Virus record (IMG/VR): IMGVR_UViG_3300035188_001379
Coordinates: 1 to 64,000 of that record
DNA from: a virus
Reading direction: 5' to 3' (one strand)
DNA: 64,000 bases
Below the pieces are notes generated by a model. That model was not told the DNA's origin and did no database searches. It worked only from the letters and a program-made list of their open reading frames with translations. Position numbers and translations under genes: made by a program. Numbering within the stretch: position 1 is the first letter of the stretch; each line of letters starts with the position of its first letter. This document shows positions 1-64,000 of the stretch, one piece after another.

Positions 1-1
1 A

Positions 2-1474
2 CACACGCCTCCTCCTCCTAAAGTACCGTTTATTTTTAATAAGTTCATTAGCCATCTTCAAGGAGCTGGAGTAAATGTAGTGCAGCAAGGATCTAAATTT
101 CACATAAAGCCTCAAACAGATAAAGACATTGTCGCACTCTCTCACGGCGAAATTAAAGAGCCTCTCAGCTACAAACTAAAGAAGGATAACCTTATCCCAG
201 AAGACGGAGGCCTGTTTGATCCTACAGTAGTAGGTATCCACGGTGATCAGTATAACCACATAGCTTTACATCATAGAATTCCGAATCCTATGTCTGAGGA
301 GCCCCTCAGAAAGCTGCTGAAGATGACCAAGGCCTCCTATGATGAAGCTGTCTCTTCTGGAGAGCTCGAAAAGAAACTCAAGTCTATCAATATAGACTCA
401 AAAATTGAGGAGCTTAAAAAGTTTATCGCTTCTCAACGCAAGTCAGGCAGAGACGATGCAGTAAAAGCTTTAAGTTTTTTGACCATGTTAAAATCTAATG
501 GGCTTACTCTAGATGACATGCTGTTGTCTAAAGTTCCTGTTATTCCTGCGCAGTACAGACCAGTTATGGCTCAAGGTGATCAGGTGCTTACCGCAGACAT
601 CAACGAACTGTATAAAGACCTCATGTTGGTCAACAGGTCTCTTGGGGAAGCTAAAGATCTTGAAGATGTCGACCCCGCACATATTCAAGCAGCTAAACGA
701 CAGATATACAATGGAGTAAAAGCTGTGTACGGACTTGGGGAGCCTATTCAGCAAAAGAGTGTAGAAAAAAGCTATAAAGGATTGCTCGCATCTGCTCTCG
801 GGTTGCAAGGAGGATCTGCCAAGGAAAGTATGTTTCAGGCAAAAGTTGTCAACAAGCCTATCGACCTTGTTGGTCGCGCTGTACTGCTGCCTGACTCTAA
901 CTTGGAGCTAAATCAATCCAGCATTCCTCAAAGCGTAGCATGGAGTATTTTCTCTCCTTTTGTCATCCGTAGACTTGTGAGACAAGGTGTACCAGCAACA
1001 AAAGCTAGAGAGTATTTGGATAACAAGCATCCACTAGCCTTGGCTGCTCTCCACGAAGAAATGGCAGATCGCCCAGGCATCGTTACAAGAGATCCTCAAC
1101 TCTCGAAATACAACTTTCAAGGGATGTATCTAAAAATGAACCCTGATCCTAAGGATTTCAGTATAAAACTAAATCCCCTGGTGTTTAAAGGTTATGGCGG
1201 AGACAGCGACGGAGACCAGTTAAACGTGCAGTTACCTGCCTCAGAAGAAGCCAAAGAAGAGGTTAAAGAAAAGCTACTTCCTGAAAAAAATCTAATATAT
1301 CATCGGACATTTAGCCCGATATACACCCCTTCTAATGAAGCAGCCACAGGCTTGTTTGCAGCCTCCTTTGAAGACAAAAAGAATACGCCAGTTAAGTATA
1401 ACTCTGCTGACGAAGTTGTGCGTGACTTTATTGCAGGCAAGCTCGACATTGGTGATCGCGTAGACCTACCTTAA
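2..1474 (+). CDS. RNA polymerase beta-prime subunit, N-terminal half (partial, left edge)
   Basis: This would be the catalytic half of a multisubunit DNA-dependent RNA polymerase. The frame is open to the window edge, so the start is missing; a GTG at 80 is internal. About 490 residues are visible. Residues 401-405 read DSDGD inside GGDSDGDQLNVQLP, the counterpart of the NADFDGD metal-binding loop, with all three catalytic Asp kept and Phe replaced by Ser. Just upstream, TRDPQLSKYNFQG matches the NRAPTLHR region, and downstream IYTPSNEAATGLF matches the usual IVPSQD-LGLY stretch. The protein ends about 85 residues after the catalytic loop, whereas bacterial beta-prime continues through the bridge helix and trigger loop; that part is encoded at 2997-4847. 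Splitting of beta-prime is known from phiKZ/AR9-type jumbo phages. The beta subunit is not in the window. Confidence 0.88.
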   Translation, partial: HTPPPPKVPFIFNKFISHLQGAGVNVVQQGSKFHIKPQTDKDIVALSHGEIKEPLSYKLKKDNLIPEDGGLFDPTVVGIHGDQYNHIALHHRIPNPMSEEPLRKLLKMTKASYDEAVSSGELEKKLKSINIDSKIEELKKFIASQRKSGRDDAVKALSFLTMLKSNGLTLDDMLLSKVPVIPAQYRPVMAQGDQVLTADINELYKDLMLVNRSLGEAKDLEDVDPAHIQAAKRQIYNGVKAVYGLGEPIQQKSVEKSYKGLLASALGLQGGSAKESMFQAKVVNKPIDLVGRAVLLPDSNLELNQSSIPQSVAWSIFSPFVIRRLVRQGVPATKAREYLDNKHPLALAALHEEMADRPGIVTRDPQLSKYNFQGMYLKMNPDPKDFSIKLNPLVFKGYGGDSDGDQLNVQLPASEEAKEEVKEKLLPEKNLIYHRTFSPIYTPSNEAATGLFAASFEDKKNTPVKYNSADEVVRDFIAGKLDIGDRVDLP

Positions 1475-1504
1475 ATACTCTTTATTATTATATTCTTTTA
1501 AGCT

Positions 1505-1705
1505 ATGCTTGATGAACAATTATGGTTAACCTTGAGCGACGAAGATAAGATTGAGGAAATTCAAACTTGTTTAGACCAATTACTAGCAATAGACCACGGA
1601 CAACACGAATTTTACGGCTCCAACTTACAAGGACGCTTGGTAGCTGTTAAGAAAGAGCTTCAAGATAGACTTTTTAACATTATAGATATAGAAAACGCCA
1701 TATAG
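1505..1705 (+). CDS. Small acidic hypothetical protein
   Basis: A 66-residue protein lying between the two polymerase halves, 30 nt after the first and ending 1 nt before the next gene. It is rich in Asp, Glu, Gln and Leu and looks helical throughout, with no cysteine cluster, signal peptide or membrane segment. The ATG at 1505 follows an A/T-rich gap (TTATTATTATATTC) with no clear ribosome binding site. Because it is co-transcribed with polymerase genes it could be an accessory factor, but nothing in the sequence shows this. I do not recognise a family. Confidence 0.6.
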   Translation: MLDEQLWLTLSDEDKIEEIQTCLDQLLAIDHGQHEFYGSNLQGRLVAVKKELQDRLFNIIDIENAI

Positions 1706-1706
1706 T

Positions 1707-2582
1707 ATGAAAATCGCTGAATTACTTGAAAACTACCGAAACTTAGACAAAGGAGCAAAGCCTGCGAAGTTTAAAGCAGCTTCACAGAAGATTGCTTTTG
1801 TCCCTAATCCAGAAATAGCCGCACAGCAACAGCAGCAACAGGCCGCCGCGCAGCAACCCGCCCCTCCTCAAGGAGCCCCTCAGCAGCAACAGATGCCTCC
1901 CCAACAACCGATGCCACCACAAGGCGCTCCTCCCGATCAGCAGGCAATGCCTCCTCAAGGCCCTCCACAGCAACCAATGCCACCACAAGGAGGCGCACCT
2001 CAACAACAGCAGATGTCCCCTCTTCTGCAAGAGCTCATGATGGCTGTACAGCAGCTACCACCTGAAATACAACAGCAAGTAATGCCGTTAATTCAGCAAA
2101 TCATGAGCATGCCACCAGAGCAGAGCGAGCAATACCTACAGTCCCTACTTCAACAGATGACAGCTATCCAGCAAGGACAAGGGGCACCTCAGCAACCAGG
2201 AATGGAAGCACAGGCCCAAGAAATGATGCTTGGTGGAGAACTTTCTCCTGAAGCCTATGCAGAACAACCAGCGCAAGATGAAGCTTCGCAAGAGGCCGAG
2301 AATGCTGAAGCTTCGGCAATTGAAGCTAAAAACGAATTAGATAATGTTCGAGTGAGTTTGACTGTGCGCGAGCTGTTAGACTTGATAGGTAAAGGGTCAG
2401 CCACAGCTTCTTTGCTGAAAGTTAAACAATTAGCTGACTCCCATAAGCAGAAAATGGAGCAAATTAAACAAAAAACCGAAGCAGATCAAACTCAGAAAGC
2501 TCAACAGCAGGCTGATCAGCAAACCTCAATGATGGGTGGAGGCATTTATCCTTCACCTATGGATGCTGGGGCCGCCCAATAA
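1707..2582 (+). CDS. Pro/Gln-rich low-complexity protein
   Basis: A 291-residue protein of three parts. Residues 1-35 are basic (AKPAKFKAASQKIAF). Residues 36-150 are dominated by irregular repeats of PPQGAPQQQQMPPQQPMPP type. The C-terminal 100 residues are charged and probably coiled-coil (KQLADSHKQKMEQIKQK). No enzyme motif is visible. The low-complexity middle would be disordered, so a linker or virion filler role is possible. Codons in the repeat vary (CAA and CAG mixed), so it is not a recent nucleotide-level expansion. The gene sits 1 nt after its upstream neighbour, between the two polymerase halves, and therefore shares their transcript. Function unknown. Confidence 0.7.
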   Translation: MKIAELLENYRNLDKGAKPAKFKAASQKIAFVPNPEIAAQQQQQQAAAQQPAPPQGAPQQQQMPPQQPMPPQGAPPDQQAMPPQGPPQQPMPPQGGAPQQQQMSPLLQELMMAVQQLPPEIQQQVMPLIQQIMSMPPEQSEQYLQSLLQQMTAIQQGQGAPQQPGMEAQAQEMMLGGELSPEAYAEQPAQDEASQEAENAEASAIEAKNELDNVRVSLTVRELLDLIGKGSATASLLKVKQLADSHKQKMEQIKQKTEADQTQKAQQQADQQTSMMGGGIYPSPMDAGAAQ

Positions 2583-2586
2583 GTGT

Positions 2587-2997
2587 ATGGGAGACTTCAC
2601 AAAACTAGCAGCCTACTTAGAGTCTTTCGATAAAGACTCTCCAGGCTATGACACGGCATGCTTCATAAAAATGAAGATCGCTCAAGATTTGCAAGACTCC
2701 TCCACCGTCAACAACGGAGATGCAGAAGAACTTGAGGACAACGACATCACCATGGCTACTCCTGAGCAGCAAGCTCAGAATAATGTCGAGGGAAAGGAAA
2801 TGGCTGGAGCTTTTGCTGAGTTTGATGTTTTGAATAAACTCAAAGAAGAGAAGGAAGAGGTACGTATGCCTGACAAAAAAGACTCTGCAGGTAACACCGG
2901 ACTAGATGTCTCCACAGAGGAAGCTTTTGGAGATAACGTACAAAACCAAAAGCAAGCTTCGCTGTATTCTGTCCTCTTGAATAGACTTAAAAAATAA
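2587..2997 (+). CDS. Hypothetical acidic protein between the polymerase halves
   Basis: A 136-residue protein. A longer frame begins at 2536 inside the preceding gene, but ATG 2587 (MGDFTKLAAYLESF) gives a clean start 4 nt after the upstream stop. The body is acidic, with many Glu, Asp and Gln and a basic C-terminus (SLYSVLLNRLKK). It carries three Lys-x-Ala triplets (KLA, KIA, KQA) like other internal virion proteins in this window. Its TAA overlaps the ATG of the polymerase C-terminal gene by one base (TAATG), which implies translational coupling. No family recognised. Confidence 0.6.
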   Translation: MGDFTKLAAYLESFDKDSPGYDTACFIKMKIAQDLQDSSTVNNGDAEELEDNDITMATPEQQAQNNVEGKEMAGAFAEFDVLNKLKEEKEEVRMPDKKDSAGNTGLDVSTEEAFGDNVQNQKQASLYSVLLNRLKK

Positions 2998-4847
2998 TGG
3001 CTACCACAACAGTAGGGCGGGTAGTATTGAAGTTTTTTACTCCTGCACAATTCCATCATTTAATCGAAGATGCGGTGCTCGATAAAAAAGGCATCGCCAA
3101 GCTTTTTGCGGAGCTTGCCGAAAAAGCCCCTAACGAGTATTCAAAAATTGTATCTGACCTTACTCGCGCAGGTTTCGAGATCGCTACTAGACAAGGCACT
3201 TCTCTTACTTTAAGCGATCTGGTTTCGCCTGTAGACAAGGATAAACTATGGGATGAGTTTGAAACTTTCAAAACAGCCGTAGAGGCCGGTAAAGAGCATA
3301 AATCTGTTAAAGACCATAAAATTTTTGAAAAGTACAACACGATGATGTCAAACATCGAAAAAGAGATTTTGGCTAAAGGCTTAGCCAACAATCAGTCTTT
3401 GGCCAAGATTGTACTCGCAGGGTCTAGAGGTTCTCCAGCTCAGTACAGAGGCACGATAGCTACACAGGGTGTGGTTGTTGACGCTGAAGGGAAACCTAAG
3501 ATGGATATTCCAATTAAAAGTTCTTATGCTGAAGGATTGTCTCTCCCTGAATATCTCACCACTTCATTTGGTACACGATCCGGTGAAGTTTTAAAAAAAA
3601 TCTCAGTAGCGCAAGGAGGCTATGGAAGCAAACAGTTTGCTCGAGCACTAATGCCTCTTCAAGTTGTAGAGGCTGACTGCGAAACCCTGAACGGTATAGA
3701 CGTATCCATTGAAGACAGAGAGTCCGTTGGCGCTTTTTTAGCTAAAGCTGTAGGTAGCTATAATCGCAATAACGAGGTTACTTTAAAAATGCTGAATGAT
3801 TTGCATCACAAAGGAATCAAGCAAATCAATATTAGGTCATCGATGACTTGTCAGTCGAATAAAAAGCACCACTCAGGAGGGCTTTGCCAGATGTGTGTAG
3901 GCAAGAGAGAAAAGGGTATGGCAGCCATGGATAGCTACATCGGACTCGTTGCAGGTACAGCCGTAGCAGAACCTCTCACGGAGAGCGCGATGAAAGCCCG
4001 TCACTCAGGAGGAGCGGCCACCAGTCTTGGAGGGCAGCAAGGGTTTAAATTAATTAACCAGCTTGCAAATATTCCCAAAACCTTCGTAGGCAAAGCCCCA
4101 CTAGCTCAAGAAGACGGTATTGTCACAAAGCTTACTCCAGCAGATGCAGGAGGGCATTTCATTTCCGTTAATGACGAAGAGCACTATATAGGCATGGACC
4201 AAACCCCCAAAGTGACACTCGGGGAGCGCGTAGAGCAGGGGCAGGCATTAAGCACAGGACTAGTTGATCCTCGTGAAGTGGTACAGTATCGAGGAATAGG
4301 CGACGGTAGAAAATATTACATGGAGGCCATGAAAAAAGCCTTTGATGATAGTGGCCTGCCTGTAAACAGACGAAATTTTGAGCTGATAGCCAAAGCAGCT
4401 ATCGACCACGTAAAAATTACCGATCCTGAAGGCATAGGAAACTACCTACCTGACCAGGTAGTAAGTTATTCAGCTATTGAAAAAGATTATCAGCCCAGGG
4501 CATCTGCTAAGATGATGCGCACTGATCTAGCTTATGGAAAATACTTAGAAGAGCCTAAGCTGCATTATTCCATTGGAACTAAAGTAACCTCGGCGGTAAT
4601 AAAACATTTAAAAGAACATGAAGTGGAGGCTGTGCTAGTACATGAGCAGCACCCCAAATTCGAGCCTGTAATGGTGCGTCTTGTAGATGTACCTGAACAC
4701 CACGACGACTGGATGCATGTATTAAATAGTACTAACCTAGCCAAAAGGTTTGTTAATATGGTAAATAAAGGAGCTACGTCTGACACGCAAGGCTCTAGCC
4801 CTATACCAGGCCTTGCTTATGGCGTTGGCTTTGGTAAAAAGGATTAA
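2997..4847 (+). CDS. RNA polymerase beta-prime subunit, C-terminal half
   Basis: A 616-residue protein carrying the rest of beta-prime. Cys228 (in VEADCET), Cys285, Cys297 and Cys300 (GLCQMC) match the four-Cys zinc site of bacterial RpoC. They are followed by a bridge-helix-like segment (DSYIGLVAGTAVAEPLTES) and a trigger-loop start SAMKARHSGG at about residues 330-339. Met332 and His336 correspond to the Met and catalytic His of the bacterial TMRTFHTGG; the Arg is replaced by Lys. The C-terminal part (LVHEQHPKFEPVM) is less clear. With the first gene of the window it would form one complete active-site subunit. The gene lies just before virion genes, so late expression or packaging in the particle is possible but inferred. 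Confidence 0.87.
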   Translation: MATTTVGRVVLKFFTPAQFHHLIEDAVLDKKGIAKLFAELAEKAPNEYSKIVSDLTRAGFEIATRQGTSLTLSDLVSPVDKDKLWDEFETFKTAVEAGKEHKSVKDHKIFEKYNTMMSNIEKEILAKGLANNQSLAKIVLAGSRGSPAQYRGTIATQGVVVDAEGKPKMDIPIKSSYAEGLSLPEYLTTSFGTRSGEVLKKISVAQGGYGSKQFARALMPLQVVEADCETLNGIDVSIEDRESVGAFLAKAVGSYNRNNEVTLKMLNDLHHKGIKQINIRSSMTCQSNKKHHSGGLCQMCVGKREKGMAAMDSYIGLVAGTAVAEPLTESAMKARHSGGAATSLGGQQGFKLINQLANIPKTFVGKAPLAQEDGIVTKLTPADAGGHFISVNDEEHYIGMDQTPKVTLGERVEQGQALSTGLVDPREVVQYRGIGDGRKYYMEAMKKAFDDSGLPVNRRNFELIAKAAIDHVKITDPEGIGNYLPDQVVSYSAIEKDYQPRASAKMMRTDLAYGKYLEEPKLHYSIGTKVTSAVIKHLKEHEVEAVLVHEQHPKFEPVMVRLVDVPEHHDDWMHVLNSTNLAKRFVNMVNKGATSDTQGSSPIPGLAYGVGFGKKD

Positions 4848-4868
4848 TTTGCATAGCTGAGATGGTTC

Positions 4869-4897
4869 TTGATATACAAGTAAAAAATTTATAAAAT
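4869..4897 (+). promoter_or_regulatory. Sigma70-like promoter
   Basis: TTGATA (4869-4874), a 17-nt spacer and TAAAAT (4892-4897) precede the 748-residue gene at 4920. Predicted initiation near 4904 gives a leader of about 16 nt, A/C-rich and without a Shine-Dalgarno sequence. The same layout ending in TAAAATTAA recurs before the sheath and tube genes. Confidence 0.6.
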
Positions 4898-4919
4898 TAA
4901 ACGAACACGACACTTTACT

Positions 4920-7166
4920 ATGCGCAACTCTACTTTACCGAAATACGCCGCAGACGACCAGATCGAGGGAGCTTTTTTTCAATTAGCCTATCAGAGGCTG
5001 CAAGATACCCTTAAAAACCTCATCCCATATTTGGTCGGGTTTGAGATTGTTAAAAAGAATGAAGACAACACCAAGGCTTTAGGTGTCTTCGGTTTTCGCT
5101 CTCAGTCAGGACAAATTTTGTTTGTTCCTGCATTTTTTATTAACGGCAAGGTAAAGAATCTTGATCTTCTGTATAGCAAGAACAACGAGCAGTTCTACCC
5201 GCTGAATGAAGACTTCGCTGAGATGTTCATTAAAGATGAGCTCTTAGGCTTAGGAGAAAACTCAAAGCAGCAAAGAGCTGATATTATGCGCGACGCCACT
5301 CAAGGCGACTACCGCCAAATGAGTGTTCCTCCTCGTACAGGACGCTACGCGATTGCTTCAGTTATAGACTACGTAAAAGATGGAGATAACTTAACAAAGC
5401 AGGCATTCACTAATTTGATTGAGGAAAATGCAGACTTTTGTGAGTCTGTCCTTCGTTTTTATCCTATAGAAAAAGTGGCGGAAGCTATTAAGCTCGAGGA
5501 TGGCGACAAGTACCGCAAAGGCGATAAAGGGGCTAAAAAAATTGACTTAGTTAAAGTCGTTAAGCCTACAGATAAAGATGAAGTAAAGAAACTTACCGAT
5601 CACGATAAGCAAACGCTGCTCACCCAAGGTTACGTTATTGTTGATGACCGCGAGGAAGGACAAAAGTCTTCTTACGGAGCTGTGGACTATATCAAGAAGT
5701 TCACCAATCCTACCGAATCCGGCTTCTACTCTTACATCACAAAGCTTGGAGGCTTACGCTACGGCTTGCTAATCGTGCGTCCTAAGCAGCTGCAGCAAGA
5801 CTTCGCTACGGATGATACACTTGTAATTGATTTGGACAGTAAAGAGGGAAACACTTACGTACGCGACCATAAGCAGGTCTTTATTAAAGATCAGATCAGA
5901 GTACAAGACTACTCAATCGTACACAAGATGATGGTTGACCCGGCAGAAGCCCGCCCAGGATATTCTAATGTTTATATTCTGATTAATGAGAATCTTAAGG
6001 CTACGCAACCCTTCCGGATTAATGCTAATTTTAAAGATGCCTCAGGTATTCGTCGTATTAGCGTAGAGCCTTGCACAGAGTATTGCGGGTGTGATTCCTA
6101 TCGTTCTGGTCCAAAAGATCGTCCAGGAAGCATTCATGATCTGCCTCGCGGCAATTTCTATGAACACCCTAAAAAATTGAGCGAGATCATGCTTGTCATG
6201 ACCAAGAAGCAAGGAGACCGCTTTGAGTACAAAGACAAATCTCTCTATGTCCCAGGCGGGTTTAAACTGCTCAAAATCAATCCTACAAAGCAGCATTTTG
6301 GAGAAACTTGGTATCCTTCTGACGGGTTATCTAAAAAAGATAAGGAAGACCAAGACAAGCGCAAGAGAGACCAGGAAGCAGAGAAAGAAAAGTACTTGAG
6401 AGGAGAACCAGGCTCTCCAAGCACTCTTCACGGTATTTTACGCGACAAGAATATTCTGCCGATGAATGTGCATACAAACGGCAGCGAATATTTTGTAGAT
6501 ATCAACGGAGCTAAAAAGAAGTACGATGACCCTCTCCAAGCAAAGATCGCTATGGTTGTTGACTTGGGGCTAGACCAGAAGGTTGCCTCAGAGCTGCTCG
6601 ACTCTTTGGTTCCGGGTTTTACAAAGAAAGGCCATATCAAACTAGCGTACACCGGAGACATCTATCCCCAGCCTTTTGAAGAGCAGCCCTATGTTAATGA
6701 GTTCGGTCAAAATACCTATGTTGGGGTAGGGCAGGAAAACACGCTACCTACTATGGATAGCTACACAGGCAATCCTACAAGACAAGACCTAGGGACCATG
6801 CCAGAGATCAAGGGGGTTGATCCTAAGTATGTGCAACAAGCGATTGAGTTGGCTCAGAACGGGCAAAAAGAAATCTTTGATACTCATATGATCGGAGCAT
6901 TGGCTAAGTACGTGGGTGTTGGGGATAAAATTGCCGAATACCTTCCTTCGCTAGTCGAATCCATGGACCGTCTCGGGCGTATTTTGTTTTTGCTTCACTG
7001 GGAAACAGATAAATTCAAGGAAATGTATGGTCGTGGAGACCTGCCTGCTTTAGTAGAGCTTGTCACTAACGTGTTTAAAAATACCGGAGACCTGGTTATC
7101 TTCTTGAAGAGGAAGTCGCCAGAGTTATCCATCAACATGACAAAGGCAGATAACTTAGATTTATAA
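4920..7166 (+). CDS. Large virion-type protein, unknown
   Basis: A 748-residue protein with its own promoter. The N-terminal 110 residues look mixed alpha/beta. A charged Lys/Asp/Glu-rich stretch (KDKEDQDKRKRDQEAEKEK, about residues 475-495) looks like a disordered linker, and the last 120 residues look helical. A short Cys cluster (CTEYCGCD, near residue 385) could bind metal. I considered a portal protein because of size and position but see no supporting motif. Several Lys-x-Ala triplets (KYA, KQA, KVA) link it to the head-region proteins. It is followed closely by 7176. Probably a structural or injected protein; exact role unknown. Confidence 0.65.
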   Translation: MRNSTLPKYAADDQIEGAFFQLAYQRLQDTLKNLIPYLVGFEIVKKNEDNTKALGVFGFRSQSGQILFVPAFFINGKVKNLDLLYSKNNEQFYPLNEDFAEMFIKDELLGLGENSKQQRADIMRDATQGDYRQMSVPPRTGRYAIASVIDYVKDGDNLTKQAFTNLIEENADFCESVLRFYPIEKVAEAIKLEDGDKYRKGDKGAKKIDLVKVVKPTDKDEVKKLTDHDKQTLLTQGYVIVDDREEGQKSSYGAVDYIKKFTNPTESGFYSYITKLGGLRYGLLIVRPKQLQQDFATDDTLVIDLDSKEGNTYVRDHKQVFIKDQIRVQDYSIVHKMMVDPAEARPGYSNVYILINENLKATQPFRINANFKDASGIRRISVEPCTEYCGCDSYRSGPKDRPGSIHDLPRGNFYEHPKKLSEIMLVMTKKQGDRFEYKDKSLYVPGGFKLLKINPTKQHFGETWYPSDGLSKKDKEDQDKRKRDQEAEKEKYLRGEPGSPSTLHGILRDKNILPMNVHTNGSEYFVDINGAKKKYDDPLQAKIAMVVDLGLDQKVASELLDSLVPGFTKKGHIKLAYTGDIYPQPFEEQPYVNEFGQNTYVGVGQENTLPTMDSYTGNPTRQDLGTMPEIKGVDPKYVQQAIELAQNGQKEIFDTHMIGALAKYVGVGDKIAEYLPSLVESMDRLGRILFLLHWETDKFKEMYGRGDLPALVELVTNVFKNTGDLVIFLKRKSPELSINMTKADNLDL

Positions 7167-7175
7167 TCTAGTCCT

Positions 7176-8135
7176 ATGCCTGACGAAGATCAATCTAGCT
7201 CCTACCTGGAAAGGTTGGCTGCTTTAGACTTACTACGTGAGAACATTCTTTTTTCTCAGCCTAGTAAGCTGAATATCTCAAATTCTTTGGAAGACCTGCC
7301 TGGCGTGTTTAGATCAGCTGCCCCGCTAACCAAAAACATTGTTCCTTCTGCAGCCATTATTTCAAAAGATCCAGAAGAGCGCCAAAAACAGATTAACGAC
7401 GCTATAAAGAAAATAAAGGCTTCCAAGAAGTCTAGTAAATCCTTAGGAGACGAAATAACTCATAATGTGTATAACTTAGGAGTTAAGGCATTACCTCTCA
7501 GCTTTTTACTTAGCTCTGCCTTTCATATAGCCTCTCCTAGAAACCCATTTTTCAATGGGACTCTTAGATCTCCTATAACCCCTATTAAAAATATTAAAAA
7601 ACTTTTAGATAGTCCTCGCTACAGAGGCTACCTAGCCAGAAGCGCAGCAAAAGATTCTTTAATAGGTGCAGGGATGGGAGCAGCAGCAGGCGCTATTTAT
7701 CCCATAGTTTCAAACAAGGTGGACCCTTCAGATAAGGCGCTTGAGGAGGCCGCCACAATAATGCAAAACGAGCCTTTGCTTACTAGCTTACCTCCGGCAG
7801 AAGCCCTTAGCGCGATGCGCAACGGACCCAGTTCTGAGCCTATAAATAAATTAAAAAATGTTGCAATAGGTGCCGGTACTGGCTTAGGCTTTGGAGCGTT
7901 AGGATCCTTGTCATCGACAGGAATAAAAGCTTTAGGATATGGTGCAAGTAATCTGTATCGTAAGCTGACTGGGCAAGAATTAAATAAAAACGTCTTAAAA
8001 AGGCTTTCGTCAGGACTACTAAAAGATCTCAAAGTCACTTTACCTCTTGGTGCAGGATTGGGGGCCGTTTCTGGCTTAGCTACTAAAAATTTAAGTGATT
8101 ATGACCAGCAAAAAACTGACACCGATCAGACTTAA
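7176..8135 (+). CDS. Gly-zipper virion-type protein
   Basis: A 319-residue protein. The N-terminal half is polar. The C-terminal half has three small-residue, membrane-like segments of glycine-zipper type: LIGAGMGAAAGAIYPIV near residue 165, AIGAGTGLGFGALGSL near 230, and LPLGAGLGAVSGLA near 290. Such GxxxG segments favour helix packing in membranes. In a head-gene setting this suggests an internal protein that acts on the host envelope during DNA entry, but that is inference. It overlaps the next gene by about 35 nt. No family recognised. Confidence 0.6.
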   Translation: MPDEDQSSSYLERLAALDLLRENILFSQPSKLNISNSLEDLPGVFRSAAPLTKNIVPSAAIISKDPEERQKQINDAIKKIKASKKSSKSLGDEITHNVYNLGVKALPLSFLLSSAFHIASPRNPFFNGTLRSPITPIKNIKKLLDSPRYRGYLARSAAKDSLIGAGMGAAAGAIYPIVSNKVDPSDKALEEAATIMQNEPLLTSLPPAEALSAMRNGPSSEPINKLKNVAIGAGTGLGFGALGSLSSTGIKALGYGASNLYRKLTGQELNKNVLKRLSSGLLKDLKVTLPLGAGLGAVSGLATKNLSDYDQQKTDTDQT

Positions 8136-9180
8136 CCAGATAGGGTCTTTTTATAACTTTCCGAATTGGCGGTATCTTATCTATCTTGAACCTGAAAGAG
8201 CAAACCTGGCGCACTGTAGAGATAAACCCAAAGATGGAAATGCCCGTCTACGACGGTATATATCACAGGCAGCACAGTCACCGACGGTATCCTTTTCCTT
8301 TTCTCCTTTTTTTAGTAGAGTTTTATTGCGGTTAAGTCTAGCGCAGCGAGACCTGCTGTATAAGCTGTTCAATAAAAAACTCAAAGCTCAAGGAGACCGG
8401 AAAATTTTTGTACCAGTTTACTCTGAGGCTGTAGGTGTTTGGAATGCTAAGTATATAGCACTAATAACAGACAAGCCCCTACGTAATTTTCTATACCATA
8501 TCGCACACATAAAGCACTCAGCAGACTATGACTTTGCAGTCAGGTTTAGAAATTCCACAGAGCACCAAAGAACTTTTTGTGTTATAGGCTATTGTATTTT
8601 TGCCGGGCTATCTGACGGGGTTATAGCTTATCGCCACAAGTTAAGGCTAGGGCAAGTAAGAGCCATTCGTGAGCTCTTCTTTGATTTTACTAATGCACCG
8701 ACGGATGCGGTAGCCAGGGCAGCGTATTTTACTCAGCTCACAGATAATCAAATCATAAGCGACGTTGATCGCAGATACTTTAAGATCATAGGCTCTCTTG
8801 GTGAGCTAGGACTTAAAGCCGACGCCGACCCTACTAGCCTGACCCTTGAAGAGAAAGAGAGGCTTCACACTTATCTAGCAGACTCTATGCTTGATAATGT
8901 GACCTCCTTGTATTTCTCAATAGAGGATAAAAAAGACGCTGTAGCTTACAATGCAGTAATCAACAACCTTGCCTCTTTTCTTATAAAGAAAGAAGAGATT
9001 GGCTATTACCGTGCCAAGGTAAAGCATTTAGATGCATCTACCGCGAGAATAGTTAATGAGCGCACAAACTACGACACAGGGATGCAGGAAGAAGATGTAC
9101 TGGCGATGGAATTGATATCTAAGCTTGCTCTTAAAGAAAACGCTTTACCCGAATATAAAGTAATTACGCAATTGAATTAA
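8101..9180 (+). CDS. Hypothetical virion-region protein
   Basis: A 359-residue protein starting at ATG 8101; a GTG at 8095 is an alternative start two codons earlier. It overlaps the end of the previous gene. The N-terminal third is basic and aromatic (YNFPNWRYLIYLEPER); the rest looks helical, with a conserved-looking stretch VKHLDASTARIVNERTNY near the C-terminus. No transmembrane segment or enzyme motif is evident. Its position between putative internal head proteins suggests a structural role. I cannot name it. Confidence 0.55.
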   Translation: MTSKKLTPIRLNQIGSFYNFPNWRYLIYLEPERANLAHCRDKPKDGNARLRRYISQAAQSPTVSFSFSPFFSRVLLRLSLAQRDLLYKLFNKKLKAQGDRKIFVPVYSEAVGVWNAKYIALITDKPLRNFLYHIAHIKHSADYDFAVRFRNSTEHQRTFCVIGYCIFAGLSDGVIAYRHKLRLGQVRAIRELFFDFTNAPTDAVARAAYFTQLTDNQIISDVDRRYFKIIGSLGELGLKADADPTSLTLEEKERLHTYLADSMLDNVTSLYFSIEDKKDAVAYNAVINNLASFLIKKEEIGYYRAKVKHLDASTARIVNERTNYDTGMQEEDVLAMELISKLALKENALPEYKVITQLN

Positions 9181-9200
9181 CCTGCAAAACCTGCTATAAA
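9172..9200 (+). promoter_or_regulatory. Sigma70-like promoter
   Basis: TTGAAT (9172-9177), a 17-nt spacer and TATAAA (9195-9200) end 14 nt before ATG 9215. Predicted initiation near 9207 would leave a leader of only about 8 nt. The -35 overlaps the last codons of the previous gene. Confidence 0.55.
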
Positions 9201-9214
9201 TATAAAAATTATAT

Positions 9215-10684
9215 ATGGAAGAGCCTAACATTCTCATCAAAACAGCCCTCTCAGATGCAGTTCAGCAGGTGAACTCAGGCGTATCTCCTACCGCAGCGCT
9301 TAAAAAAGTTGCTACCGATTTGGATCTGAATCCCAACTATATCCAGCGTACAGGAGAAGCCTTGAACGTTGCATTACACTATAAACATTTTAAGACAGCC
9401 TCCGACAGATCTATTGACTTTGAGATTGCCGATATTCCCAAAGCTATTGAGGACGTTTTTTCTTCTCGCACTAAAACAGCAGCAGAACAGACCTCAGAGT
9501 ATTTTTCATCCATAGACGCTAACGAACCTGTTTTCAATTACAACCGGATGTTAAGCAATCCAGTGTATAAGCAGGCTTTCATGGAAATTTCTTCGGCTCC
9601 TGAAACACATGACAGCTTTGCTACCACACTAAAAACAGTTTACGAAAAGTCTGCGAACTATATTCAGAAGCTTGCAAAGCAGGCAGACGAAGCCGAAGTG
9701 CATAAGACTGCAGCGGAGCTGGATTTAAATCAGTCTTTTTCAGCTTTGTGTGATGAGTTTAAGAAAGATGCGGCTTACCGAACATCTTTTGAAGAATTTG
9801 AATCGCAAGTTTTCTCAAAGCACGGAAGCGCTGCAGTAGAGTATCTCGACCTTATTCATAAAACCGCAGGACTTGTTGACGACAGAGGAGTGCATGACTC
9901 TAAGTATATTATGTTTAACCCCTGCAAAGAAGCCTCTCTGTTTGACTCGCTGATGGCTTCAGCTGAGCGAATGGTAGCAACAGAGAAGACCGCACAAGAA
10001 GCCCAGCAAAACCTAGCCTTCGAAAATTCCTTTTTGAAAGAGTGCAACACCCTACTGGGCAAGACAGCAGAAAAAAAAGAAGAATCTCCTGAGCGCGAAA
10101 AAGCAGAAGAGACTTCTGATGAGAAATCTGAAGATACCGGCGAAGAGAACCTTGAAGAGCAGGACCCTGTTATGGCGGCGGTTAAAAAAAAAGCCTCAGA
10201 CGCTAGCTTCAGCGTAGCTCCGAAATATGACAAAGACCCTGTGCTTGCTGAATGTATGGAGAAAGAAGCTTTTTTGGGGTCTCTAACGAATATGATGAGC
10301 AGTCTGATAGCAGAACCAGTGCAAGCAGCTTTTACCCATTCTTTTAAAGGCTCTCCGCAGACTTCTCCTGGAATACGACCCAATCTTACTTTAGATAATA
10401 TGGAGCGTAGGCTTTTGCTACAAGAGCTTATGCTGACAGACCCGATCTTATCTAAAGTTAATCCTGCTAAAGTAGCCAGGGCCTTTGAACAAATACTCAG
10501 GCTTTCTCCAGAAATTTCAAAACAAAAGGAGGTGGTCCGTGCTGAGTTACGTGCAATGGTGGCATCTCAAGCGTTAAGTAAATATGACGCCGAAATGATG
10601 ACCAAGCTGGATGTAGGAATGCTTAAAAGCAGGGTAGCTACCCAGCAGTTTAATAAAGGATTTATCGATCACTTCAAAGTTTAG
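9215..10684 (+). CDS. Helical protein rich in Lys-x-Ala triplets
   Basis: A 489-residue, almost entirely helical protein. Its striking feature is a recurrent Lys-x-Ala triplet, most often KTA (IKTALSD, FKTASDR, TKTAAEQ, HKTAAEL, HKTAGLV, EKTAQEA, GKTAEKK), about 17 in all and spaced over the first 420 residues. An acidic low-complexity stretch (about residues 290-320) separates the helical N-terminal part from a C-terminal domain. The same triplet is frequent in the scaffold-like proteins at 15585 and 16783 and in the distant gene at 54103. An internal head protein processed by the prohead protease is a reasonable guess; no family recognised. Confidence 0.6.
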   Translation: MEEPNILIKTALSDAVQQVNSGVSPTAALKKVATDLDLNPNYIQRTGEALNVALHYKHFKTASDRSIDFEIADIPKAIEDVFSSRTKTAAEQTSEYFSSIDANEPVFNYNRMLSNPVYKQAFMEISSAPETHDSFATTLKTVYEKSANYIQKLAKQADEAEVHKTAAELDLNQSFSALCDEFKKDAAYRTSFEEFESQVFSKHGSAAVEYLDLIHKTAGLVDDRGVHDSKYIMFNPCKEASLFDSLMASAERMVATEKTAQEAQQNLAFENSFLKECNTLLGKTAEKKEESPEREKAEETSDEKSEDTGEENLEEQDPVMAAVKKKASDASFSVAPKYDKDPVLAECMEKEAFLGSLTNMMSSLIAEPVQAAFTHSFKGSPQTSPGIRPNLTLDNMERRLLLQELMLTDPILSKVNPAKVARAFEQILRLSPEISKQKEVVRAELRAMVASQALSKYDAEMMTKLDVGMLKSRVATQQFNKGFIDHFKV

Positions 10685-10687
10685 TTT

Positions 10688-11086
10688 ATGCCTACACTAC
10701 TCAAAATTAAAAAGTTTATTGAAAACGACGTGTGGAAAATTAACTTCACACTCGATACAACCACTTTGCCTGAAAGCGACAAAGAGCTCATTAGGAAGTT
10801 TGGTGAACCCCAAATCGACATTGGTGGTACGTATTTGTCAGGCACACCCAATCAGTACGTGCTTCCTACAAAATATATTCGCGTTAGGTCAGACTTGCCG
10901 TTTACTCAAGAATTTGACGCAAAAAGCCACATAGACTTTTTGACTACTCCAGCTATTGCCAAGGCGTCCACACAAGCCAGAGCTTTAGCTTTTCAAACTT
11001 ACTTTATAAATGCTTTTACTGCCGCCTTTGTAGCGCTACGCAATAGCCGAGACACTTTCACAGGCGAGTACATAGCCAATATCTAA
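10688..11086 (+). CDS. Small virion-region protein
   Basis: A 132-residue protein of mixed alpha/beta character (LLKIKKFIENDVWKINFTL at the start, a helical C-terminus). It starts 3 nt after its neighbour with TTTATG and no Shine-Dalgarno sequence, and is followed after 1 nt by the next gene. Its length and position would suit a small structural protein. No motif found. Confidence 0.55.
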   Translation: MPTLLKIKKFIENDVWKINFTLDTTTLPESDKELIRKFGEPQIDIGGTYLSGTPNQYVLPTKYIRVRSDLPFTQEFDAKSHIDFLTTPAIAKASTQARALAFQTYFINAFTAAFVALRNSRDTFTGEYIANI

Positions 11087-11087
11087 T

Positions 11088-11468
11088 ATGACACAGGAAG
11101 ATTACAAGGAAGCTTTCGTAGCAGGGTTTGTAAAACGTGCCGAGCAGCACGGATTCGAGAAGCAGGCAATCGTAGGAATGCTCGCAGGCACAGGGTTAAG
11201 ACTGCTGGCTCCTATATTTGGACAACACTACCTAACAAAGGGGTTAGGTGCAATTGCTGCCCGAAAAGGTGCTGGTAGAGTAGGTAAGCATGCAAAGAAT
11301 TTACATACTCTACTTACAGAATCCCCCATGGTTTCTAGAAGTTTAGGAGATAACTTGAAGGGACAAGCCGCCTTCATGGGTACATCCATATTAGCGGACA
11401 GGGCATTAAATCCTATAGTTGATCCTCTCGCCACTAAGTTAGAGCAAAGAGACTATAGGAGAAATTAA
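11088..11468 (+). CDS. Small protein with GF-A-G box and hydrophobic segment
   Basis: A 126-residue protein. Residues 5-27 (EAFVAGFVKRAEQHGFEKQA) are a clear copy of a short helical box, GFxxxAxxxGxxxxA, also found in the products of 11481, 15585 (twice) and 25850. It is followed by a small-residue hydrophobic stretch (AIVGMLAGTGLRLLAPIFG) that could insert in a membrane. Likely an internal or injected virion component by context; unnamed. Confidence 0.55.
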   Translation: MTQEDYKEAFVAGFVKRAEQHGFEKQAIVGMLAGTGLRLLAPIFGQHYLTKGLGAIAARKGAGRVGKHAKNLHTLLTESPMVSRSLGDNLKGQAAFMGTSILADRALNPIVDPLATKLEQRDYRRN

Positions 11469-11480
11469 TATTTCGTGATT

Positions 11481-12806
11481 ATGCTTACAGCCCTACAAGG
11501 ATACTTATACAAACAAGCCCAGGGGAGTCTTCCCTCTGCACCTGCAGGCGCTCCCTCTCCAGGAGTACCCGTCACGCCTACTAGCAGATATTATGGACCT
11601 ACAAGTGGTCCTGGAGTTATAAATGTAGGCTCTCCTTCGACCAATACATCAGGAGGTAGTCTCACTCTTCCACGTAAGCCTACAAATTTTAACGCCATGG
11701 GTTCAGGTCTAGGTGTCTTGAGTAGCGGGCTTAACGTTTATGGTAATTTAACCCACAGAAACGAGACCTCTCAAGGCACAGTCTACGACGACCCTCAGTA
11801 CGGACAGGCCGCACTTAATACCGCCGCAGGTTTAGGGGAAGCTTATAAGCTAAGAAATGCTTTGCGTTTTCCTGCCGCCGCTTCTACTGTGGCTCCTACC
11901 GCCGCTAAGACTGTAGGTGGAGCTTTACTTAGAAACGCAGCTCCTATAATGGGAGCAGTTGGCGTAGGTTCGAGATTGTTAGACAAAGACTATCTAGGGG
12001 CAGGTATAGATGCACTAAGCACAGCCGCACCCATCGTAGGTACAATGATTGCCCCAGGTGTAGGCACTGCAATAGGTACGGGAGTTAGTTGGCTAGGTCA
12101 GGGAATAAATGCTTATAGAGATATTAGGAAAAACCAGCAGCAGACCAAATTGCCTCCGCCGAGCATAGGGCAAGCGCAGCCACAATCCACACAACCAAAA
12201 GTAGCTTCTTTTATGTACACGTCCGACAACGATTTCAAAATTAAAAAGGCTTTCGCCTCAGGTTTCGTAAAATCTGCGGTAGCCAAAGGAGTGACTATAG
12301 ATGAATTCAGTGCCTTAACTAAACAAGCCTTATCAGCAGGAACTAGCCTAACTTATGACGACGTGTCTGCTATCAAAGCTTTGTTGGCAAATAATGAAGG
12401 CTCTGAAGATATTTACAGCGACCCTACAGGGGAGGCTATGCGTAATTATAAATCACGACTGTTAGCAGCCAGAGACGCCTCTTCTCAAGAGATCCCGGCT
12501 GTCTCAGGGGCCTTAGCAGGCTTACGCGCAGGAAGCTTGGGCGGCTTAGCGGGCGCAGGTATCGGAGGTTCTTTAGGTATGCTAGCTAAACACACACCAA
12601 TCCTTAATCTACCGTACCGCTTTAAACGTAATATGCCTACTGCCGGTGCGCTAGGAGGAACAGCGTTGGGCAGCATTATCGCAGCGCTACCTGCAGCCAA
12701 ACAGAAATATGAAGCTTCGAAAGCTTTACAAAAATTGCACAGCTCCAGCAACCTCGACGCTCTACAGCAGCTTGGGCAAGAGGATAGAGCGGTATTAAAC
12801 AGCTAA
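11481..12806 (+). CDS. Gly-zipper virion-type protein with GF-A-G box
   Basis: A 441-residue protein; ATG 11481 is preferred over the GTG at 11475. The N-terminus is Pro/Gly/Ser-rich and probably disordered. Residues near 185-205 (APGVGTAIGTGVSWLGQG) and two segments near 350-400 (SLGGLAGAGIGGSLGML and GALGGTALGSIIAALPA) are glycine-zipper-like. Near residue 255 lies another copy of the short box (AFASGFVKSAVAKG, then LTKQA). The combination resembles the products of 7176 and 12812, suggesting a set of co-packaged proteins. Function inferred only from composition and position. Confidence 0.58.
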   Translation: MLTALQGYLYKQAQGSLPSAPAGAPSPGVPVTPTSRYYGPTSGPGVINVGSPSTNTSGGSLTLPRKPTNFNAMGSGLGVLSSGLNVYGNLTHRNETSQGTVYDDPQYGQAALNTAAGLGEAYKLRNALRFPAAASTVAPTAAKTVGGALLRNAAPIMGAVGVGSRLLDKDYLGAGIDALSTAAPIVGTMIAPGVGTAIGTGVSWLGQGINAYRDIRKNQQQTKLPPPSIGQAQPQSTQPKVASFMYTSDNDFKIKKAFASGFVKSAVAKGVTIDEFSALTKQALSAGTSLTYDDVSAIKALLANNEGSEDIYSDPTGEAMRNYKSRLLAARDASSQEIPAVSGALAGLRAGSLGGLAGAGIGGSLGMLAKHTPILNLPYRFKRNMPTAGALGGTALGSIIAALPAAKQKYEASKALQKLHSSSNLDALQQLGQEDRAVLNS

Positions 12807-12811
12807 TTTAT

Positions 12812-14071
12812 ATGTCTAAAGAATATACAAACTTTAAGCAGGACCTAGCTAATCCTGAAGCAGGTTTAAACTCGGACTTGTATCACGCGTTGTCGCCGAT
12901 TGTTTCTCGAGGACCCTCTGGACCTTCTTCTAGAGAAGAACAACAGAAGCTTGATAGTTTGAGGGAGGATGTACGTAAAGGTATCGTGGGACTTGAGTAC
13001 ATGGCGGGGTTAAAAAAGAATAAAGGAGAAACTTTTTATGATGAGCATCCTGTACAAGCGTTAACTACTGACGCGCTTGGCAACGCATCGATTTTAGGGG
13101 CAGGTCTAACTGGTGGAGGTATGCTTTTGAACAGTATTAGACAAAAGCAGAATTTGGATAAAGTTATGCCTGCCGCTATGGCTCGTATGGGTAATACGCC
13201 TGACAAGGATCTTTCAAACCCTGAAGCACTGCTTAATCCTAGAGAAGGTACTGTCCGAGGAGACATAGCTAAAATATACGGGGACCCGGAGAGTTCAACT
13301 AGGATGCAGCTCATCGACAGACTGTCTGATGTTGCACCAAATGACCCAAATTCCTTGTCTAGTAAATTGTTAAGCGCAGATACTGCCGAGGCTAAGGCGA
13401 CTAGGAAACATCAGAAATTGTTGAAACAATTGAACGCGCAGTTATTAACTGCTGCAGACGACAAAGAAGCCAATAAGATAAGCAAACAGATTGCAGGAGC
13501 TGAAAAGCTGTACGAGGAACTCCGCAAAAATAACGCTAAAGCTAAAGGCGAAGTTCTAGCTGCGGCAAGGGCGTCTCAAGGAGATAAATACTTGAAGAAC
13601 CACGTCAATTTTCACGAGGCATTGACAAGAGCTAAGGAAAAAGGAGGATTCAGCTCGCCTGTAGGTTCAGGTTTAAACTTACCTGAGTTCATTGCCCCAG
13701 ATAAACACCAAGGCTTAGTCGATTTGATCGAGAACATGCAGCTAACAAAAGCCCATCCTGGGTTTAATAGAGATTTACTTCTGCAGTCTGTTTCCGATTA
13801 TTTAGATGACCCTGCCGAGCTAGCCAAGTTTGAGAGAGTTAGCTTACCCAAGATCATGAGCGCAGATCATCAAGGGTCAGGCATCCGTAGGTTTCTTTCG
13901 CGAAATAAGTTCCCTATAGCTGCAGGTGCTGCCACTGCAGCCGGAGGGGCAGGTCTCTATTACCTACTCAAAGCCATGCAAGACAAGATGTACTCCAAGG
14001 ATAAAGTAAAGGATTGGAAAAAGACTCTACTTAAGTCTAAAGGAGATTTTGACGCCGCAAACCAAATCTAA
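12812..14071 (+). CDS. Helical protein with C-terminal membrane-like segment
   Basis: A 419-residue protein, mostly helical and charged. One short Gly-rich hydrophobic segment lies near residue 97 (ASILGAGLTGGGMLL) and a better one near residues 367-386 (FPIAAGAATAAGGAGLYYLL), followed by a basic tail. The central part (residues 190-260) looks coiled-coil. It ends 5 nt before the prohead protease gene, so the two are co-expressed. A virion-internal membrane-active role is possible; no family recognised. Confidence 0.55.
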   Translation: MSKEYTNFKQDLANPEAGLNSDLYHALSPIVSRGPSGPSSREEQQKLDSLREDVRKGIVGLEYMAGLKKNKGETFYDEHPVQALTTDALGNASILGAGLTGGGMLLNSIRQKQNLDKVMPAAMARMGNTPDKDLSNPEALLNPREGTVRGDIAKIYGDPESSTRMQLIDRLSDVAPNDPNSLSSKLLSADTAEAKATRKHQKLLKQLNAQLLTAADDKEANKISKQIAGAEKLYEELRKNNAKAKGEVLAAARASQGDKYLKNHVNFHEALTRAKEKGGFSSPVGSGLNLPEFIAPDKHQGLVDLIENMQLTKAHPGFNRDLLLQSVSDYLDDPAELAKFERVSLPKIMSADHQGSGIRRFLSRNKFPIAAGAATAAGGAGLYYLLKAMQDKMYSKDKVKDWKKTLLKSKGDFDAANQI

Positions 14072-14076
14072 TAACT

Positions 14077-15525
14077 ATGTATAGAGGACTCATTAAATTT
14101 AGTGCTACCGATGACTGGCGTTGGGATGTTGACCCTGTGCAATTGATACACAACGTAAACACGTTGACCAAAGCTGGAGCAGACAACACAGAACTACGCA
14201 CTGAAAAAACAGCAGGACAAACAGACGCTCTCGTTATTGCTCTGGGCGCTTATGAAGGGACAGGAGCAAATCGGAATGGGGATATCTTTAAAGAGGCAGA
14301 ATGTCTCAAGAACTATAAGACATTTGTTAAGTCTGGAAGCAAAGGTAAAGATGGCAAGTACGACGGGCGCGCTTTAAACAGGCATCATAAAAATAAACCG
14401 GAAGACCCTAAGTACGGTAATATTAAAGCAGCTACTTACAATAATAAGATGAAGCGTATCGAGCTGATTATAGGGCTCGACAACGACAAGTGCGCAGAAG
14501 AAATCCAGAAATTGGCTGAAGGAAAGCAGATTAATGTAAGTATGGCAGCTAAGGTAGCCTACGATAAATGCACGTGGTGTGGACATGAGGCAAAAGACGA
14601 CAACCACCGTTGCGAACACATACCTAAAAAACTAGGAGAGATTAACAAGCAAGGTGAGATGTGTAGTATGGAAAATATGAACCCTCGCTGGTTCGAATTA
14701 TCTATTGTAGGCAGACCTGCCGATCGGATAGGTATGTCCCTCAAGCTCGCCTCTGATAACGCTTACATCAAAACAGCTAGCGACTATAAAACACTATATC
14801 CCGGCTTTGTTGCGCCAGAAGATACTCAGGAGTATATCTCGATATCTAAGTATGCTCAGGAAAAACGTAGATTGCTTAAGAAGCTTTCTGCTATGGAAAA
14901 GCATATCGAAGCAATCGCTGAAGCAGGCCCTAAGAACTCAAAAGAAAAGTACATTTCCGAGCAGAAATCAAAAATCAGTCATGGTGACGATATTTCTGAC
15001 GATACTTTAGAAGAGCTCAGGAAGTTTGAACCATCAAAGCTGCTCAGAGCCTTAGCTGATGAAGGGATTGTTTTTTCTCCTAAAGATTTTGTAAAATATC
15101 TTTTCGGTACGAAAAACATCTCAAATTCTGAGGACATGTTCAGTAAGATTAAAAAGCAGCTTCCTTCTATGTTTTCAGACCTAGAAGAAGATGGAGATGA
15201 CGTTGTAAATGATGAGAAGTATGAGCCGTCTGGGTCCGATATTATGCCTAAAGGTATCTTGAATATGGTGAGAGGACTGTTTGACGATCATTCTCTTTTT
15301 GATAAACCTGTGCACGGCAGGATTATGAAAATAACCATAATCAAAAAAATGCCTTCCTCTAAGCTGAGCCGCAAATCAGAGAATGAAGGCCACACGAAGG
15401 AAGCCTCGATATCTGAGCTAACAAGACAATACGCAGCGTATAAATTAGCTGCTTTTAGATATTTAGATAGTAAAGATAAACTAGACGAAGACACCATGTA
15501 CAATATTCTATTGCAAAATAGATAA
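14077..15525 (+). CDS. Prohead (head maturation) protease
   Basis: This 482-residue protein would cleave capsid and internal head proteins during assembly. Features that fit the Ser/His prohead protease families are NRNGDIF at 65-71, a His-rich loop RHHKNKPEDPKYGNI at 102-116 in which His103 or His104 could be the catalytic histidine, a strand ending INVSMAAKV with Ser155 as likely nucleophile, and WFELSIVGRPAD at 205-216. Between them a Cys/His cluster (C165, C168, C179, H181, C196) looks like a zinc-binding insert. The C-terminal 250 residues are helical and Lys-x-Ala-containing and may be a scaffolding extension removed in maturation. It sits directly before the scaffold-like and capsid genes, as expected. 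Confidence 0.72.
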   Translation: MYRGLIKFSATDDWRWDVDPVQLIHNVNTLTKAGADNTELRTEKTAGQTDALVIALGAYEGTGANRNGDIFKEAECLKNYKTFVKSGSKGKDGKYDGRALNRHHKNKPEDPKYGNIKAATYNNKMKRIELIIGLDNDKCAEEIQKLAEGKQINVSMAAKVAYDKCTWCGHEAKDDNHRCEHIPKKLGEINKQGEMCSMENMNPRWFELSIVGRPADRIGMSLKLASDNAYIKTASDYKTLYPGFVAPEDTQEYISISKYAQEKRRLLKKLSAMEKHIEAIAEAGPKNSKEKYISEQKSKISHGDDISDDTLEELRKFEPSKLLRALADEGIVFSPKDFVKYLFGTKNISNSEDMFSKIKKQLPSMFSDLEEDGDDVVNDEKYEPSGSDIMPKGILNMVRGLFDDHSLFDKPVHGRIMKITIIKKMPSSKLSRKSENEGHTKEASISELTRQYAAYKLAAFRYLDSKDKLDEDTMYNILLQNR

Positions 15526-15584
15526 AAATACTTGGAAGCATCAAAAAATTAATATAAGATTTACCTACAACAGCAATACGTATT

Positions 15585-16721
15585 ATGCCATCAAACCCTA
15601 AAAATATTTTAGCCACCTTATTGGCGAAGCAAGCCGCAGGTGAAATTCCTATGTCTGCCGGAGAAGAAGCCGTACACGAGGAGGCTGAAACTCCTCAGGA
15701 AGAAGCTCTTGAGCACCTCCCAGGACAATATGAAGAAGGCGCAGTTGAGCCTGGTGAGTTAGAAGGTGGGGAAGATGCAGACGCTAGAGTGGAGCAATTA
15801 CTGGCTCAGCTTTCGCCAGAAGAACTGGATCATTTGACTGAGCTTTTAGCTGAGGACATGTCTGGAGGTGAAGAACCTGCTGCAGAAATTGATGAAGAAG
15901 AATCTGTGGAAGACCCTGCAGAACTAGCTCAGCTGATTGAGCAGCATCTCGCCAATTCGCCCGAAGCTAATCCAGAAGATGCCGACCCAGAAAAAATGGC
16001 AGCTTTAGCCTTTGTGAAATCTGCCTCTTACATCGAAGGTTTTATCGAGCAGGCGTTAGCTCATGGAGCCTCAGTGAAAGAAGCTGTCGACATTTATGAC
16101 ACGGCCCTTTCTAGAAGCCTCGACTCCTTAAATATTTACAAAACAGCCGCCAGAGGTAAATACGCAAGACGCAGAGCAAACGCATCTCGCCGCGCCTCCG
16201 CGCCTCAGGCTGCTCCTTCCGCAGCCAGCAAAGCGCAGGAGGCTGCTCCCACAAAAAAGCCCGACTATGAAGGACCGTCTATGGGCAGCAAAATTAAACA
16301 TCACCTAGAGGATCATCCAGAAACTGCCGTAGCTCTAGGTGCGGGTGCGGCCGCCACAGCCGCAGGCGGAGCCTACTTAGCTACCCGCAAAAACAAAGAC
16401 AAAGAAGACTCCGACGAGAAGACTGCAGCTTATTATGAAGGAGTACTTGAGCGCGCTCGAGAGTACGGACTCTCAGACCATGAAGCTGTACAGATTGTTA
16501 AGTCTGCTACGTTAGGGCAGATGCGTAACCCGAAGGTGGTAGCTGCTCTAAGAGCTGCTGCTTCGTCAGCGTCCTCTGCAGCAAAAAAGGCCCCAAAAGG
16601 GGAGGCAGATAAGCTATTACAAAGAGCACGTATCGCCGCTATAAAAAACAAAGCTTTGATTGCTGGCGGTGCTGGCTTAGCCGGAGGGGCCGCATTAACT
16701 TCGGCCCTTTCTGATGACTAG
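15585..16721 (+). CDS. Scaffold-like or internal head protein
   Basis: A 378-residue protein with a very acidic N-terminal third (about residues 20-130), a basic Ala/Arg/Pro-rich centre (KYARRRANASRRASAP), and Ala/Gly hydrophobic segments near residue 250 and at the C-terminus. It carries two copies of the short helical box: SYIEGFIEQALAHGASVKEA near 148 and AYYEGVLERAREYGLSDHEA near 284. Lys-x-Ala triplets (KQA, KSA, KTA) are frequent. It lies between the prohead protease and the capsid gene, the normal place for scaffolding or core proteins. A 60-nt A-rich non-coding leader precedes it. Confidence 0.6.
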   Translation: MPSNPKNILATLLAKQAAGEIPMSAGEEAVHEEAETPQEEALEHLPGQYEEGAVEPGELEGGEDADARVEQLLAQLSPEELDHLTELLAEDMSGGEEPAAEIDEEESVEDPAELAQLIEQHLANSPEANPEDADPEKMAALAFVKSASYIEGFIEQALAHGASVKEAVDIYDTALSRSLDSLNIYKTAARGKYARRRANASRRASAPQAAPSAASKAQEAAPTKKPDYEGPSMGSKIKHHLEDHPETAVALGAGAAATAAGGAYLATRKNKDKEDSDEKTAAYYEGVLERAREYGLSDHEAVQIVKSATLGQMRNPKVVAALRAAASSASSAAKKAPKGEADKLLQRARIAAIKNKALIAGGAGLAGGAALTSALSDD

Positions 16722-16732
16722 TAACAAAAGTA

Positions 16733-16761
16733 TTTACAAGCAGCTAAAAACAAAATAAACT
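16733..16761 (+). promoter_or_regulatory. Possible promoter
   Basis: TTTACA (16733-16738), a 17-nt spacer and TAAACT (16756-16761) lie before the gene at 16783. The -35 matches consensus at 5 of 6 positions and the -10 at 4 of 6, so the call is tentative. The following leader is A/C-rich and unstructured. Confidence 0.35.
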
Positions 16762-16782
16762 TCAACAATAGAAACTACAAAT

Positions 16783-17724
16783 ATGGCAAAACTAACTAAA
16801 CACGCAGAAGTCCTTAACCAGTTGCATACCATGGTTAAAAAGCAAGCTGAAGAAGCTCAGAAGAATATCTCCGGCAAGCCTGGAGAAGATGTTAAGTCTG
16901 TGAGTGTTGGGGGCGAGCATGAGTCGTATAACAAAAACTCTGTAGGCCCAGAAAACGTAGCTCAAGGTTATCACCAGAAGCCTACGGAAGATTCTTCTGA
17001 ACCTCTCGCTGGCGCAAAAACTGCAAACGATTTAGGTGCCGAGATTTTGGACATTATCCGCAAGCAGGCGGAAGCGCAGGATTCTGCCACAGGCAAGCCT
17101 GGAGATGTGAAGTCTGAGAGCGTTGGAGATGATAAGGAAAATGTTGATAAGAATGCTGTTAAGCCTGAAAACAATAAGCAGGAGTACAAGCAGGCTCCTT
17201 CATCCGACTCCTCCAAGCCTGTAGCCTCTGCTAAGAAAGCAGAAGAATCTGTTGAAGACCTTGCACAAAAGGTTGCTTCTTATACCTTAGGTCGCCAATT
17301 TTGTGCCGCGTTGCTGAAGTCTGCAGGTGTTCATCATCAAGATGACTCTGCTGATGAGACCATCATGATGAAAGAAGCAGGCCGCAGAGATTTTGATTTG
17401 CTCATCTCTCAAGCTGCTGAAGACCTCGAAGGAACTGAGAAGCAGGCCTCTGATGAATATCTTGAAAAAGAAGCTGAGGAAGCTGGTGCTGCCTATTTTG
17501 ATGAAATCCTCAAGCAGGCTGCCCTTGAAGAAGCTGTAGAAGAAAACAAGCAGCTTGCCGCCAAGGTGGCAGCTTACGAAGCTTATATTAAGGAAGCTCA
17601 AGAAGCCTACGAGGCCGACCAGTACGCAGCCTCCGCGCAAGAGCAGCAAGTCAAGCTCGCTGAATCTGTAGCTGATATTGTTCTGAATAAGCTGAGAGCT
17701 GAAATGGCTCCCTCTGCTGAGTAA
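16783..17724 (+). CDS. Scaffold-like protein with an internal duplication
   Basis: A 313-residue protein. Two successive modules of about 65-70 residues (roughly 28-96 and 100-165) share the pattern GKPG-DVKS-SVG-NKN/DKN-V-PEN and end in helical Lys-x-Ala sequences. The C-terminal half is acidic and helical, ending in a coiled-coil (ENKQLAAKVAAYEAYIKEAQ), typical of scaffolding or core proteins. At least ten Lys-x-Ala triplets are present (KQA, KTA, KSA, KEA). The context directly before the capsid genes supports a prohead core role. The repeat units differ in codons, so the duplication is not recent. Confidence 0.62.
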   Translation: MAKLTKHAEVLNQLHTMVKKQAEEAQKNISGKPGEDVKSVSVGGEHESYNKNSVGPENVAQGYHQKPTEDSSEPLAGAKTANDLGAEILDIIRKQAEAQDSATGKPGDVKSESVGDDKENVDKNAVKPENNKQEYKQAPSSDSSKPVASAKKAEESVEDLAQKVASYTLGRQFCAALLKSAGVHHQDDSADETIMMKEAGRRDFDLLISQAAEDLEGTEKQASDEYLEKEAEEAGAAYFDEILKQAALEEAVEENKQLAAKVAAYEAYIKEAQEAYEADQYAASAQEQQVKLAESVADIVLNKLRAEMAPSAE

Positions 17725-17735
17725 GGTTGCTTTTT

Positions 17736-17894
17736 ATGTCTGCTGACTCTACGGAAACAAAAGATACTGTAGAGCAGCAGGCTATTAGCGCGCTCCAACA
17801 TCTCGATGCTGCTGAGCAGCAAAAAGTTTTGGAGTATATCGCTAGCTTAATCCATTTATCTGAAATCAATCATGACCAAGCAAGCATTGGATAA
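17736..17894 (+). CDS. Small hidden ORF before the 130-residue head gene
   Basis: A 52-residue reading frame fills the gap between two head genes and overlaps the next one by 23 nt. It starts at an ATG following TTTTT and reads MSADSTETKDTVEQQ, then an amphipathic helix (AISALQHLDAAEQQKVLEYI). Composition matches its neighbours (Ala, Gln, Glu). The alternative is 147 nt of spacer, which would be unusual in such a tightly packed block. No family recognised. Confidence 0.55.
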   Translation: MSADSTETKDTVEQQAISALQHLDAAEQQKVLEYIASLIHLSEINHDQASIG

Positions 17895-18264
17895 GGTAGC
17901 AACTTTCGTAAACGTCGCTTTGTCTGAAATTAGTCAGCTCTCTAAAAAAGTTGCCGCTTACGAAAGCAAAAAAGCTGAAGAAGACAGACAAGAAAACATT
18001 GCCCTAGAGGGAGCTTTAAAAAAAGCTGCGGAGGCTATGTATAACTCTGATTTCATTAACGACGAGGAAGAAAAAACTTTGTTTGTTAAGAAAGCCAAAG
18101 AAGACGCCCTGTATCTGGCTAAAGTGGTTGAGCGCGTATGTAACGCAGCCGACGTAGCTTACATGGGAAAATCTGCTTCCGTTAAATCCTCAAACCAGTC
18201 AGATGATCCTGTCATGCGCAGAGCTTTTGGCTACGACAATAACTATAGTTTATTAGATGACTAA
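17872..18264 (+). CDS. Small helical head-region protein
   Basis: A 130-residue acidic helical protein starting MTKQALDKVATFVN. A coiled-coil-like region (ISQLSKKVAAYESKKAEEDRQ) resembles the C-terminus of the preceding scaffold-like protein, hinting at a shared origin or interaction. It ends just before a 156-nt non-coding segment that contains the presumed promoter of the capsid pair. Probably an assembly or core protein. Confidence 0.58.
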   Translation: MTKQALDKVATFVNVALSEISQLSKKVAAYESKKAEEDRQENIALEGALKKAAEAMYNSDFINDEEEKTLFVKKAKEDALYLAKVVERVCNAADVAYMGKSASVKSSNQSDDPVMRRAFGYDNNYSLLDD

Positions 18265-18281
18265 ATATTCTTAAAATATAG

Positions 18282-18310
18282 TTGACTATTTGATTATTTT
18301 TTCCGACAAT
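18282..18310 (+). promoter_or_regulatory. Possible capsid promoter and long A/C-rich leader
   Basis: TTGACT (18282-18287), a 17-nt spacer and GACAAT (18305-18310) lie in the 156-nt gap before the decoration and capsid genes. If used, the leader is about 100 nt. Its last 40 nt before ATG 18421 are almost entirely A, C and G without T, hence unstructured, and lack a Shine-Dalgarno sequence. Such leaders can support strong translation. Confidence 0.4.
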
Positions 18311-18420
18311 ATTTATATTACTTTGCATTAGACCATTACTGAATTGACCTTGGCCGGTTATCGGGGTGGAAAGCATAGACAGACAAACCAAACAACAAAA
18401 CACAAAGAAAGAAAAGACAT

Positions 18421-18933
18421 ATGATTAACTTCAAAAAAGGTCCTGCTCTTAGCTTACACCAAGTTAACTACGTAGGCCCGATCGACACTACTGACACCAC
18501 TCCAGCGACAGGTATTGTTTCTGGTATGGTTGTTCGCATTAATGCAGATGGTTCTGTTGGCACAGGAGCTACAAGCGACACTGCTGACGTGAATACTCTG
18601 TACGGGTTCGCAATCAACAACGCTAACGCTGGAGATGTGATTGAATCTGGTAAGATTGGTGTATTTGCTCTCGACGGTATGTCGGTAGTAGAAACCGATC
18701 AAACTGCTGAAACAATCACCTCGACCACCTACCCTATCGGCAAGGCTCTCTCTGTAGACACCGCTGGTAAGGTCAAGGCAGTAAACACTTCCACATACAC
18801 TGGCAAGATCATTGGATGGGTTGAAGGGATTCGCTCAATTCCTGCCCAATCTAACGGATCGACCGTGATCAACGGGCGTTCGTTCACGTATCCTGTCAGC
18901 ACAACCGTGCTGGGAATTAAGCTCGCCGTCTAA
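18421..18933 (+). CDS. Putative capsid decoration protein
   Basis: A 170-residue beta-rich protein encoded directly upstream of the major capsid protein. It has many Gly, Thr, Ser and Val and almost no charged helices (GIVSGMVVRINADGSVG, then a hydrophobic-alternating body). Size, fold type and position fit decoration or stabilisation proteins that bind the outside of HK97-type capsids. Codon use, like that of the capsid gene, is more GC-rich than in the neighbours, suggesting high expression. The identity is inferred from position and composition, not from a motif. Confidence 0.55.
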   Translation: MINFKKGPALSLHQVNYVGPIDTTDTTPATGIVSGMVVRINADGSVGTGATSDTADVNTLYGFAINNANAGDVIESGKIGVFALDGMSVVETDQTAETITSTTYPIGKALSVDTAGKVKAVNTSTYTGKIIGWVEGIRSIPAQSNGSTVINGRSFTYPVSTTVLGIKLAV

Positions 18934-18959
18934 CCTTAACCTGAGAAATAACAATTAAT

Positions 18960-19937
18960 ATGGAAAAAATCGCAAATCAGAGAGTATTTAACGACACGTT
19001 CGTTGAAATGGTTAAGGCTGGCGAAGAAAAGAAGGCCGCTGTCAGCGCACAGTCTTTTACCCGCAATAAGCTTCGTGAAGAAAGCTTCACAGAAAAGATT
19101 ATCACCCCTATCGACATCAGCAATGATGACCTCGACAAGGCTGAAAATCCTGAGCTGCTGGTTAAGTGGAACGATCGTGAGCCTGATACAGCCCCAGCTG
19201 TAACAATTCCTCTCGGCGTTGTGCCTGATATGTACCAGTTTGCTGGAACTCGTTATCCTTCTTACTTCACACGTATCACGTCTCCGAAGTACAACAAGGA
19301 CATCGACAACCTCCGCGGTTATGACTACGACATCCGTGCGATCATGCTCGAGTTGTCCACAAAGGATATCGCCACTGAGATCGACTCGCGCTTCATGGCT
19401 CGCGTTGATAGCATCATTGGCCCTGTCAACCAGGGGAACGTCCTCAATGGAACAGGTACGACTGTCCTCAGCGCGCTGCCGCAGAACGTTACAATCGCAG
19501 GAGGCATCACCCGTGAAAACGTGGCGGAAGCTTTCAAGGTGATTAAGCGTCTCCGTGTTCCATTTGGTCCCTCTCAGCCTGATGGCGGAGAAACCAAGGG
19601 AGTCATGTTGATGAACAATGTCACTGCTGACGACTTCGTCAAGATGAGCCGCTCTGAAGTTGGTGGTGACCTTGCGCAGGATATGTTTGTGAACGGTCTC
19701 CCTTCCAAGACCCTCTTGGGAGTCAAGCCGATCTATACCATCAAGCGTGATCTCGTCCCTGACGGTGTTATCTACCTGTTCTCTTCCGAAGAATTCTTCG
19801 GCAAGTACTACAGACTGCAGCCTCTCACAGTGTTCATGAAGAACGAGGCGTACTTCCTTGAGTACTTCCAGTACATGAACCTCTCGCTCGCGATTGGTAA
19901 CGTGAAGGGTGTTGTCAAGGTTGACTTCAACGGCTAA
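18960..19937 (+). CDS. Major capsid protein (HK97-fold type)
   Basis: A 325-residue protein that should form the capsid shell. The N-terminal 60 residues are charged and helical, like an N-arm. Then come mixed alpha/beta regions (DMYQFAGTRYPSYFTRI, DIATEIDSRFMARVDSIIG) and a C-terminal strand-rich part with GVKPIYTIKRDLVPDG and a YRLQPLTVFMKNEAYFLEY segment, typical of tailed-phage major capsid proteins. Length fits. It is followed by a strong terminator and preceded by protease, scaffold-like and decoration genes. The gene is visibly more GC-rich, with CGT/CTC/AAG-type codons, as expected for the most abundant protein. Confidence 0.8.
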   Translation: MEKIANQRVFNDTFVEMVKAGEEKKAAVSAQSFTRNKLREESFTEKIITPIDISNDDLDKAENPELLVKWNDREPDTAPAVTIPLGVVPDMYQFAGTRYPSYFTRITSPKYNKDIDNLRGYDYDIRAIMLELSTKDIATEIDSRFMARVDSIIGPVNQGNVLNGTGTTVLSALPQNVTIAGGITRENVAEAFKVIKRLRVPFGPSQPDGGETKGVMLMNNVTADDFVKMSRSEVGGDLAQDMFVNGLPSKTLLGVKPIYTIKRDLVPDGVIYLFSSEEFFGKYYRLQPLTVFMKNEAYFLEYFQYMNLSLAIGNVKGVVKVDFNG

Positions 19938-19963
19938 GTAGCCACTTCAACCTAGTAAGTTAT

Positions 19964-19990
19964 AAAAGGGGACCTTCGGGTCCCCTTTTT
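19964..19990 (+). terminator. Rho-independent terminator after the capsid gene
   Basis: A perfect stem AAAAGGGGACC / GGTCCCCTTTT closes on a TTCG tetraloop and ends in a T-run. It lies 27 nt after the capsid stop codon and just before a new promoter. Confidence 0.92.
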
Positions 19991-20006
19991 GCTGCCTATA
20001 ACCTAC

Positions 20007-20035
20007 TTGATATAACGTACACGCTGATTTATAAT
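20007..20035 (+). promoter_or_regulatory. Strong sigma70-like promoter, near-leaderless
   Basis: TTGATA (20007-20012), a 17-nt spacer and a perfect TATAAT (20030-20035) lie directly after the capsid terminator. ATG 20043 is only 8 nt beyond the -10, so initiation near 20041-20043 would give a leaderless or nearly leaderless transcript for the neck and tail block. Confidence 0.7.
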
Positions 20036-20042
20036 CAATATT

Positions 20043-20339
20043 ATGAGCCTAGACACCAACATCCTTTCTGAGTTTGACTCTTTTATTAAAAAGTATGCAG
20101 CTCAGATGTCTCCTAACCAACCAGAGCCAGGGAATGCGCCTACTTCTGTAGTGCATCCTCAGGTAAATGCAGGCAATAGTCTACCTAGAGAAACGCAGGC
20201 TCCTCCTCCTGTCAATAATTCCACATCAGGAGAAATACATAATCCTAGCGACGGTGCGAGTGGAGGAGGACCTAAGCCTGTAACAGCACCTAAACAGCCC
20301 CTAAGCATGTCAGGCTCATTCATTAAAAATTCTAAATAA
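20043..20339 (+). CDS. Small Pro/Ser/Gly-rich protein
   Basis: A 98-residue protein. The first 20 residues look helical (ILSEFDSFIKKYAAQM); the rest is Pro-, Asn-, Ser- and Gly-rich and probably disordered. It is the first gene after the terminator-promoter pair and ends 2 nt before the next gene. By position it could be a minor head or neck component. No family recognised. Confidence 0.55.
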   Translation: MSLDTNILSEFDSFIKKYAAQMSPNQPEPGNAPTSVVHPQVNAGNSLPRETQAPPPVNNSTSGEIHNPSDGASGGGPKPVTAPKQPLSMSGSFIKNSK

Positions 20340-20341
20340 TT

Positions 20342-20788
20342 ATGGCTACCCCAATACTCACAAGCGAAGAAGTGCGCCTTTTTTTACAAGATAGAGAAGA
20401 GCTGAATCCTCTTTTGCTAGGTATAAGATTTACTCCCGAGATGATTGAGCAAGCTATGATCAATACGGTGGATTATTTTAATCTAATGAATCCTCCGTTA
20501 GGTATGATGTTCACCCTAGAGTCTTTTCCTTACCGCTCTCTTTTGCTTCTAGGTACCGCCTCCTACTTGCTTAGGTCAGGGGCGATCAACGAGGCTGCGA
20601 ATCAGCTTTCTTATGCTGCAGATGGAGTACAAGTTAATGATAAAGACAAAGCGCAGATATTTATGTCTTTGTCTCAAAACCTTCAGCAAGACTTTAAAGA
20701 GCTTGGTCAGCAAATCAAGATGAACCATAATATCGCGCAGATTTATGGTGTGAAACATTCAGAATATATCTACAGACGTCGTTACTAA
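20342..20788 (+). CDS. Putative head-tail connector (neck) protein
   Basis: A 148-residue, mostly helical protein starting MATPILTSEEVRLFLQD. Its helical content, length and position between capsid and sheath genes suit a head-completion or adaptor protein. The C-terminus is basic and aromatic (YIYRRRY). It overlaps the next start by one base (TAATG). The call rests on context. Confidence 0.45.
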   Translation: MATPILTSEEVRLFLQDREELNPLLLGIRFTPEMIEQAMINTVDYFNLMNPPLGMMFTLESFPYRSLLLLGTASYLLRSGAINEAANQLSYAADGVQVNDKDKAQIFMSLSQNLQQDFKELGQQIKMNHNIAQIYGVKHSEYIYRRRY

Positions 20789-21141
20789 TGGCTGACAACG
20801 AAGATAGCCTTAATAGCGCAGCAAGTCAGCTTGCTGAGCAGCTCAAAATCAAAGCAAGTGACCCTATATTTAAAATTAAGCTTAGGCTTAAAAAAGGGTT
20901 AAAGAAGCTGAACCCTTTTAGCGCTCTGATGCAAGGCAAAGCAACTAAAGACGAAACAAGACAACATATGGTCAAGGCCAGCTCAACTGGTGATTATATG
21001 GTCTACCGTGGAAAAGATCCAGATAAACCAGACCCGTACGCTTCTGAAGAAAAAACATTACGTAACGGTATGCTGGTCCCGAATCTACCTAAGAATCCTT
21101 TTCACGTTAATTGTAATCCTAGCAATCTCTCAAATTACTAA
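20788..21141 (+). CDS. Small basic neck-region protein
   Basis: A 117-residue protein with an N-terminal helix, a strongly basic stretch near residues 28-45 (KIKLRLKKGLKKLNPF), and a Pro/Asn-rich C-terminus. The basic segment could contact DNA or the acidic portal channel, but no motif proves this. It ends 1 nt before the next gene. Confidence 0.5.
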   Translation: MADNEDSLNSAASQLAEQLKIKASDPIFKIKLRLKKGLKKLNPFSALMQGKATKDETRQHMVKASSTGDYMVYRGKDPDKPDPYASEEKTLRNGMLVPNLPKNPFHVNCNPSNLSNY

Positions 21142-21142
21142 T

Positions 21143-21964
21143 ATGCCTGTCGATCCTAGAAAAGCTTTTAAAAAAGTAGATGTCATTCCTGACTGGGAGA
21201 GAGGCCATTTTATTCAATGGCAGCTTGATCCTTTTTTTAAAGGCATGCCTCCATATAACTTTTCTCTAGAGATCTCTGCCACTAGTAATTTCTCAGAAAT
21301 AATGGCGGTTAAAGCAAATCTAGGCGATGTATTTTTTGCTGTGGATGACACTAGGCTGAAACAGTCTTGGGCTCCAAACTATTACTATAGAGTAGTATTG
21401 ATCACAAAGGACGGCAGGCAGTTCTATTCTACTCCTTTATTGTTCGGGTCTACTAGGCATGAACAGCGCAAATATGCAATGGCCTCAGATATCATTAGAA
21501 AAGAGCTGTTATTGTGTCGCTTTGTGGGTACAGAGGGCTGGCTGCTTCGCAGAAAATCCTACGGCTTTAAAAGCCCTACTACTCTAGCTAATCTAGACCC
21601 TGTATCTGGAGTACCCATAACTGATACTAAATTACAAGACTATGGCGTAGGAATCGACGAAGGGTATTTTGATCCTGTGCCGTGCGCGTTTTATATTGAA
21701 GCTAGCGCACAAGATAAACAGTTAGACCCCAACGGTATAGGTGTTAAAGAAACGTATAGCTCTCAAGTCAAACTTCCAGGTTATCCTATTGTGGAGGTGC
21801 GTGATGTTATCTGTGAAGCTAAGGATGGCTTTCGCTACAGTATACAGTCGAGAAACGCTAAGCAATTTCCAGGAACAAACATCGTGATAACACAGAAGGC
21901 CTCCATTAACCTAATCCCCCCAACGGACACGATTTATTCCATACCTTTACCAGTACCTCTTTAA
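21143..21964 (+). CDS. Putative neck / head-tail protein
   Basis: A 273-residue protein. The start is ATG 21143 (MPVDPRKAFKKVDVIPDW); the longer frame from 20990 only overlaps the previous gene. Residues 1-100 look like an FN3/Ig-type beta domain (WAPNYYYRVVLITKDGRQFYSTP). Then comes DIIRKELLLCRFVGTEGWLLRRKSYG followed by LDPVSG and YGVGIDEGYFDP. From memory, related phage neck proteins have CxxC pairs at this place (C..C-DP-TG and C..CYGTG); here those cysteines are replaced, so the presumed zinc knuckle is lost. Family assignment is by recollection and moderately sure. Confidence 0.5.
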   Translation: MPVDPRKAFKKVDVIPDWERGHFIQWQLDPFFKGMPPYNFSLEISATSNFSEIMAVKANLGDVFFAVDDTRLKQSWAPNYYYRVVLITKDGRQFYSTPLLFGSTRHEQRKYAMASDIIRKELLLCRFVGTEGWLLRRKSYGFKSPTTLANLDPVSGVPITDTKLQDYGVGIDEGYFDPVPCAFYIEASAQDKQLDPNGIGVKETYSSQVKLPGYPIVEVRDVICEAKDGFRYSIQSRNAKQFPGTNIVITQKASINLIPPTDTIYSIPLPVPL

Positions 21965-21965
21965 C

Positions 21966-22670
21966 ATGGACTCATCTGACAATAGTCAATCAGAATTTTG
22001 CGCACAACCTGACATTGCGTATGTTTCTCCTTATGTACGCGAGCGTCTTGAGCAAGACACTCGTATCATGGTATTAACTCCATGGACTGTGCAGAATATT
22101 TGCTACGAGATTATTAAAAACTATATGCTCGAGAACCCTCCACAAAAAGAAGGGTACAAATTCTCACAAACATATGCCGCAGACGATTTTGAGACAGGTA
22201 TAGCCTTGGAGATTGCATATCATTACAAAGACTCAGTTATTCAGAAACGCCCAGCCATCTACGTGTCTAGAGGAGATGTTGTAGTCCAATTTCCGACGAT
22301 AAATCAGACCATGGGAGTGTTTCCAAAAGAGTCTGAAAAAACAAAGTTCGCCATGTTGCAGATGCCCATAAATCTAGCTGTTGTAGCTACTAATATAGGG
22401 TTTGCTGAGCAGCTAGCTCAGTACATATTTAAAATATTTTTGCGCTACCAGGAGGTGATTCGCAATGACTTTTGTTTAAGGCAATTTAAACTTGTTTCCA
22501 TAGGGCAGCCTATACTATACTTAGAGAGTAAAGATCACTTCGTTGTTAACGTCCAGCTTCAAGCTGTGTTTGATATGGGCTCTGTTATCAAAGGGGATGA
22601 CCTTAAACTCAAAACAGTCAGTTACACAGTTTTTACAAGTTGCGCCGAACAGCCCCTTTTAAACCAGTAA
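21966..22670 (+). CDS. Putative tail completion / terminator protein
   Basis: A 234-residue mixed alpha/beta protein directly before the tail sheath, where myoviruses often encode the tail terminator or head-tail joining protein. The central part has alternating strands and a helix (PAIYVSRGDVVVQFPTINQ, then NLAVVATNIGFAEQLAQYIF), and the end is beta-rich (FVVNVQLQAVFDMG). No diagnostic motif is seen, so the call is positional. Confidence 0.45.
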   Translation: MDSSDNSQSEFCAQPDIAYVSPYVRERLEQDTRIMVLTPWTVQNICYEIIKNYMLENPPQKEGYKFSQTYAADDFETGIALEIAYHYKDSVIQKRPAIYVSRGDVVVQFPTINQTMGVFPKESEKTKFAMLQMPINLAVVATNIGFAEQLAQYIFKIFLRYQEVIRNDFCLRQFKLVSIGQPILYLESKDHFVVNVQLQAVFDMGSVIKGDDLKLKTVSYTVFTSCAEQPLLNQ

Positions 22671-22687
22671 GTTTTTTTAAAAAACTA

Positions 22688-22716
22688 TTGAAATACCTCT
22701 TTCATTTTACTAAAAT
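22688..22716 (+). promoter_or_regulatory. Sigma70-like promoter of the tail sheath gene
   Basis: TTGAAA (22688-22693), a 17-nt spacer and TAAAAT (22711-22716), continuing TAA. The leader to ATG 22756 is about 33 nt and A-rich. It contains AGGAG about 15 nt before the ATG, further than usual for a Shine-Dalgarno site. Confidence 0.62.
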
Positions 22717-22755
22717 TAACTCAGCAACCAATAGTCTAGGAGTAATAATAACAAT

Positions 22756-25700
22756 ATGGCATACATCACACCAAGAGTCTTAATTAAGCAGGAGTTTCTG
22801 CAAGTTCCAGTATACAGAGAATTCCCATTACCTGCGTTTATCATCGGACCGAATTACGCGTTGACCAGATATAGCGAAGCTGATGAAAAGCCTTTTACTG
22901 CGGTAGCTACATTGGATGGCGTTTCGCTTGAGTCAGGTAACTCTTATGTTGTCACCGCAGATACTAGATATGACTTTCCTAACGTTCCGGCTGGCGGAGA
23001 TGTTGACCATACCTACACAAAAGTCTACGCAGAATCCGTAGAGGCCAAATACTTTCCTCATCAGGATCTTCCAAGCGTCCCTGGAGCTGACGACGTCACC
23101 TTTTTAGTGGGTCCCTCCGGTCAGTATTACACCAACAGAGTTCAGCTGAACGCGACACTCAAGACCACGAATGGTTATACTCGTGATTCGTTTTTCGCTG
23201 AGCGTGATGTCGCTGTAGGAGATATTGTCGAGATCACCAGCTTAGACGCCGCAAATAACGAGACTGTGGTAAGATCGCGTATTAGCGGCTTGCTCGCCGA
23301 GACAGCCGCAGAAACACCATCCTTGGCTTCTGAGGTTGCTCCTCAGTATTATGCTAACGCTAACGGAGTATCCAACGGTACCAACCTTTTCACCTCACAA
23401 GGGGCAGACTTTATTGAGTCTGAGGTTGTCGGGAAGTATATTACCATTAATGGTATCGGTGTAAGACAGATTCTTTCTCGTCCTAACAGCTCCTCGTTGA
23501 TTTTGTCTTCTCCTGTAGCTACAGGAACAGCAAGAGGCTTTTTCATTGGCGGAGTTTATAATGATTTGGACAACTCACCTAAAGTTACGATGCTCACCGG
23601 CACAGTTACTGCAGGAGGAAGTTATACAGGCATCACCACAGCAATCGGCACCACCTCCGTTTATGTGGGCTATCCCTCACTGAATGTTCTGGAAGATACT
23701 TATACGATCACAGTTACTACAGGAGGATTAATCGACGCTGCAAGATTCCAGGTTACTTCATTGAATTCTGAAGCGCTCTATACAGGAAAGTCTCTCACTG
23801 TAACTGGCAGCAAGGGTGTTTTGGTTGTAGACGATAATGATGGGAATAACCTTACCTTTGAGTTCACAGTAAGTGATCCTCTTACTACTACCTTTGTCGC
23901 TTCGCCGACAGCGCAGTCTTGGACTATTGCCGGAACACGCGCCGCTGTCACTCAGGTTGTTCCTGATGCAGATGGTGACTATGCGGGTCAGTACGACATG
24001 ATCTATAAAGTTAAGGTAGATAGAGGCGGAACATTCTTCGACGGAGACAACGCAGACACTTGCGCAAGGCTGATTATCAGCTCGTCTAACATTGATAATA
24101 CTTCTCTTGTTCTTCCTGAGGCTGATGAGCCTTTCAGTGTAGGGACTTTTGGAGTTACTGCGAAGTTTGCTTCTGCACCCATCGGCAATGCTGGTAGCGG
24201 CTTCTACTTTATTGCAGGAGATACCTACTATATCCCAGTGGTGGCGGAGAAGCAGGGGAGAGTTTCGATCATCGAGCTTTCTGAAGACCTTCCTCAATCT
24301 GTGCTTGCAACTGCAACCAGCTCTTCTGCTTCGTTGTTTTTAACACAGAGGTCAATCCAGATTCCTGCTACGAGAAATCTCCTTACAGGAACTACCAATT
24401 GGGACCAGGACGGTAATTACATCACCATCAATGAAGGTCTCACCACATATGACCCGTATCTCGCGGTATCAGGTACACCTGTCCGTCTGCCTGTAGCTGC
24501 GGCTAAAATCTATGTAGAACATAGAGACTTGCTGCAAGACAATGTGGTAGCTATCGACTCTGTGCGTGATTTAGCCAGCGTCACAGATAAGTTGGGTACA
24601 GTACATCCTGATAATCCTCTCGCCCAAGGCGTGTATGATGCAGTTCTGAACGCCCAGAATCAGATTGTTTATTTCATCGGTGTAGCCACAGATGACCTGG
24701 AAGGTTACGCTGAAGCCATAAAGATCTCCGAAAAGAGCGATAAGGTTTACAGCTTTGTTCCTCTTACTTTTGACAGGACCATTCAGGACGCTGTAATCGC
24801 GCATGTTAACGCTTATAGTACTCCTGAAGTAGGACGCTGGAGAATTGCCTGGATATCTGCACAAGATAATAAGTCTTCTGTAATGTACGACTTGAAGCCT
24901 AACGGCGATCCGTACACTGCGACAGTGACAGACGATCCATCCGTGGCAGGTGTGCAGTATAAGCTGGTAACAGTGGCAGGAGCTAAGTTTATTGAAGACG
25001 GTGTAAGACCCAACGATGTTGTACGCTTGAACTTTAAGCTCAGCCCTGATGGCGAAGTTGTCTATGATGAGTATGTTGTAGATAGAGTACGCTCTAACTC
25101 GACGCTCTTGTTGACTACTCCATTGGCAGCAGCAATTACGTCTCCAATCAAGGCTCAAGTGGTGCGTAATTACACCAAGTCTGAAAGAGCCTATAACATT
25201 GCTCACATCGCCGGAGACTATAACAACAGACGTGTACGTGCAGTTTTCCCTGACACTTACAAGTATGGTGGAGTCACAAAGCAAGGCTACTTCGCAGCTG
25301 CAGGGCTTGCAGGCCTCAGATCTGGTGTCGTACCTCATCAAGGGTTAACTAACTCCGAATTCCTCGGAGCTGATGACTTGAGCAAGGTTGTGATTGAGTT
25401 TTCTCAAGATGATCTGAACACCTTAGCTGAGCAGGGCGTCTGGATCCTCACACAGGAAGTTGTTGGAGCTACTCCTTACGTCAGGCATCAGTTGACTACA
25501 GATACCCGTAGTCTGAATACTTCGGAAGATTCTATCACTACGAACGTAGATTCTATCAGCTACGCGTTAAAATCTGTACTTGCCCCATTCATTGGTCGTT
25601 ATAACATTAACCGTGAGAACATCTCGGCAGTTAAAGCGGCTGTGATTGAAGAACTGCGCTTTAGGGCGGGTAGTACCTATACTGTACGTGCCGGCAATCA

Positions 25701-25839
25701 GCTGGTGAGCTTCACTCCTGACACCGACATTATCAGGCTCGAGCAGAACGCCCAGTATAAAGATCGTATCGACGTAGAAGTACGCTTAAACGTACCATAC
25801 CCGATGAACTACATCAACTTGACGCTCATTGTCGGTTAA
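22756..25839 (+). CDS. Tail sheath protein
   Basis: A 1027-residue contractile sheath subunit. The C-terminal domain is typical: ISYALKSVLAPFIGRYN, AVIEELRFRAGSTYTV, then RIDVEVRLNVPYPMNYI, the strand that links neighbouring subunits. The N-terminus (MAYITPRVLIKQEF) also fits. It is longer than common sheaths (about 400-700 residues); the middle, about residues 180-560, is Thr/Ser/Gly-rich and beta-like and probably holds inserted surface domains. It has its own promoter and GC-richer, expression-adapted codons. It is followed by two small genes and the tail tube. Confidence 0.87.
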   Translation: MAYITPRVLIKQEFLQVPVYREFPLPAFIIGPNYALTRYSEADEKPFTAVATLDGVSLESGNSYVVTADTRYDFPNVPAGGDVDHTYTKVYAESVEAKYFPHQDLPSVPGADDVTFLVGPSGQYYTNRVQLNATLKTTNGYTRDSFFAERDVAVGDIVEITSLDAANNETVVRSRISGLLAETAAETPSLASEVAPQYYANANGVSNGTNLFTSQGADFIESEVVGKYITINGIGVRQILSRPNSSSLILSSPVATGTARGFFIGGVYNDLDNSPKVTMLTGTVTAGGSYTGITTAIGTTSVYVGYPSLNVLEDTYTITVTTGGLIDAARFQVTSLNSEALYTGKSLTVTGSKGVLVVDDNDGNNLTFEFTVSDPLTTTFVASPTAQSWTIAGTRAAVTQVVPDADGDYAGQYDMIYKVKVDRGGTFFDGDNADTCARLIISSSNIDNTSLVLPEADEPFSVGTFGVTAKFASAPIGNAGSGFYFIAGDTYYIPVVAEKQGRVSIIELSEDLPQSVLATATSSSASLFLTQRSIQIPATRNLLTGTTNWDQDGNYITINEGLTTYDPYLAVSGTPVRLPVAAAKIYVEHRDLLQDNVVAIDSVRDLASVTDKLGTVHPDNPLAQGVYDAVLNAQNQIVYFIGVATDDLEGYAEAIKISEKSDKVYSFVPLTFDRTIQDAVIAHVNAYSTPEVGRWRIAWISAQDNKSSVMYDLKPNGDPYTATVTDDPSVAGVQYKLVTVAGAKFIEDGVRPNDVVRLNFKLSPDGEVVYDEYVVDRVRSNSTLLLTTPLAAAITSPIKAQVVRNYTKSERAYNIAHIAGDYNNRRVRAVFPDTYKYGGVTKQGYFAAAGLAGLRSGVVPHQGLTNSEFLGADDLSKVVIEFSQDDLNTLAEQGVWILTQEVVGATPYVRHQLTTDTRSLNTSEDSITTNVDSISYALKSVLAPFIGRYNINRENISAVKAAVIEELRFRAGSTYTVRAGNQLVSFTPDTDIIRLEQNAQYKDRIDVEVRLNVPYPMNYINLTLIVG

Positions 25840-25849
25840 TTTAATCGTC

Positions 25850-26092
25850 ATGACTTCTTTTAAGGCAGGCTTTTTTAAATATGCCGAGGAGCAAGGTTTC
25901 TCTAAAGCCGAGGCCGAGCATTTATTCAAACAGGCTGAAGAATATCCAGCCACTGAACAAATGTTTCGAAGCCTTGCTCCTGAAGAAGAGTCTCACTCCC
26001 CTGAGGAATTAGAGGCTTTGTCCGAGTTGTTAAAGCAGCAAGCCATTAACAGTCAATTACATTTACCTGACGTACATCGTGTGCATTTATGA
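25850..26092 (+). CDS. Small protein with GF-A-G box
   Basis: An 80-residue protein; ATG 25850 follows the sheath stop, whereas the longer frame from 25829 overlaps it. Residues 3-32 (SFKAGFFKYAEEQGF, then AEAEHLFKQAEE) are the clearest copy of the short helical box seen in the head proteins at 11088, 11481 and 15585. The rest is acidic and helical. Its occurrence among tail genes suggests that the box is a portable module. Function unknown. Confidence 0.6.
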   Translation: MTSFKAGFFKYAEEQGFSKAEAEHLFKQAEEYPATEQMFRSLAPEEESHSPEELEALSELLKQQAINSQLHLPDVHRVHL

Positions 26093-26301
26093 AAGTAGTT
26101 GTCGCTGGTGATTTCAGAGAACCTATTCTTTTAAATACAGATAAAGCTACAGCTGTGATGATTTACTCTAGAGATGGTCGCCCAAATACTATTTTTAGAA
26201 TTATAGCTGATGGTGCAGGATGGATAAGATATACTAAAGGTGAAGACGCAAATTTTGATGAAGTAGCTCATTCGTTAGGATTGATAAATAACTCTAAATA
26301 A
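26089..26301 (+). CDS. Small hypothetical protein
   Basis: A 70-residue alpha/beta protein (MKVVVAGDFREPILLNTDK at the start) overlapping the previous gene by 4 nt (ATGA). It lies between sheath and tube genes and ends just before the tube promoter. No motif seen. Confidence 0.55.
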   Translation: MKVVVAGDFREPILLNTDKATAVMIYSRDGRPNTIFRIIADGAGWIRYTKGEDANFDEVAHSLGLINNSK

Positions 26302-26303
26302 TA

Positions 26304-26332
26304 TTGCACCCATCAAAAAGATACTGTAAAAT
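26304..26332 (+). promoter_or_regulatory. Probable promoter of the tail tube gene
   Basis: TTGCAC (26304-26309), a 17-nt spacer and TAAAAT (26327-26332), again continuing TAA. The -35 matches only in TTG. The leader to ATG 26365 is about 25 nt and A-rich. Confidence 0.5.
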
Positions 26333-26364
26333 TAAGCTAAGAAACATATAACCAATAAAATATT

Positions 26365-26781
26365 ATGGCAGACATCTATGGATTTAAATCAGACTCGGTA
26401 CAAGCACCATTTACCGCCGACAAGTGCACTGTTGAGTTCGGCGGGCAAATTGCCACAGCGGTTAACGTCACTATTCAGTACAACCAGCAGATTAATAGAA
26501 GGCGTGTAGTCGGAGACCAATCTGTGTTGCTGTGGGCTTCTGCTCCTCAAGGACAGGCAAGCATTCAGACTATGGTTGTGAATAAGTCCCTAAAGGGTAG
26601 CGGTGACGGCTGGAATGCTTGTAAGCCCGGAAGAATTACATTCACGATGGCTGGTTGTGCCGGCGGGGGAAGCACAGTTACTTGCCACGGCGCGGTGGTT
26701 TCGTCCTATTCTGTTAGCGCTGAAGTAGAAGGACTCACTGTGATGGAAAATCTTGTGATCGACTTCGTTACCTTAAGCTAA
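26365..26781 (+). CDS. Tail tube protein
   Basis: A 138-residue beta-rich protein (VEFGGQIATAVNVTIQYNQQ at the N-terminal side; AEVEGLTVMENLVIDFVTL at the end) located after the sheath, with its own promoter and a strong terminator. This is the expected profile of the abundant inner tube subunit of a contractile tail. The size matches small tube proteins. It also contains three Cys in the second half, which is unremarkable. Confidence 0.75.
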   Translation: MADIYGFKSDSVQAPFTADKCTVEFGGQIATAVNVTIQYNQQINRRRVVGDQSVLLWASAPQGQASIQTMVVNKSLKGSGDGWNACKPGRITFTMAGCAGGGSTVTCHGAVVSSYSVSAEVEGLTVMENLVIDFVTLS

Positions 26782-26805
26782 TCTACAGCTTTCAGCTTGA
26801 TAACT

Positions 26806-26840
26806 AGCTCCAGTCTTATATATTGAGACTGGAGCTTTTT
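26806..26840 (+). terminator. Rho-independent terminator after the tube gene
   Basis: A perfect 11-bp stem AGCTCCAGTCT / AGACTGGAGCT with a 9-nt A/T-rich loop is followed by TTTTATT. It ends about 10 nt before the next start codon, so the spike gene must be read by read-through or from another promoter. Confidence 0.92.
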
Positions 26841-26849
26841 ATTATCATT

Positions 26850-29192
26850 ATGACAGCTGACTTATTTAAAGGAGTAGTAATCACATCCAACGCAGGATCT
26901 AGAGCAGTAACTGTTGTACGCGAAACGTCAGGAGACATGCGTACAGCAGACGGAGGAAAGCTGGTACAGGCTACAGTGCTTTCTTCGGTGTTGTCCCACT
27001 TTATGGGCTTCAAAGACTGCTCTTTACCTCAACCAGGTACACGAGTACTTTGTTTGGCTGAGTCTAACAATAACTGCTATGTGCTTGGTAGTATGCCTCA
27101 GCCGACACTAGGCAAGGCAGAACTATCCTCTCGCGCCATGCTAGGAGCTGGAGACGCCATGGGTGACGAAGCCAACCGCAAAGGGCACGTAGAGAAGTTA
27201 CCTGCAATTCACGAAGGCCGACGCCCTGTAGATGTCGTAGATGGTGAATATGTGGTCGGCAATGAGCTGGGTGTACTGATTGGTTTGTACCAGGAAATGG
27301 CAAATCTTAAAGCCTCTGAGCTTGCACAGATTCAATGCTACCTTCTAGATGATCTTGTGCGCGTGATTAGCCATAATTTTCAGCACTATACTGCACTGGG
27401 AGAATATAATATATATCATGACGGAAAAAGGATTATGGCGGAGTTTGGAGCTACCCATAAACCTGCAGAATCCTATGGTGCTCCTGCGGTATCATCCGAC
27501 TCAGGAGCGTTTCAAACCTTTTCTGAAGATGGCGGACATACCGTAGATGATTCTTCAGACTTTTATAAAATCACTAAAGACGAAAGAATTAAAGCGATCG
27601 AGAGGTTCAAGATTTTTCTAGGTAGTGTGGGAGACTTTCTTCATTTGTTTCTCGTAAGACCGCACAATGAAAAGTTTAGAATGCTTAACCCAGATCAAAG
27701 TTTATCTGACAGTGACTTTGACACAGGATTATGTGACGTACATATAGGCACAGACGGCGGAATGCATCTGCGTAGCGTTAAAGAGGTATTCATAGAGAAA
27801 ACAAACTGGATTCGTGTACCTCTTAGAAAATCTGCCCCTGACGATCCCAAAGGAGACGACGCTTCGTCGCTAAGCTATGAGCAGAAAGAAAACTTTCAGT
27901 TCGTCGATGACTATTCTTACAAAAGCAACCCATTTACATATGCGCTGCAGATACGCGACTATGTAGCCTATGTGAACGAAAAATTAGGGTATCAAAACTT
28001 TAAATCCCACGAGAAGGATTTTGGAGTCAGCGATGATGTAGACGCAGAGCAGAATATAAGTAAAGAGTCTCAGGTAGACAGTGAAACACAGCTCGATCTA
28101 CAGAAATTTAAATTGCGTACAGCTGGGATATATCTAATGCCTAATGGAGGCATCACAATCAGAGATGCTTGGAATTCAGCTATTGTAATGGAGGGAGGCA
28201 GCATCTATATTCAGCCAGCTAAAGATCTAGTTTTACAGCCTCTCCGTAACGGTATACTCAAGGCAGGAGACTCGATAAACATTAGCAGTAAGAAACATCT
28301 GGATCTATCTTCTACCGAAGAGGGGTTCAGGCTAAAAACAGAGAAATCTCAGTACTACTATTCTGACAATGGAGGCTACGTTGTAGAGACTAATGGGTCA
28401 GGAGACACCACAGGCGTACCAGAGCCTACGGAGGAGGCTATAGACGACGTAGGCGGCATAGTATTCAAGTCTAAGCTCAGCATCTATAACTATGCAGAGA
28501 AAGACATTTTGAACTACGCAAAAAAACAGTTCCTAGTAAAGGCGTTGACCAATATAGATATGTATGCAGAAGACACGCTATCTCTATACGGCAAGTCTAA
28601 TTTGCATTCTTTTTCGGACGGACTGATTTTGAGTCTTGGACAAACCTCATTAGCGCTTGCGGAAGGCTCAGCAATATTGGCAGGCTCAGGATCTACGGTA
28701 CTAGGTCAAAAAGACCAAAACCTAGGGGTCATGTACGACGATGAAAGTCCGTTCATTGATGTTATTAAAGGTGTACTAGACACTCCGACTATATTAGCAG
28801 AGCTAGAGAAAGCTAAAAAAGATAAAGACAAGATCCTCGAAAGAACTACTTTTTACGAGGAAGCTAAGTTCGACAACCTTAAGTTTAAATTTTTAAAATC
28901 TTATAAATATAATCTGACACCTACAGAGGACTCGATCCCTATGTCTATTGCGCAGCAGGACGATCTTCTTTCTGGAGCTTACGGGCTATCAGAATGGGAG
29001 GAGAAGGAAATCAACGAAAGCTTACCTTATCCAGGCAAGGAATTGTTTGAAAACTTCTACTACTCTTCAGAAAAACCTGTTAACCTCGAAAAGAAAAGTG
29101 TTAGTGAGGACTATACAAATAAACCTAAACCTGAGAAAACTCCTGCAAAAATAACGCTAGAGTCTTTGATGAAATACAAAGTACAATCATAA
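26850..29192 (+). CDS. Baseplate central spike / hub-type protein
   Basis: A 780-residue protein starting at ATG 26850 after the terminator. The N-terminal region has an OB-fold-like stretch (LPQPGTRVLCLAESNNNCYVLGSM), as in gp5/gpV-type spike proteins. The middle is charged. The C-terminal part, about residues 430-640, has short repeated strands (NIDMYAEDTLSLYGKSNL, LILSLGQTSLALAEGSAIL) like the beta-helix of membrane-piercing spikes. The end is Lys/Glu-rich. Context before the chaperones and tape measure fits. No lysozyme domain is seen. Confidence 0.65.
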   Translation: MTADLFKGVVITSNAGSRAVTVVRETSGDMRTADGGKLVQATVLSSVLSHFMGFKDCSLPQPGTRVLCLAESNNNCYVLGSMPQPTLGKAELSSRAMLGAGDAMGDEANRKGHVEKLPAIHEGRRPVDVVDGEYVVGNELGVLIGLYQEMANLKASELAQIQCYLLDDLVRVISHNFQHYTALGEYNIYHDGKRIMAEFGATHKPAESYGAPAVSSDSGAFQTFSEDGGHTVDDSSDFYKITKDERIKAIERFKIFLGSVGDFLHLFLVRPHNEKFRMLNPDQSLSDSDFDTGLCDVHIGTDGGMHLRSVKEVFIEKTNWIRVPLRKSAPDDPKGDDASSLSYEQKENFQFVDDYSYKSNPFTYALQIRDYVAYVNEKLGYQNFKSHEKDFGVSDDVDAEQNISKESQVDSETQLDLQKFKLRTAGIYLMPNGGITIRDAWNSAIVMEGGSIYIQPAKDLVLQPLRNGILKAGDSINISSKKHLDLSSTEEGFRLKTEKSQYYYSDNGGYVVETNGSGDTTGVPEPTEEAIDDVGGIVFKSKLSIYNYAEKDILNYAKKQFLVKALTNIDMYAEDTLSLYGKSNLHSFSDGLILSLGQTSLALAEGSAILAGSGSTVLGQKDQNLGVMYDDESPFIDVIKGVLDTPTILAELEKAKKDKDKILERTTFYEEAKFDNLKFKFLKSYKYNLTPTEDSIPMSIAQQDDLLSGAYGLSEWEEKEINESLPYPGKELFENFYYSSEKPVNLEKKSVSEDYTNKPKPEKTPAKITLESLMKYKVQS

Positions 29193-29195
29193 CCT

Positions 29196-29711
29196 ATGGA
29201 AGACCAACCCCTATTCAACACCTCTATTGAGCTAAATAATGACGTGGCAAAAGAGCCCCTGATTTCAGACTCTGATAAAGAATCTTTTTTTAAGAGTATT
29301 TTAGCTGACCGCCCCTACGAAGAAACCTGCTCACTTTTTGACGGTAAACTATCTCTTGTTTTTAGAGCGATGACCGTTCAGGAAAATACCGATGTGGTTA
29401 ACCAGATTGTCGCAGACAGAAAAGCAGGTACAGCATCAGACACAGATGCGTATTTCATAACCATTGCTACTTATAGGCTGGCGATGTGTTTGGTGTCTGT
29501 CGATTCTCAGCCATACTCTTCTATAACCAAAGAAACCTTCAATAAGGCGAGCGACGACGAATCGTACGTTTTGGCTAGAGCCAGACCTATGGCTCACTGG
29601 TCTACCTCAAAGCTGAGCATATACCTTGATGCCTTTAGGTTATTCGAGTCTAAATTGGTTAAACTTAGTGCAGAGGTACAAAACGCAAATTTTTGGAAGG
29701 CCAGCGCGTAA
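29196..29711 (+). CDS. Tail assembly chaperone (zero-frame product)
   Basis: A 171-residue protein immediately upstream of a second short reading frame and the tape measure gene, the usual place of the gpG / gpG-T chaperone pair that loads the tape measure during tail assembly. The zero-frame product ends 6 codons after the slippery heptamer at 29687. Sequence is mixed helical with no enzyme motif. Identity rests on gene order plus the frameshift signal. Confidence 0.72.
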   Translation: MEDQPLFNTSIELNNDVAKEPLISDSDKESFFKSILADRPYEETCSLFDGKLSLVFRAMTVQENTDVVNQIVADRKAGTASDTDAYFITIATYRLAMCLVSVDSQPYSSITKETFNKASDDESYVLARARPMAHWSTSKLSIYLDAFRLFESKLVKLSAEVQNANFWKASA

Positions 29712-29744
29712 GATTGCTTACAGAGGGGTATTTACGCGGCTGGC
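29687..29744 (+). promoter_or_regulatory. Programmed -1 ribosomal frameshift signal
   Basis: A AAT TTT (29687-29693) is in the zero frame, a canonical X XXY YYZ slippery heptamer. Six nt later a 12-bp stem begins: 29700-29711 pairs with 29732-29744, with one bulged G at 29738 and a 20-nt loop. The zero-frame TAA lies inside the stem. Slippage by -1 joins the next frame. Confidence 0.82.
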
Positions 29745-30064
29745 TGACTTTTGAATACCCGAACACTAGTTCCTACGTTCGGGAAGAAATAATCCTCAGC
29801 TATATTGAGGATGAGCGCCTCTATGCGCTTTTAAAAAACAGGTTAAACATGGAGACCGTGCTGAGAAGCACGATGACTTCGAAAAGCAAGAATTTTCTTG
29901 ACCCTGTCTATAAAGTCGCCAACGAGCTCATAGGATTAAAATTGCCTTTGCTTAAGCCAAAAGATAAAATAAAGGATAAAGTCCATCCAGACACAGGTAC
30001 TCCGTATACTCGTGAACAGATAGATGAATGGAAAAAGATGTTAGCTGAGCTCAATAAACAATAA
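29693..30064 (+). CDS. Frameshift extension of the tail assembly chaperone
   Basis: This frame has no ATG near its 5' end. The first possible start is a TTG that is part of the slippery site, and the first ATG is about 53 codons in, so it is best read as the -1 extension of the 29196 product. The fused protein would be about 289 residues. The extension is helical and basic towards the end (LKLPLLKPKDKIKDK). Its stop overlaps the tape measure start by one base (TAATG). Confidence 0.75.
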   Translation: MEGQRVRLLTEGYLRGWLTFEYPNTSSYVREEIILSYIEDERLYALLKNRLNMETVLRSTMTSKSKNFLDPVYKVANELIGLKLPLLKPKDKIKDKVHPDTGTPYTREQIDEWKKMLAELNKQ

Positions 30065-33000
30065 TGGAAAGCGATTTCAACAGTTTTGACCCGTTTGAAG
30101 ATAACTATGAGTATTCTCATATGGGCAGGAATTTTGGTAGTGCCCCGGTTAATGCTGCGATGCATCATTTATTTGGGCGTCACCTATTGCCTCAGCCTCG
30201 TGACGGGCAGGACATGTATGATGCTCTGATTCAAAGAGAGCGTTCCCAGCATTTCATGAATTTACAGAGTTCGAGCTTTTCGAACAATATGCTCAATCAA
30301 GCCATGGGGATTAGCGGTCCTGCTGCTGCAATGATAGGTAGAGTGGCAGGCAGTCCTGACGGAGGATTAGCCCGTATGCTGTCCCCTTTAGTTGGAGGCA
30401 ACCCTATGGCAGCCAGTATGCAAACTTACGCCGGACTGTCTGGAGCCAGCACCATGGGGGCTTTTGGTAGGTTCTCTTCTATCACTGAGGAAGAAACCCA
30501 GGGAGTTATGAACTCTCTAGCCAATAACTTCTATAAAACTCAAAAATTTGAGGGCAAGGGAGGCATAGCTGAAGAATTAAATATTAAAAATCGGGATTTC
30601 TTAAATGCACTTATAGATAAAAATGACGAGAACAGTATTAAGCATTTAAGAGACTCAGGTATTGCTGTAGACACCGATAAGAAAGGAAAAATAAAAGATC
30701 CTGACAAGCTTAAAAAACAAATAGCAGATCTAGACTTTACGTCAGGCTTTAGAGCAGGTGAGGCAGAAGAAATTCAAAAGGCGCAGATTACTTCAGGACT
30801 AGGGCGAGACATGTCTAAAATTCTTAACGAGACAGATGCGACAGTCAAAGCTGCGCTCGAAGAAAGAATGGAGAAAATATTTAAAGCCACAGGTGTTACA
30901 ATCAGTGGTCATGTAAAGTCCGCCCCTTCTACAGCTGAAAAAACAGCAGCAAGGCGAGATCTAGCAGCAGACTTATTTAAATCTCTCGATGATTTGAAGG
31001 CTGCTCCTGAAGCTGAAAAAGCAAAGATCTCTGAGCAGGTTAAGCAGCAGTTCCGTGACCTCGGAATGAGTGAGCAGGCAATTAAAAAGACAACAGATAA
31101 GCAAGGTGTTGTATCTGCAGATGCGGCAACTAGCTTAGCTGAGGAATTTGTATTAAGAGGAGCCTCCAATACCGCAGAGAGTAAAACCGCAGAAAGACGA
31201 GAGCGCGCTTCTGCCCTTTTTAAATCTTTAGAAGCTCTCAAAGCAGCTCCAGCCACCGAAAAAGAGAAAATATCTACAGAGATTAAGCAGCAGTTCCGAG
31301 AGCTAGGAGTAAGTGAGCAAGCCATTAATAAAATAGCCGACAAGAAGGGTGTTGTGGCGACTGACGCAGCAAATAACCTAGCGGAGGACTTTGTTACAGG
31401 TAAGACAGCGACACCAGCAGACAGGACAACAGAGAGACGAGGGCTCGCAACCGAACTATTTAAAACCCTTGACGCACTTAAGACTGCTCCTGAAGCTGAA
31501 AAAGCAAAGATCTCTGAGCAGGTTAAGCAGCAGTTCCGAGAGCTAGGAGTAAGTGAGCAAAGAATAAAGAAAGTATCTGATGAAAAGGGCACTGTGCTAG
31601 CTGACGCAGCTAGTGGTCTTGCCGAAGATTTTGTGATGGGCAGAACAGAGGTAACTCCTGCGGAAAAAGCTGCTGCAAGAAAAGACCTAGCCTCTGACTT
31701 GTTTAAAACCCTCGACGCTCTCAAAGCTGCCCCTGAAGCTGAAAAAGCAAAGATCTCTGAGCAGGTTAAGCAGCAGTTCCGTGACCTCGGAATGAGTGAG
31801 CAGAGGTTGCAGAAAATATCCGATCAACAAGGGATTGTATCAGTTGATGCCGCTAAAAAACTAACAGAAGACTTTGCAGCAGGCAAAACAGACTTTGTAG
31901 AAAAAGAGTCCAAGGAGTCTACGCAGGCCAGAGACGCTATCGCTATCAAGACTGTTAGGAAATCCAAGATACTAGACCTAATGCAAGAGGCTAGTGCGCA
32001 GTTTGAAGAGAGCACTGACACTAGCAAGGCAGGCAAAGAGGATAACAAAAAAGCTAAAGAAAAGTTTGAGCAGACTAGTAAAAATACTTTTAAGCAGCTG
32101 CAATCTGAGACGATGAGTGCTTTGGGTATTACTGAGAAGGAATACGTTCGTCGATACTTAGACAAGGACCAGAACGTAATGATGGATAAGCTAAAAGCCG
32201 ACGTGGAAAAGTCTACTCAGCTTAATAGCGGAGAATCTGCGAGAGTAGCCGCAGACGCTACAGGTGCTTCTGGCTTTAGGCGCAAGGGGGTTAACTTTGA
32301 AAATACCAGAGGTTTCAAGGTAGAAGATTTTACGTCAGCCTTCAGCAAGGCTGCTGAACTTAGGATGCTAGGTGACGCTCGAGGCAAGAGCCCGGAAGAG
32401 ATGATGGACGCATTCTCAAAAAATGCTGGAGGCGTCATGTCTGCTGCACGCTCCCTTTTCGGCAATAAGTCTGGAGGAGAGCTAATGCAAAACTCTAGAG
32501 ATTTGATGGGGCTAACCTCGATGGATCTGTCTTCTGAAGACGGAGCTAAGGATGTAGAAGATATGCTACGCAAAGTTAAGTCTACTGCTCGAGTAGCAGG
32601 GCTTAGTGTAAAGCACATGCTAGGCATCATAGAAGCTACTCGTGATCTCGCCAGAAGCAACCCACAGCTGCAAAACATGAATCAAGGGTCGATCACTAAC
32701 CTAGCTGTAGCCTCTACGATGCACGCAGCTTCTGCTGGCGCAAGAATGAGCTCAGCAGATTTCACGAGTGCTGGAGGAGGACAAGGCATAATGGCAGCCG
32801 AGTCAAAGTCCTCCTTGGCCTTTGCGCAATCCGGTACAGGCAGGTTGATGGCTGTCGCTTTAGGGCAGGCTAAAGCAAAAGGCAGAGAAAAAGAAATGAT
32901 GAAGCTTATCGAAGAAGGTAAATTCGACGCTTCGGCGTTAGCTAGAGGAAGTTACTCTGAGATAGCCTCTGTAGCCGGTTTGAGTACAGGCTCACTTTCG

Positions 33001-34401
33001 TATATGGCGAACGATCCCTTGGTAGCTCAACGCTATATGAAAGATAAAACTATAGCCGACACAGTTACCGGAGCAGCAGGAGATAAGCAAATCGCTAGGA
33101 CTATGTCCAGGGTCATAGCTAGAGGCGTTTTTGGGAAGAGCGGGCAAGAAGAAAAACTAGCAGATCTTTATAAGAAGTCTAAAGAAGCAGGGATGTCTGA
33201 CAGTGATTTCGAAACAAAGTACATAGACCCAAACCTTAATTCAGCTCAGCGCGCCGCCTTTCAAACACATAAAGTTAAGTTTTTCAGAGAAATGAGGGAC
33301 AGAAATCTGCCAGAGCCTGTAAAAAACGCGCTAACTAAAATCAGAGATGCTGATATGGAAGCAGCTAAGAAAACTTCCAAAGAAATGGAAGGAAAGACAG
33401 GCTCACTAGCTTCGCAAGCAATTTCTGCTTTTTTGAATAACGAGGGAATGGACAATATTGGAGATGCTCTCGTCGGGATGTTTGCCACGAACGGAGATGC
33501 CCGTAGCAAAGACTTGAATCAAAAAGCTCAAGACGCAGCTAAAGGGCTGTATGACAGCATTAGAGATAAAGGTAAAGGGACAGACAAAGAAAGGTTAGAT
33601 CGTATAGATGTTAAGGACAATAAGGGTGTCTCTGACCTAGACAGACTAAATCAAGTTATAGATGCGCAGAAAGACCAGGCAATGCAGACTGGAGATACCA
33701 CGCGAGCCTCTAAATTACAGCGTTTAACTAAAAAAGATATAGTTGCGTTGCAAAGGTCTAGCGGCGAGACGACAGCCGAAGGAGCCAAAAAAAGGCTGGA
33801 GGAATTGAGAGCCAGAAAGAACGCTGGCGAAGCTCTTAAACCTGAGCTGCAGCAGCAGATGGAAACTCTGGAGGCACAGGAAAAGCTCACAGGAGGCTTC
33901 ACAAATCAACAAGCCTATGAAGCCGTGTCGTCAAAGAAGATATCAGGGCTGGTAGGAGGGTTGTTGGTAGGAGGCAAAGCTTCTGCAGAAAAAGCCTCGT
34001 TGGAGGAGCGCAAAAAGGCAGCCTTTGCCACGATGGACAGTCAGCTCACAGAGCTGGCTAAAGACGATAAATCTATTGCCGCAGCTCAAGAGTTTTACAA
34101 AGACAAAGGAGGAGCACAGCAGCTTGCTGAAGATTTACAAAAAGGTAAGGGAATGTTTGCGGATAAGGCTACGCGTGATAAATATCGTCAGGGTAGTCTT
34201 GGAGCTATTGTGGAAGGCACAACTTCTGCGATAGCAAAAGAAGAAGAGCGGCTGAAAGGTTCAGGAGAATTACCTGCAGCTGAAGACGCAGCTACTGCAG
34301 GCTTTAAATCCGCCTTAGCTCCTATATTAGAAGCAATCAAAGGAGGAGACTCTCTTAAAGTCGCGATAGAGAAATTAGCGACAGCGATAGGAAGCTTTTA
34401 A
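30064..34401 (+). CDS. Tape measure protein
   Basis: A 1445-residue, mostly helical protein, the longest in the window, after the chaperone pair. Tape measures set tail length and occupy the tube lumen. Residues about 295-610 contain four tandem units of 80-81 residues (ADLFKSLDDLKAAPEAEK and VKQQFRDLGMSEQ as core). Residues 690-1000 are Ala/Gly/Met-rich and include small-residue segments. The end has a hydrophobic helix (FKSALAPILEAIKGG). At the usual 1.5 angstrom per helical residue the tail would be roughly 200 nm, which is an inference only. Confidence 0.85.
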   Translation: MESDFNSFDPFEDNYEYSHMGRNFGSAPVNAAMHHLFGRHLLPQPRDGQDMYDALIQRERSQHFMNLQSSSFSNNMLNQAMGISGPAAAMIGRVAGSPDGGLARMLSPLVGGNPMAASMQTYAGLSGASTMGAFGRFSSITEEETQGVMNSLANNFYKTQKFEGKGGIAEELNIKNRDFLNALIDKNDENSIKHLRDSGIAVDTDKKGKIKDPDKLKKQIADLDFTSGFRAGEAEEIQKAQITSGLGRDMSKILNETDATVKAALEERMEKIFKATGVTISGHVKSAPSTAEKTAARRDLAADLFKSLDDLKAAPEAEKAKISEQVKQQFRDLGMSEQAIKKTTDKQGVVSADAATSLAEEFVLRGASNTAESKTAERRERASALFKSLEALKAAPATEKEKISTEIKQQFRELGVSEQAINKIADKKGVVATDAANNLAEDFVTGKTATPADRTTERRGLATELFKTLDALKTAPEAEKAKISEQVKQQFRELGVSEQRIKKVSDEKGTVLADAASGLAEDFVMGRTEVTPAEKAAARKDLASDLFKTLDALKAAPEAEKAKISEQVKQQFRDLGMSEQRLQKISDQQGIVSVDAAKKLTEDFAAGKTDFVEKESKESTQARDAIAIKTVRKSKILDLMQEASAQFEESTDTSKAGKEDNKKAKEKFEQTSKNTFKQLQSETMSALGITEKEYVRRYLDKDQNVMMDKLKADVEKSTQLNSGESARVAADATGASGFRRKGVNFENTRGFKVEDFTSAFSKAAELRMLGDARGKSPEEMMDAFSKNAGGVMSAARSLFGNKSGGELMQNSRDLMGLTSMDLSSEDGAKDVEDMLRKVKSTARVAGLSVKHMLGIIEATRDLARSNPQLQNMNQGSITNLAVASTMHAASAGARMSSADFTSAGGGQGIMAAESKSSLAFAQSGTGRLMAVALGQAKAKGREKEMMKLIEEGKFDASALARGSYSEIASVAGLSTGSLSYMANDPLVAQRYMKDKTIADTVTGAAGDKQIARTMSRVIARGVFGKSGQEEKLADLYKKSKEAGMSDSDFETKYIDPNLNSAQRAAFQTHKVKFFREMRDRNLPEPVKNALTKIRDADMEAAKKTSKEMEGKTGSLASQAISAFLNNEGMDNIGDALVGMFATNGDARSKDLNQKAQDAAKGLYDSIRDKGKGTDKERLDRIDVKDNKGVSDLDRLNQVIDAQKDQAMQTGDTTRASKLQRLTKKDIVALQRSSGETTAEGAKKRLEELRARKNAGEALKPELQQQMETLEAQEKLTGGFTNQQAYEAVSSKKISGLVGGLLVGGKASAEKASLEERKKAAFATMDSQLTELAKDDKSIAAAQEFYKDKGGAQQLAEDLQKGKGMFADKATRDKYRQGSLGAIVEGTTSAIAKEEERLKGSGELPAAEDAATAGFKSALAPILEAIKGGDSLKVAIEKLATAIGSF
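30945..31895 (+). repeat. Four tandem ~242-bp repeats in the tape measure gene
   Basis: Units begin at comparable points 243, 240 and 243 bp apart (marker GCTCCTGAAG at 31003, 31246, 31486 and, as GCCCCTGAAG, 31729; the second unit is diverged). Units 1, 3 and 4 share a stretch of about 50 nearly identical bases around AAAGCAAAGATCTCTGAG, so recent duplication or gene conversion is likely. Confidence 0.9.
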
Positions 34402-34418
34402 CCATAAAACTATAAAAT

Positions 34419-34862
34419 ATGCCAGCATCATTCGTAGATTCCGGGGGAGGAATATTTGGAAAAGGAGGAGGCGCACAAGGGCTTGTTACTGTGCCCTCAG
34501 TAGATGACATCGTTTCAAGTCAGGGCAATCTAGCGATCTACGACTCTGTGAGTGTACAGGTCAACGACACCATTCAATTCTTTTTAACCTTTGATGACAT
34601 TGTAAAGTATGTCTTTTTTGGTAAAGGTATTGGTTCGGTGGTGGCAGAAGGAACAATGTACTCAGCATGCGAAGGGGGCATACCTGGCTTAAGAGCCTGT
34701 GCAAGCGCAGTAGGGCAATTAAGAGGCCAAAAGGTTGATGTTTCTTTGGGCGGGTTCGCTGTATCAGCAATACTCACAAGCGCTCAAGTGACTGTGATTA
34801 GCGAGCCTGACATTATGGGTAGATTTGTTTTTAACTTCGCAGCTATCGACCACCACATGTAA
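34419..34862 (+). CDS. Small baseplate/tail protein
   Basis: A 147-residue protein with a Gly-rich N-terminus (DSGGGIFGKGGGAQG) and a beta-rich body. It lies between the tape measure and hub genes, where small hub-associated or tube-initiator proteins occur. No diagnostic motif is seen. Confidence 0.5.
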   Translation: MPASFVDSGGGIFGKGGGAQGLVTVPSVDDIVSSQGNLAIYDSVSVQVNDTIQFFLTFDDIVKYVFFGKGIGSVVAEGTMYSACEGGIPGLRACASAVGQLRGQKVDVSLGGFAVSAILTSAQVTVISEPDIMGRFVFNFAAIDHHM

Positions 34863-34863
34863 T

Positions 34864-35808
34864 ATGGTAAATCACTTCGCATCTTTACTAAGCAACCTTA
34901 ACCTTTATGCCATGGCGCAGACTGCGGTAAGCTATCTGCTGGTCGCTAGCGACAACCATAATGTTGTCTCAAGCGACTCATATCTTATCGAACTTGCAGG
35001 AGAATATGAGAGATCTGCTGAAATGGTGCAACTGGTTAGTCCTATCGTAAATAGGAATTTTAATCAAATAGACCTTCCGCAGGAGCTAAAACCATTTTAC
35101 AATATTCTTTTTCCAGAGTCGGCTTCCAACTACTATAAACAGTTTTTGTTGTATTGCTACTTACGCATTGTAGATTCTACAGATCGCCGTGAAGAAATTA
35201 AGAAATATGACAACAGAGTGTCATATAATCTAGACCTAATTCGTGATTATTTTAAGTTTAACAGAGTCTACCTAGATGACACTAACCCGAAAGACTATAA
35301 GTTGCTGGTTTTTGGCAAGCTGCTCTCGAGCACGTCTGCAAATTTTTATTCCAACAGCTTTCTAATATCTCAAGTACCTAATACGCCAGGCGTACAGGTG
35401 TACTCTTCCACGCAAAATCAATTCTATAAACCTTTCAGTTTACCTACCCCATCATCAAATAATTCAACTATTACACTATCCTCAACCAGGGCAGGTATCA
35501 CCGATCCTGTTCCTGTGGGAGATACTGGGTTGTTTTTCAGTATTGTAGGCAGCTTTGATAACTTCCTGTCACCCTATTCGAGATCCTGGAAATTTACAGC
35601 TGAAGCGCCTTTTCATTTTGACTTTTCTGCCAAGATGGTAGAGTTTGAAAATTATCAGCATGTTGTGGATAAAATGCTGAACTATAGGAAAAGTGAATGC
35701 AATGCCTCGCACGAAAATCTATGGAATATGCATCACAGCGATGTTTATAGATTTGCTGGCTTATTGCTCGCTTACGTAGAACGAGTGAACTTAAATTATG
35801 CCAGCTAA
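34864..35808 (+). CDS. Tail/baseplate protein, unknown
   Basis: A 314-residue protein; ATG 34864 (MVNHFASLLSNLNLYAM) follows the upstream stop by 1 nt and the longer frame from 34825 is rejected. The N-terminal 150 residues look helical and aromatic; the middle is Ser/Thr/Pro-rich, then helical again. It overlaps the hub gene by 11 nt. A structural baseplate role is likely from position. Confidence 0.5.
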   Translation: MVNHFASLLSNLNLYAMAQTAVSYLLVASDNHNVVSSDSYLIELAGEYERSAEMVQLVSPIVNRNFNQIDLPQELKPFYNILFPESASNYYKQFLLYCYLRIVDSTDRREEIKKYDNRVSYNLDLIRDYFKFNRVYLDDTNPKDYKLLVFGKLLSSTSANFYSNSFLISQVPNTPGVQVYSSTQNQFYKPFSLPTPSSNNSTITLSSTRAGITDPVPVGDTGLFFSIVGSFDNFLSPYSRSWKFTAEAPFHFDFSAKMVEFENYQHVVDKMLNYRKSECNASHENLWNMHHSDVYRFAGLLLAYVERVNLNYAS

Positions 35809-37420
35809 AGCAGAAGTCACAGTAACATCAGGCCTTCCCGGATCGGTCACAGGGGTGAGTATTACCTATCAGGTGGGTAGCATTCCTTATGCGACTATAG
35901 ATCTTATTACAGAAGGAGGCGCAGCTCTATTTAGTAGTTTAGAGCAGGACAAGCGAAAGCCCTACGATATTGATATCTCTTGTAAAGTACATTCGGGGCA
36001 AGATGAAGAAACCAGGACTTTGAAATTTGAAGGGGTACTGGACGGGTTGTCTGTTTCTAGTACTGTAGGTAGGTCGCATTTCCAGGCTGTGCTGAAGAGT
36101 AAAATGCAAAAGCTCCTTGAGCTCACGACATTGACTCCTGGCTTGTACCCGTCCTCGATCAACATATATAAAATGCCTGATTTTAGCGTGATTGCTGACG
36201 GGGACATGGTGACGTCTTGGGGTGTTTTTGACGAGGACGGTAAGCTCCCCTACGATAAGGAACCTATCGTTTTTTATACAGAATTACTTAAAACTATCCT
36301 CGAGCTACAAAGCGGAGATTTTCAGAAGTTTCTAGGTGTTGAGCCTTTGATGGATGAGTCGAAACCTTATCAAAAGCTATACAACGATAAGCGATATAAG
36401 AAGGCAGCAAAAGACGCTTTTGAGCTTTTTGACAAGAATGTAGATATATCTGCGGTTTCTGGAGGAGGGTCTGCAGCTGCAGGTGTTCCAGTTGTTTTTG
36501 ATAGCATTCAAAACATGTTCCTTAACGGGCCGAATGTTTTACTGGAAAACTACATGAATTTTTTGGCGCAGATGGGTTGCAGTTTAATTTTTGGTAACAC
36601 TAAAGTATGGGCTGTTCCCATGAACACTGTAATTAAACCTGCGGGAGGTTCTCCAGAAGGAGGAGGGAAGCTGCAAAGCGAACCAAATGCCGCAGGTCCT
36701 GCGGATTGTGTAGCCTATAGTTACAACGACGTAGGTTACAGAGACATTGCGTGCGTCATTGTTAATGGAGAAAATTTGGCAGGAGGCGTAGATATAGGTA
36801 CGCCAGCTTTCACAAGAGATCACTTAGCACACTTCATAGAAGAAGACGGGCTTTCTCAAGCTTCAGGGGTATTAGTAGTTAAAAATCATCCATGGATGGC
36901 AGCCTTTCCCACCAAAGCGGTTCCAGCTGACGCTGAAGAGACAAAAGAAAAGCTAGACCAGCAGGATAGCATGTATGAGTCTAAAAAAAGTTTTGACGAC
37001 GGCTCTGAAGAAGCAAAAGAAGTAGCTGAAGCTATTGAAAAGAAAAAAGAGGATATAGTTGATGCTGCTCAAGAGGTCCTTGAAAACTATGCACTTACTA
37101 AATTTCTACAAGCGCGCTACGGAGATCGCCAAGGGTCGATAACTCTAGACTTCAATCCTAAGTGGGTTCCAGGTACAGGGGGAACATTGTATGTGCGAGA
37201 AATCTCTACCACGCTATCTTTCTATGTTACAAGCGTTGTCCATCATATAGACCTATCTCCTCCCAATTCAGGTACAGCCATTACCACAGTTAGCTTCACT
37301 TGCGGCAGATCTGGCGATGGTCCTCAAGGAGCAAAAGAAGATAAGTTTTTGAACTACAACGCCGACAAAGAGAGCGACGTGCAAAAAGCTTTTTTAAAAG
37401 ATATAGGAGCAAGCGAATGA
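35798..37420 (+). CDS. Baseplate hub protein (gpD/gp27-like)
   Basis: A 540-residue protein. The N-terminal beta-rich domain (VTVTSGLPGSVTGVSITYQ, then PYATIDLITEGGAALF) and the C-terminal strand pattern (GTGGTLYVREISTTLSFYV, then HHIDLSPPNSGTAITTVSF) resemble hub proteins that dock on the spike and start the tube. A charged coiled-coil insert lies near residues 385-430 (EETKEKLDQQDSMYESKK). It precedes the sigma-like gene with a 4-nt ATGA overlap. Confidence 0.62.
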   Translation: MPAKAEVTVTSGLPGSVTGVSITYQVGSIPYATIDLITEGGAALFSSLEQDKRKPYDIDISCKVHSGQDEETRTLKFEGVLDGLSVSSTVGRSHFQAVLKSKMQKLLELTTLTPGLYPSSINIYKMPDFSVIADGDMVTSWGVFDEDGKLPYDKEPIVFYTELLKTILELQSGDFQKFLGVEPLMDESKPYQKLYNDKRYKKAAKDAFELFDKNVDISAVSGGGSAAAGVPVVFDSIQNMFLNGPNVLLENYMNFLAQMGCSLIFGNTKVWAVPMNTVIKPAGGSPEGGGKLQSEPNAAGPADCVAYSYNDVGYRDIACVIVNGENLAGGVDIGTPAFTRDHLAHFIEEDGLSQASGVLVVKNHPWMAAFPTKAVPADAEETKEKLDQQDSMYESKKSFDDGSEEAKEVAEAIEKKKEDIVDAAQEVLENYALTKFLQARYGDRQGSITLDFNPKWVPGTGGTLYVREISTTLSFYVTSVVHHIDLSPPNSGTAITTVSFTCGRSGDGPQGAKEDKFLNYNADKESDVQKAFLKDIGASE

Positions 37421-38049
37421 ACGACGTAGAAAAACTCATTAAAGAAAACAAAAAGCTTATAGACCTAGAGGCTGCAAGGTACGCCACAAACATACCTTTA
37501 ATCACAGTACAGATAGAGGCTTATAAACTGGCGCGTGAGGCGGCCAAAAGCTACAATCCTAACACAGGAGTTAAGTTCAGCACACATCTTGTTAATAGTC
37601 TTAAAAAACTGTCGAGACTATCCACTAAATATGGCGCTGTACTCCGCGTACCTGAGAATACTCAATTCGGTATCAACAAACTTCAAAAGCTCGAAAAAGA
37701 CCTCGAGCACTCCCTAGGAAGAACTCCCACGACTGAAGAGCTCGCTCATCACTCAGGGTTCAATGTGAAGGCTGTTACACACACACTACAGAGCCGTAAA
37801 ACAAGCGCAGGACTGTCATCACTGTTCGATGCGCCTTCCTTGTTCGACAGCGCTAATGATGAATGGGTGCAATTTGTTTATCATGACCTAGCAGACAAAG
37901 ATAAATTGATTTTTGAACACAAAACAGGGTTTGGAGGGAAAACTATTCTAGATAACGCTGCCTTAGCCAAGAAATTAAATTTGTCTACCAGTACGCTAAA
38001 TAATAGGTTAAAATTAATTAACTCTACACTAGCCAAAGGATGGAAATAA
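37417..38049 (+). CDS. Sigma70-family-like transcription factor
   Basis: A 210-residue protein. Residues 43-80 (SYNPNTGVKFSTHLVNSLKK then YGAVLRVPENT) match the region 2.3-3.0 pattern of sigma factors (YDP-RG-KFSTYA ... R-P). Residues 87-125 (INKLQKLEKDLEHSLGRTPT TEELA) match region 3 (L--LGR-PT-EELA). The last 50 residues hold a region-4-like helix-turn-helix (NAALAKKLNLSTSTLNNRL). The N-terminal core-binding part is short. It lies between hub and gp25-like genes and overlaps the former by 4 nt. It could direct the phage polymerase or host polymerase to late genes; the target is unknown. Confidence 0.75.
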   Translation: MNDVEKLIKENKKLIDLEAARYATNIPLITVQIEAYKLAREAAKSYNPNTGVKFSTHLVNSLKKLSRLSTKYGAVLRVPENTQFGINKLQKLEKDLEHSLGRTPTTEELAHHSGFNVKAVTHTLQSRKTSAGLSSLFDAPSLFDSANDEWVQFVYHDLADKDKLIFEHKTGFGGKTILDNAALAKKLNLSTSTLNNRLKLINSTLAKGWK

Positions 38050-38050
38050 C

Positions 38051-38464
38051 ATGTTCGACACTCTCATCAAGCTGCTTAATAAGCTTAAATCTTTTTTTGA
38101 AGATAAACTACCGTCTGGAAGGCTCAGCAATGATAGCTCAGGGCGCAAATGGTTTTTAGAGCATATTTCATATGAGGGAGAGCTTACGTTAGAAAAATTG
38201 CGAGAAATCACCGATCGTGGCGATTTGAACAGTCTTTTTGTTGAACGCTATGACGAAAAATCAGTAAAAGCCAAAAAAGGTATCAGCGCAGTAAAAGTAG
38301 AGATATCTGCCTTATACAGTTTTCAAAAATGTTTTGTGCAACGCTACAAAGGCAGACTGCATTTTTACAGAGACGATCTTTCTCAAAAAGGAGCCAGGAC
38401 CATGCACACCACCGGTAGGGCCTATGGACTTTTTAACGAGCTTAAAAAAAATCTAGACTCTTAG
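38051..38464 (+). CDS. Small hypothetical protein after the sigma-like gene
   Basis: A 137-residue basic protein starting MFDTLIKLLNKLKSFFEDK. It starts 1 nt after the sigma-like gene, so the two are co-translated. Aromatic and basic residues in the second half (FQKCFVQRYKGRLHFYRDD) suggest a compact alpha/beta domain. It could be a partner of the sigma-like protein or a baseplate component; no family recognised. Confidence 0.5.
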   Translation: MFDTLIKLLNKLKSFFEDKLPSGRLSNDSSGRKWFLEHISYEGELTLEKLREITDRGDLNSLFVERYDEKSVKAKKGISAVKVEISALYSFQKCFVQRYKGRLHFYRDDLSQKGARTMHTTGRAYGLFNELKKNLDS

Positions 38465-38467
38465 TTT

Positions 38468-38947
38468 ATGGCGATCGCAAGCATATCTACAAACTACACA
38501 AATCGCACTAAGGATATCAGCATACTGCAATACCCAGACGCATCTACTGTTGATGCTCAGATTGTATTACCTCAGTTTGGAGGCAACGCTAGGTTTTGTA
38601 CAGGCGTACAGAAGCTTATTCAGAAGTATGCGATTATTCTGCTTACAAACATAAAATCTCAACCGGCTTTTCCTACGTTTGGTACAAACTTTTTGTATAC
38701 CTTGCAGGCAGGTATATCTCCAGTAGACCGTGTGCGAGCTTCACAGATATTTGTTTTAGCCAGCTTCCAGGCAGTCACAGCCCTTAGAAGATATCAAGTG
38801 GCCAACCCATCTATTCCAGACGATGAAAAGATTGTACGGGCAGAGCTGGTAGGTCTAGATTTGTATGGAGGCTACGTAGGGTTCTCAGTAAATATAATTA
38901 CAGTAGCTGGAGACAACATTTCGTTCGTGGTACCTTTACCTAAGTAA
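38468..38947 (+). CDS. Baseplate wedge protein, gp25-like
   Basis: A 159-residue protein. The segment IKSQPAFPTFGTNFLYTLQ, with a helix-rich N-terminal side and a beta-strand end, fits the gp25/gpW-type baseplate family. Length is normal. It is followed 3 nt later by the J-like baseplate gene, the order found in most contractile phages. Confidence 0.65.
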   Translation: MAIASISTNYTNRTKDISILQYPDASTVDAQIVLPQFGGNARFCTGVQKLIQKYAIILLTNIKSQPAFPTFGTNFLYTLQAGISPVDRVRASQIFVLASFQAVTALRRYQVANPSIPDDEKIVRAELVGLDLYGGYVGFSVNIITVAGDNISFVVPLPK

Positions 38948-38950
38948 CAT

Positions 38951-40588
38951 ATGGCAGAGACAATTCAAAACACACTAGACCGCTTAACTGCATTCATTTC
39001 TCAAAATTATACAGACATTGAAGTAGGTCCTGGTTCTGTTATAAGCGAGCTACTCCTCAAAGTTGCGGCTAGTATTCATAACGAGCAGTATAATCTCATC
39101 GAAGGACTGCGGCAATCCTCGCATATTAGCAGCGTACTTGCAGCCACTGAAGACACCTATTCCCCTATAATGGATGCAGTGGCCTCTAACTATAACGTTA
39201 GCCGCGACACTGGTGCGTACGTTACAGGTAAAATAAAAGTAACTGTTAGTGCCTCTAACGAGTACAACCTGAGACAGGGGTTCGAGTTTGTCCAGCCCGG
39301 CTTGAACTTAAACTATACTCTTGTGAAAAACACTAGAGTGGTTGGAACAAAATCACTAACAACTTTAAATGAGGTGCAGCTGTTCAGCTCAAACGGAATG
39401 TTCTATTTCATTCTCGACGTAATCGCTGAAAATGTAGGACCGCAATATCAAGTACCTTCAGGAACAGTATTCTCACTGGCTCCTGATGGATATCTAAACA
39501 AGTTTGTAAAAGCTGAGGCATACGGCAACTTTTCTTCAGGTAAAAATGTAGATACCGATAAAGAGTTGGTAGCTAAAATAAAAACAAGTCTAGGCAATTC
39601 ACGACTTACTTCTGCTGCAGGTATCGCCAAAAACTTCTCAGAAAAATTTCCCAGCTTCCAGTACCTATCCATTTGTGGAGCAAACGACCCAGAGATGCTT
39701 AGGTCAAAGCAGAATGTTCTAGGTATTTCTACGTTTGGAAAAGCTGACGTTTATGTTCGTTCAAGCGTAGGGTTAGAATTAACTCACATCACGAAGTCAG
39801 CTACGAAAATTGCTGAAAATACATGGAGGCTGCAACTTTTCAACATAGACGTACCAGGATTTTATAGGATTCAATCCATTATACCTACCTCCAAACAGAT
39901 TAACCTAGGAGGTACATTGTTGCCCACAGCTGTAGATTACGGTTTCTCTATATACCCTAACTATAGGAATAATGAGATTGCCGCAGACACAATCGCAAAG
40001 AGTGTTAGTAACGCCAGATTCACCAAGTATCAAACTGCGACAGTCACATTTAATTATTCAGATCCTGAAAAGATAGCTATAGGGCAAACCGCTTCTTTTG
40101 AACTTCATATCAGTAATCAGCCTCATATCGCTGAGATGCAGGACTTGTTACTTTCTGACGAAAACCGACTAGCTTGCGCAGACTACCTAGTGAAGGCTGT
40201 TGTTCCTTGTATGGTGTCGCTGAACATCAATCTGATCAAGAAAAGAATTACCGACACATACGAATCTTTAAATATTCAGCAGCTAAAAAAAGACATATTC
40301 ACGTATGTTAACACTATTCCTTTTGGAGAAGAGCTGCATGCCTCTGCGTTAATCGACATTTGTCATAACTATGATATACGTAGAGTAGACTTGCCTATAA
40401 GCATGGAAGGTGTAATTATATGCCCAGACAATTCAACCATAACACTTGAAGACTCTGATGTGCTGGCTATCCCTACCGATATCGCTAGAGGAGTATCTCC
40501 GAAAACAACCGCGTACTTTATCGACTATTATCGAGTAGAGGCAGGTGTGACGCAACCCATCGACAATATAGGCTTAAATATTTCATAG
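38951..40588 (+). CDS. Baseplate J-like (gp6-type) protein
   Basis: A 545-residue wedge protein. The N-terminus (DIEVGPGSVISELLLKVAA) matches the start of J-like proteins, where D--PGS---EL is common. The middle has alternating strands (GKIKVTVSASNEYNLRQG) and a long VPSGTVFSL region. The C-terminal third holds helices and strands of the multimerisation domain. Position after the gp25-like gene supports the call. Confidence 0.72.
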   Translation: MAETIQNTLDRLTAFISQNYTDIEVGPGSVISELLLKVAASIHNEQYNLIEGLRQSSHISSVLAATEDTYSPIMDAVASNYNVSRDTGAYVTGKIKVTVSASNEYNLRQGFEFVQPGLNLNYTLVKNTRVVGTKSLTTLNEVQLFSSNGMFYFILDVIAENVGPQYQVPSGTVFSLAPDGYLNKFVKAEAYGNFSSGKNVDTDKELVAKIKTSLGNSRLTSAAGIAKNFSEKFPSFQYLSICGANDPEMLRSKQNVLGISTFGKADVYVRSSVGLELTHITKSATKIAENTWRLQLFNIDVPGFYRIQSIIPTSKQINLGGTLLPTAVDYGFSIYPNYRNNEIAADTIAKSVSNARFTKYQTATVTFNYSDPEKIAIGQTASFELHISNQPHIAEMQDLLLSDENRLACADYLVKAVVPCMVSLNINLIKKRITDTYESLNIQQLKKDIFTYVNTIPFGEELHASALIDICHNYDIRRVDLPISMEGVIICPDNSTITLEDSDVLAIPTDIARGVSPKTTAYFIDYYRVEAGVTQPIDNIGLNIS

Positions 40589-40589
40589 C

Positions 40590-42428
40590 ATGCTCATTGA
40601 CTTCATACCTTCAAAATTCCCTGCAGGAGATGTTACAGACGGACAATATCTGTATCGTTCGCTGGGCTCTTTTTGGACACAGATATTCAGAGATAAGAAC
40701 GTTTTAAAAGGCTATACTATCGGAACAGCTGACGAACTTATTCAGTCTTACTTTAACCTAACGGAAGCGATCAAGCAGTACTCTGTTAAAGATATAGATA
40801 TTCTACATAAGGAAAAATGGCTGCCTCTCGTAATTAAGAAGTCCGAGTTTAACAACGCACCCTTTAAATTTACTTCCAACTCTGCTGTGTTTGGAAAGCA
40901 ACCCAACACAGATAGCTTTTATGCGGGACAAATATTCAGGTTCGGTTTCTCAAAAGAGACAGGAGGACAAGTCTACAGTTTTACACCTACTGTAGCATTA
41001 TCTAAATTTGGAGCTATAGCCAATAGAATCATAGCTCCTTCGCTTGTGCTGATCCCTGGTATAGATGTCGTAATGCAGGAAGGTACTCTGTATTTTACGG
41101 TAAATCTTTTTAACAATTCGAGAATACCTACAGCAAAAGTCATCGATGACTTCGGTTCTCCTGTAACTTTTAAAGACTCTAGAGGCGAAGTATTCGAAGA
41201 AGAATTTATTGTATTGTGGATGCATATGGCGGAAATAGATCAAGCCGCACTATACAATACATTCGGAGTGCTCCTGGACCTGAACCTACCTTCAGCAGAA
41301 AGCTATAAAGAAATACTTAAAGCGGTTTTTAACCTCTATGTGGAAGGTCCTACAGTTAGAGCACTAACGTCTGCGTTTGCCGCCTTGGCCAAGGCTCCTG
41401 TCATAATCGAGCCTGAAGAAATTGTTGATGACATATACGTAGACGATTATAACCAGTATGTGATTACAGATAAAAACGTCTACAAACTAGCATTGAACCA
41501 GAATATTTCCAGTGATGTGGCTAGAGGCGTTATTTTTTTTAGCGGAGAAATTTTAAGTGCAGATGTGTCGGTGTCTGACAGTGTTATTGATCCTATATGG
41601 TGGCAAAGCAAGGTACAGACAACCAAGCTTTCGTTTGCTTCACATATTTTTATTGCTGGTGTTAAAAATCAATTGTTTTTTGAAAACTCGCTTAAGCTTT
41701 TGACGTATACAGGAGCAGCTCCAAACCCACAGGACAAGAAGCTAATATTTCCTGTTCTTGGGAGAGACACTGACGTACAGCTATTCCAAGACTATATAAA
41801 TTTGCCTGAAAATAAAAACGAGCTAATCTCTTTGCTTAAATTTAAGCCGAATATAACTTCGTCGATAACAATCAATCCCATCGATTTTCTATTTAAAAAT
41901 CTTTTTAAGAACAACACCCTTTTTGTTAAGTTAGACTTCTACGAGCAGACCCAGCTCGAGCTTTTCGTGTCTTTGCTTCCTCTGCTGCAGTTCCACCTTC
42001 CGTCACATGTGTATTTGCTGCTGTATATCTCAATAACTCTACCGCAGGACACTCTCTCTAGATTGAATAGCGGATTAAAGATACATGCTTTCCCTGGAAG
42101 ACTTTTTAGCTTTGACGGCTCCGAGTACCTGACAGGTTCACGGCCGATACTTGGCAACGACGATCCCGACTACTACAAAGATTACCTAAATCGCCTTTTT
42201 TGTATCTCGCTAGGTCCTTACAGGAATGGGCAGCCGCTGCATGCGGACGGCACAGCAAAATTCAACAACGTCAATAACCTCGATGATCTGCAACTAAATC
42301 ATCCTATAGGTGTCACTGCTGGGACTATGCGTACAGACATACCTGCAAGCGTTCAACCTCCTGGAGAACCTTTTCCAAGACTTCCTTCAACCAGAGAGAT
42401 ACAATCAATCTTATTAATCGACTTTTAA
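40590..42428 (+). CDS. Baseplate/tail protein, unknown family
   Basis: A 612-residue protein starting at ATG 40590 just after the J-like gene. The N-terminal 100 residues (LIDFIPSKFPAGDVTDGQY) are followed by a helical part and a beta-rich C-terminal half. Position and length suggest the wedge component between J-like protein and fibres, analogous to gp7/gp8 or I-type proteins, but sequence alone does not decide. A possible internal promoter lies at its end. Confidence 0.5.
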   Translation: MLIDFIPSKFPAGDVTDGQYLYRSLGSFWTQIFRDKNVLKGYTIGTADELIQSYFNLTEAIKQYSVKDIDILHKEKWLPLVIKKSEFNNAPFKFTSNSAVFGKQPNTDSFYAGQIFRFGFSKETGGQVYSFTPTVALSKFGAIANRIIAPSLVLIPGIDVVMQEGTLYFTVNLFNNSRIPTAKVIDDFGSPVTFKDSRGEVFEEEFIVLWMHMAEIDQAALYNTFGVLLDLNLPSAESYKEILKAVFNLYVEGPTVRALTSAFAALAKAPVIIEPEEIVDDIYVDDYNQYVITDKNVYKLALNQNISSDVARGVIFFSGEILSADVSVSDSVIDPIWWQSKVQTTKLSFASHIFIAGVKNQLFFENSLKLLTYTGAAPNPQDKKLIFPVLGRDTDVQLFQDYINLPENKNELISLLKFKPNITSSITINPIDFLFKNLFKNNTLFVKLDFYEQTQLELFVSLLPLLQFHLPSHVYLLLYISITLPQDTLSRLNSGLKIHAFPGRLFSFDGSEYLTGSRPILGNDDPDYYKDYLNRLFCISLGPYRNGQPLHADGTAKFNNVNNLDDLQLNHPIGVTAGTMRTDIPASVQPPGEPFPRLPSTREIQSILLIDF

Positions 42429-42445
42429 CCTAGAGGCAATATAAT
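42418..42445 (+). promoter_or_regulatory. Possible promoter of the fibre block
   Basis: TCGACT (42418-42423), a 16-nt spacer and a perfect TATAAT (42440-42445) overlap the end of the preceding gene. ATG 42454 lies 8 nt after the -10, so the transcript would be leaderless or nearly so. Confidence 0.45.
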
Positions 42446-42453
42446 ATAGTTTT

Positions 42454-43014
42454 ATGGTAAACACTGAAAATTTAAGCACGACCAAAGCGCTTACAGGTTT
42501 TATAAAAATCTGGCAAGTCGACCCTTGCTCTGGCGAATCCTTGTTGTTGGTAGACAAGCCGAATATGATTCTGAAAGGCGGAGCAACGCTATTGTCGCGC
42601 TCTTTAGGTGGGGATGCTGCTGCAAAAATTTGGGGAATGTATATCGGTTACAACAACAACGTAACTTTCGTTAAGCCAGATATTGATGTAGACTACGCAA
42701 ACCGCTTTATCAATTATGCTGCACCTTTTGGATATTTGCGCGAGCCTTTAACTTTTAGCCCCAACTTCTTATCTTCTCCAGGCTATGTCGACAACACTGT
42801 GCTGTTTTCGACAATGATAACTTCCGCCAATAAAGCAGGCGGGGCAGAGTTCACTGAAGATAGTAAGATTTATGAGGTTGCTCTTGTAGCTGCACAAGAT
42901 GTAAATGACCCTACCAAGGATATCGTGTTTTCTAGAACTAACTTTAATCCTGTGCAGTATAACTCTACTTATAACTTCACCATAACTTGGGGCGTTAGAA
43001 TTCTACTTACATAA
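42454..43014 (+). CDS. Putative tail fibre-associated protein
   Basis: A 186-residue beta-rich protein, first gene of the fibre block. It has aromatic, Asn-rich sequence (YIGYNNNVTFVKPDIDVDY) and ends in FTITWGVRILLT, as do many small fibre or collar proteins. No catalytic motif. It lies 4 nt before the 685-residue fibre-type gene. Confidence 0.45.
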   Translation: MVNTENLSTTKALTGFIKIWQVDPCSGESLLLVDKPNMILKGGATLLSRSLGGDAAAKIWGMYIGYNNNVTFVKPDIDVDYANRFINYAAPFGYLREPLTFSPNFLSSPGYVDNTVLFSTMITSANKAGGAEFTEDSKIYEVALVAAQDVNDPTKDIVFSRTNFNPVQYNSTYNFTITWGVRILLT

Positions 43015-43018
43015 TCAT

Positions 43019-45076
43019 ATGAGTTTAACTCCTTGGCTTCCGGTAGTCCGAAAAATAAAAGATGGTGAGTTCGTAGACCAGACGACTGTAAACGTACCTA
43101 TCGACCAGCTCACTCAAAGAGACCAGCATCTCTATGAGAAGTTTCAAGAGCTATCAGGTAAATCTGTCTTGATTAGCTTTGGTCAGCCGATACATCCAGA
43201 AGAAACAAGCTATGTTGTACCAGGAGAGTTAAATCTTGTCTACTTCCGCAGTGATGCCTCAGGGGCAGGTATCTCTAGAAGTATGACAGGCTTTTCTTCG
43301 ACATCTTCCTCGTCGATGTTCGCGCCTAAAAATTCAAACTATGTCTTCGGCTTAACCAAGATGGTTTATGCCGATACGCAAACCGCAGACCTGTTTACAG
43401 AAGGCTTGTGTGAGCTGACCTCAGACATTGATGACTCTGCAACTGGGCTCTTACAGAGCGGAGAAGAGTTTTCTCCAGGTCCGTATTTTTTATCTTCGAA
43501 GTATTTAGGTAAAATTACAAGAGATCCGTCAGGAATACCTGTGTATGTTGGTTATGCTATAAGTAAGCGTAAGTTTTTACTACATACAAACGTAGACGAA
43601 TTTTCTCAGTTTTTTATTAACTACAGGTACCACGTATTAGATCGTGTAGCAGGTACACCCTCTTTATCTGGTACAACTTGGACAATAACCTCGTCTAATG
43701 CCAATAAACTCGGTTGGATAGCCGTGGGCAGCATCACAAACATTCCTGTACCTGTAGGAGCTAAATTTTACTACAATATTCCAAGAACTACAGCTCAGCT
43801 AGACGCTGACACTGAGCTTGAAGGCTATGAACGTGAGGAGGCCATAGACTTACGCAGAGATCTTCCTCCGGTTCCTGCGAATTTTATTCAATTGTATACG
43901 AACGGTGTTCTGGAGAGATATAATAATGAGTTTGATCCTGCAGGGAATTTTTCAGTGAACGAGTACGGCTTATGGTGGCATAACGATCAGAACAGCTATC
44001 AGCCTTGGTCAGCTTCATACAACAGCTCTAACACCTGGGCAGTGAATAAAACAAATCTTTCTGCGAGCAGAAAAAGAATGTTTGTAAGCTTTTCAAAATT
44101 TAACCCAGCACTAAGAACACAGCTAGTCAGGTCTCTAGCTCCATATGATCGTGTAGAGAACGGAGAGTATGTTAACCGGCCATCCAGCTTTTTGAAGCTC
44201 TACAGCAAAGATAAGCCTGATGCGCAGGCCGCAACAGGAGATCTGCTCTTTGACATTGACGCTCCTGTGAACCTTTACGGCTATCGCCCAAGCGGAGCTA
44301 CGAGCGATCTAGAAGAATTCGAATACCCCGAAGCACCAAGGAGTGACCAGTATACTGCAAATCGTGCAATAGCTGCTTTACAGTACTCTAAACCGGAAGG
44401 TGCATTCAAGGCAGTAGTTACCCCTGTGGTTGCAAGAATACTCGGAGCCAATGGAGTGACTGTAAATGAAGACGCTAACCGACCAGGTGTGTGGACAATC
44501 CAGTATTCTGCCACAGGCATATCAGGACAAGTGGACTCTATAGAGCCTATCAATTCACGACTCGAGTTTTTAGGCTTAAACTCCTATATCAAACTGCCTC
44601 CTCCCTCATCTACACCCTATGGGCTGATTGGTAAGATAGTTCTACCTAAGTCTGGAGTGAATAACAAACCTCTCCAGCTTGTGTTTCACCTATTTGGAGA
44701 CAAGGATGTTTCGTTGAGCTCAACATTCAGAAACGTAGCGTTCCAGTTGGAGTACTCAGCTGTGTCTGCTTACAATGGTAGCTCTCCTACGAACTACACT
44801 ACAGTAAATACAAATAAATATAGTCCTAACGTTAATCCTGTAGAATTCGCAATTAAGCCTATCGCAGGCGCAGCTAATAACTACGCAGCCTACACATCTT
44901 GTCGTATAGCTGAGCCTGGCTTTGTGATTCCTGCTCAGTTTGTGCGAGAAGACACAATCATTAACTTTAAGATAACTCGCGTGGCTGTAGGGTCACTTGC
45001 AAACAACTATGCAGGGAATGTTATCGAAGGAGGCAATATTGGACTGCTAGGTATTTATTGGGAAAGCTTAACATAG
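43019..45076 (+). CDS. Putative tail fibre / appendage protein
   Basis: A 685-residue, beta-rich protein with many Ser, Thr, Asn and Gly. The N-terminus (LPVVRKIKDGEFVDQTTVN and PIDQLTQRDQHLYEKFQEL) resembles a short docking segment common at the start of phage tail appendage proteins. The C-terminal part looks like a globular beta domain (PLQLVFHLFGDKDVSL). It likely takes part in host attachment. No enzymatic site is visible. Confidence 0.55.
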   Translation: MSLTPWLPVVRKIKDGEFVDQTTVNVPIDQLTQRDQHLYEKFQELSGKSVLISFGQPIHPEETSYVVPGELNLVYFRSDASGAGISRSMTGFSSTSSSSMFAPKNSNYVFGLTKMVYADTQTADLFTEGLCELTSDIDDSATGLLQSGEEFSPGPYFLSSKYLGKITRDPSGIPVYVGYAISKRKFLLHTNVDEFSQFFINYRYHVLDRVAGTPSLSGTTWTITSSNANKLGWIAVGSITNIPVPVGAKFYYNIPRTTAQLDADTELEGYEREEAIDLRRDLPPVPANFIQLYTNGVLERYNNEFDPAGNFSVNEYGLWWHNDQNSYQPWSASYNSSNTWAVNKTNLSASRKRMFVSFSKFNPALRTQLVRSLAPYDRVENGEYVNRPSSFLKLYSKDKPDAQAATGDLLFDIDAPVNLYGYRPSGATSDLEEFEYPEAPRSDQYTANRAIAALQYSKPEGAFKAVVTPVVARILGANGVTVNEDANRPGVWTIQYSATGISGQVDSIEPINSRLEFLGLNSYIKLPPPSSTPYGLIGKIVLPKSGVNNKPLQLVFHLFGDKDVSLSSTFRNVAFQLEYSAVSAYNGSSPTNYTTVNTNKYSPNVNPVEFAIKPIAGAANNYAAYTSCRIAEPGFVIPAQFVREDTIINFKITRVAVGSLANNYAGNVIEGGNIGLLGIYWESLT

Positions 45077-45083
45077 TAAGAGT

Positions 45084-45977
45084 ATGCCGTGGATTGATAG
45101 CTTAGACTGGTTGTCTCTAAACTCTCTCAGAAGATATCCTCTGAGAGAGGGCACCAGCGTGCTTAGTACTGACGAGTATTTTAGTATACCTGATACGCTA
45201 ATATCTGATTTTACGTTATGTGCCTCTAGCGATGTTACACGCAGATTCTATATCTCTAAAATTTTTAATAAAGTCACTTCTCTGATTATCGAAGTCAGTG
45301 ATTCCTCAGGCATTCAGGTTGGCTCGTTTAATATACAAGGAAGCCAACACACCCAAGACAAAGACTATTACCTAACTCCTACGTCTTTGTATGCAGGGGC
45401 CAACGGCAAAATAACTATAAATACTCTTGAGGACCTTAAAACACAGCCGGCAGGAGTTTTTTCTTTTACGCTCGCTGCCACAGAATTCGAGCCTCGAGTG
45501 ATTGTTCCTGGGTTGCAGGGAATAGACAGAATCAAGTTCACTGATACTCAAAACGGCACATATAGTTTTACAGGAGATATACATATCACTTCACGGAGTA
45601 ACGTATACTTTGACTATGCTCTCGCTAATAATGAAGTGCTGGTAGATGCTGGCGATGACCTTGGCTTGAGTAAGTTGTGTACGTTTAAAGATTGTGTTAA
45701 GAGTATCAATGGCGTCGGGCCGGATCCTGCCACAGGCAACATCAATCTTCTCGGCGTTAACTGTGTTAAAATATCAAACTCTGCGCAGTACACTCTCGAT
45801 GTTTCTGACACTTGCTGCACTCCGTGCTCAGGTTGCAATGATCTAGAAGAGCTAACTACGAGACTCACATCGCTAGAGAACAGCTTTTTACAGTTGAAAG
45901 ATAATTATAATAGTGTAAATACTCAGCTAAGTACGTATCTTTCTACAATTAATTCTAACTGTGCATGCCCCGAGTAA
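45084..45977 (+). CDS. Appendage protein, YPL-motif paralogue 1
   Basis: A 297-residue protein with N-terminal motif IDSLDWLSLNSLRRYPL and central motif SINGVGPDPATGNINL. Both recur in diverged form in the next four large genes, so this is the first of a paralogue array. A Cys-rich patch (DTCCTPCSGC) near residue 250 is followed by a coiled-coil (ELTTRLTSLENSFLQLKDN) and a Cys at the end, which could mediate trimerisation or docking. Likely a fibre or adaptor. Confidence 0.55.
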   Translation: MPWIDSLDWLSLNSLRRYPLREGTSVLSTDEYFSIPDTLISDFTLCASSDVTRRFYISKIFNKVTSLIIEVSDSSGIQVGSFNIQGSQHTQDKDYYLTPTSLYAGANGKITINTLEDLKTQPAGVFSFTLAATEFEPRVIVPGLQGIDRIKFTDTQNGTYSFTGDIHITSRSNVYFDYALANNEVLVDAGDDLGLSKLCTFKDCVKSINGVGPDPATGNINLLGVNCVKISNSAQYTLDVSDTCCTPCSGCNDLEELTTRLTSLENSFLQLKDNYNSVNTQLSTYLSTINSNCACPE

Positions 45978-45992
45978 TGCAATTAAGCTTCT

Positions 45993-48353
45993 ATGGCTGC
46001 TCTAGAATATCTCACAGGCAACGCGCTGACGGCCCATCCGTTTAGACCTCCGAAAAACACATCTTTTGTACCTACCCACCCCGTGGAGGGCAACGGAGAC
46101 ACCTCTGTAGTTTGGTTCTACGACATTCTTTTCGTTGCCTTTTTACCTAATTTAAAAAAAGTGTTCGTATCGAACATTTCAAAGATTTCTGACACGCAAG
46201 TATCTTTGACTTTTAGCGACTATGACACAGGAGAAGTCATTGTACCTAGCGAGCAGCCAGCCGTATTGACTTTAGCTAACCACTTTAAAAATACTGAAGC
46301 CAGCTTTGCTTCGTGGCAAACAAGCGGGTTTGCCGTCAAAGTAGTGTTCGGGCCAGGATTATTAGCTAAACCCAACTTTAGTCAAAATTATCCTAAGGAG
46401 CTTACAGAGCTGAGCTCCACTGCAGTAGTGTTAAAACAACCTAGAGTATCGAGTCTGACATTTAACGCTTACGACACACCCAAGGCTCGAGAGCTTGCTC
46501 TGCCTCTTGACCATAAGTTTCAGGTGGCGGTATACACAAAAGACACTACTGAGCCAAGGGTTAGGCTAAAGCACAACATTCTGTATCGCATAGAATCCCC
46601 TTCAGCTCTAGGTTTGGTTGTAGCCAGAGGTACAGGGGAAGGATTGTACGATCCTTGTCCTGCTCTTGGCGCTATTGAGGATGTTTATAGTGTGACCCAG
46701 GTTACTCCAGACGAAAACGGTGGTATTTTCCTAAACCCGTCTAGCTGCTATTCTGCAAACACGTTAACTTCAAATGATGTAATCCTTCTAGGAGAACCAG
46801 TACTCGCTCCGTATAGAGCATTTCCTCTTTACTTCCCTAGAAATGACTCCTTGGTGTTTAACGCAGTTTCCGTAGGCTCTTCAATTTTTATTGAAAATTT
46901 CTGTAAACCTAAGTGCGCACCAGAACAAATTCAAGCTTTTGCACACTATTTAAACAGAGTTACTGACGGCGCAAAGGAGTTAGACCTTATAGCTGCTAGG
47001 GACACAGAGACGCACGGGATCTGCGACATCCAAAATCTTACGCTAACCGTACTATCTTTTTGTGATGACGGGGTGTTCGGTCGTTGCGACATTCCTTGTA
47101 CCCCAAATTTCATAAAATATTTCCACGAAGGCCGCGAAATTCAGATAGCATATACTGGAACAAACGTACAGACCTTTAAAATCATGGAAGTAGTGTCTGA
47201 TAATGTGGTCAAAATTGACCAGCTTGCTGATTACGGTAAATCTTTACCTTTTAGACTTTTAGATAACGGTGTGGTAAGTAACATGAATTGCGCTGTTACT
47301 GAGTACAACACCAAGGCCCTAGCATTTTTACGCCCTTATTTTACTGTAAAGTACACAACAAGCGAGTCGTATAGTTCTCAAGGCATATATACAACCTTTT
47401 TATCTGTGATTGTGGCGGTGTTTAACCCGTCAGGTGATCCTGTGGCGTTACGTACAGATTTCAACTATACAGCTTTTGCACGACAAGGCAGCTTTAAAAT
47501 ACGTAAGGCTGATGGTGTTGAAGTGAGTGACACCACTGAAACTTACGTGGGTTGTCGTGAGTATGTTTTTGTAGAAGCTGTGTTCGGTATCGGGTGCGGC
47601 ATGACAGGAGGAGCAATCCAAATAGCTGTTTTTGACACCACAACTGGTGTAGACTCTCTGATAGGTGCTCCGTATTTTCTGCCGGGTATTAATGGTGTTC
47701 CCTGCCCAGGCAGCGGAGGATCCACCACACCTACCATACCAGTGTTTAAGCTGCTTAGAGATAATTGGGAAGGCTACTCGAAGGCTATACCTACCAGCAG
47801 CTTTTTCACTAGCGTCACCTTCAGCGCAAACAAACCTTCATGGCTTAACTTATCTTTTGATAATGCAGTCAAACAAATAAGACTGACTGTGCCTGCCTAC
47901 CCGTCTGCAGCTCTCAGTGCACTGTACAACATAAGTTACACCTCAAATTACGGTGCAAATGGGTCTTTTAAACTGCTGTATATAGTTAAGCCTACAATCA
48001 CTAGCCCTCTCGAAAGCACATACACCCTAGCTAACCCGCTGCCTGTTAATAAGAACACCGTATACACCTCGCAGGCACCGCTAATTTCAGTTGTAGCTAC
48101 AAACATGACGCTTCTTTCTGCTGATTTCCCTGCTGACGAATTTTTCTATCAGTATACTCTGCATGTGTACGGGAACAGCTCTCTGCTTCCTGCTGGCTTG
48201 TACTTCGACAAAATCACAGGAAAGCTGACAGGTCAACTAAGCAACGCCGTACCTGTAGGCTCAAGAATAACCTTATATGTGAGCGCTAGGAATCCTGCAG
48301 GACTTGCCACGAACGCTCAAATTATTCCTTTAATCGTGACTGGTGCCACATAG
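45993..48353 (+). CDS. Large appendage protein, YPL-motif paralogue 2, with Ig-like domain
   Basis: A 786-residue protein. The N-terminal motif is degenerate (ALEYLTGNALTAHPF) and the central motif reads VTPDENGGIFL. The extra length is C-terminal: about residues 590-786 include an Ig-like domain of the putative-Ig (He_PIG) type (LPAGLYFDKITGKLTGQL), common in adhesins and tail fibres. This is the most likely carbohydrate-binding member of the array, although binding is not shown by sequence. Confidence 0.55.
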   Translation: MAALEYLTGNALTAHPFRPPKNTSFVPTHPVEGNGDTSVVWFYDILFVAFLPNLKKVFVSNISKISDTQVSLTFSDYDTGEVIVPSEQPAVLTLANHFKNTEASFASWQTSGFAVKVVFGPGLLAKPNFSQNYPKELTELSSTAVVLKQPRVSSLTFNAYDTPKARELALPLDHKFQVAVYTKDTTEPRVRLKHNILYRIESPSALGLVVARGTGEGLYDPCPALGAIEDVYSVTQVTPDENGGIFLNPSSCYSANTLTSNDVILLGEPVLAPYRAFPLYFPRNDSLVFNAVSVGSSIFIENFCKPKCAPEQIQAFAHYLNRVTDGAKELDLIAARDTETHGICDIQNLTLTVLSFCDDGVFGRCDIPCTPNFIKYFHEGREIQIAYTGTNVQTFKIMEVVSDNVVKIDQLADYGKSLPFRLLDNGVVSNMNCAVTEYNTKALAFLRPYFTVKYTTSESYSSQGIYTTFLSVIVAVFNPSGDPVALRTDFNYTAFARQGSFKIRKADGVEVSDTTETYVGCREYVFVEAVFGIGCGMTGGAIQIAVFDTTTGVDSLIGAPYFLPGINGVPCPGSGGSTTPTIPVFKLLRDNWEGYSKAIPTSSFFTSVTFSANKPSWLNLSFDNAVKQIRLTVPAYPSAALSALYNISYTSNYGANGSFKLLYIVKPTITSPLESTYTLANPLPVNKNTVYTSQAPLISVVATNMTLLSADFPADEFFYQYTLHVYGNSSLLPAGLYFDKITGKLTGQLSNAVPVGSRITLYVSARNPAGLATNAQIIPLIVTGAT

Positions 48354-48390
48354 GTTTCATATATTGGGCTAGCGACACTTTTTAATTAAT

Positions 48391-49428
48391 ATGATCCTTA
48401 CACTAGATTTTAATAATAAGAATCAGTATAGGCGCTATCCTTTTAAACAGCATAGTGTATTGACCTCAACTACAGGGGATACACTTGCAGACGACATGAT
48501 AGTCAACTGTTCGGTGACTACTGTGTACGGACAGCACAGAGTGTATGTTAGCCAAATTTTTAAAAGTAAAAACACTGTGCGAATTTCTATAGCCTCTGTT
48601 TTTGATGACTCGCTACTCGGTGTTTTTGCTGGTACACTTAGTGGAGATTACACAACGCTAGATTTGACAGCCAGTGACAATTATTTGTCAGGCTCTCTGA
48701 CCCTAGGTCCAGTTAAAGCCTGGGAGCAAGCGCCACGAATATCTTTTTTTAACCCTGCGGCCACTGAGTTGGAAGAGTCCACACTATTTTGCTACGAAGC
48801 CCCAAAAGTAACATCTATTCTAGATAAAAAGCAACAGTCCCTTAGAGGTGTGGTACCCTACGGAGTACTTACAAATATTGAAAAGTACACAAATACAGGA
48901 CTTAAGCAGACCAATTTTGAGTCTACTGCACCGGCCTCTGTAACTACAATCGCAGACAAGTCATCTTTCTTAAACAACTGCGCTACACCAGTAATTAAAA
49001 ACATCAACGGAGTATTCCCGTTCCCTAAAGACGTCATACCTGACGAAAATGATGGTAACATATACCTCGTAGGCGTGCTGCCGATCACTTTCTACGGCAT
49101 TTCTATAACGGAAGGTGTGGTGAATACAGTCACAGAAGATATCACTATCGACAGTTTGTGTAGTTTGAAGAGTAAACTACTTCCCCCTATAAATATTTCT
49201 GGATTTACTTTAGATACTGAAGAGTTCAGAGACAAGTACTATAGTAAGCCGGCGTTTACTACTGCGCGCCCAAATGGCGTACCTCCACACTACAATGAGT
49301 ATATTCCAAAAAGGCTCGCAGCTAACTTTAACGTAACCACCCTACCAGAGTATTATTACTGGCCGCAGTTTGTGCAGCCTGATTACTACAGTCTCTGGTT
49401 CAACTACTCAGCGAATGTCATCATATAA
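48391..49428 (+). CDS. Appendage protein, YPL-motif paralogue 3
   Basis: A 345-residue protein with N-terminal LTLDFNNKNQYRRYPF and central KNINGVFPFPKDVIPDEN followed by GNIYLVG, the same two landmarks as its neighbours. The remainder is beta-rich. The C-terminus is aromatic (YYYWPQFVQPDYYSLWFNY). It overlaps the next paralogue by 14 nt. Confidence 0.52.
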   Translation: MILTLDFNNKNQYRRYPFKQHSVLTSTTGDTLADDMIVNCSVTTVYGQHRVYVSQIFKSKNTVRISIASVFDDSLLGVFAGTLSGDYTTLDLTASDNYLSGSLTLGPVKAWEQAPRISFFNPAATELEESTLFCYEAPKVTSILDKKQQSLRGVVPYGVLTNIEKYTNTGLKQTNFESTAPASVTTIADKSSFLNNCATPVIKNINGVFPFPKDVIPDENDGNIYLVGVLPITFYGISITEGVVNTVTEDITIDSLCSLKSKLLPPINISGFTLDTEEFRDKYYSKPAFTTARPNGVPPHYNEYIPKRLAANFNVTTLPEYYYWPQFVQPDYYSLWFNYSANVII

Positions 49429-50128
49429 CGTACTAGAATGGCAGGATGAAAATAGCCTCACAAGCTACCCTCTCACAGAAGAGCTTGAAGTGCAAGGTGT
49501 GTTCGTGTCTGCAAACTTCATACAGTTCGATAATTTCGCTCCAGTTCTTAACGAGATATTTGTAGACAGTGACGCTATCAAGCTGAAAATAACTTTCGAT
49601 TTTGGTCAACATACAGAACTCAGCTTTTCTAAGCAACGCTATGCTATGGGTGAAGCGTATAGGTATCTGAGAATTTACACACCAGATAAATCAAGGTATT
49701 TAGGAGTAATTTCTTTTGGACGAGGAGCACAGACATTATGGACTGAGCATGTAGGCAGAAAGTTTGAATACAACCTTTCGTTTACTCCTTGCGCTGTACG
49801 TAGCGTATCTTCCAAAAGTGGGGTTTACCTTCTTGACGGGAGTTATGGCGATATCAAGATGGGTAGAACACAGAGAGACGTCACTATATTCTATAACATG
49901 TCCTCTGCAGCTAAAACAGTAACCTTTAACGCCGTCACAGGGCACAGCGTCGAACCGACAGATACTATAGGTTTGCGTAAAATTAACCTAGTTTCTCCTG
50001 TGAGGAATAACATCAATCTAGCCGCTAACGATGTAATTAAATTTACCCCTCAGAATGCGTCGGCTTTGTCTGTTGACCTAGTGGCTGGAGTGTCTCCTTC
50101 AGGCTTCAGTATTCCCACCCTGTTCTAA
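49415..50128 (+). CDS. Appendage protein, YPL-motif paralogue 4
   Basis: A 237-residue protein; ATG 49415 gives MSSYNVLEWQDENSLTSYPL, aligning with the paralogue motif, whereas the longer frame from 49370 would add 15 unrelated residues. The central motif is weak (GVYLLDGSYGDIKMG). Beta-rich, no enzyme motif. It is the shortest member of the array. Confidence 0.52.
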   Translation: MSSYNVLEWQDENSLTSYPLTEELEVQGVFVSANFIQFDNFAPVLNEIFVDSDAIKLKITFDFGQHTELSFSKQRYAMGEAYRYLRIYTPDKSRYLGVISFGRGAQTLWTEHVGRKFEYNLSFTPCAVRSVSSKSGVYLLDGSYGDIKMGRTQRDVTIFYNMSSAAKTVTFNAVTGHSVEPTDTIGLRKINLVSPVRNNINLAANDVIKFTPQNASALSVDLVAGVSPSGFSIPTLF

Positions 50129-50132
50129 TGTT

Positions 50133-50984
50133 ATGTACCAAGTAATTGATTGGCTGAACGAAAATGAGCTCAGAGCGTTTCCATTACTTTATAATGGTAC
50201 GCTTCCCTCTGACTTTTTACTAGACCTGCAGCTAATCTTTAAATCTCACGACATTGAGTTGTCTCCTATTTTTTTAAAAAGTTATAGGAAGGTCTCTAAC
50301 GATCTCGAGTTGGTTTTCGGCTCTTTAAATGAGAATATTTTTACTTTTACTCTTCCTTCTCCAGACACGCAAACTTACCCATATTATTTACGCGCAGCTA
50401 ATGGGTGTTTGGTTGTGTTTGGCGAAGGAGCAAAAACTATTTTTTCTTCGGCAACTAGCACAGCTGCAGTTGTAGAGCTGCCTACAGACCCGTCTGTTTG
50501 CTATCAGTTCAACAATGCGTGGTTAGGTGTATCCAGTATAGCCTGTACCCCAAATAAGCAAACCAGAACTAACTCTCACGCTCCTATATTACCACTAATC
50601 CCTGCCACATCTGCTCCTCTAGTCGGGGACATCACTTTCCTGGCAGGCTATAACTTTCGTGTAAACATTAACGACAATGCGATTGATTTAGAGATAGGGG
50701 GAGGCTATGGTTTAAAAATGGATTGCTCAACTTTCTTTTTAGAAGAAACTTTCCGGGATTGTAGTGATATTGTATCGTACATTAATGGTGTACCTCCTGA
50801 TGAACAGGGAAATTTTAGGTTGCTACAAGGAGCAGATATCAATATAGTTCCAGGAACAACCCTCACAGCTGACTTTGACGACCGCTTTCAACAGAAAGCT
50901 AACGAGCACTCTTTGTTTGTAGGTCTGTCATTCCAGCAAAATGACGTTTGTGCTCCTGTAAACCTAACACCTTCCTTATTATGA
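50133..50984 (+). CDS. Appendage protein, YPL-motif paralogue 5
   Basis: A 283-residue protein with a clear N-terminal motif (QVIDWLNENELRAFPL) and central motif (YINGVPPDEQGNFRL). The body is beta-rich. It overlaps the next gene by 4 nt (ATGA). Together with the four upstream genes it forms a series of adjacent homologues that differ in length and C-terminal part. Confidence 0.54.
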   Translation: MYQVIDWLNENELRAFPLLYNGTLPSDFLLDLQLIFKSHDIELSPIFLKSYRKVSNDLELVFGSLNENIFTFTLPSPDTQTYPYYLRAANGCLVVFGEGAKTIFSSATSTAAVVELPTDPSVCYQFNNAWLGVSSIACTPNKQTRTNSHAPILPLIPATSAPLVGDITFLAGYNFRVNINDNAIDLEIGGGYGLKMDCSTFFLEETFRDCSDIVSYINGVPPDEQGNFRLLQGADINIVPGTTLTADFDDRFQQKANEHSLFVGLSFQQNDVCAPVNLTPSLL

Positions 50985-51307
50985 CCCCAACAAACCCTAG
51001 ACTCGTATTGACAAGTGTAAATCAGCTTATCAAATTGGTGCAGAATAACCCTGAGTTAAGCGCTAAACTTCCTAGGTTTTCTCAGATAGCCTCAATGACT
51101 GCCAGCACAGCACCTAAGAAGTCTTGCAATTGCGGAGGAAAAGTAAACGTAACTACCCCAGATAAGAATAAACAAGTCGCAGAGAACTTGCTCACATCCT
51201 TGACTCCTCAAGACTTTGTAACGATTAAAAATACTTTAAATTTGACAGAGTTGTGCTATTATAAGAGGTCAGCTGAAGCAGGGACCTTAACTCTTATTTG
51301 TGCTTAA
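50981..51307 (+). CDS. Small Cys-containing protein
   Basis: A 108-residue protein starting at ATG 50981 inside the ATGA overlap; the longer frame from 50948 is rejected. The first 45 residues are helical; then SCNCGG, a short linker, and a helical C-terminal domain with two Cys. Its position at the end of the fibre block suggests an accessory or chaperone role. No family recognised. Confidence 0.5.
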   Translation: MTPTNPRLVLTSVNQLIKLVQNNPELSAKLPRFSQIASMTASTAPKKSCNCGGKVNVTTPDKNKQVAENLLTSLTPQDFVTIKNTLNLTELCYYKRSAEAGTLTLICA

Positions 51308-51310
51308 TGT

Positions 51311-52024
51311 ATGGCAGATGAACCTGTATCCTACTTTTTCTCTCCAAATGTAAACGGAGAAGCTACCAGCGTGCCTAGAGTTGTCTCAGATAATACTGTG
51401 GCGCTGCAGTCATCTGTTATAAAAGCTAGGAACAGTCAGGCGCCTCTGCCGAATTCTTCTTTAACTATAGATAGTATCCCTGGAATACCCTTTGAGCGAG
51501 GGACACCTAACCCAGATCTCTTCTACCAAGGAGAGGATATCGTATACGACCTTTTCCTCTTTAATGGCGAGATCGTCACGTCTGATGATTATGACATCCT
51601 GGCGATACTTAAAACAAGCCCTAGGGCTTACACAGTGGCTTGGCAAGGCTCACTAGACTTAGGTATATACCCAGTAACTAACCAGTCAGGCTATTATGAG
51701 TTATGGATACCCTCCAATATAACTTCAAATCTTCTGGCTGGGACGTACTACTTAGATGTGTTGGTTCGCGAGAAAATGGGGGCAGGTAAAGGTAGGTTTG
51801 ATCGTAAGTATGTATTGGTGCAAACTAGCCTTAATATTGAGTATAGTAATTTCTCGCCAAGCCCAGAAACTTTGGCGAGCAACCCTTTAGCCTCAAAAAG
51901 AGGTGGTATAGAGCAGGTCTGGCCCAACCATCCCGACACGATAGGTAGGCGCTCGGGGCCGGATATTCCAGGATTCTCTGACCCTGCATGGAGCGCGGTA
52001 GACCCCACGCAAATTCAGCAATAA
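51311..52024 (+). CDS. Putative appendage protein
   Basis: A 237-residue beta-rich protein (DILAILKTSPRAYTVAWQG, GTYYLDVLVREKMGAGKG). The centre looks like one Ig-like beta domain; the C-terminal 60 residues are Pro/Ser-rich and probably extended. It is the last gene of the tail block; the tmRNA promoters begin 4 nt after its stop codon. Confidence 0.5.
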   Translation: MADEPVSYFFSPNVNGEATSVPRVVSDNTVALQSSVIKARNSQAPLPNSSLTIDSIPGIPFERGTPNPDLFYQGEDIVYDLFLFNGEIVTSDDYDILAILKTSPRAYTVAWQGSLDLGIYPVTNQSGYYELWIPSNITSNLLAGTYYLDVLVREKMGAGKGRFDRKYVLVQTSLNIEYSNFSPSPETLASNPLASKRGGIEQVWPNHPDTIGRRSGPDIPGFSDPAWSAVDPTQIQQ

Positions 52025-52027
52025 TTT

Positions 52028-52036
52028 TGGTATAAT
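52028..52036 (+). promoter_or_regulatory. Extended -10 promoter element, distal
   Basis: TGGTATAAT is a perfect extended -10 (TGn TATAAT). It is followed by TTTTAGCTGTTT at 52068. Both elements recur 81 and 26 nt further on, so the upstream region of the tmRNA looks duplicated. Confidence 0.5.
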
Positions 52037-52108
52037 AATTTGAGAGTAATTTGCTCTTTGATATATTTTTTAGCTGTTTACCCATACTTACAGTTTTAGC
52101 TGTTTTTA

Positions 52109-52117
52109 TGGTATAAT
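52109..52117 (+). promoter_or_regulatory. Extended -10 promoter element, proximal to the tmRNA
   Basis: TGGTATAAT again, with a second TTTTAGCTGTTT (52094-52105) just upstream. The -35 is weak (TTACAG at 18-nt spacing), as expected for an extended -10 promoter. Initiation near 52124 would give a 55-nt precursor 5' leader before the tmRNA acceptor stem. Confidence 0.6.
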
Positions 52118-52178
52118 ATCTTGCATAGCTTTAAATCGCTATCAGCGCACCATAGAGTCATTCAAAATATTGCACTTT

Positions 52179-52609
52179 GGGCCCGTACTGGTTTCGATCA
52201 AGAAGATGAGTCAAGTAATGCACGTCGAGGAAGTCTGGTTGGCCTCGTTAAAACATCTGGACAAAAACTAAACGCAAACGATCAATCGTTCGCTATGACG
52301 GTAGCTGAAGCTGACGCGCTCTTGAACTCTTTCGAGTTCGAAGCTGCTGAAGCCCTCGCTGCTTAGTCTGCCTGGTGTGGACACTACTAAAGCACTAGGA
52401 AACCGCAGTAGGTTGGGCTAGACTGTAAAGCCTTGTAGAAAAGTACAGCAAGAGCGACTACTTAGAAGTCGATCGGTTCTTACCATCCTAATAAGATGTG
52501 ATTGGTCGCTACATCCAAGACAGCCGTAATTGTCGCTATGTAGATAAACGTGTAGAGTTATTTGATAAAGCTGCTTGAGACAGGGGTTCGACTCCCCTCG
52601 GGTCCACCA
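52179..52609 (+). ncRNA. ssrA: tmRNA (transfer-messenger RNA) with a 30-residue tag
   Basis: This RNA rescues stalled ribosomes by acting as tRNA-Ala and then as message for a degradation tag. The 5' end GGGCCCG pairs with CGGGTCC near the 3' end (7 bp, one G-U), followed by discriminator A and an encoded CCA. CTGGTTTCGATC near the 5' end matches the conserved tmRNA start. The T-arm is AGGGG TTCGACT CCCCT. The tag frame opens at GCA 52274, after AAACTAAAC, and runs to TAG 52364-52366: it begins ANDQSFA and ends EALAA, 30 residues in all, well beyond the common 8-15. The length of 431 nt is somewhat long. The ALAA end fits ClpXP recognition. Confidence 0.93.
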
Positions 52610-52615
52610 ATTTGG

Positions 52616-52730
52616 GAATACTCAGAGATAACATCCCTCTGCAGTACCCCCGGTACTGAGCTACAGGATATCGACAGTTGTTTTACTTTGTGAAGCTCAC
52701 GAGAGCCCTTTGTAAAACAATTCCTGTGCA
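52616..52730 (+). ncRNA. Unexplained structured segment after the tmRNA
   Basis: No gene fits here, but several good helices do. CAGAG/CTCTG (52623-52641) abuts CAGTACC/GGTACTG with a CCC loop (52642-52658). TTGTTTTAC pairs with GTAAAACAA (52678-52686 and 52712-52720), extended by CAGGA/TCCTG and enclosing GTGA/TCAC (52690-52700). It could be a small RNA or processing structure. Confidence 0.4.
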
Positions 52731-52748
52731 ATTTGGGTGGGTATGGGT

Positions 52749-52787
52749 ACCCTTCCAGCGCTGGGCTGAGGTCCTCGCTGGAAGGGT
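52749..52787 (+). terminator. Probable terminator hairpin between tmRNA and minus-strand gene
   Basis: A perfect 12-bp stem ACCCTTCCAGCG / CGCTGGAAGGGT with a 15-nt loop lies between the tmRNA region and the stop of the convergent gene. The T-rich run (CTTTTTCTTT) comes only about 13 nt later, so termination may be imperfect or act in both directions. Confidence 0.6.
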
Positions 52788-52792
52788 TATAC

Positions 52793-54088
52793 CTACACCT
52801 CTTTTTCTTTAGCTTCTTGTGGAACGATAGCCACATCGTGACATGTAAGCTGTACCATAGTCATGAGCTGTTTTACGTATTTTTCGTTGATGAACGGAAT
52901 ACCTAGACCTAGCGTTAAAAACAGCTTCCTGACACCTCGAGCAAACAGAAAACAACTGGTAAAGTATTTATCTTCCAGCTCAAACGGCACGGCATGTTCC
53001 TTGAAATAGACCATACCACACCATATAAAATCGTCTTCATTTTTTTTACGTATCTGCTTTATATCCAGTACAAAGTTTGTCAGTTGTTCTTCTCCGCTTT
53101 TTTTAACCAGATAATAGGCCTTATCTCTCTTAACGTACGTTCTTCCTTGTACGCTAAATTGTTCTTCTCGGCTACGCATCCAGAAGCTCATCAAATCTTG
53201 TCCTGTTCTTTTTTCTAGCTGTTGTACCTGCGAATGGTCTAGTGCGGTAATATGCTTACGCAAATCTTCGTCACCCTGCTTACCTAGCATCAGCTCTGCA
53301 ATATCTTCCGAAAATTTAGAATGCTCACTCTCACTCCATATCTTAATTAGTTGCTCTGTGCCTAGCAGCTCAGACAGTTTAACAGTGGAACTATTCCAAT
53401 AGTCGTTTTTACTATTCCATGTATTCCCTGGCTTTATTTTTAGCTCATTGATGTCTTTAACAATTTCTACGCCTGCTTTACCATACCAACCATATTCACC
53501 ATTCAGGAACAAAGTCTCTCTTTCATGTAAGCTTCCTAGCCTTGCAACCTCTAGCGAGCATATGTGCTTTGGTGAGCAAAACGTCGGAATAAGTAATGTT
53601 TTCTTGTACCTGTATTTGACGTCTAACTCTAGTAGTGGAAATGTTTTCACCACTCTCTCAGTCAAATACCCAAAACCGTTATGAATTAGCGCAGGCATAC
53701 CTAGCTCCTCAAGCATGGCTTTAAAATAGACCACTTTGTCGTTAAATCGTGCTCGAGTATTTTCTGCTTCCTGAAGGCTCATCAGCCACGCTGACTGATA
53801 CTGCATGATTTTTGTTTGATCTTTAAATAGCGATCGCTCTGCAAATTCAGAGTAAGCCAGTTTAAAGTCAAAACAGTCTGAAAAATCTCTACACAGTATC
53901 CTGTACAACTTTCTCCAGTCAGAAATAGGGAAAAAGTCAAAAATGTTTCCCACAAAATCGCTAGTCTTAGACTTAGCATACCAACCAAACAAAGGTACTC
54001 GCACAAAGTCATACTCTGAAGTGTTCGCTCCTAGCTTAGCGACCACCCCAGGCAGGTTGATTTTGCTGTTGATACTATTCAATAACAT
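52793..54088 (-). CDS. Unknown protein, possibly a primase-helicase fragment
   Basis: A 431-residue protein on the minus strand, alone among plus-strand genes. Residues 150-200 include LLIPTFCSPKHICSLEV. The C-terminal part includes a stretch starting LTNFVLDIKQIRKKN that leads to WCGMVYFKEHAVPF. These vaguely resemble the toprim-linker and pre-helicase parts of phage primase-helicases, but no Walker motifs are present and the likeness is weak. The start codon is only 14 nt from the divergent start of 54103. The small intergenic space implies promoters inside the neighbouring coding sequence. Confidence 0.55.
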   Translation of the reverse strand: MLLNSINSKINLPGVVAKLGANTSEYDFVRVPLFGWYAKSKTSDFVGNIFDFFPISDWRKLYRILCRDFSDCFDFKLAYSEFAERSLFKDQTKIMQYQSAWLMSLQEAENTRARFNDKVVYFKAMLEELGMPALIHNGFGYLTERVVKTFPLLELDVKYRYKKTLLIPTFCSPKHICSLEVARLGSLHERETLFLNGEYGWYGKAGVEIVKDINELKIKPGNTWNSKNDYWNSSTVKLSELLGTEQLIKIWSESEHSKFSEDIAELMLGKQGDEDLRKHITALDHSQVQQLEKRTGQDLMSFWMRSREEQFSVQGRTYVKRDKAYYLVKKSGEEQLTNFVLDIKQIRKKNEDDFIWCGMVYFKEHAVPFELEDKYFTSCFLFARGVRKLFLTLGLGIPFINEKYVKQLMTMVQLTCHDVAIVPQEAKEKEV

Positions 54089-54102
54089 AATATAATTACC
54101 AT

Positions 54103-55161
54103 ATGTCTATTTATAACTTTGATGCAAGCACAGATTACTCTGGCAAAGAATTATACTCTCTGTTGTCGGGAGCAGACCTCCCAGAATACGTAAAGACCGC
54201 AGAGTTATCTGATGTGAGCGATTTGTCTTCTCTCAATAAAGAAGCTTTCGCAGACCCATACAGAAGAATCTACCCAATCAACACTCCTGCTCGAGTGTAT
54301 GTGAGTAACGCCTACTTCATGAGCAAGCAGGCAGCGATCACCAAAACCTATGGGAAGGGCTATAGCGATAGCCTGCTCGCTAAGATCGCCCAAGCTGCAG
54401 AAATCCTGGATATCTCTGAAGACTTGGAAAACTACAACAACCGCTTTAATGAGAAGCAGGCAGCAGACTATGAAGAGCGTCACATGGTCGACTTCACGGT
54501 TGACGGCATGGAAACACCGGTGCAGCTGTACCCTGTGAAGACTGCAGAAGATCTAACCAAAGCTGCAGAAGATTTCACAAAGAATATTAAAAACTTTCCT
54601 TTCGCTATTCGTGTTAAGTCTGCTGAGAATTTTGTAAAGGCTGCCGAAGAGCTTGAGGTAACTGACCTGCCTGACTTGCTCTGCAAATACGCAGGCATGT
54701 ACTACCCTGATTTGGTCAACCTTGATTTTGAATTGTGGAGAAGAGGCACCAAACTCACAAAAGAAGCGCATAGTGAAATCTACAACCAAATCAGAGCTGA
54801 TCTAGGTAATATGCAGAGTATTGCTGAAGTCATGAAGGTTGCAGAGACCTGCTTCAACATTGAAAACATGGAAGGCCTTTATGATAATGTGAAAGTTGCC
54901 CAGATTCTGGGTGACCCTGTTGACATGATTTTCACTGAGCCTGTCACAAAAGTGGCAAGTGAGCTGAGTTTTGTTGAGGTACATGGCGACAAGTATAGGC
55001 TCGATGACCTGGTCAAGATCAGTAAAGATAAGTACGAAGAAGCGTTTGGTGATTGCGGGATAGACCCTGCTGATCCAGAAAAGATCGCAGACATCCTTCC
55101 TACGATGCCTAGAAGTGACGTTAAGCTTCTAGAGGAGCTGACAGGGCTGCGCCCGATCTAG
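54103..55161 (+). CDS. Lys-x-Ala-rich helical protein
   Basis: A 352-residue acidic, helical protein with about 15 Lys-x-Ala triplets (VKTAELS, NKEAFAD, SKQAAIT, EKQAADY, VKTAEDL, TKAAEDF, VKSAENF, VKAAEEL, MKVAETC, VTKVASE). From its Lys and Ala content I would expect only three or four. The same feature marks the internal head proteins at 9215 and 16783, so this may be a further virion-internal protein despite its remote position. It ends before a triple 12-nt repeat with a T-run. No family recognised. Confidence 0.58.
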   Translation: MSIYNFDASTDYSGKELYSLLSGADLPEYVKTAELSDVSDLSSLNKEAFADPYRRIYPINTPARVYVSNAYFMSKQAAITKTYGKGYSDSLLAKIAQAAEILDISEDLENYNNRFNEKQAADYEERHMVDFTVDGMETPVQLYPVKTAEDLTKAAEDFTKNIKNFPFAIRVKSAENFVKAAEELEVTDLPDLLCKYAGMYYPDLVNLDFELWRRGTKLTKEAHSEIYNQIRADLGNMQSIAEVMKVAETCFNIENMEGLYDNVKVAQILGDPVDMIFTEPVTKVASELSFVEVHGDKYRLDDLVKISKDKYEEAFGDCGIDPADPEKIADILPTMPRSDVKLLEELTGLRPI

Positions 55162-55171
55162 TGAGTGCCTC

Positions 55172-55214
55172 GTAACTTCCGGGGTAACTTCCTGGGTAAC
55201 TTCCGGGGTTTTTT
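55172..55214 (+). repeat. Three tandem 12-nt repeats followed by a T-run
   Basis: GTAACTTCCGGG occurs three times in tandem (55172, 55184 with one change to CCTGG, 55196), followed by GTTTTTTT. Neighbouring copies can form CC-GG stems with 7-nt loops, so the element may work as the terminator of the 54103 gene. It could also be a protein-binding iteron. Confidence 0.6.
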
Positions 55215-55251
55215 TGTTTGCACTCTACAGTTTAGCAGCTAGCCTCATCCT

Positions 55252-55353
55252 ATGTGCTACGAACCACCAAACAATTCGAAACCAGATCTAGACGGAGCAG
55301 TAGTATGGTTAATCTTTCTCGCGATTGTATTAGCCATATGTAAGGTCCTATGA
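55252..55353 (+). CDS. 33-residue single-membrane-span miniprotein
   Basis: A short frame in the 188-nt gap after 54103: a polar N-terminus (MCYEPPNNSKPDLDG), a hydrophobic helix (AVVWLIFLAIVLAI) and a short basic end (CKVL). Its stop overlaps the next start as ATGA, the coupling used elsewhere in this genome. A small membrane protein, perhaps holin-like or a membrane-stress factor; function unknown. Confidence 0.6.
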   Translation: MCYEPPNNSKPDLDGAVVWLIFLAIVLAICKVL

Positions 55354-55898
55354 AAACGATCAAGCAAATTCTTCAAGATGAAAAAGCTCCGATCACTGCT
55401 CTGCTTTACGCGATAACTAAAGAGTATGGCAGTGAATGCTATTCTTGGGAGCCTCTAGTGCTTAAAGCAGAGCTGCAGAAAGACTATAGCTGTGAGCTCT
55501 CAGATTTACAGTCAGACAAAATTCAGGCAGGAATCACGCTGCTCACTACTGAGCAGTATGAAACCAACATTGCTGTATTTGAGACAATAAATTATTTACT
55601 CAATCATCAGCCTGATAACATCGAAGAGTTCAATCCTCTCGAGCCCGAAGAATTGATCTGCGGGCTTACCGAAGCGTACATTATCAAAGCTGAAGAAATC
55701 AGCTTCAGTCCTGAGGTACGCGTGTACGCAGGACTCATATTCAGAGATTACGGAATGCATCGTCCTCCCAAGCTATTTCCCAAAGCTATCATGGAAGAAC
55801 GCGATGGAAATGATGATGAGAAGAACGAAGCCCTTCAAGAAATATTCGACGAAAAACTCAAACTAGTTGAGCAGTATCTTAAAAAATGCATCCACTAA
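55350..55898 (+). CDS. Hypothetical acidic protein upstream of the AAA ATPase
   Basis: A 182-residue acidic protein, helical throughout. It is coupled to the miniprotein before it (ATGA) and overlaps the AAA ATPase gene after it by 13 nt, which suggests that it works with the ATPase, perhaps as adaptor or substrate. The only notable stretch is FRDYGMHRPPKLFPKAIMEE near residue 130. No family recognised. Confidence 0.55.
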   Translation: MKTIKQILQDEKAPITALLYAITKEYGSECYSWEPLVLKAELQKDYSCELSDLQSDKIQAGITLLTTEQYETNIAVFETINYLLNHQPDNIEEFNPLEPEELICGLTEAYIIKAEEISFSPEVRVYAGLIFRDYGMHRPPKLFPKAIMEERDGNDDEKNEALQEIFDEKLKLVEQYLKKCIH

Positions 55899-57028
55899 AC
55901 AACCCCGCATTGATAGGTAACAATTTCTATTCAAGTCCGGCGTCTGTATCGAACACACATATAGAGTACATTTACAACAAGCTTTTTCATTGCGTACCTA
56001 CTAGATTAGACTTTGCTGACGAGTTTGCTACAAGCTGTCTGGACGTTATTCCGCAGTATTTTGATACGTTCACTTCTTTAATTAACAAGGTAGATACACA
56101 TTTCCTCGAAGAGACTGTATGGATAGGTAAGCCTGGTACAGAGTATGAGCAAGCGATCATCGGTGTAGCCTTCAAGTCTCATGAGAGCAGTATGCCTTTT
56201 AATGTTATAGGCTATCCTCCAAGGACTATAGATAAAGAATTCTTATCTAAGATGTATGTGGGGCTCAAGGCTGTTGTGCGAGATCGCGAGCAAGCCGCAC
56301 TCATATCAAAATTACTAGACGCGCATGTGCTAGAGAAGTGCAGTAAAATGTACGTGTTGTCTAATACTTATGGAGAGCTCAGCCTTTCTGCGCTGCCTAT
56401 AGATAAAATCACTCCAAATATCGCATTAAATTATGGCGACGATTTTGTCAGCGTAAATAACAATATTCTTGAAAGCTTGAGCAATGAGAAGTCAGGGCTG
56501 TACCTGTTCCATGGCGAACCCGGTACAGGTAAGAGCACCTATATTAAATACCTTTGCTCAGGCATATTGTCTCGTAAAATCGCATACATTCCTGTGGGGT
56601 TAATCTCGGCGCTCACATCCCCAGACATGCTTCCTCTTTTGATGGAGCATAAGGATTTGATTATTGTGATAGAAGACGCTGAGCAAGCCTTGATAGCTAG
56701 AGACACAGCCTCAGCAAATTCCCATGTTGTGAGCACTATTCTAAACCTCACAGATGGTTTCCTCGGTGACGCTATGAACACCACCATAGTAGCCACATTC
56801 AATACAGGAAAAGAAAATATTGATGAGGCTCTTTTACGCAAAGGCCGCCTGCGCGTATGCCATGAGTTCAAGAAGCTTTCTATAGATCAAGCCAAGAAGC
56901 TCGCCTCATCTATAGGTCAGGACGAGAATAACGTTACTGAAGGCATGTCTTTGGCTGATATCTACTATATGTCCGCCAATTCCCCTGAATACGCTAAAGA
57001 GGAAGAGCGGCGGGTAGGGTTTCACTAG
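55886..57028 (+). CDS. AAA ATPase
   Basis: A 380-residue ATPase. Walker A is GEPGTGKST (about residue 210), Walker B is LIIVIEDAE (about 258), and a sensor-type stretch TTIVATFNTGKENIDEALLRKGRLR holds the presumed arginine finger. The layout resembles BCS1/FtsH-class AAA proteins. The N-terminal 200 residues form an unknown domain. Likely a remodelling or unfolding motor. The reading frame ends in CTAG, where its stop overlaps the stop of the convergent terminase gene. Confidence 0.8.
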   Translation: MHPLNNPALIGNNFYSSPASVSNTHIEYIYNKLFHCVPTRLDFADEFATSCLDVIPQYFDTFTSLINKVDTHFLEETVWIGKPGTEYEQAIIGVAFKSHESSMPFNVIGYPPRTIDKEFLSKMYVGLKAVVRDREQAALISKLLDAHVLEKCSKMYVLSNTYGELSLSALPIDKITPNIALNYGDDFVSVNNNILESLSNEKSGLYLFHGEPGTGKSTYIKYLCSGILSRKIAYIPVGLISALTSPDMLPLLMEHKDLIIVIEDAEQALIARDTASANSHVVSTILNLTDGFLGDAMNTTIVATFNTGKENIDEALLRKGRLRVCHEFKKLSIDQAKKLASSIGQDENNVTEGMSLADIYYMSANSPEYAKEEERRVGFH

Positions 57029-58740
57029 ACCTCAGGAGCTGCTGAGGAGCTAGGACCCAGCAGCCCAGAATCCCCTACAGCCATATAGGCGGCGCAAACA
57101 CAGAATACCAAACTGTGCATTGCGTCGTCTGGCTGTTTAGGGTGATGGTCGTATATAAGCTCTTGCCCATACAAACCGTCTCTTACCTCTACGAATATAT
57201 TCAACAGGTCTTGCATATACTCGGAGACATCACCCCACTGCGGAAAGAGTATTTTTCCTGCTTTGAGCTGTCTGATGACTAGCGAGATAACGTCAGAGCG
57301 ATGCAAGACCCAGCGATTCTGCCTCCAGTCATAAACCCCAGCCTCAAAATGCTGAATCATTTTGGTTCTTCTGTAGGCAGCAAGTTGAGACCTGCTAGGG
57401 CTTGTTAATTCGCATAGTTTGATACCGCGAATAGGATCAGGCCCGCTATCAGATACGCAGAAAGCGTTAACCGCGTTAGCTTTTTCTGCGATGTCTCTGA
57501 TATGCGCCTCATGGTCAAACCCTCGGTACACTTTAGCCATGATGATTTCAAATACCCCGTCAGCTCGCATACCTCCCAAGGTAGCCACTGTACGAGACTG
57601 CGCCATACTTACTCCCCAATCGACTCCCATGGTATACAGTCTGTATTCGCTTTTTCTTTTGTTTAATATCGTTAAATTATTGCTATTACCGCCCTCAAAT
57701 TGCGGACCAAGTGTGCATAGCTTCACCAGCTCTTCTTGTGATATAGGTTTTGACCCTATGTCATAGGTTAATCCGAACGTTTCATTCATCACCACACGGA
57801 TCTCATTCTTACCGCTATGCACTTTCTCATATATTTCCTTCCACTCTTTAGGGTCCTCGTTGAAGTGAGGCAAAAGAGGCTGAGCTAGATGATAGCCTGT
57901 GATTAAATAGTCGCTAGGATTGCAGCTCACCCATTCTCCTTTTCTGGAGTCTAGGCGGGCTAGGCACTTAGAGCAGCTTAGTCCGTGGGGCTGCACCATT
58001 CTTAGCGGCTCGTTACCTTCTGTTAAACTATTCCAGTGTGTACACTTTTCACACTTCATCAGCCACTCGAGCTGATTCGAGCTGCGCCACATTCTATGAA
58101 TAGTATTTGTAGAATCTAGTGGCGTACCTGCAAATATTTCCCGCTTGTAAGGACTCATGGCCATAGTTTCCTGGATAATCGGTATTTGATCGTACTGAAT
58201 ATCCTGGATTTCGTCATAAACGACGCAATCTATAGCCGGTCCGCGAGTACGGGTAGCATCATCACTAACATATCTAAATAACACACTACTATGCGTATCA
58301 TCCAATATTTTTTCAAAGACATCATTTTTAAACCATCCTTTCAACAGCAAATTTTTAATTTTTGGGCTCTCAAACCTAGGGGGTATATAGTTACTTGAAA
58401 AATACTTCGTAGTTAGCTCCTGAGGCCCGACATACATCATTTTGAAATAATTCCACCGAATAAGATTTAAACATACAAAGTTGCTGAGCAGCGTAGACTT
58501 GAGTGTTTTACGGCTGCATTTAAGCAACAATTTCTGAGGCATGTTGTCATAGATATGCTTCAGCATCGGGAAAGCTTCCAGACTTTGCAGTCTACCCTCG
58601 TTATCGTAGAGAAAGTTCTCGACGAAATGCGACGGAGGCAGCACCGAAAACATCAGTTGTCGAGCGAGGAACGTGCTTTTGGGACTATTCTTCTTAAGCA
58701 GTTTCTCTATAGTAGACTTAATTTCATCATGGGCCGTCAT
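57025..58740 (-). CDS. terL: Terminase large subunit
   Basis: The 571-residue DNA-packaging motor and nuclease. The ATPase part has a Walker A-like KCSRKTLKST (74-83) and Walker B VVYDEI (173-178, Asp176 and Glu177). A zinc-ribbon-like C230xxC233 ... C256xxC259 follows, as in GpA-type terminases. The nuclease begins MGVDWG (371-376), with an acidic SDSGPD motif and a C-terminal DDAMHSL as further metal ligands. It is encoded opposite to nearly all other genes; the stop overlaps the stop of the AAA ATPase gene in a CTAG palindrome, and the start overlaps a small divergent frame by 12 nt. Confidence 0.88.
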   Translation of the reverse strand: MTAHDEIKSTIEKLLKKNSPKSTFLARQLMFSVLPPSHFVENFLYDNEGRLQSLEAFPMLKHIYDNMPQKLLLKCSRKTLKSTLLSNFVCLNLIRWNYFKMMYVGPQELTTKYFSSNYIPPRFESPKIKNLLLKGWFKNDVFEKILDDTHSSVLFRYVSDDATRTRGPAIDCVVYDEIQDIQYDQIPIIQETMAMSPYKREIFAGTPLDSTNTIHRMWRSSNQLEWLMKCEKCTHWNSLTEGNEPLRMVQPHGLSCSKCLARLDSRKGEWVSCNPSDYLITGYHLAQPLLPHFNEDPKEWKEIYEKVHSGKNEIRVVMNETFGLTYDIGSKPISQEELVKLCTLGPQFEGGNSNNLTILNKRKSEYRLYTMGVDWGVSMAQSRTVATLGGMRADGVFEIIMAKVYRGFDHEAHIRDIAEKANAVNAFCVSDSGPDPIRGIKLCELTSPSRSQLAAYRRTKMIQHFEAGVYDWRQNRWVLHRSDVISLVIRQLKAGKILFPQWGDVSEYMQDLLNIFVEVRDGLYGQELIYDHHPKQPDDAMHSLVFCVCAAYMAVGDSGLLGPSSSAAPEV

Positions 58741-58896
58741 AGCAAAAAAACTAACAGAAAACCAAGCAAGGGCAGATCAAATGGAACAGTAGAATTATTT
58801 CAATTTTTTGATAATTCTTTTCAGTTGCTCACCAGTATCTTAGATATAGCTAGCACTGACAAGAGAAAAAAATATTACAGGGTCTACAAACGATAG
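58729..58896 (+). CDS. Small basic protein divergent from terminase
   Basis: A 55-residue frame starting at ATG 58729 (MGRHSKKTNRKPSKGRSNG), very basic at the N-terminus and helical afterwards (ELFQFFDNSFQLLTSILD). It overlaps the first 12 nt of the terminase gene on the other strand. Upstream continuation of the same frame lies antisense to terminase and is not credible. Possibly a DNA-binding protein; modest confidence. Confidence 0.45.
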   Translation: MGRHSKKTNRKPSKGRSNGTVELFQFFDNSFQLLTSILDIASTDKRKKYYRVYKR

Positions 58897-58911
58897 CAGC
58901 TATGTTATACT
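58883..58911 (+). promoter_or_regulatory. Possible extended -10 promoter
   Basis: TCTACA (58883-58888), a 17-nt spacer and TATACT (58906-58911) preceded by TGT, giving an extended -10. ATG 58922 lies 11 nt after it, so the transcript would be nearly leaderless. It would serve the AT-hook and AAA genes. Confidence 0.45.
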
Positions 58912-58921
58912 CATAGTTGTT

Positions 58922-59101
58922 ATGAGTAAAACGATCCGTAAATACCAGGTTAGAGACAGAAGCAATCAGTATAAGCGCATCGAGAACATGAAGCTTATCG
59001 ATAAGTATTATACTGACGTAGCAAAATCGCATGAGCGAAACATCCAAAAATCCGGATTGCCTCCTGACCAAGGAGGAGAACAGCAACGTTACCCTAGTTA
59101 A
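58922..59101 (+). CDS. Small basic ORF overlapping the AT-hook gene
   Basis: A 59-residue frame (start MSKTIRKYQVRDRSNQYKR) following the promoter at 58883 and overlapping the AT-hook gene by 71 nt. The overlap is larger than usual here, but the ATG position relative to the promoter and the basic helical composition support it. It could be a real small DNA-binding protein or only an upstream frame. Confidence 0.4.
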   Translation: MSKTIRKYQVRDRSNQYKRIENMKLIDKYYTDVAKSHERNIQKSGLPPDQGGEQQRYPS

Positions 59102-59642
59102 AAAAAGAGGCAGACCAAAAGGCTCAAAGAATAAAATTAAATCTTTTGAGTCTATCAATACCAGCTCTGAGAGTGTTGTAGTGATAAAGCGCGGCAGAGG
59201 CCGACCTCCAGGAGCTAAAAATAAACCCAAGAGCAGCTGCGTTCTCGCAGTTGTCTGCTCTGATACAGATTCTTTGCCCAAGCGCAGAGGAAGACCCAAA
59301 GGATCTAAGAATAAAAATACTCCTTTACGTGAGGAGACAGAGGCTGCCGCTAAGCCGTTAAAAAAACGAGGCAGGCCTAGAAAAGAGCCTGCACCTACTG
59401 ATCAAACTGTTCAGCAGTCTCCTTCTCAGTCCATAGAGTCTGAGATTCATCCATTGCTACAGGCAGCTAAATGGATTGAGAGAAAAATGGAACACCCTGC
59501 ACAAGTAAACTACTATCGGCGCAGGATGGCTAGCATGGGTGCATCCATGCAGGCAGTAATAGCTATAGATATACTAGGCTTATTTAACATAAGCGACAGT
59601 GAGTTACGCAAACAAATCAAATCAACCACAACAGAACAGTAA
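59031..59642 (+). CDS. Four-AT-hook DNA-binding protein
   Basis: A 203-residue protein with four AT-hooks, each centred on GRP: KKRGRPKGSKNK (27-29), KRGRGRPPGAKNK (57-59), KRRGRPKGSKNK (87-89) and KKRGRPRKEP (114-116), so spaced by 30, 30 and 27 residues. AT-hooks insert in the minor groove of A/T-rich DNA. The C-terminal 70 residues form a helical domain (IHPLLQAAKWIERKMEH). It lies beside the terminase gene on the opposite strand and 2 nt before the Ycf46-like gene. It could be a nucleoid-type protein or a packaging-site binder (small terminase role); neither is shown. Confidence 0.75.
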   Translation: MSETSKNPDCLLTKEENSNVTLVKKRGRPKGSKNKIKSFESINTSSESVVVIKRGRGRPPGAKNKPKSSCVLAVVCSDTDSLPKRRGRPKGSKNKNTPLREETEAAAKPLKKRGRPRKEPAPTDQTVQQSPSQSIESEIHPLLQAAKWIERKMEHPAQVNYYRRRMASMGASMQAVIAIDILGLFNISDSELRKQIKSTTTEQ

Positions 59643-59644
59643 AT

Positions 59645-61234
59645 ATGGACTTCCTACAAAAAATCGACCTTTATCGTAAAGCCTGCTACGCTGGGCTTGC
59701 AGTATTAACTCATGAAGAGGCCAGGCTTGTTCCGCATCTGAAGATGCTGAAAAATAGTGAGCCTACACTCTCTTTATATGAATGGGACAACCAATCAGGA
59801 CTCACAGGAGGAGTTGTCGATCAAGAAAGATACGCCGTACCGTCCACAGCGTTTCCTAAAGAGGTGTTGCAATATATCCAAAAGCACACGGTAAACAATA
59901 CGATCTTTGTGCTCAAGGATTTTCATCTCGAGTTCGACAGAAGTAACATTCTCCGACTCTTGCGTAATTCTTGGGATTTATTAAAATCTCGGCGCAACAT
60001 GATTATATTTGTGAGTCACAAGTATGCTCTACCTCCTGAGATCGAGAAGGAGGTACAGATTGTTGATTATGATCTGCCAGACGCTGAGGCAATCGAGCAC
60101 CAGTTAAGCTACATTCATGAGTGCACAAATAAAGCCAGAGAAGCAAAGTCACGCCCAGCGTTAAGTATACCTGACGAGATTAAAGACGCAGCTATCGACG
60201 CAGCTAAGGGTATGACCTTTGCAGAGATCGAGAGCGCCTTTTCCTTGGCGATAATTAAAGCCTCTAAATTTGACCAGGTTTTTGTAGAGGCTGTGTTTCA
60301 CGAGAAAATTGCTCACTTGAAAAAGAACGGCTTGCTCACTTATATGGAGCCTAACGTAAGCTTCGATAATGTGGGCGGTCTAGTAGGGCTCAAGACATGG
60401 ATCTCTGCTCGTAAAAAAGCCTATAGTAAAGAGGCCAGAGAATATAATCTACCTATGCCTAAGGGTATGCTGCTAGCCAGCGTCCCAGGCACAGGCAAAA
60501 GTCTTATATGTAAGGCTATTGCAAAAGAGTTCGACTGCCCATTGTTTGCATTAGACATCGGCAGCATTTTTGACTCGCTTGTAGGTAACAGCGAGAAAAA
60601 CATGCGTGAGCTAATCAAAACAGTGAACGGGGTAGGTAGATGCGTGATCTTGATCGACGAGATTGAGAAGAGTCTCAGCAACACCGCAGTTAGCGGCAGC
60701 GGAGACAGTGGTGTAAGCAGCCGTATATTTGGCACGTTTCTTACATGGCTAAACGATAGAACAAATCCTGCGTTTATTGTAGCTACAACAAACGACCATA
60801 CAAAGCTACCTGCAGCTTTGATTCGCAAGGGTCGTTTTGACCAGCTGTTCTGGCTGGACCTGCCTACTCTCGAGGAGCGTAAAGAAATCTTCTCAGTAGT
60901 GATCAAGAAGTATGGCAGGAATGTTAAAGACTTCAGTGTTTCCTCTCATGCGGCCAGCGCAGTTAATTTCACTGGCGCAGAGATTGAAGAGGTGTTTAAG
61001 GACGCTATGTACAAAGCGTTTAATGATAATAAAGATGTGAGCGATAATTATCTTATCGAGGCTCTTGCAGAGTTCATTCCTTTTGCTGTAAGTCACGAGG
61101 AAGATCTGAAGACCATGCGTAGACAAGCTCAAGGAAAACTTGTGATGATTACTGCGAAAGGAGATCCTATCGCAGACGTTCAGAAAAATATGCGCAAACT
61201 TAGTATTGCGATCGGCAGTGACGACGAAGAGTAA
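59645..61234 (+). CDS. AAA ATPase, Ycf46-like
   Basis: A 529-residue protein. The N-terminal 200 residues (TIFVLKDFHLEFDRSNILR, then NMIIFVSHKYALPPEIEKE) and the AAA module match the plan of cyanobacterial/plastid Ycf46. Walker A is SVPGTGKS (about 279), Walker B is CVILIDEIEK (about 332), FGTFLTWLNDRTNPAFIVA is the sensor stretch and LIRKGRFDQLFW the arginine finger. It heads an operon that also holds a Ycf35-type and a DUF2997-type protein. The function of Ycf46 proteins is poorly defined. Confidence 0.78.
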   Translation: MDFLQKIDLYRKACYAGLAVLTHEEARLVPHLKMLKNSEPTLSLYEWDNQSGLTGGVVDQERYAVPSTAFPKEVLQYIQKHTVNNTIFVLKDFHLEFDRSNILRLLRNSWDLLKSRRNMIIFVSHKYALPPEIEKEVQIVDYDLPDAEAIEHQLSYIHECTNKAREAKSRPALSIPDEIKDAAIDAAKGMTFAEIESAFSLAIIKASKFDQVFVEAVFHEKIAHLKKNGLLTYMEPNVSFDNVGGLVGLKTWISARKKAYSKEAREYNLPMPKGMLLASVPGTGKSLICKAIAKEFDCPLFALDIGSIFDSLVGNSEKNMRELIKTVNGVGRCVILIDEIEKSLSNTAVSGSGDSGVSSRIFGTFLTWLNDRTNPAFIVATTNDHTKLPAALIRKGRFDQLFWLDLPTLEERKEIFSVVIKKYGRNVKDFSVSSHAASAVNFTGAEIEEVFKDAMYKAFNDNKDVSDNYLIEALAEFIPFAVSHEEDLKTMRRQAQGKLVMITAKGDPIADVQKNMRKLSIAIGSDDEE

Positions 61235-61261
61235 ACCAACAACCAACCAAAATAAATTAAT

Positions 61262-62266
61262 ATGTCTGACAATAACTACAAAATCACTGACACCCTTCAA
61301 AAGTACTATGACAAGGTTTTTGAAGACGGGAAACTCATGAGTGTTCACATCGGTATGTGGGGTATGGCTGCTAACCTCGTCGAGGAGGATATCAAGCTTA
61401 CCTCTAAACTTCCAGATACTCACAAGCTTGGTAAGAAAATGCTCATCAAGCCTGAGGTGTACAACAGGTTCAAAACAATGGATCAGAAAATCAGGAAGAC
61501 TCTGGAAAAGTCTTCATTCGACTTCCCATTGGCCAAGGCCAACTTCGTACCCAAGTCTAAATATCTTGAGGTGTACACCAAGCTCAACGGTCTGCGTGAT
61601 GAGTATATGCAGATGGTTGAAGAATTCGTAGAAAAATACGAAGACTACAAGAAGGAGGCCATGGACTATTACGAGGAGCACAAAGACACAATCAAGGTAG
61701 AGGATTTAGAAGCCTATTACCCTGCCGCAAACAAAATTCGTAGTAAGTTTTATTGCGACATTGTGTCTTTTGAGGTAAAGATGCCGAAAGAATTCAGTGA
61801 GATCAACCTGCAGGATGAAATTACGCGTGAGCAGATCAACACAGCTGCTCGCGAGAGTGCAGCAGTCAGATACAAAGAAGAGTTCTCGAAGCAGGTTGAT
61901 ATCCATACAGAAAAGCTCAGAAGCTTCATGGAGGAAGCCACCTCTGAACTTCGTACTCGTGTGGCAGAGCACTTCACGGTAGCCCTCGCAAAGATCAACA
62001 AGAGCGAGGTAGTTACTGACAACAGTATTCGTAGAATGTACGAGCAGATTAACGAGTTTCGTGCAGCTAATTTTGCTAACGATACCGCAGTAGAAACTCA
62101 GTTGAACGAGCTTGAGAAGCTGCTAGGAGGAACTAAAGATTTCTCTAAAGATAAAGAGGCTATGAGTGTACTAAAACAGCATCTTGCTAACGTTGTGGAA
62201 GAAGCTAGGAACACTTCAGATGTGTCAGGCGTCAGCGGCCGGTATTTCCGTAATCTTGACGTATAA
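61262..62266 (+). CDS. Possible DUF3150-like protein
   Basis: A 334-residue, helical, acidic protein. The segment FDFPLAKANFVPKSKYLEV with a preceding long helix and a following coiled-coil (RDEYMQMVEEFVEKYEDYK) recalls DUF3150 proteins, which are often linked to MoxR/CobS-type ATPases. Here the neighbour is a Ycf46-like ATPase instead. The end overlaps the next start by one base (TAATG). The family name is tentative. Confidence 0.5.
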   Translation: MSDNNYKITDTLQKYYDKVFEDGKLMSVHIGMWGMAANLVEEDIKLTSKLPDTHKLGKKMLIKPEVYNRFKTMDQKIRKTLEKSSFDFPLAKANFVPKSKYLEVYTKLNGLRDEYMQMVEEFVEKYEDYKKEAMDYYEEHKDTIKVEDLEAYYPAANKIRSKFYCDIVSFEVKMPKEFSEINLQDEITREQINTAARESAAVRYKEEFSKQVDIHTEKLRSFMEEATSELRTRVAEHFTVALAKINKSEVVTDNSIRRMYEQINEFRAANFANDTAVETQLNELEKLLGGTKDFSKDKEAMSVLKQHLANVVEEARNTSDVSGVSGRYFRNLDV

Positions 62267-62562
62267 TGTCTGAAGACTCTAGAGATCTACTGGACCCGCC
62301 AAGGCACGACATGCTAATCGTAAGATTTCATGGCGATGACTTTGATGTGGTATTACCCTACTGCGAGGTTGCTAACGGAGACTTCAACTCTGTAACCGAA
62401 GACAGTATTCACATCACTGTAAATAAAGATAGTAAGACAGAAGCTGTAGCCATGACTTACGCCTCATTTGCAGATGTGGTGGAAAAGACGTTCGATATAA
62501 AAGAAGTCGTAGCTCTAGCAATTCAGCCTAAGGCAAGTTATAACACATTCAAAATACTATGA
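62266..62562 (+). CDS. Small hypothetical protein in the Ycf46 operon
   Basis: A 98-residue alpha/beta protein (MLIVRFHGDDFDVVLPYCEV) coupled to both neighbours by overlaps of 1 and 4 nt. Probably a small folding unit that works with the ATPase. No family recognised. Confidence 0.55.
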   Translation: MSEDSRDLLDPPRHDMLIVRFHGDDFDVVLPYCEVANGDFNSVTEDSIHITVNKDSKTEAVAMTYASFADVVEKTFDIKEVVALAIQPKASYNTFKIL

Positions 62563-62951
62563 GTCACAGCGTAAACATCAAAACACAGTTCAAAAACATC
62601 CAAAACCTGCTAGGGCAGTTCACTCAAGCAGGCTGGGCTATCGAGCAAAACACAAAATGCCGCACATATCCTTCCGATCCTAGGCGTGACGAAGTGCATA
62701 CGTATGTGGCTAAGAACCCTAAAAATACTGGGTATGACATAGGGATCGATATTGACTCAGAAGGTAACGCATACTTTGTGTGCGATTTCTTCGACAGCAG
62801 TATTGAAAAACAGCTCGGCCAAAACTTGCAAAATATCAAGCAAGGGTATACATTGACCGAGATTCAGAGGCAGCTAGATGCAGAGAACTTTGCGTACTCT
62901 GTAGAAGAGCTTGCAACTGGAGAGAAAGTCCTAACCGCATACAGAAACTAA
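62559..62951 (+). CDS. Ycf35 / DUF1257-like protein
   Basis: A 130-residue protein. MSHSVNIKTQFKNIQNLL at the start, GYDIGIDIDSEGNAYFVCDF in the middle and LGQNLQNIKQGYTLTEIQRQ near the end match the layout of Ycf35/DUF1257 proteins (N-terminal helix-strand, GY-IGF-type strand, then Q-YA--V-type helices). It follows the Ycf46-like gene in the same operon, and a DUF2997-like gene comes two genes later. Biochemical function unknown. Confidence 0.72.
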   Translation: MSHSVNIKTQFKNIQNLLGQFTQAGWAIEQNTKCRTYPSDPRRDEVHTYVAKNPKNTGYDIGIDIDSEGNAYFVCDFFDSSIEKQLGQNLQNIKQGYTLTEIQRQLDAENFAYSVEELATGEKVLTAYRN

Positions 62952-62955
62952 CATC

Positions 62956-63243
62956 ATGGAAATTGAAGACAACGGGTTCGAAATCATTAAGTCCAAAGTA
63001 GTCAAAAGCTTAAAAGACTTTTTGATCAAAGATACACTAGCTAAGACAGGTGAAACTCCTGTCGTTTGTGAGATGCACGTGCCTTATCACCAGGTCTCAG
63101 CTGATAAAGATGAGACTGGTACTGCACAGGCGGTAATTACCTATGTGGTAAACTACATCAAAGAAAGAAAGCACACAGTGCGTGTAAAGTTCCAGTATGA
63201 CGCCAAAGGCAAAGTAGATAGAAGCTCGCTTGTATATGTCTAA
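62956..63243 (+). CDS. Small hypothetical protein in the Ycf35 operon
   Basis: A 95-residue protein with a basic N-terminal helix and an alternating-strand second half (TAQAVITYVVNYIKERKHTV). It lies between the Ycf35-like and DUF2997-like genes and overlaps the latter by 8 nt. No family recognised. Confidence 0.55.
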   Translation: MEIEDNGFEIIKSKVVKSLKDFLIKDTLAKTGETPVVCEMHVPYHQVSADKDETGTAQAVITYVVNYIKERKHTVRVKFQYDAKGKVDRSSLVYV

Positions 63244-63436
63244 AAAAATAGTATTTAAGGTAGGTAAAGACGGTAACGCACAGATTGAATCTGTGGAAGG
63301 CTTCGGCTTTACTTGTTTAGACGCTACTAAATTCCTCGAGCATGCCCTAGGAGCAGCCGATGAGAGCAGCAGACGGTTGACAGACGAATACAATCAGCCT
63401 CTGGACGTTTCTGAGGAGCAGCACCTGCGGCACTAG
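63236..63436 (+). CDS. DUF2997-like small protein
   Basis: A 66-residue protein starting at ATG 63236 (MSKKIVFKVGKDGNAQ); a TTG two codons earlier is less likely. The pattern beta-strand with DGN, GFGFTCLDATKFLEHALG, then a C-terminal EYNQP matches DUF2997 (strand, C-D-T-FLE--LG). DUF2997 genes commonly accompany DUF1257 genes, as here. Confidence 0.68.
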   Translation: MSKKIVFKVGKDGNAQIESVEGFGFTCLDATKFLEHALGAADESSRRLTDEYNQPLDVSEEQHLRH

Positions 63437-63438
63437 CC

Positions 63439-63690
63439 ATGCTCACGACGATATACATCGACAAGCATGGTGATATAGTAGGTCTTGCTGACGACGTTAT
63501 TGATAAACTTAGGCTAGGTACCAAAGATGTTAAGCGTGTTTCTAACGTGGAGTTTGATCACGCTCAACAGTTATGGGTAGCCACAGACCTTGAAGGCAGG
63601 GTCATAGCGTCAGATCCTATTCGTAGCCGTGTAATAGACCTAGAAAGAGAATATTTCAACAGCTCTATCGAGCTCTCTTTCTCTAAGTAA
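63439..63690 (+). CDS. Small conserved-looking hypothetical protein
   Basis: An 83-residue protein (LTTIYIDKHGDIVGLADDV, RVSNVEFDHAQQLW). The pattern of short strands with a VEFD centre looks like small phage proteins I have seen without functional names. It is the last gene of the operon before a terminator. Confidence 0.55.
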   Translation: MLTTIYIDKHGDIVGLADDVIDKLRLGTKDVKRVSNVEFDHAQQLWVATDLEGRVIASDPIRSRVIDLEREYFNSSIELSFSK

Positions 63691-63703
63691 TTCCCCCACA
63701 AAC

Positions 63704-63738
63704 AGCCTGGCTGGGTCCAATTCCCGGTCAGGCTTTTT
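63704..63738 (+). terminator. Rho-independent terminator
   Basis: A 12-bp stem AGCCTGGCTGGG / CCCGGTCAGGCT with two G-U pairs and a 7-nt loop is followed by TTTTTATTTT. It closes the Ycf46-Ycf35-DUF2997 operon. Confidence 0.88.
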
Positions 63739-63743
63739 ATTTT

Positions 63744-64000
63744 ATGGAAAAAATACGTTTAGAGATACTTTTATTTGACCTTTTAAACCTAGGGCGTGTG
63801 AACATTGTTGAGCTGGTAAAAGACGGCGACATGTACTCGCTGTATGAAAATTATGGAGACAGAGAGTCTTCAGATTTGATTAATCACTGGGTAGAGTCTC
63901 ACAACAACCTAGAGGTTGCGCTAGCCAGATTCGAGGGGCTGGTAGCAGCACTACAAATGATAGGCTATAGGTTACCCAGCAATGGAGAAGAGTTGCAACT
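63744..64000 (+). CDS. Hypothetical protein, partial at right edge
   Basis: An open frame of 85 codons from ATG 63744 (MEKIRLEILLFDLLNLGR) to the window end, just after the terminator. It looks helical and acidic. The start directly after the T-run means that its message comes from read-through or a promoter within the terminator region. No family recognised from this fragment. Confidence 0.55.
   Translation, partial: MEKIRLEILLFDLLNLGRVNIVELVKDGDMYSLYENYGDRESSDLINHWVESHNNLEVALARFEGLVAALQMIGYRLPSNGEELQ

Follow-up and report, generated by a model that had tools for sequence, protein, structure and literature searches.

Our analysis suggests that the phage genome in IMG/VR record IMGVR_UViG_3300035188_001379, positions 1 to 64,000 of which (64,000 nucleotides) are hereafter called the window, very likely encodes a single RNA polymerase (RNAP), cell-like, two-barrelled and active, made of four phage polypeptides, with a fused beta-C/beta-prime-N core and without detectable alpha, which would probably be directed by a sigma factor and packaged in the virion as in Salmonella phage Arash, and whose four-piece form would have originated by fission of beta. 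The core RNAP genes encode beta-N, beta-M, the beta-C/beta-prime-N fusion and beta-prime-C, each present in a single copy in the 184-kb genome (Table 1). The lengths of these chains (220+230+998+616 aa) and of those of Arash (1525+606 aa) give sums that agree cleanly. No match to PF01193 (alpha) was found in this genome.

Table 1. RNAP genes and associated features; positions refer to the window unless the contig is indicated.
Feature	Position	Strand	Basis or remark
Terminal direct repeat	1..207 = contig 184259-184465		one mismatch
Fusion gene, 3' part	1..1474 (ORF 2-1474, 490 aa, open 5')	+	ORF, Pfam and PDB matches
66-aa protein between RNAP genes	1505..1705	+	ORF; kept in close relatives
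291-aa Q/P-rich protein between RNAP genes	1707..2582	+	ORF; kept in close relatives
136-aa acidic protein between RNAP genes	~2587..2997 (likely ATG)	+	kept in close relatives
beta-prime-C, 616 aa	2997..4847	+	ORF, Pfam, PDB, alignment to RpoC
748-aa protein, Arash gp218 homologue	4920..7166	+	phmmer
210-aa sigma-70-family protein, homologue of Arash virion sigma gp10	37417..38049	+	phmmer, Pfam, PHROG, PDB
beta-M, fork/Rif-region piece, about 230 aa	contig 169648-170340	+	separate ORF
beta-N, N-terminal piece, 220 aa, protrusion side	contig 175348-176010	-	separate ORF

The two ends of the source contig (184,465 bases) carry a common direct repeat of 207 bases, which shows that the assembly cut the fusion gene open at the start of the window; as the window opens at this arbitrary contig end, it holds only part of the cut-and-fused enzyme. 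The gene starts at contig position 182736, outside the window, and crosses the contig junction in frame, giving a protein of 998 aa in which the C-terminal part of beta, with both catalytic lysines, is joined to the N-terminal half of beta-prime, with the DSDGD motif. PF00562 matched the in-frame upstream continuation into beta (contig 183027-184115, E=2e-46), and a homologue of about 1000 aa without interruption was found in the contigs of eight relatives (L012 and L014-L020). An earlier note on the window had taken this gene for a beta-prime half, which has to be corrected, as it is a beta-C/beta-prime-N fusion that is incomplete in the window. The note had also suggested looking for beta halves just upstream; beta-C, beta-M and beta-N are indeed found there across the junction, but as three pieces, one of them fused.

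The part of the fusion inside the window comprises the beta-prime clamp core and the double-psi barrel motif GGDSDGD, and this ORF matched PDB beta-prime chains (phmmer, 4e-36) as well as Pfam Rpb1_2 (7.2e-15) and Rpb1_1 (1.8e-10). Beta-prime-C contains the bridge helix region, the second zinc site and the trigger loop with H336, lacks the SI3 insertion, and matched PDB beta-prime chains (phmmer, 1.2e-35) and Pfam Rpb1_5 (1.3e-13). These Pfam and PDB matches, far beyond chance, bear out the earlier proposal of two genes with beta-prime-like products separated by three small genes. The residues highlighted in it have counterparts in the alignment: DSDGD aligns with D460, D462 and D464 of E. coli RpoC, the four cysteines of the zinc site (C228, C285, C297 and C300) with C814, C888, C895 and C898, and the trigger-loop H336 with H936. 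Its placing of the split between catalytic loop and bridge helix agrees with the alignment, in which beta-prime is cut opposite RpoC 551-569, after the double-psi barrel. DSDGD, which it had called unusual, is real: of the eight close relatives checked, five have S as the middle residue, two have C and the remaining one has N, against Y or F in distant relatives. The equivalents of beta K1065 and K1073 are kept in the fused chain according to the alignment, and those of R425 and R731 are retained; by its sequence, this chain has the DxDxD triad and the two beta-barrel lysines of the two-barrel RNAP superfamily. The predicted structure of the fusion is of modest quality (pLDDT 68.5, pTM 0.39) and falls below a pLDDT of 50 at residues 900-916, around DSDGD, and its listed fold matches (~1e-25) align to beta chains. 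As for the small genes, the 291-aa protein has a weak match to a PHROG minor head protein (0.015) and none better, and the stop of the gene for the 136-aa protein overlaps the start of beta-prime-C.

The beta-N and beta-M genes lie ~7-15 kb upstream of the fusion gene in the circularised genome, one of them on the other strand, and the cut points in beta correspond to RpoB positions of about 344 and 622. Both are separate ORFs in this genome, in seven of the nine close relatives (the other two are contigs ending before the relevant position) and in another five records, of which two show 60-68% identity. Beta-N has no Pfam match, and its identity rests on the alignment to fused relatives together with the fold match of its model (pLDDT 82.5), which matches RNAP beta N-terminal domains at ~1e-9 with low TM-scores (0.3-0.4).

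Judged by sequence, the enzyme is a member of the lineage that includes Salmonella phage Arash and Vibrio phage D69, and it resembles cellular RNAP and the RNAPs of these two phages far more than that of phiKZ. As here, Arash gp206 and gp216 (OQ632216; PMC10585845) and the RNAPs of Vibrio phages D69, D181 and D148 have beta-C and beta-prime-N in one chain and a separate beta-prime-C gene cut opposite RpoC 551, with a gp218 homologue nearby and a genome of about 180-187 kb, and the gp10-like sigma is shared with Arash. The difference is that Arash and D69 have the whole of beta inside the fused chain (~1,525 aa), whereas beta-N and beta-M are separate genes in our phage. In the RNAP passages of the Arash report, gp206 is annotated as beta only and the catalytic half of beta-prime is not mentioned (PMC10585845).

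The gp218 homologue (phmmer, 1e-12 to the Arash locus and 7e-12 to D69) has matches in most relatives and is located near beta-prime-C across the lineage; here it follows directly 3' of this gene, in agreement with the earlier observation that the halves are close together and precede virion genes. In Arash, gp218 was detected in virions (1149 spectra), as were the core chains gp206 (3516) and gp216 (1210), both abundant, and the sigma factor gp10 (467; PMC10585845). The gp10 homologue of our phage (phmmer, 4e-15) matched Pfam Sigma70_r3 (1.1e-8), the PHROG sigma family (4.6e-9) and SigB in the PDB (1.4e-6), and from the presence of its gene we infer that it is a candidate promoter-recognition partner. 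Neither a match to the sigma region 2 family PF04542 nor a homologue of the second Arash sigma, gp196, was found in this genome.

The four-piece layout is also present in about ten further IMG/VR records (about eleven with our own), down to 60-68% identity. All four ORFs are under strong purifying selection, with pN/pS values of 0.11-0.23 for every piece within the close clade, where synonymous sites are saturated, and of 0.14-0.18 for beta-prime-C against relatives. In the tree, the four-piece clade (100/100) falls inside a phage clade whose members have fused forms, and its placement outside all fused forms was rejected (AU, p 0.0098). Together with Arash and D69 it is monophyletic apart from cellular RNAP, represented by three references (100/100 branch); Carin-5, which has a very long branch, was left out of the second tree. 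The exact sister group of the four-piece clade is unsure because of the long branches of L021 and L027. The chain forms in the lineage comprise enzymes of one chain (L027 and L041), of two (Arash) and of four, besides a further-split form (L028), and all the clearly resolved forms that we saw retain the junction of beta-C with the start of beta-prime. One proposal regards split phage RNAPs as relics from before LUCA whose parts fused later (PMC7824862). We consider it reasonably likely that this is a single lineage with one-, two-, further-split and four-chain RNAPs, in which the four-chain form derives by fission from a fused ancestor, so that the pre-LUCA proposal is not needed for this lineage.

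One could read the fragmented beta, together with the odd motifs DSDGD and QLSK, as decay into a degenerate, inactive RNAP, and the loop motifs do depart from consensus (GGDSDGD for NADFDGD, and TRDPQLSK for NRAPTLHR). Against this, the three aspartates, both lysines and the equivalents of R425, R731 and H936 are all kept, and the strong purifying selection on the four ORFs, at saturated synonymous sites, and the same layout in about eleven records make decay very unlikely. If the translated pieces were rejoined, as split inteins could do, fewer chains would remain in the working enzyme, and inteins are found as inserts inside RNAP genes of the lineage, but only in L022 (LAGLIDADG, 1e-5) and L024 (Intein_splicing, 2e-5; LAGLIDADG, 3.4e-13). 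As beta-N, beta-M and beta-C of the four-piece clade have no intein-like extensions at their ends and their lengths match the uncut relative, split inteins were rejected for this clade, and we give rejoining a considerably smaller chance than decay. Least probable of all, to the point of being negligible, is an assembly or sequencing artefact in which the beta breaks would be frameshifts or misjoins: the window does open at a contig end inside a gene, but the beta pieces are separated by 5 kb and 7 kb and do not all lie on one strand, their order and orientation are kept in independent contigs from different metagenomes, and the genes end at the same homologous positions.

The earlier note had likened the position of the split to that in phiKZ-type polymerases, and the enzyme could in principle be an independent member of the virion/non-virion RNAP class of nucleus-forming jumbo phages. 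The likeness holds for the position of the beta-prime cut, which in phiKZ-type and in cyanobacterial enzymes also falls after the double-psi barrel (PMC7598289), and phiKZ/AR9-type RNAPs share a split beta and beta-prime without alpha, the beta of their virion RNAPs being likewise in three pieces (PMC7598289, PMC7824862). It does not extend further, as phiKZ/AR9-type enzymes have no beta/beta-prime fusion, usually come as two RNAPs per phage and are more distant in sequence, and no sigma has been found in phiKZ-type phages (PMC7824862), whereas our phage has a fusion chain, a sigma homologue and a single RNAP set. Furthermore, Arash and D69 are the phages most closely related to it, the best 60 PDB matches include no chain from phiKZ or AR9, and Staphylococcus aureus phage MarsHill (annotated against AR9) matched the beta-prime-C profile at 1e-17, whereas most lineage members did so at 1e-100 and beyond. 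Membership of the phiKZ type was rejected on these grounds (fusion, sigma, single set and sequence distance), and as an explanation it is highly improbable, somewhat less so than rejoining.

Other known systems share single traits with this enzyme. Cyanobacterial RpoC1/RpoC2 are cut in the same inter-domain region of beta-prime, but there beta is intact and separate, in a cellular enzyme with alpha. In crAss-like gp66, YonO and QDE-1 both catalytic barrels are on one polypeptide, as in our fusion chain, although these are highly divergent single-subunit enzymes (PMC10770324), whereas here there are three further core chains and a clear similarity to bacterial beta and beta-prime. The mReC phages (multi-subunit RNAP-encoding Caudovirales; Weinheimer and Aylward 2020) likewise have a cell-like beta/beta-prime in tailed phages, apart from cellular homologues in a tree, but they were picked by beta and beta-prime matches of at least 800 aa with NADxDGD, leaving out phages with beta-prime fragmented over different genes (PMC7481178), and our enzyme, with GGDSDGD and beta-prime in two parts, falls outside this definition by motif and length. 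We found no published four-piece or beta-C/beta-prime-N fused phage RNAP, a weak negative given that most subscription papers lay outside the search.

By analogy with Arash, the most likely function is that of an RNAP lacking alpha that is packaged in virions and serves the early phage genes. Because the catalytic residues of both barrels sit on the fused chain, the active-site core would be one molecule, with the jaws, fork, bridge helix and trigger loop completed by the other three chains. The alpha dimer has an assembly role in cellular RNAP, and the covalent beta/beta-prime link may stand in for it here. The phage sigma homologue would probably direct the enzyme to phage promoters, and core and sigma may travel in the virion and, once injected, transcribe the early genes, as suggested by the proteomics of Arash at 28-32% identity. 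The four-piece form would have arisen, as the tree supports, by fission of beta in an ancestor whose beta and beta-prime-N already formed a single chain.

Few proteins in living organisms are as strongly conserved as RNAP beta and beta-prime, and the freedom to cut and join their chains bears on the assembly and evolution of the enzyme. The four-piece clade cuts beta twice and scatters the pieces over two strands while keeping the join between both barrels. The catalytic half of beta-prime is concealed by some annotations, for instance in Arash, where gp206 is given as beta alone, and filters by motif and length leave such enzymes out of surveys. The relatives with one, two or more chains provide a natural series bearing on whether split polymerases are primitive or derived, and on whether the alpha dimer can give way, as assembly scaffold, to a covalent link between beta and beta-prime. 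If our interpretation is true, the minimum covalent connection required by a two-barrel RNAP would become testable.

The window begins inside a gene. The window is the stretch 1-64000 of a virus record of 184,465 bases. In this record, the first 207 bases recur as the last 207 with one mismatch, and therefore its ends join into a circle of ~184,258 bases. The first ORF extends upstream over this junction to an ATG at contig position 182736, and the joined frame encodes 998 aa with no stop. The first half of this chain is the C-terminal part of beta (beta-C; PF00562, 2e-46) and the second half is the N-terminal part of beta-prime (beta-prime-N). Because the same ORF of ~1000 aa is found unbroken inside a single contig in eight relatives, the fusion is independent of the contig joining. 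The earlier note had read the two ORFs at the start of the window as parts of a split beta-prime, and Pfam, PHROGs and PDB sequences agree with it: phmmer against PDB sequences matched bacterial beta-prime chains at E 4e-36 for the first ORF and 1.2e-35 for the second. The residues it had named were also borne out in an alignment to E. coli RpoC.

We searched for the missing parts of beta in the phage's own genome by tblastn, using as queries the fused beta and beta-prime-N chains of Salmonella phage Arash and Vibrio phage D69, and this located a middle (beta-M) and an N-terminal (beta-N) piece. There was no Pfam match for beta-N, and the structure predicted for a relative's beta-N (pLDDT 82.5) matched RNA polymerase (RNAP) beta N-terminal domains at ~1e-9. 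In E. coli coordinates, the alignment places the cuts opposite RpoB ~344, RpoB ~622 and RpoC ~551-569. The four chains sum to 2064 aa compared to 2131 aa in Arash, which argues for a clean fission with no domains added.

Polymerase genes and other features of the phage genome
Feature	Coordinates	Strand	Evidence or remark
Beta-prime part, first ORF	window 2-1474	+	Pfam, PHROGs, PDB sequence matches
Three ORFs between the beta-prime ORFs			66, 291 and ~136 aa
Beta-prime part, second ORF (beta-prime-C)	window 2997-4847	+	Pfam, PHROGs, PDB sequence matches
Homologue of Arash virion protein gp218			gene following beta-prime-C
Sigma homologue, 210 aa	window 37417-38049		related to Arash gp10
Large terminase subunit	window 57025-58740	-	GpA_ATPase 9.3e-9; strand opposite most virion genes
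Cobalamin adenosyltransferase	contig 165225-165776 (L007:1225-1776)	-	Pfam 6e-38
MYG1-family exonuclease homologue	contig 165804-166868 (L007:1804-2868)	+	PF03690, 1.5e-51
B12-dependent-type ribonucleotide reductase	contig 167017-168867 (L007:3017-4867)	-	near the adenosyltransferase
Beta-M	contig 169648-170340	+	tblastn; Pfam Rpb2_3 8.7e-6
795-aa repeat protein	contig 171230-173617 (L007:7230-9617)	-	between beta-M and beta-N genes
Beta-N	contig 175348-176010	-	tblastn; full-length alignment to fused-chain start

Regarding the other genes, a dCMP deaminase adjoins the adenosyltransferase and reductase genes. The 795-aa protein, with many near-identical cysteine-containing repeats of ~40 aa, is possibly a fibre or decoration protein.

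The layout is conserved. Among nine close IMG/VR relatives (beta-prime-C ~80% identical), seven have both beta-N and beta-M as separate ORFs (72-75% and 83-87% identity), and the records of the other two end before the position of the small pieces. A scan with beta-N retrieved further records: L063 and L064 carry all four pieces in unchanged order and orientation (60% identity in beta-N, 68% in beta-prime-C), L058 carries beta-C, beta-N and beta-M, and L060 and L062, on short contigs, beta-N and beta-M. Each piece shows a pN/pS of 0.11-0.23 in the close clade, and beta-N 0.40 when compared with L063, which is more distant; synonymous sites are saturated.

When 30 viral loci were surveyed with five-segment profiles, the form in most distant relatives was a whole beta joined to beta-prime-N (~1460-1560 aa) with beta-prime-C separate. 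One locus (L027:5666-11911) encodes all of beta and beta-prime in a single 2082-aa chain, a one-chain, cell-like phage RNAP, and L041 has an incomplete chain of this kind. Beta-prime-N is cut once more in L028, and L026 and L038 have a similar short beta-prime-N ORF close to the locus edge. An intein of ~490 aa directly follows the catalytic DYDGD of beta-prime in L024 (6652-8124; Intein_splicing 2e-5, LAGLIDADG_3 3.4e-13), and L022 (~3648-4760) has an intein-like insert of ~350 aa (LAGLIDADG 1e-5), located in the fork region of beta at RTPE, the counterpart of the ETPE motif. A distant phage RNAP is that of Cobetia phage Carin-5, with beta (927 aa) uncut and encoded apart from a likewise uncut beta-prime (1083 aa); the two genes directly adjoin a sigma factor gene. 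When beta-C, beta-prime-N and beta-prime-C were used for a tree, the forms of the survey all fell into a single clade that excluded E. coli, S. aureus and E. faecalis, and the four-piece clade (support 100/100) was nested among fused forms, also when the longest branch was left out. A topology grouping all fused forms, with the four-piece clade outside, was rejected (AU p 0.0098). The sister group of this clade is uncertain because of long branches (L021, L027).

According to the alignment, the catalytic residues of beta (equivalents of R678, E813, D814, K1065, K1073, R1106 and H1237) and beta-prime (R352, R425, the three aspartates, R731, the second zinc site and H936) are intact; neither this enzyme nor the relatives aligned with it have the first zinc ribbon (C70-C88). 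As the fusion chain carries both catalytic residue sets, its sequence indicates an active-site core that is a single covalent molecule. All the evidence comes from sequence. The predicted structure of this chain is weak around DSDGD, so the double-psi barrel that the earlier note proposed there is putative, strong as the case from sequence is. No alpha homologue was detected in the genome.

We have found no description of this four-piece form in the literature searched. RNAPs of the phiKZ type are split, not fused, have no known sigma and usually come in two sets (PMC7598289; PMC7824862). Beta is in three parts both in their virion enzyme and here. In their enzyme the third beta protein is a C-terminal extension; in the present one, beta's C-terminal part remains with the barrel, fused to beta-prime. 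CrAss-like gp66, YonO and QDE-1, which are single-subunit and very divergent (PMC10770324), share with the fusion chain the presence of both barrels on one chain. The enzyme fails the filters that define the mReC clade (Weinheimer and Aylward, PMC7481178), of which it may be a relative.

In the case of Arash, gp206 (OQ632216; L009:12037-16614) is annotated as RNA polymerase beta only, yet it contains beta-prime-N, including the DxDGD triad, in its C-terminal third. The Arash report lists gp206, gp216 and gp10 among the proteins of purified virions, in which gp206 gave more spectra than any other protein, and also names carry-over through high abundance as another explanation for such enzymes (PMC10585845). 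Because these three proteins are found in Arash virions and a gp218 homologue follows beta-prime-C, we infer, by analogy with a relative at ~30% identity, that the four-piece RNAP would use the sigma homologue, and that the four chains and sigma would be packaged in the virion and transcribe the early genes.
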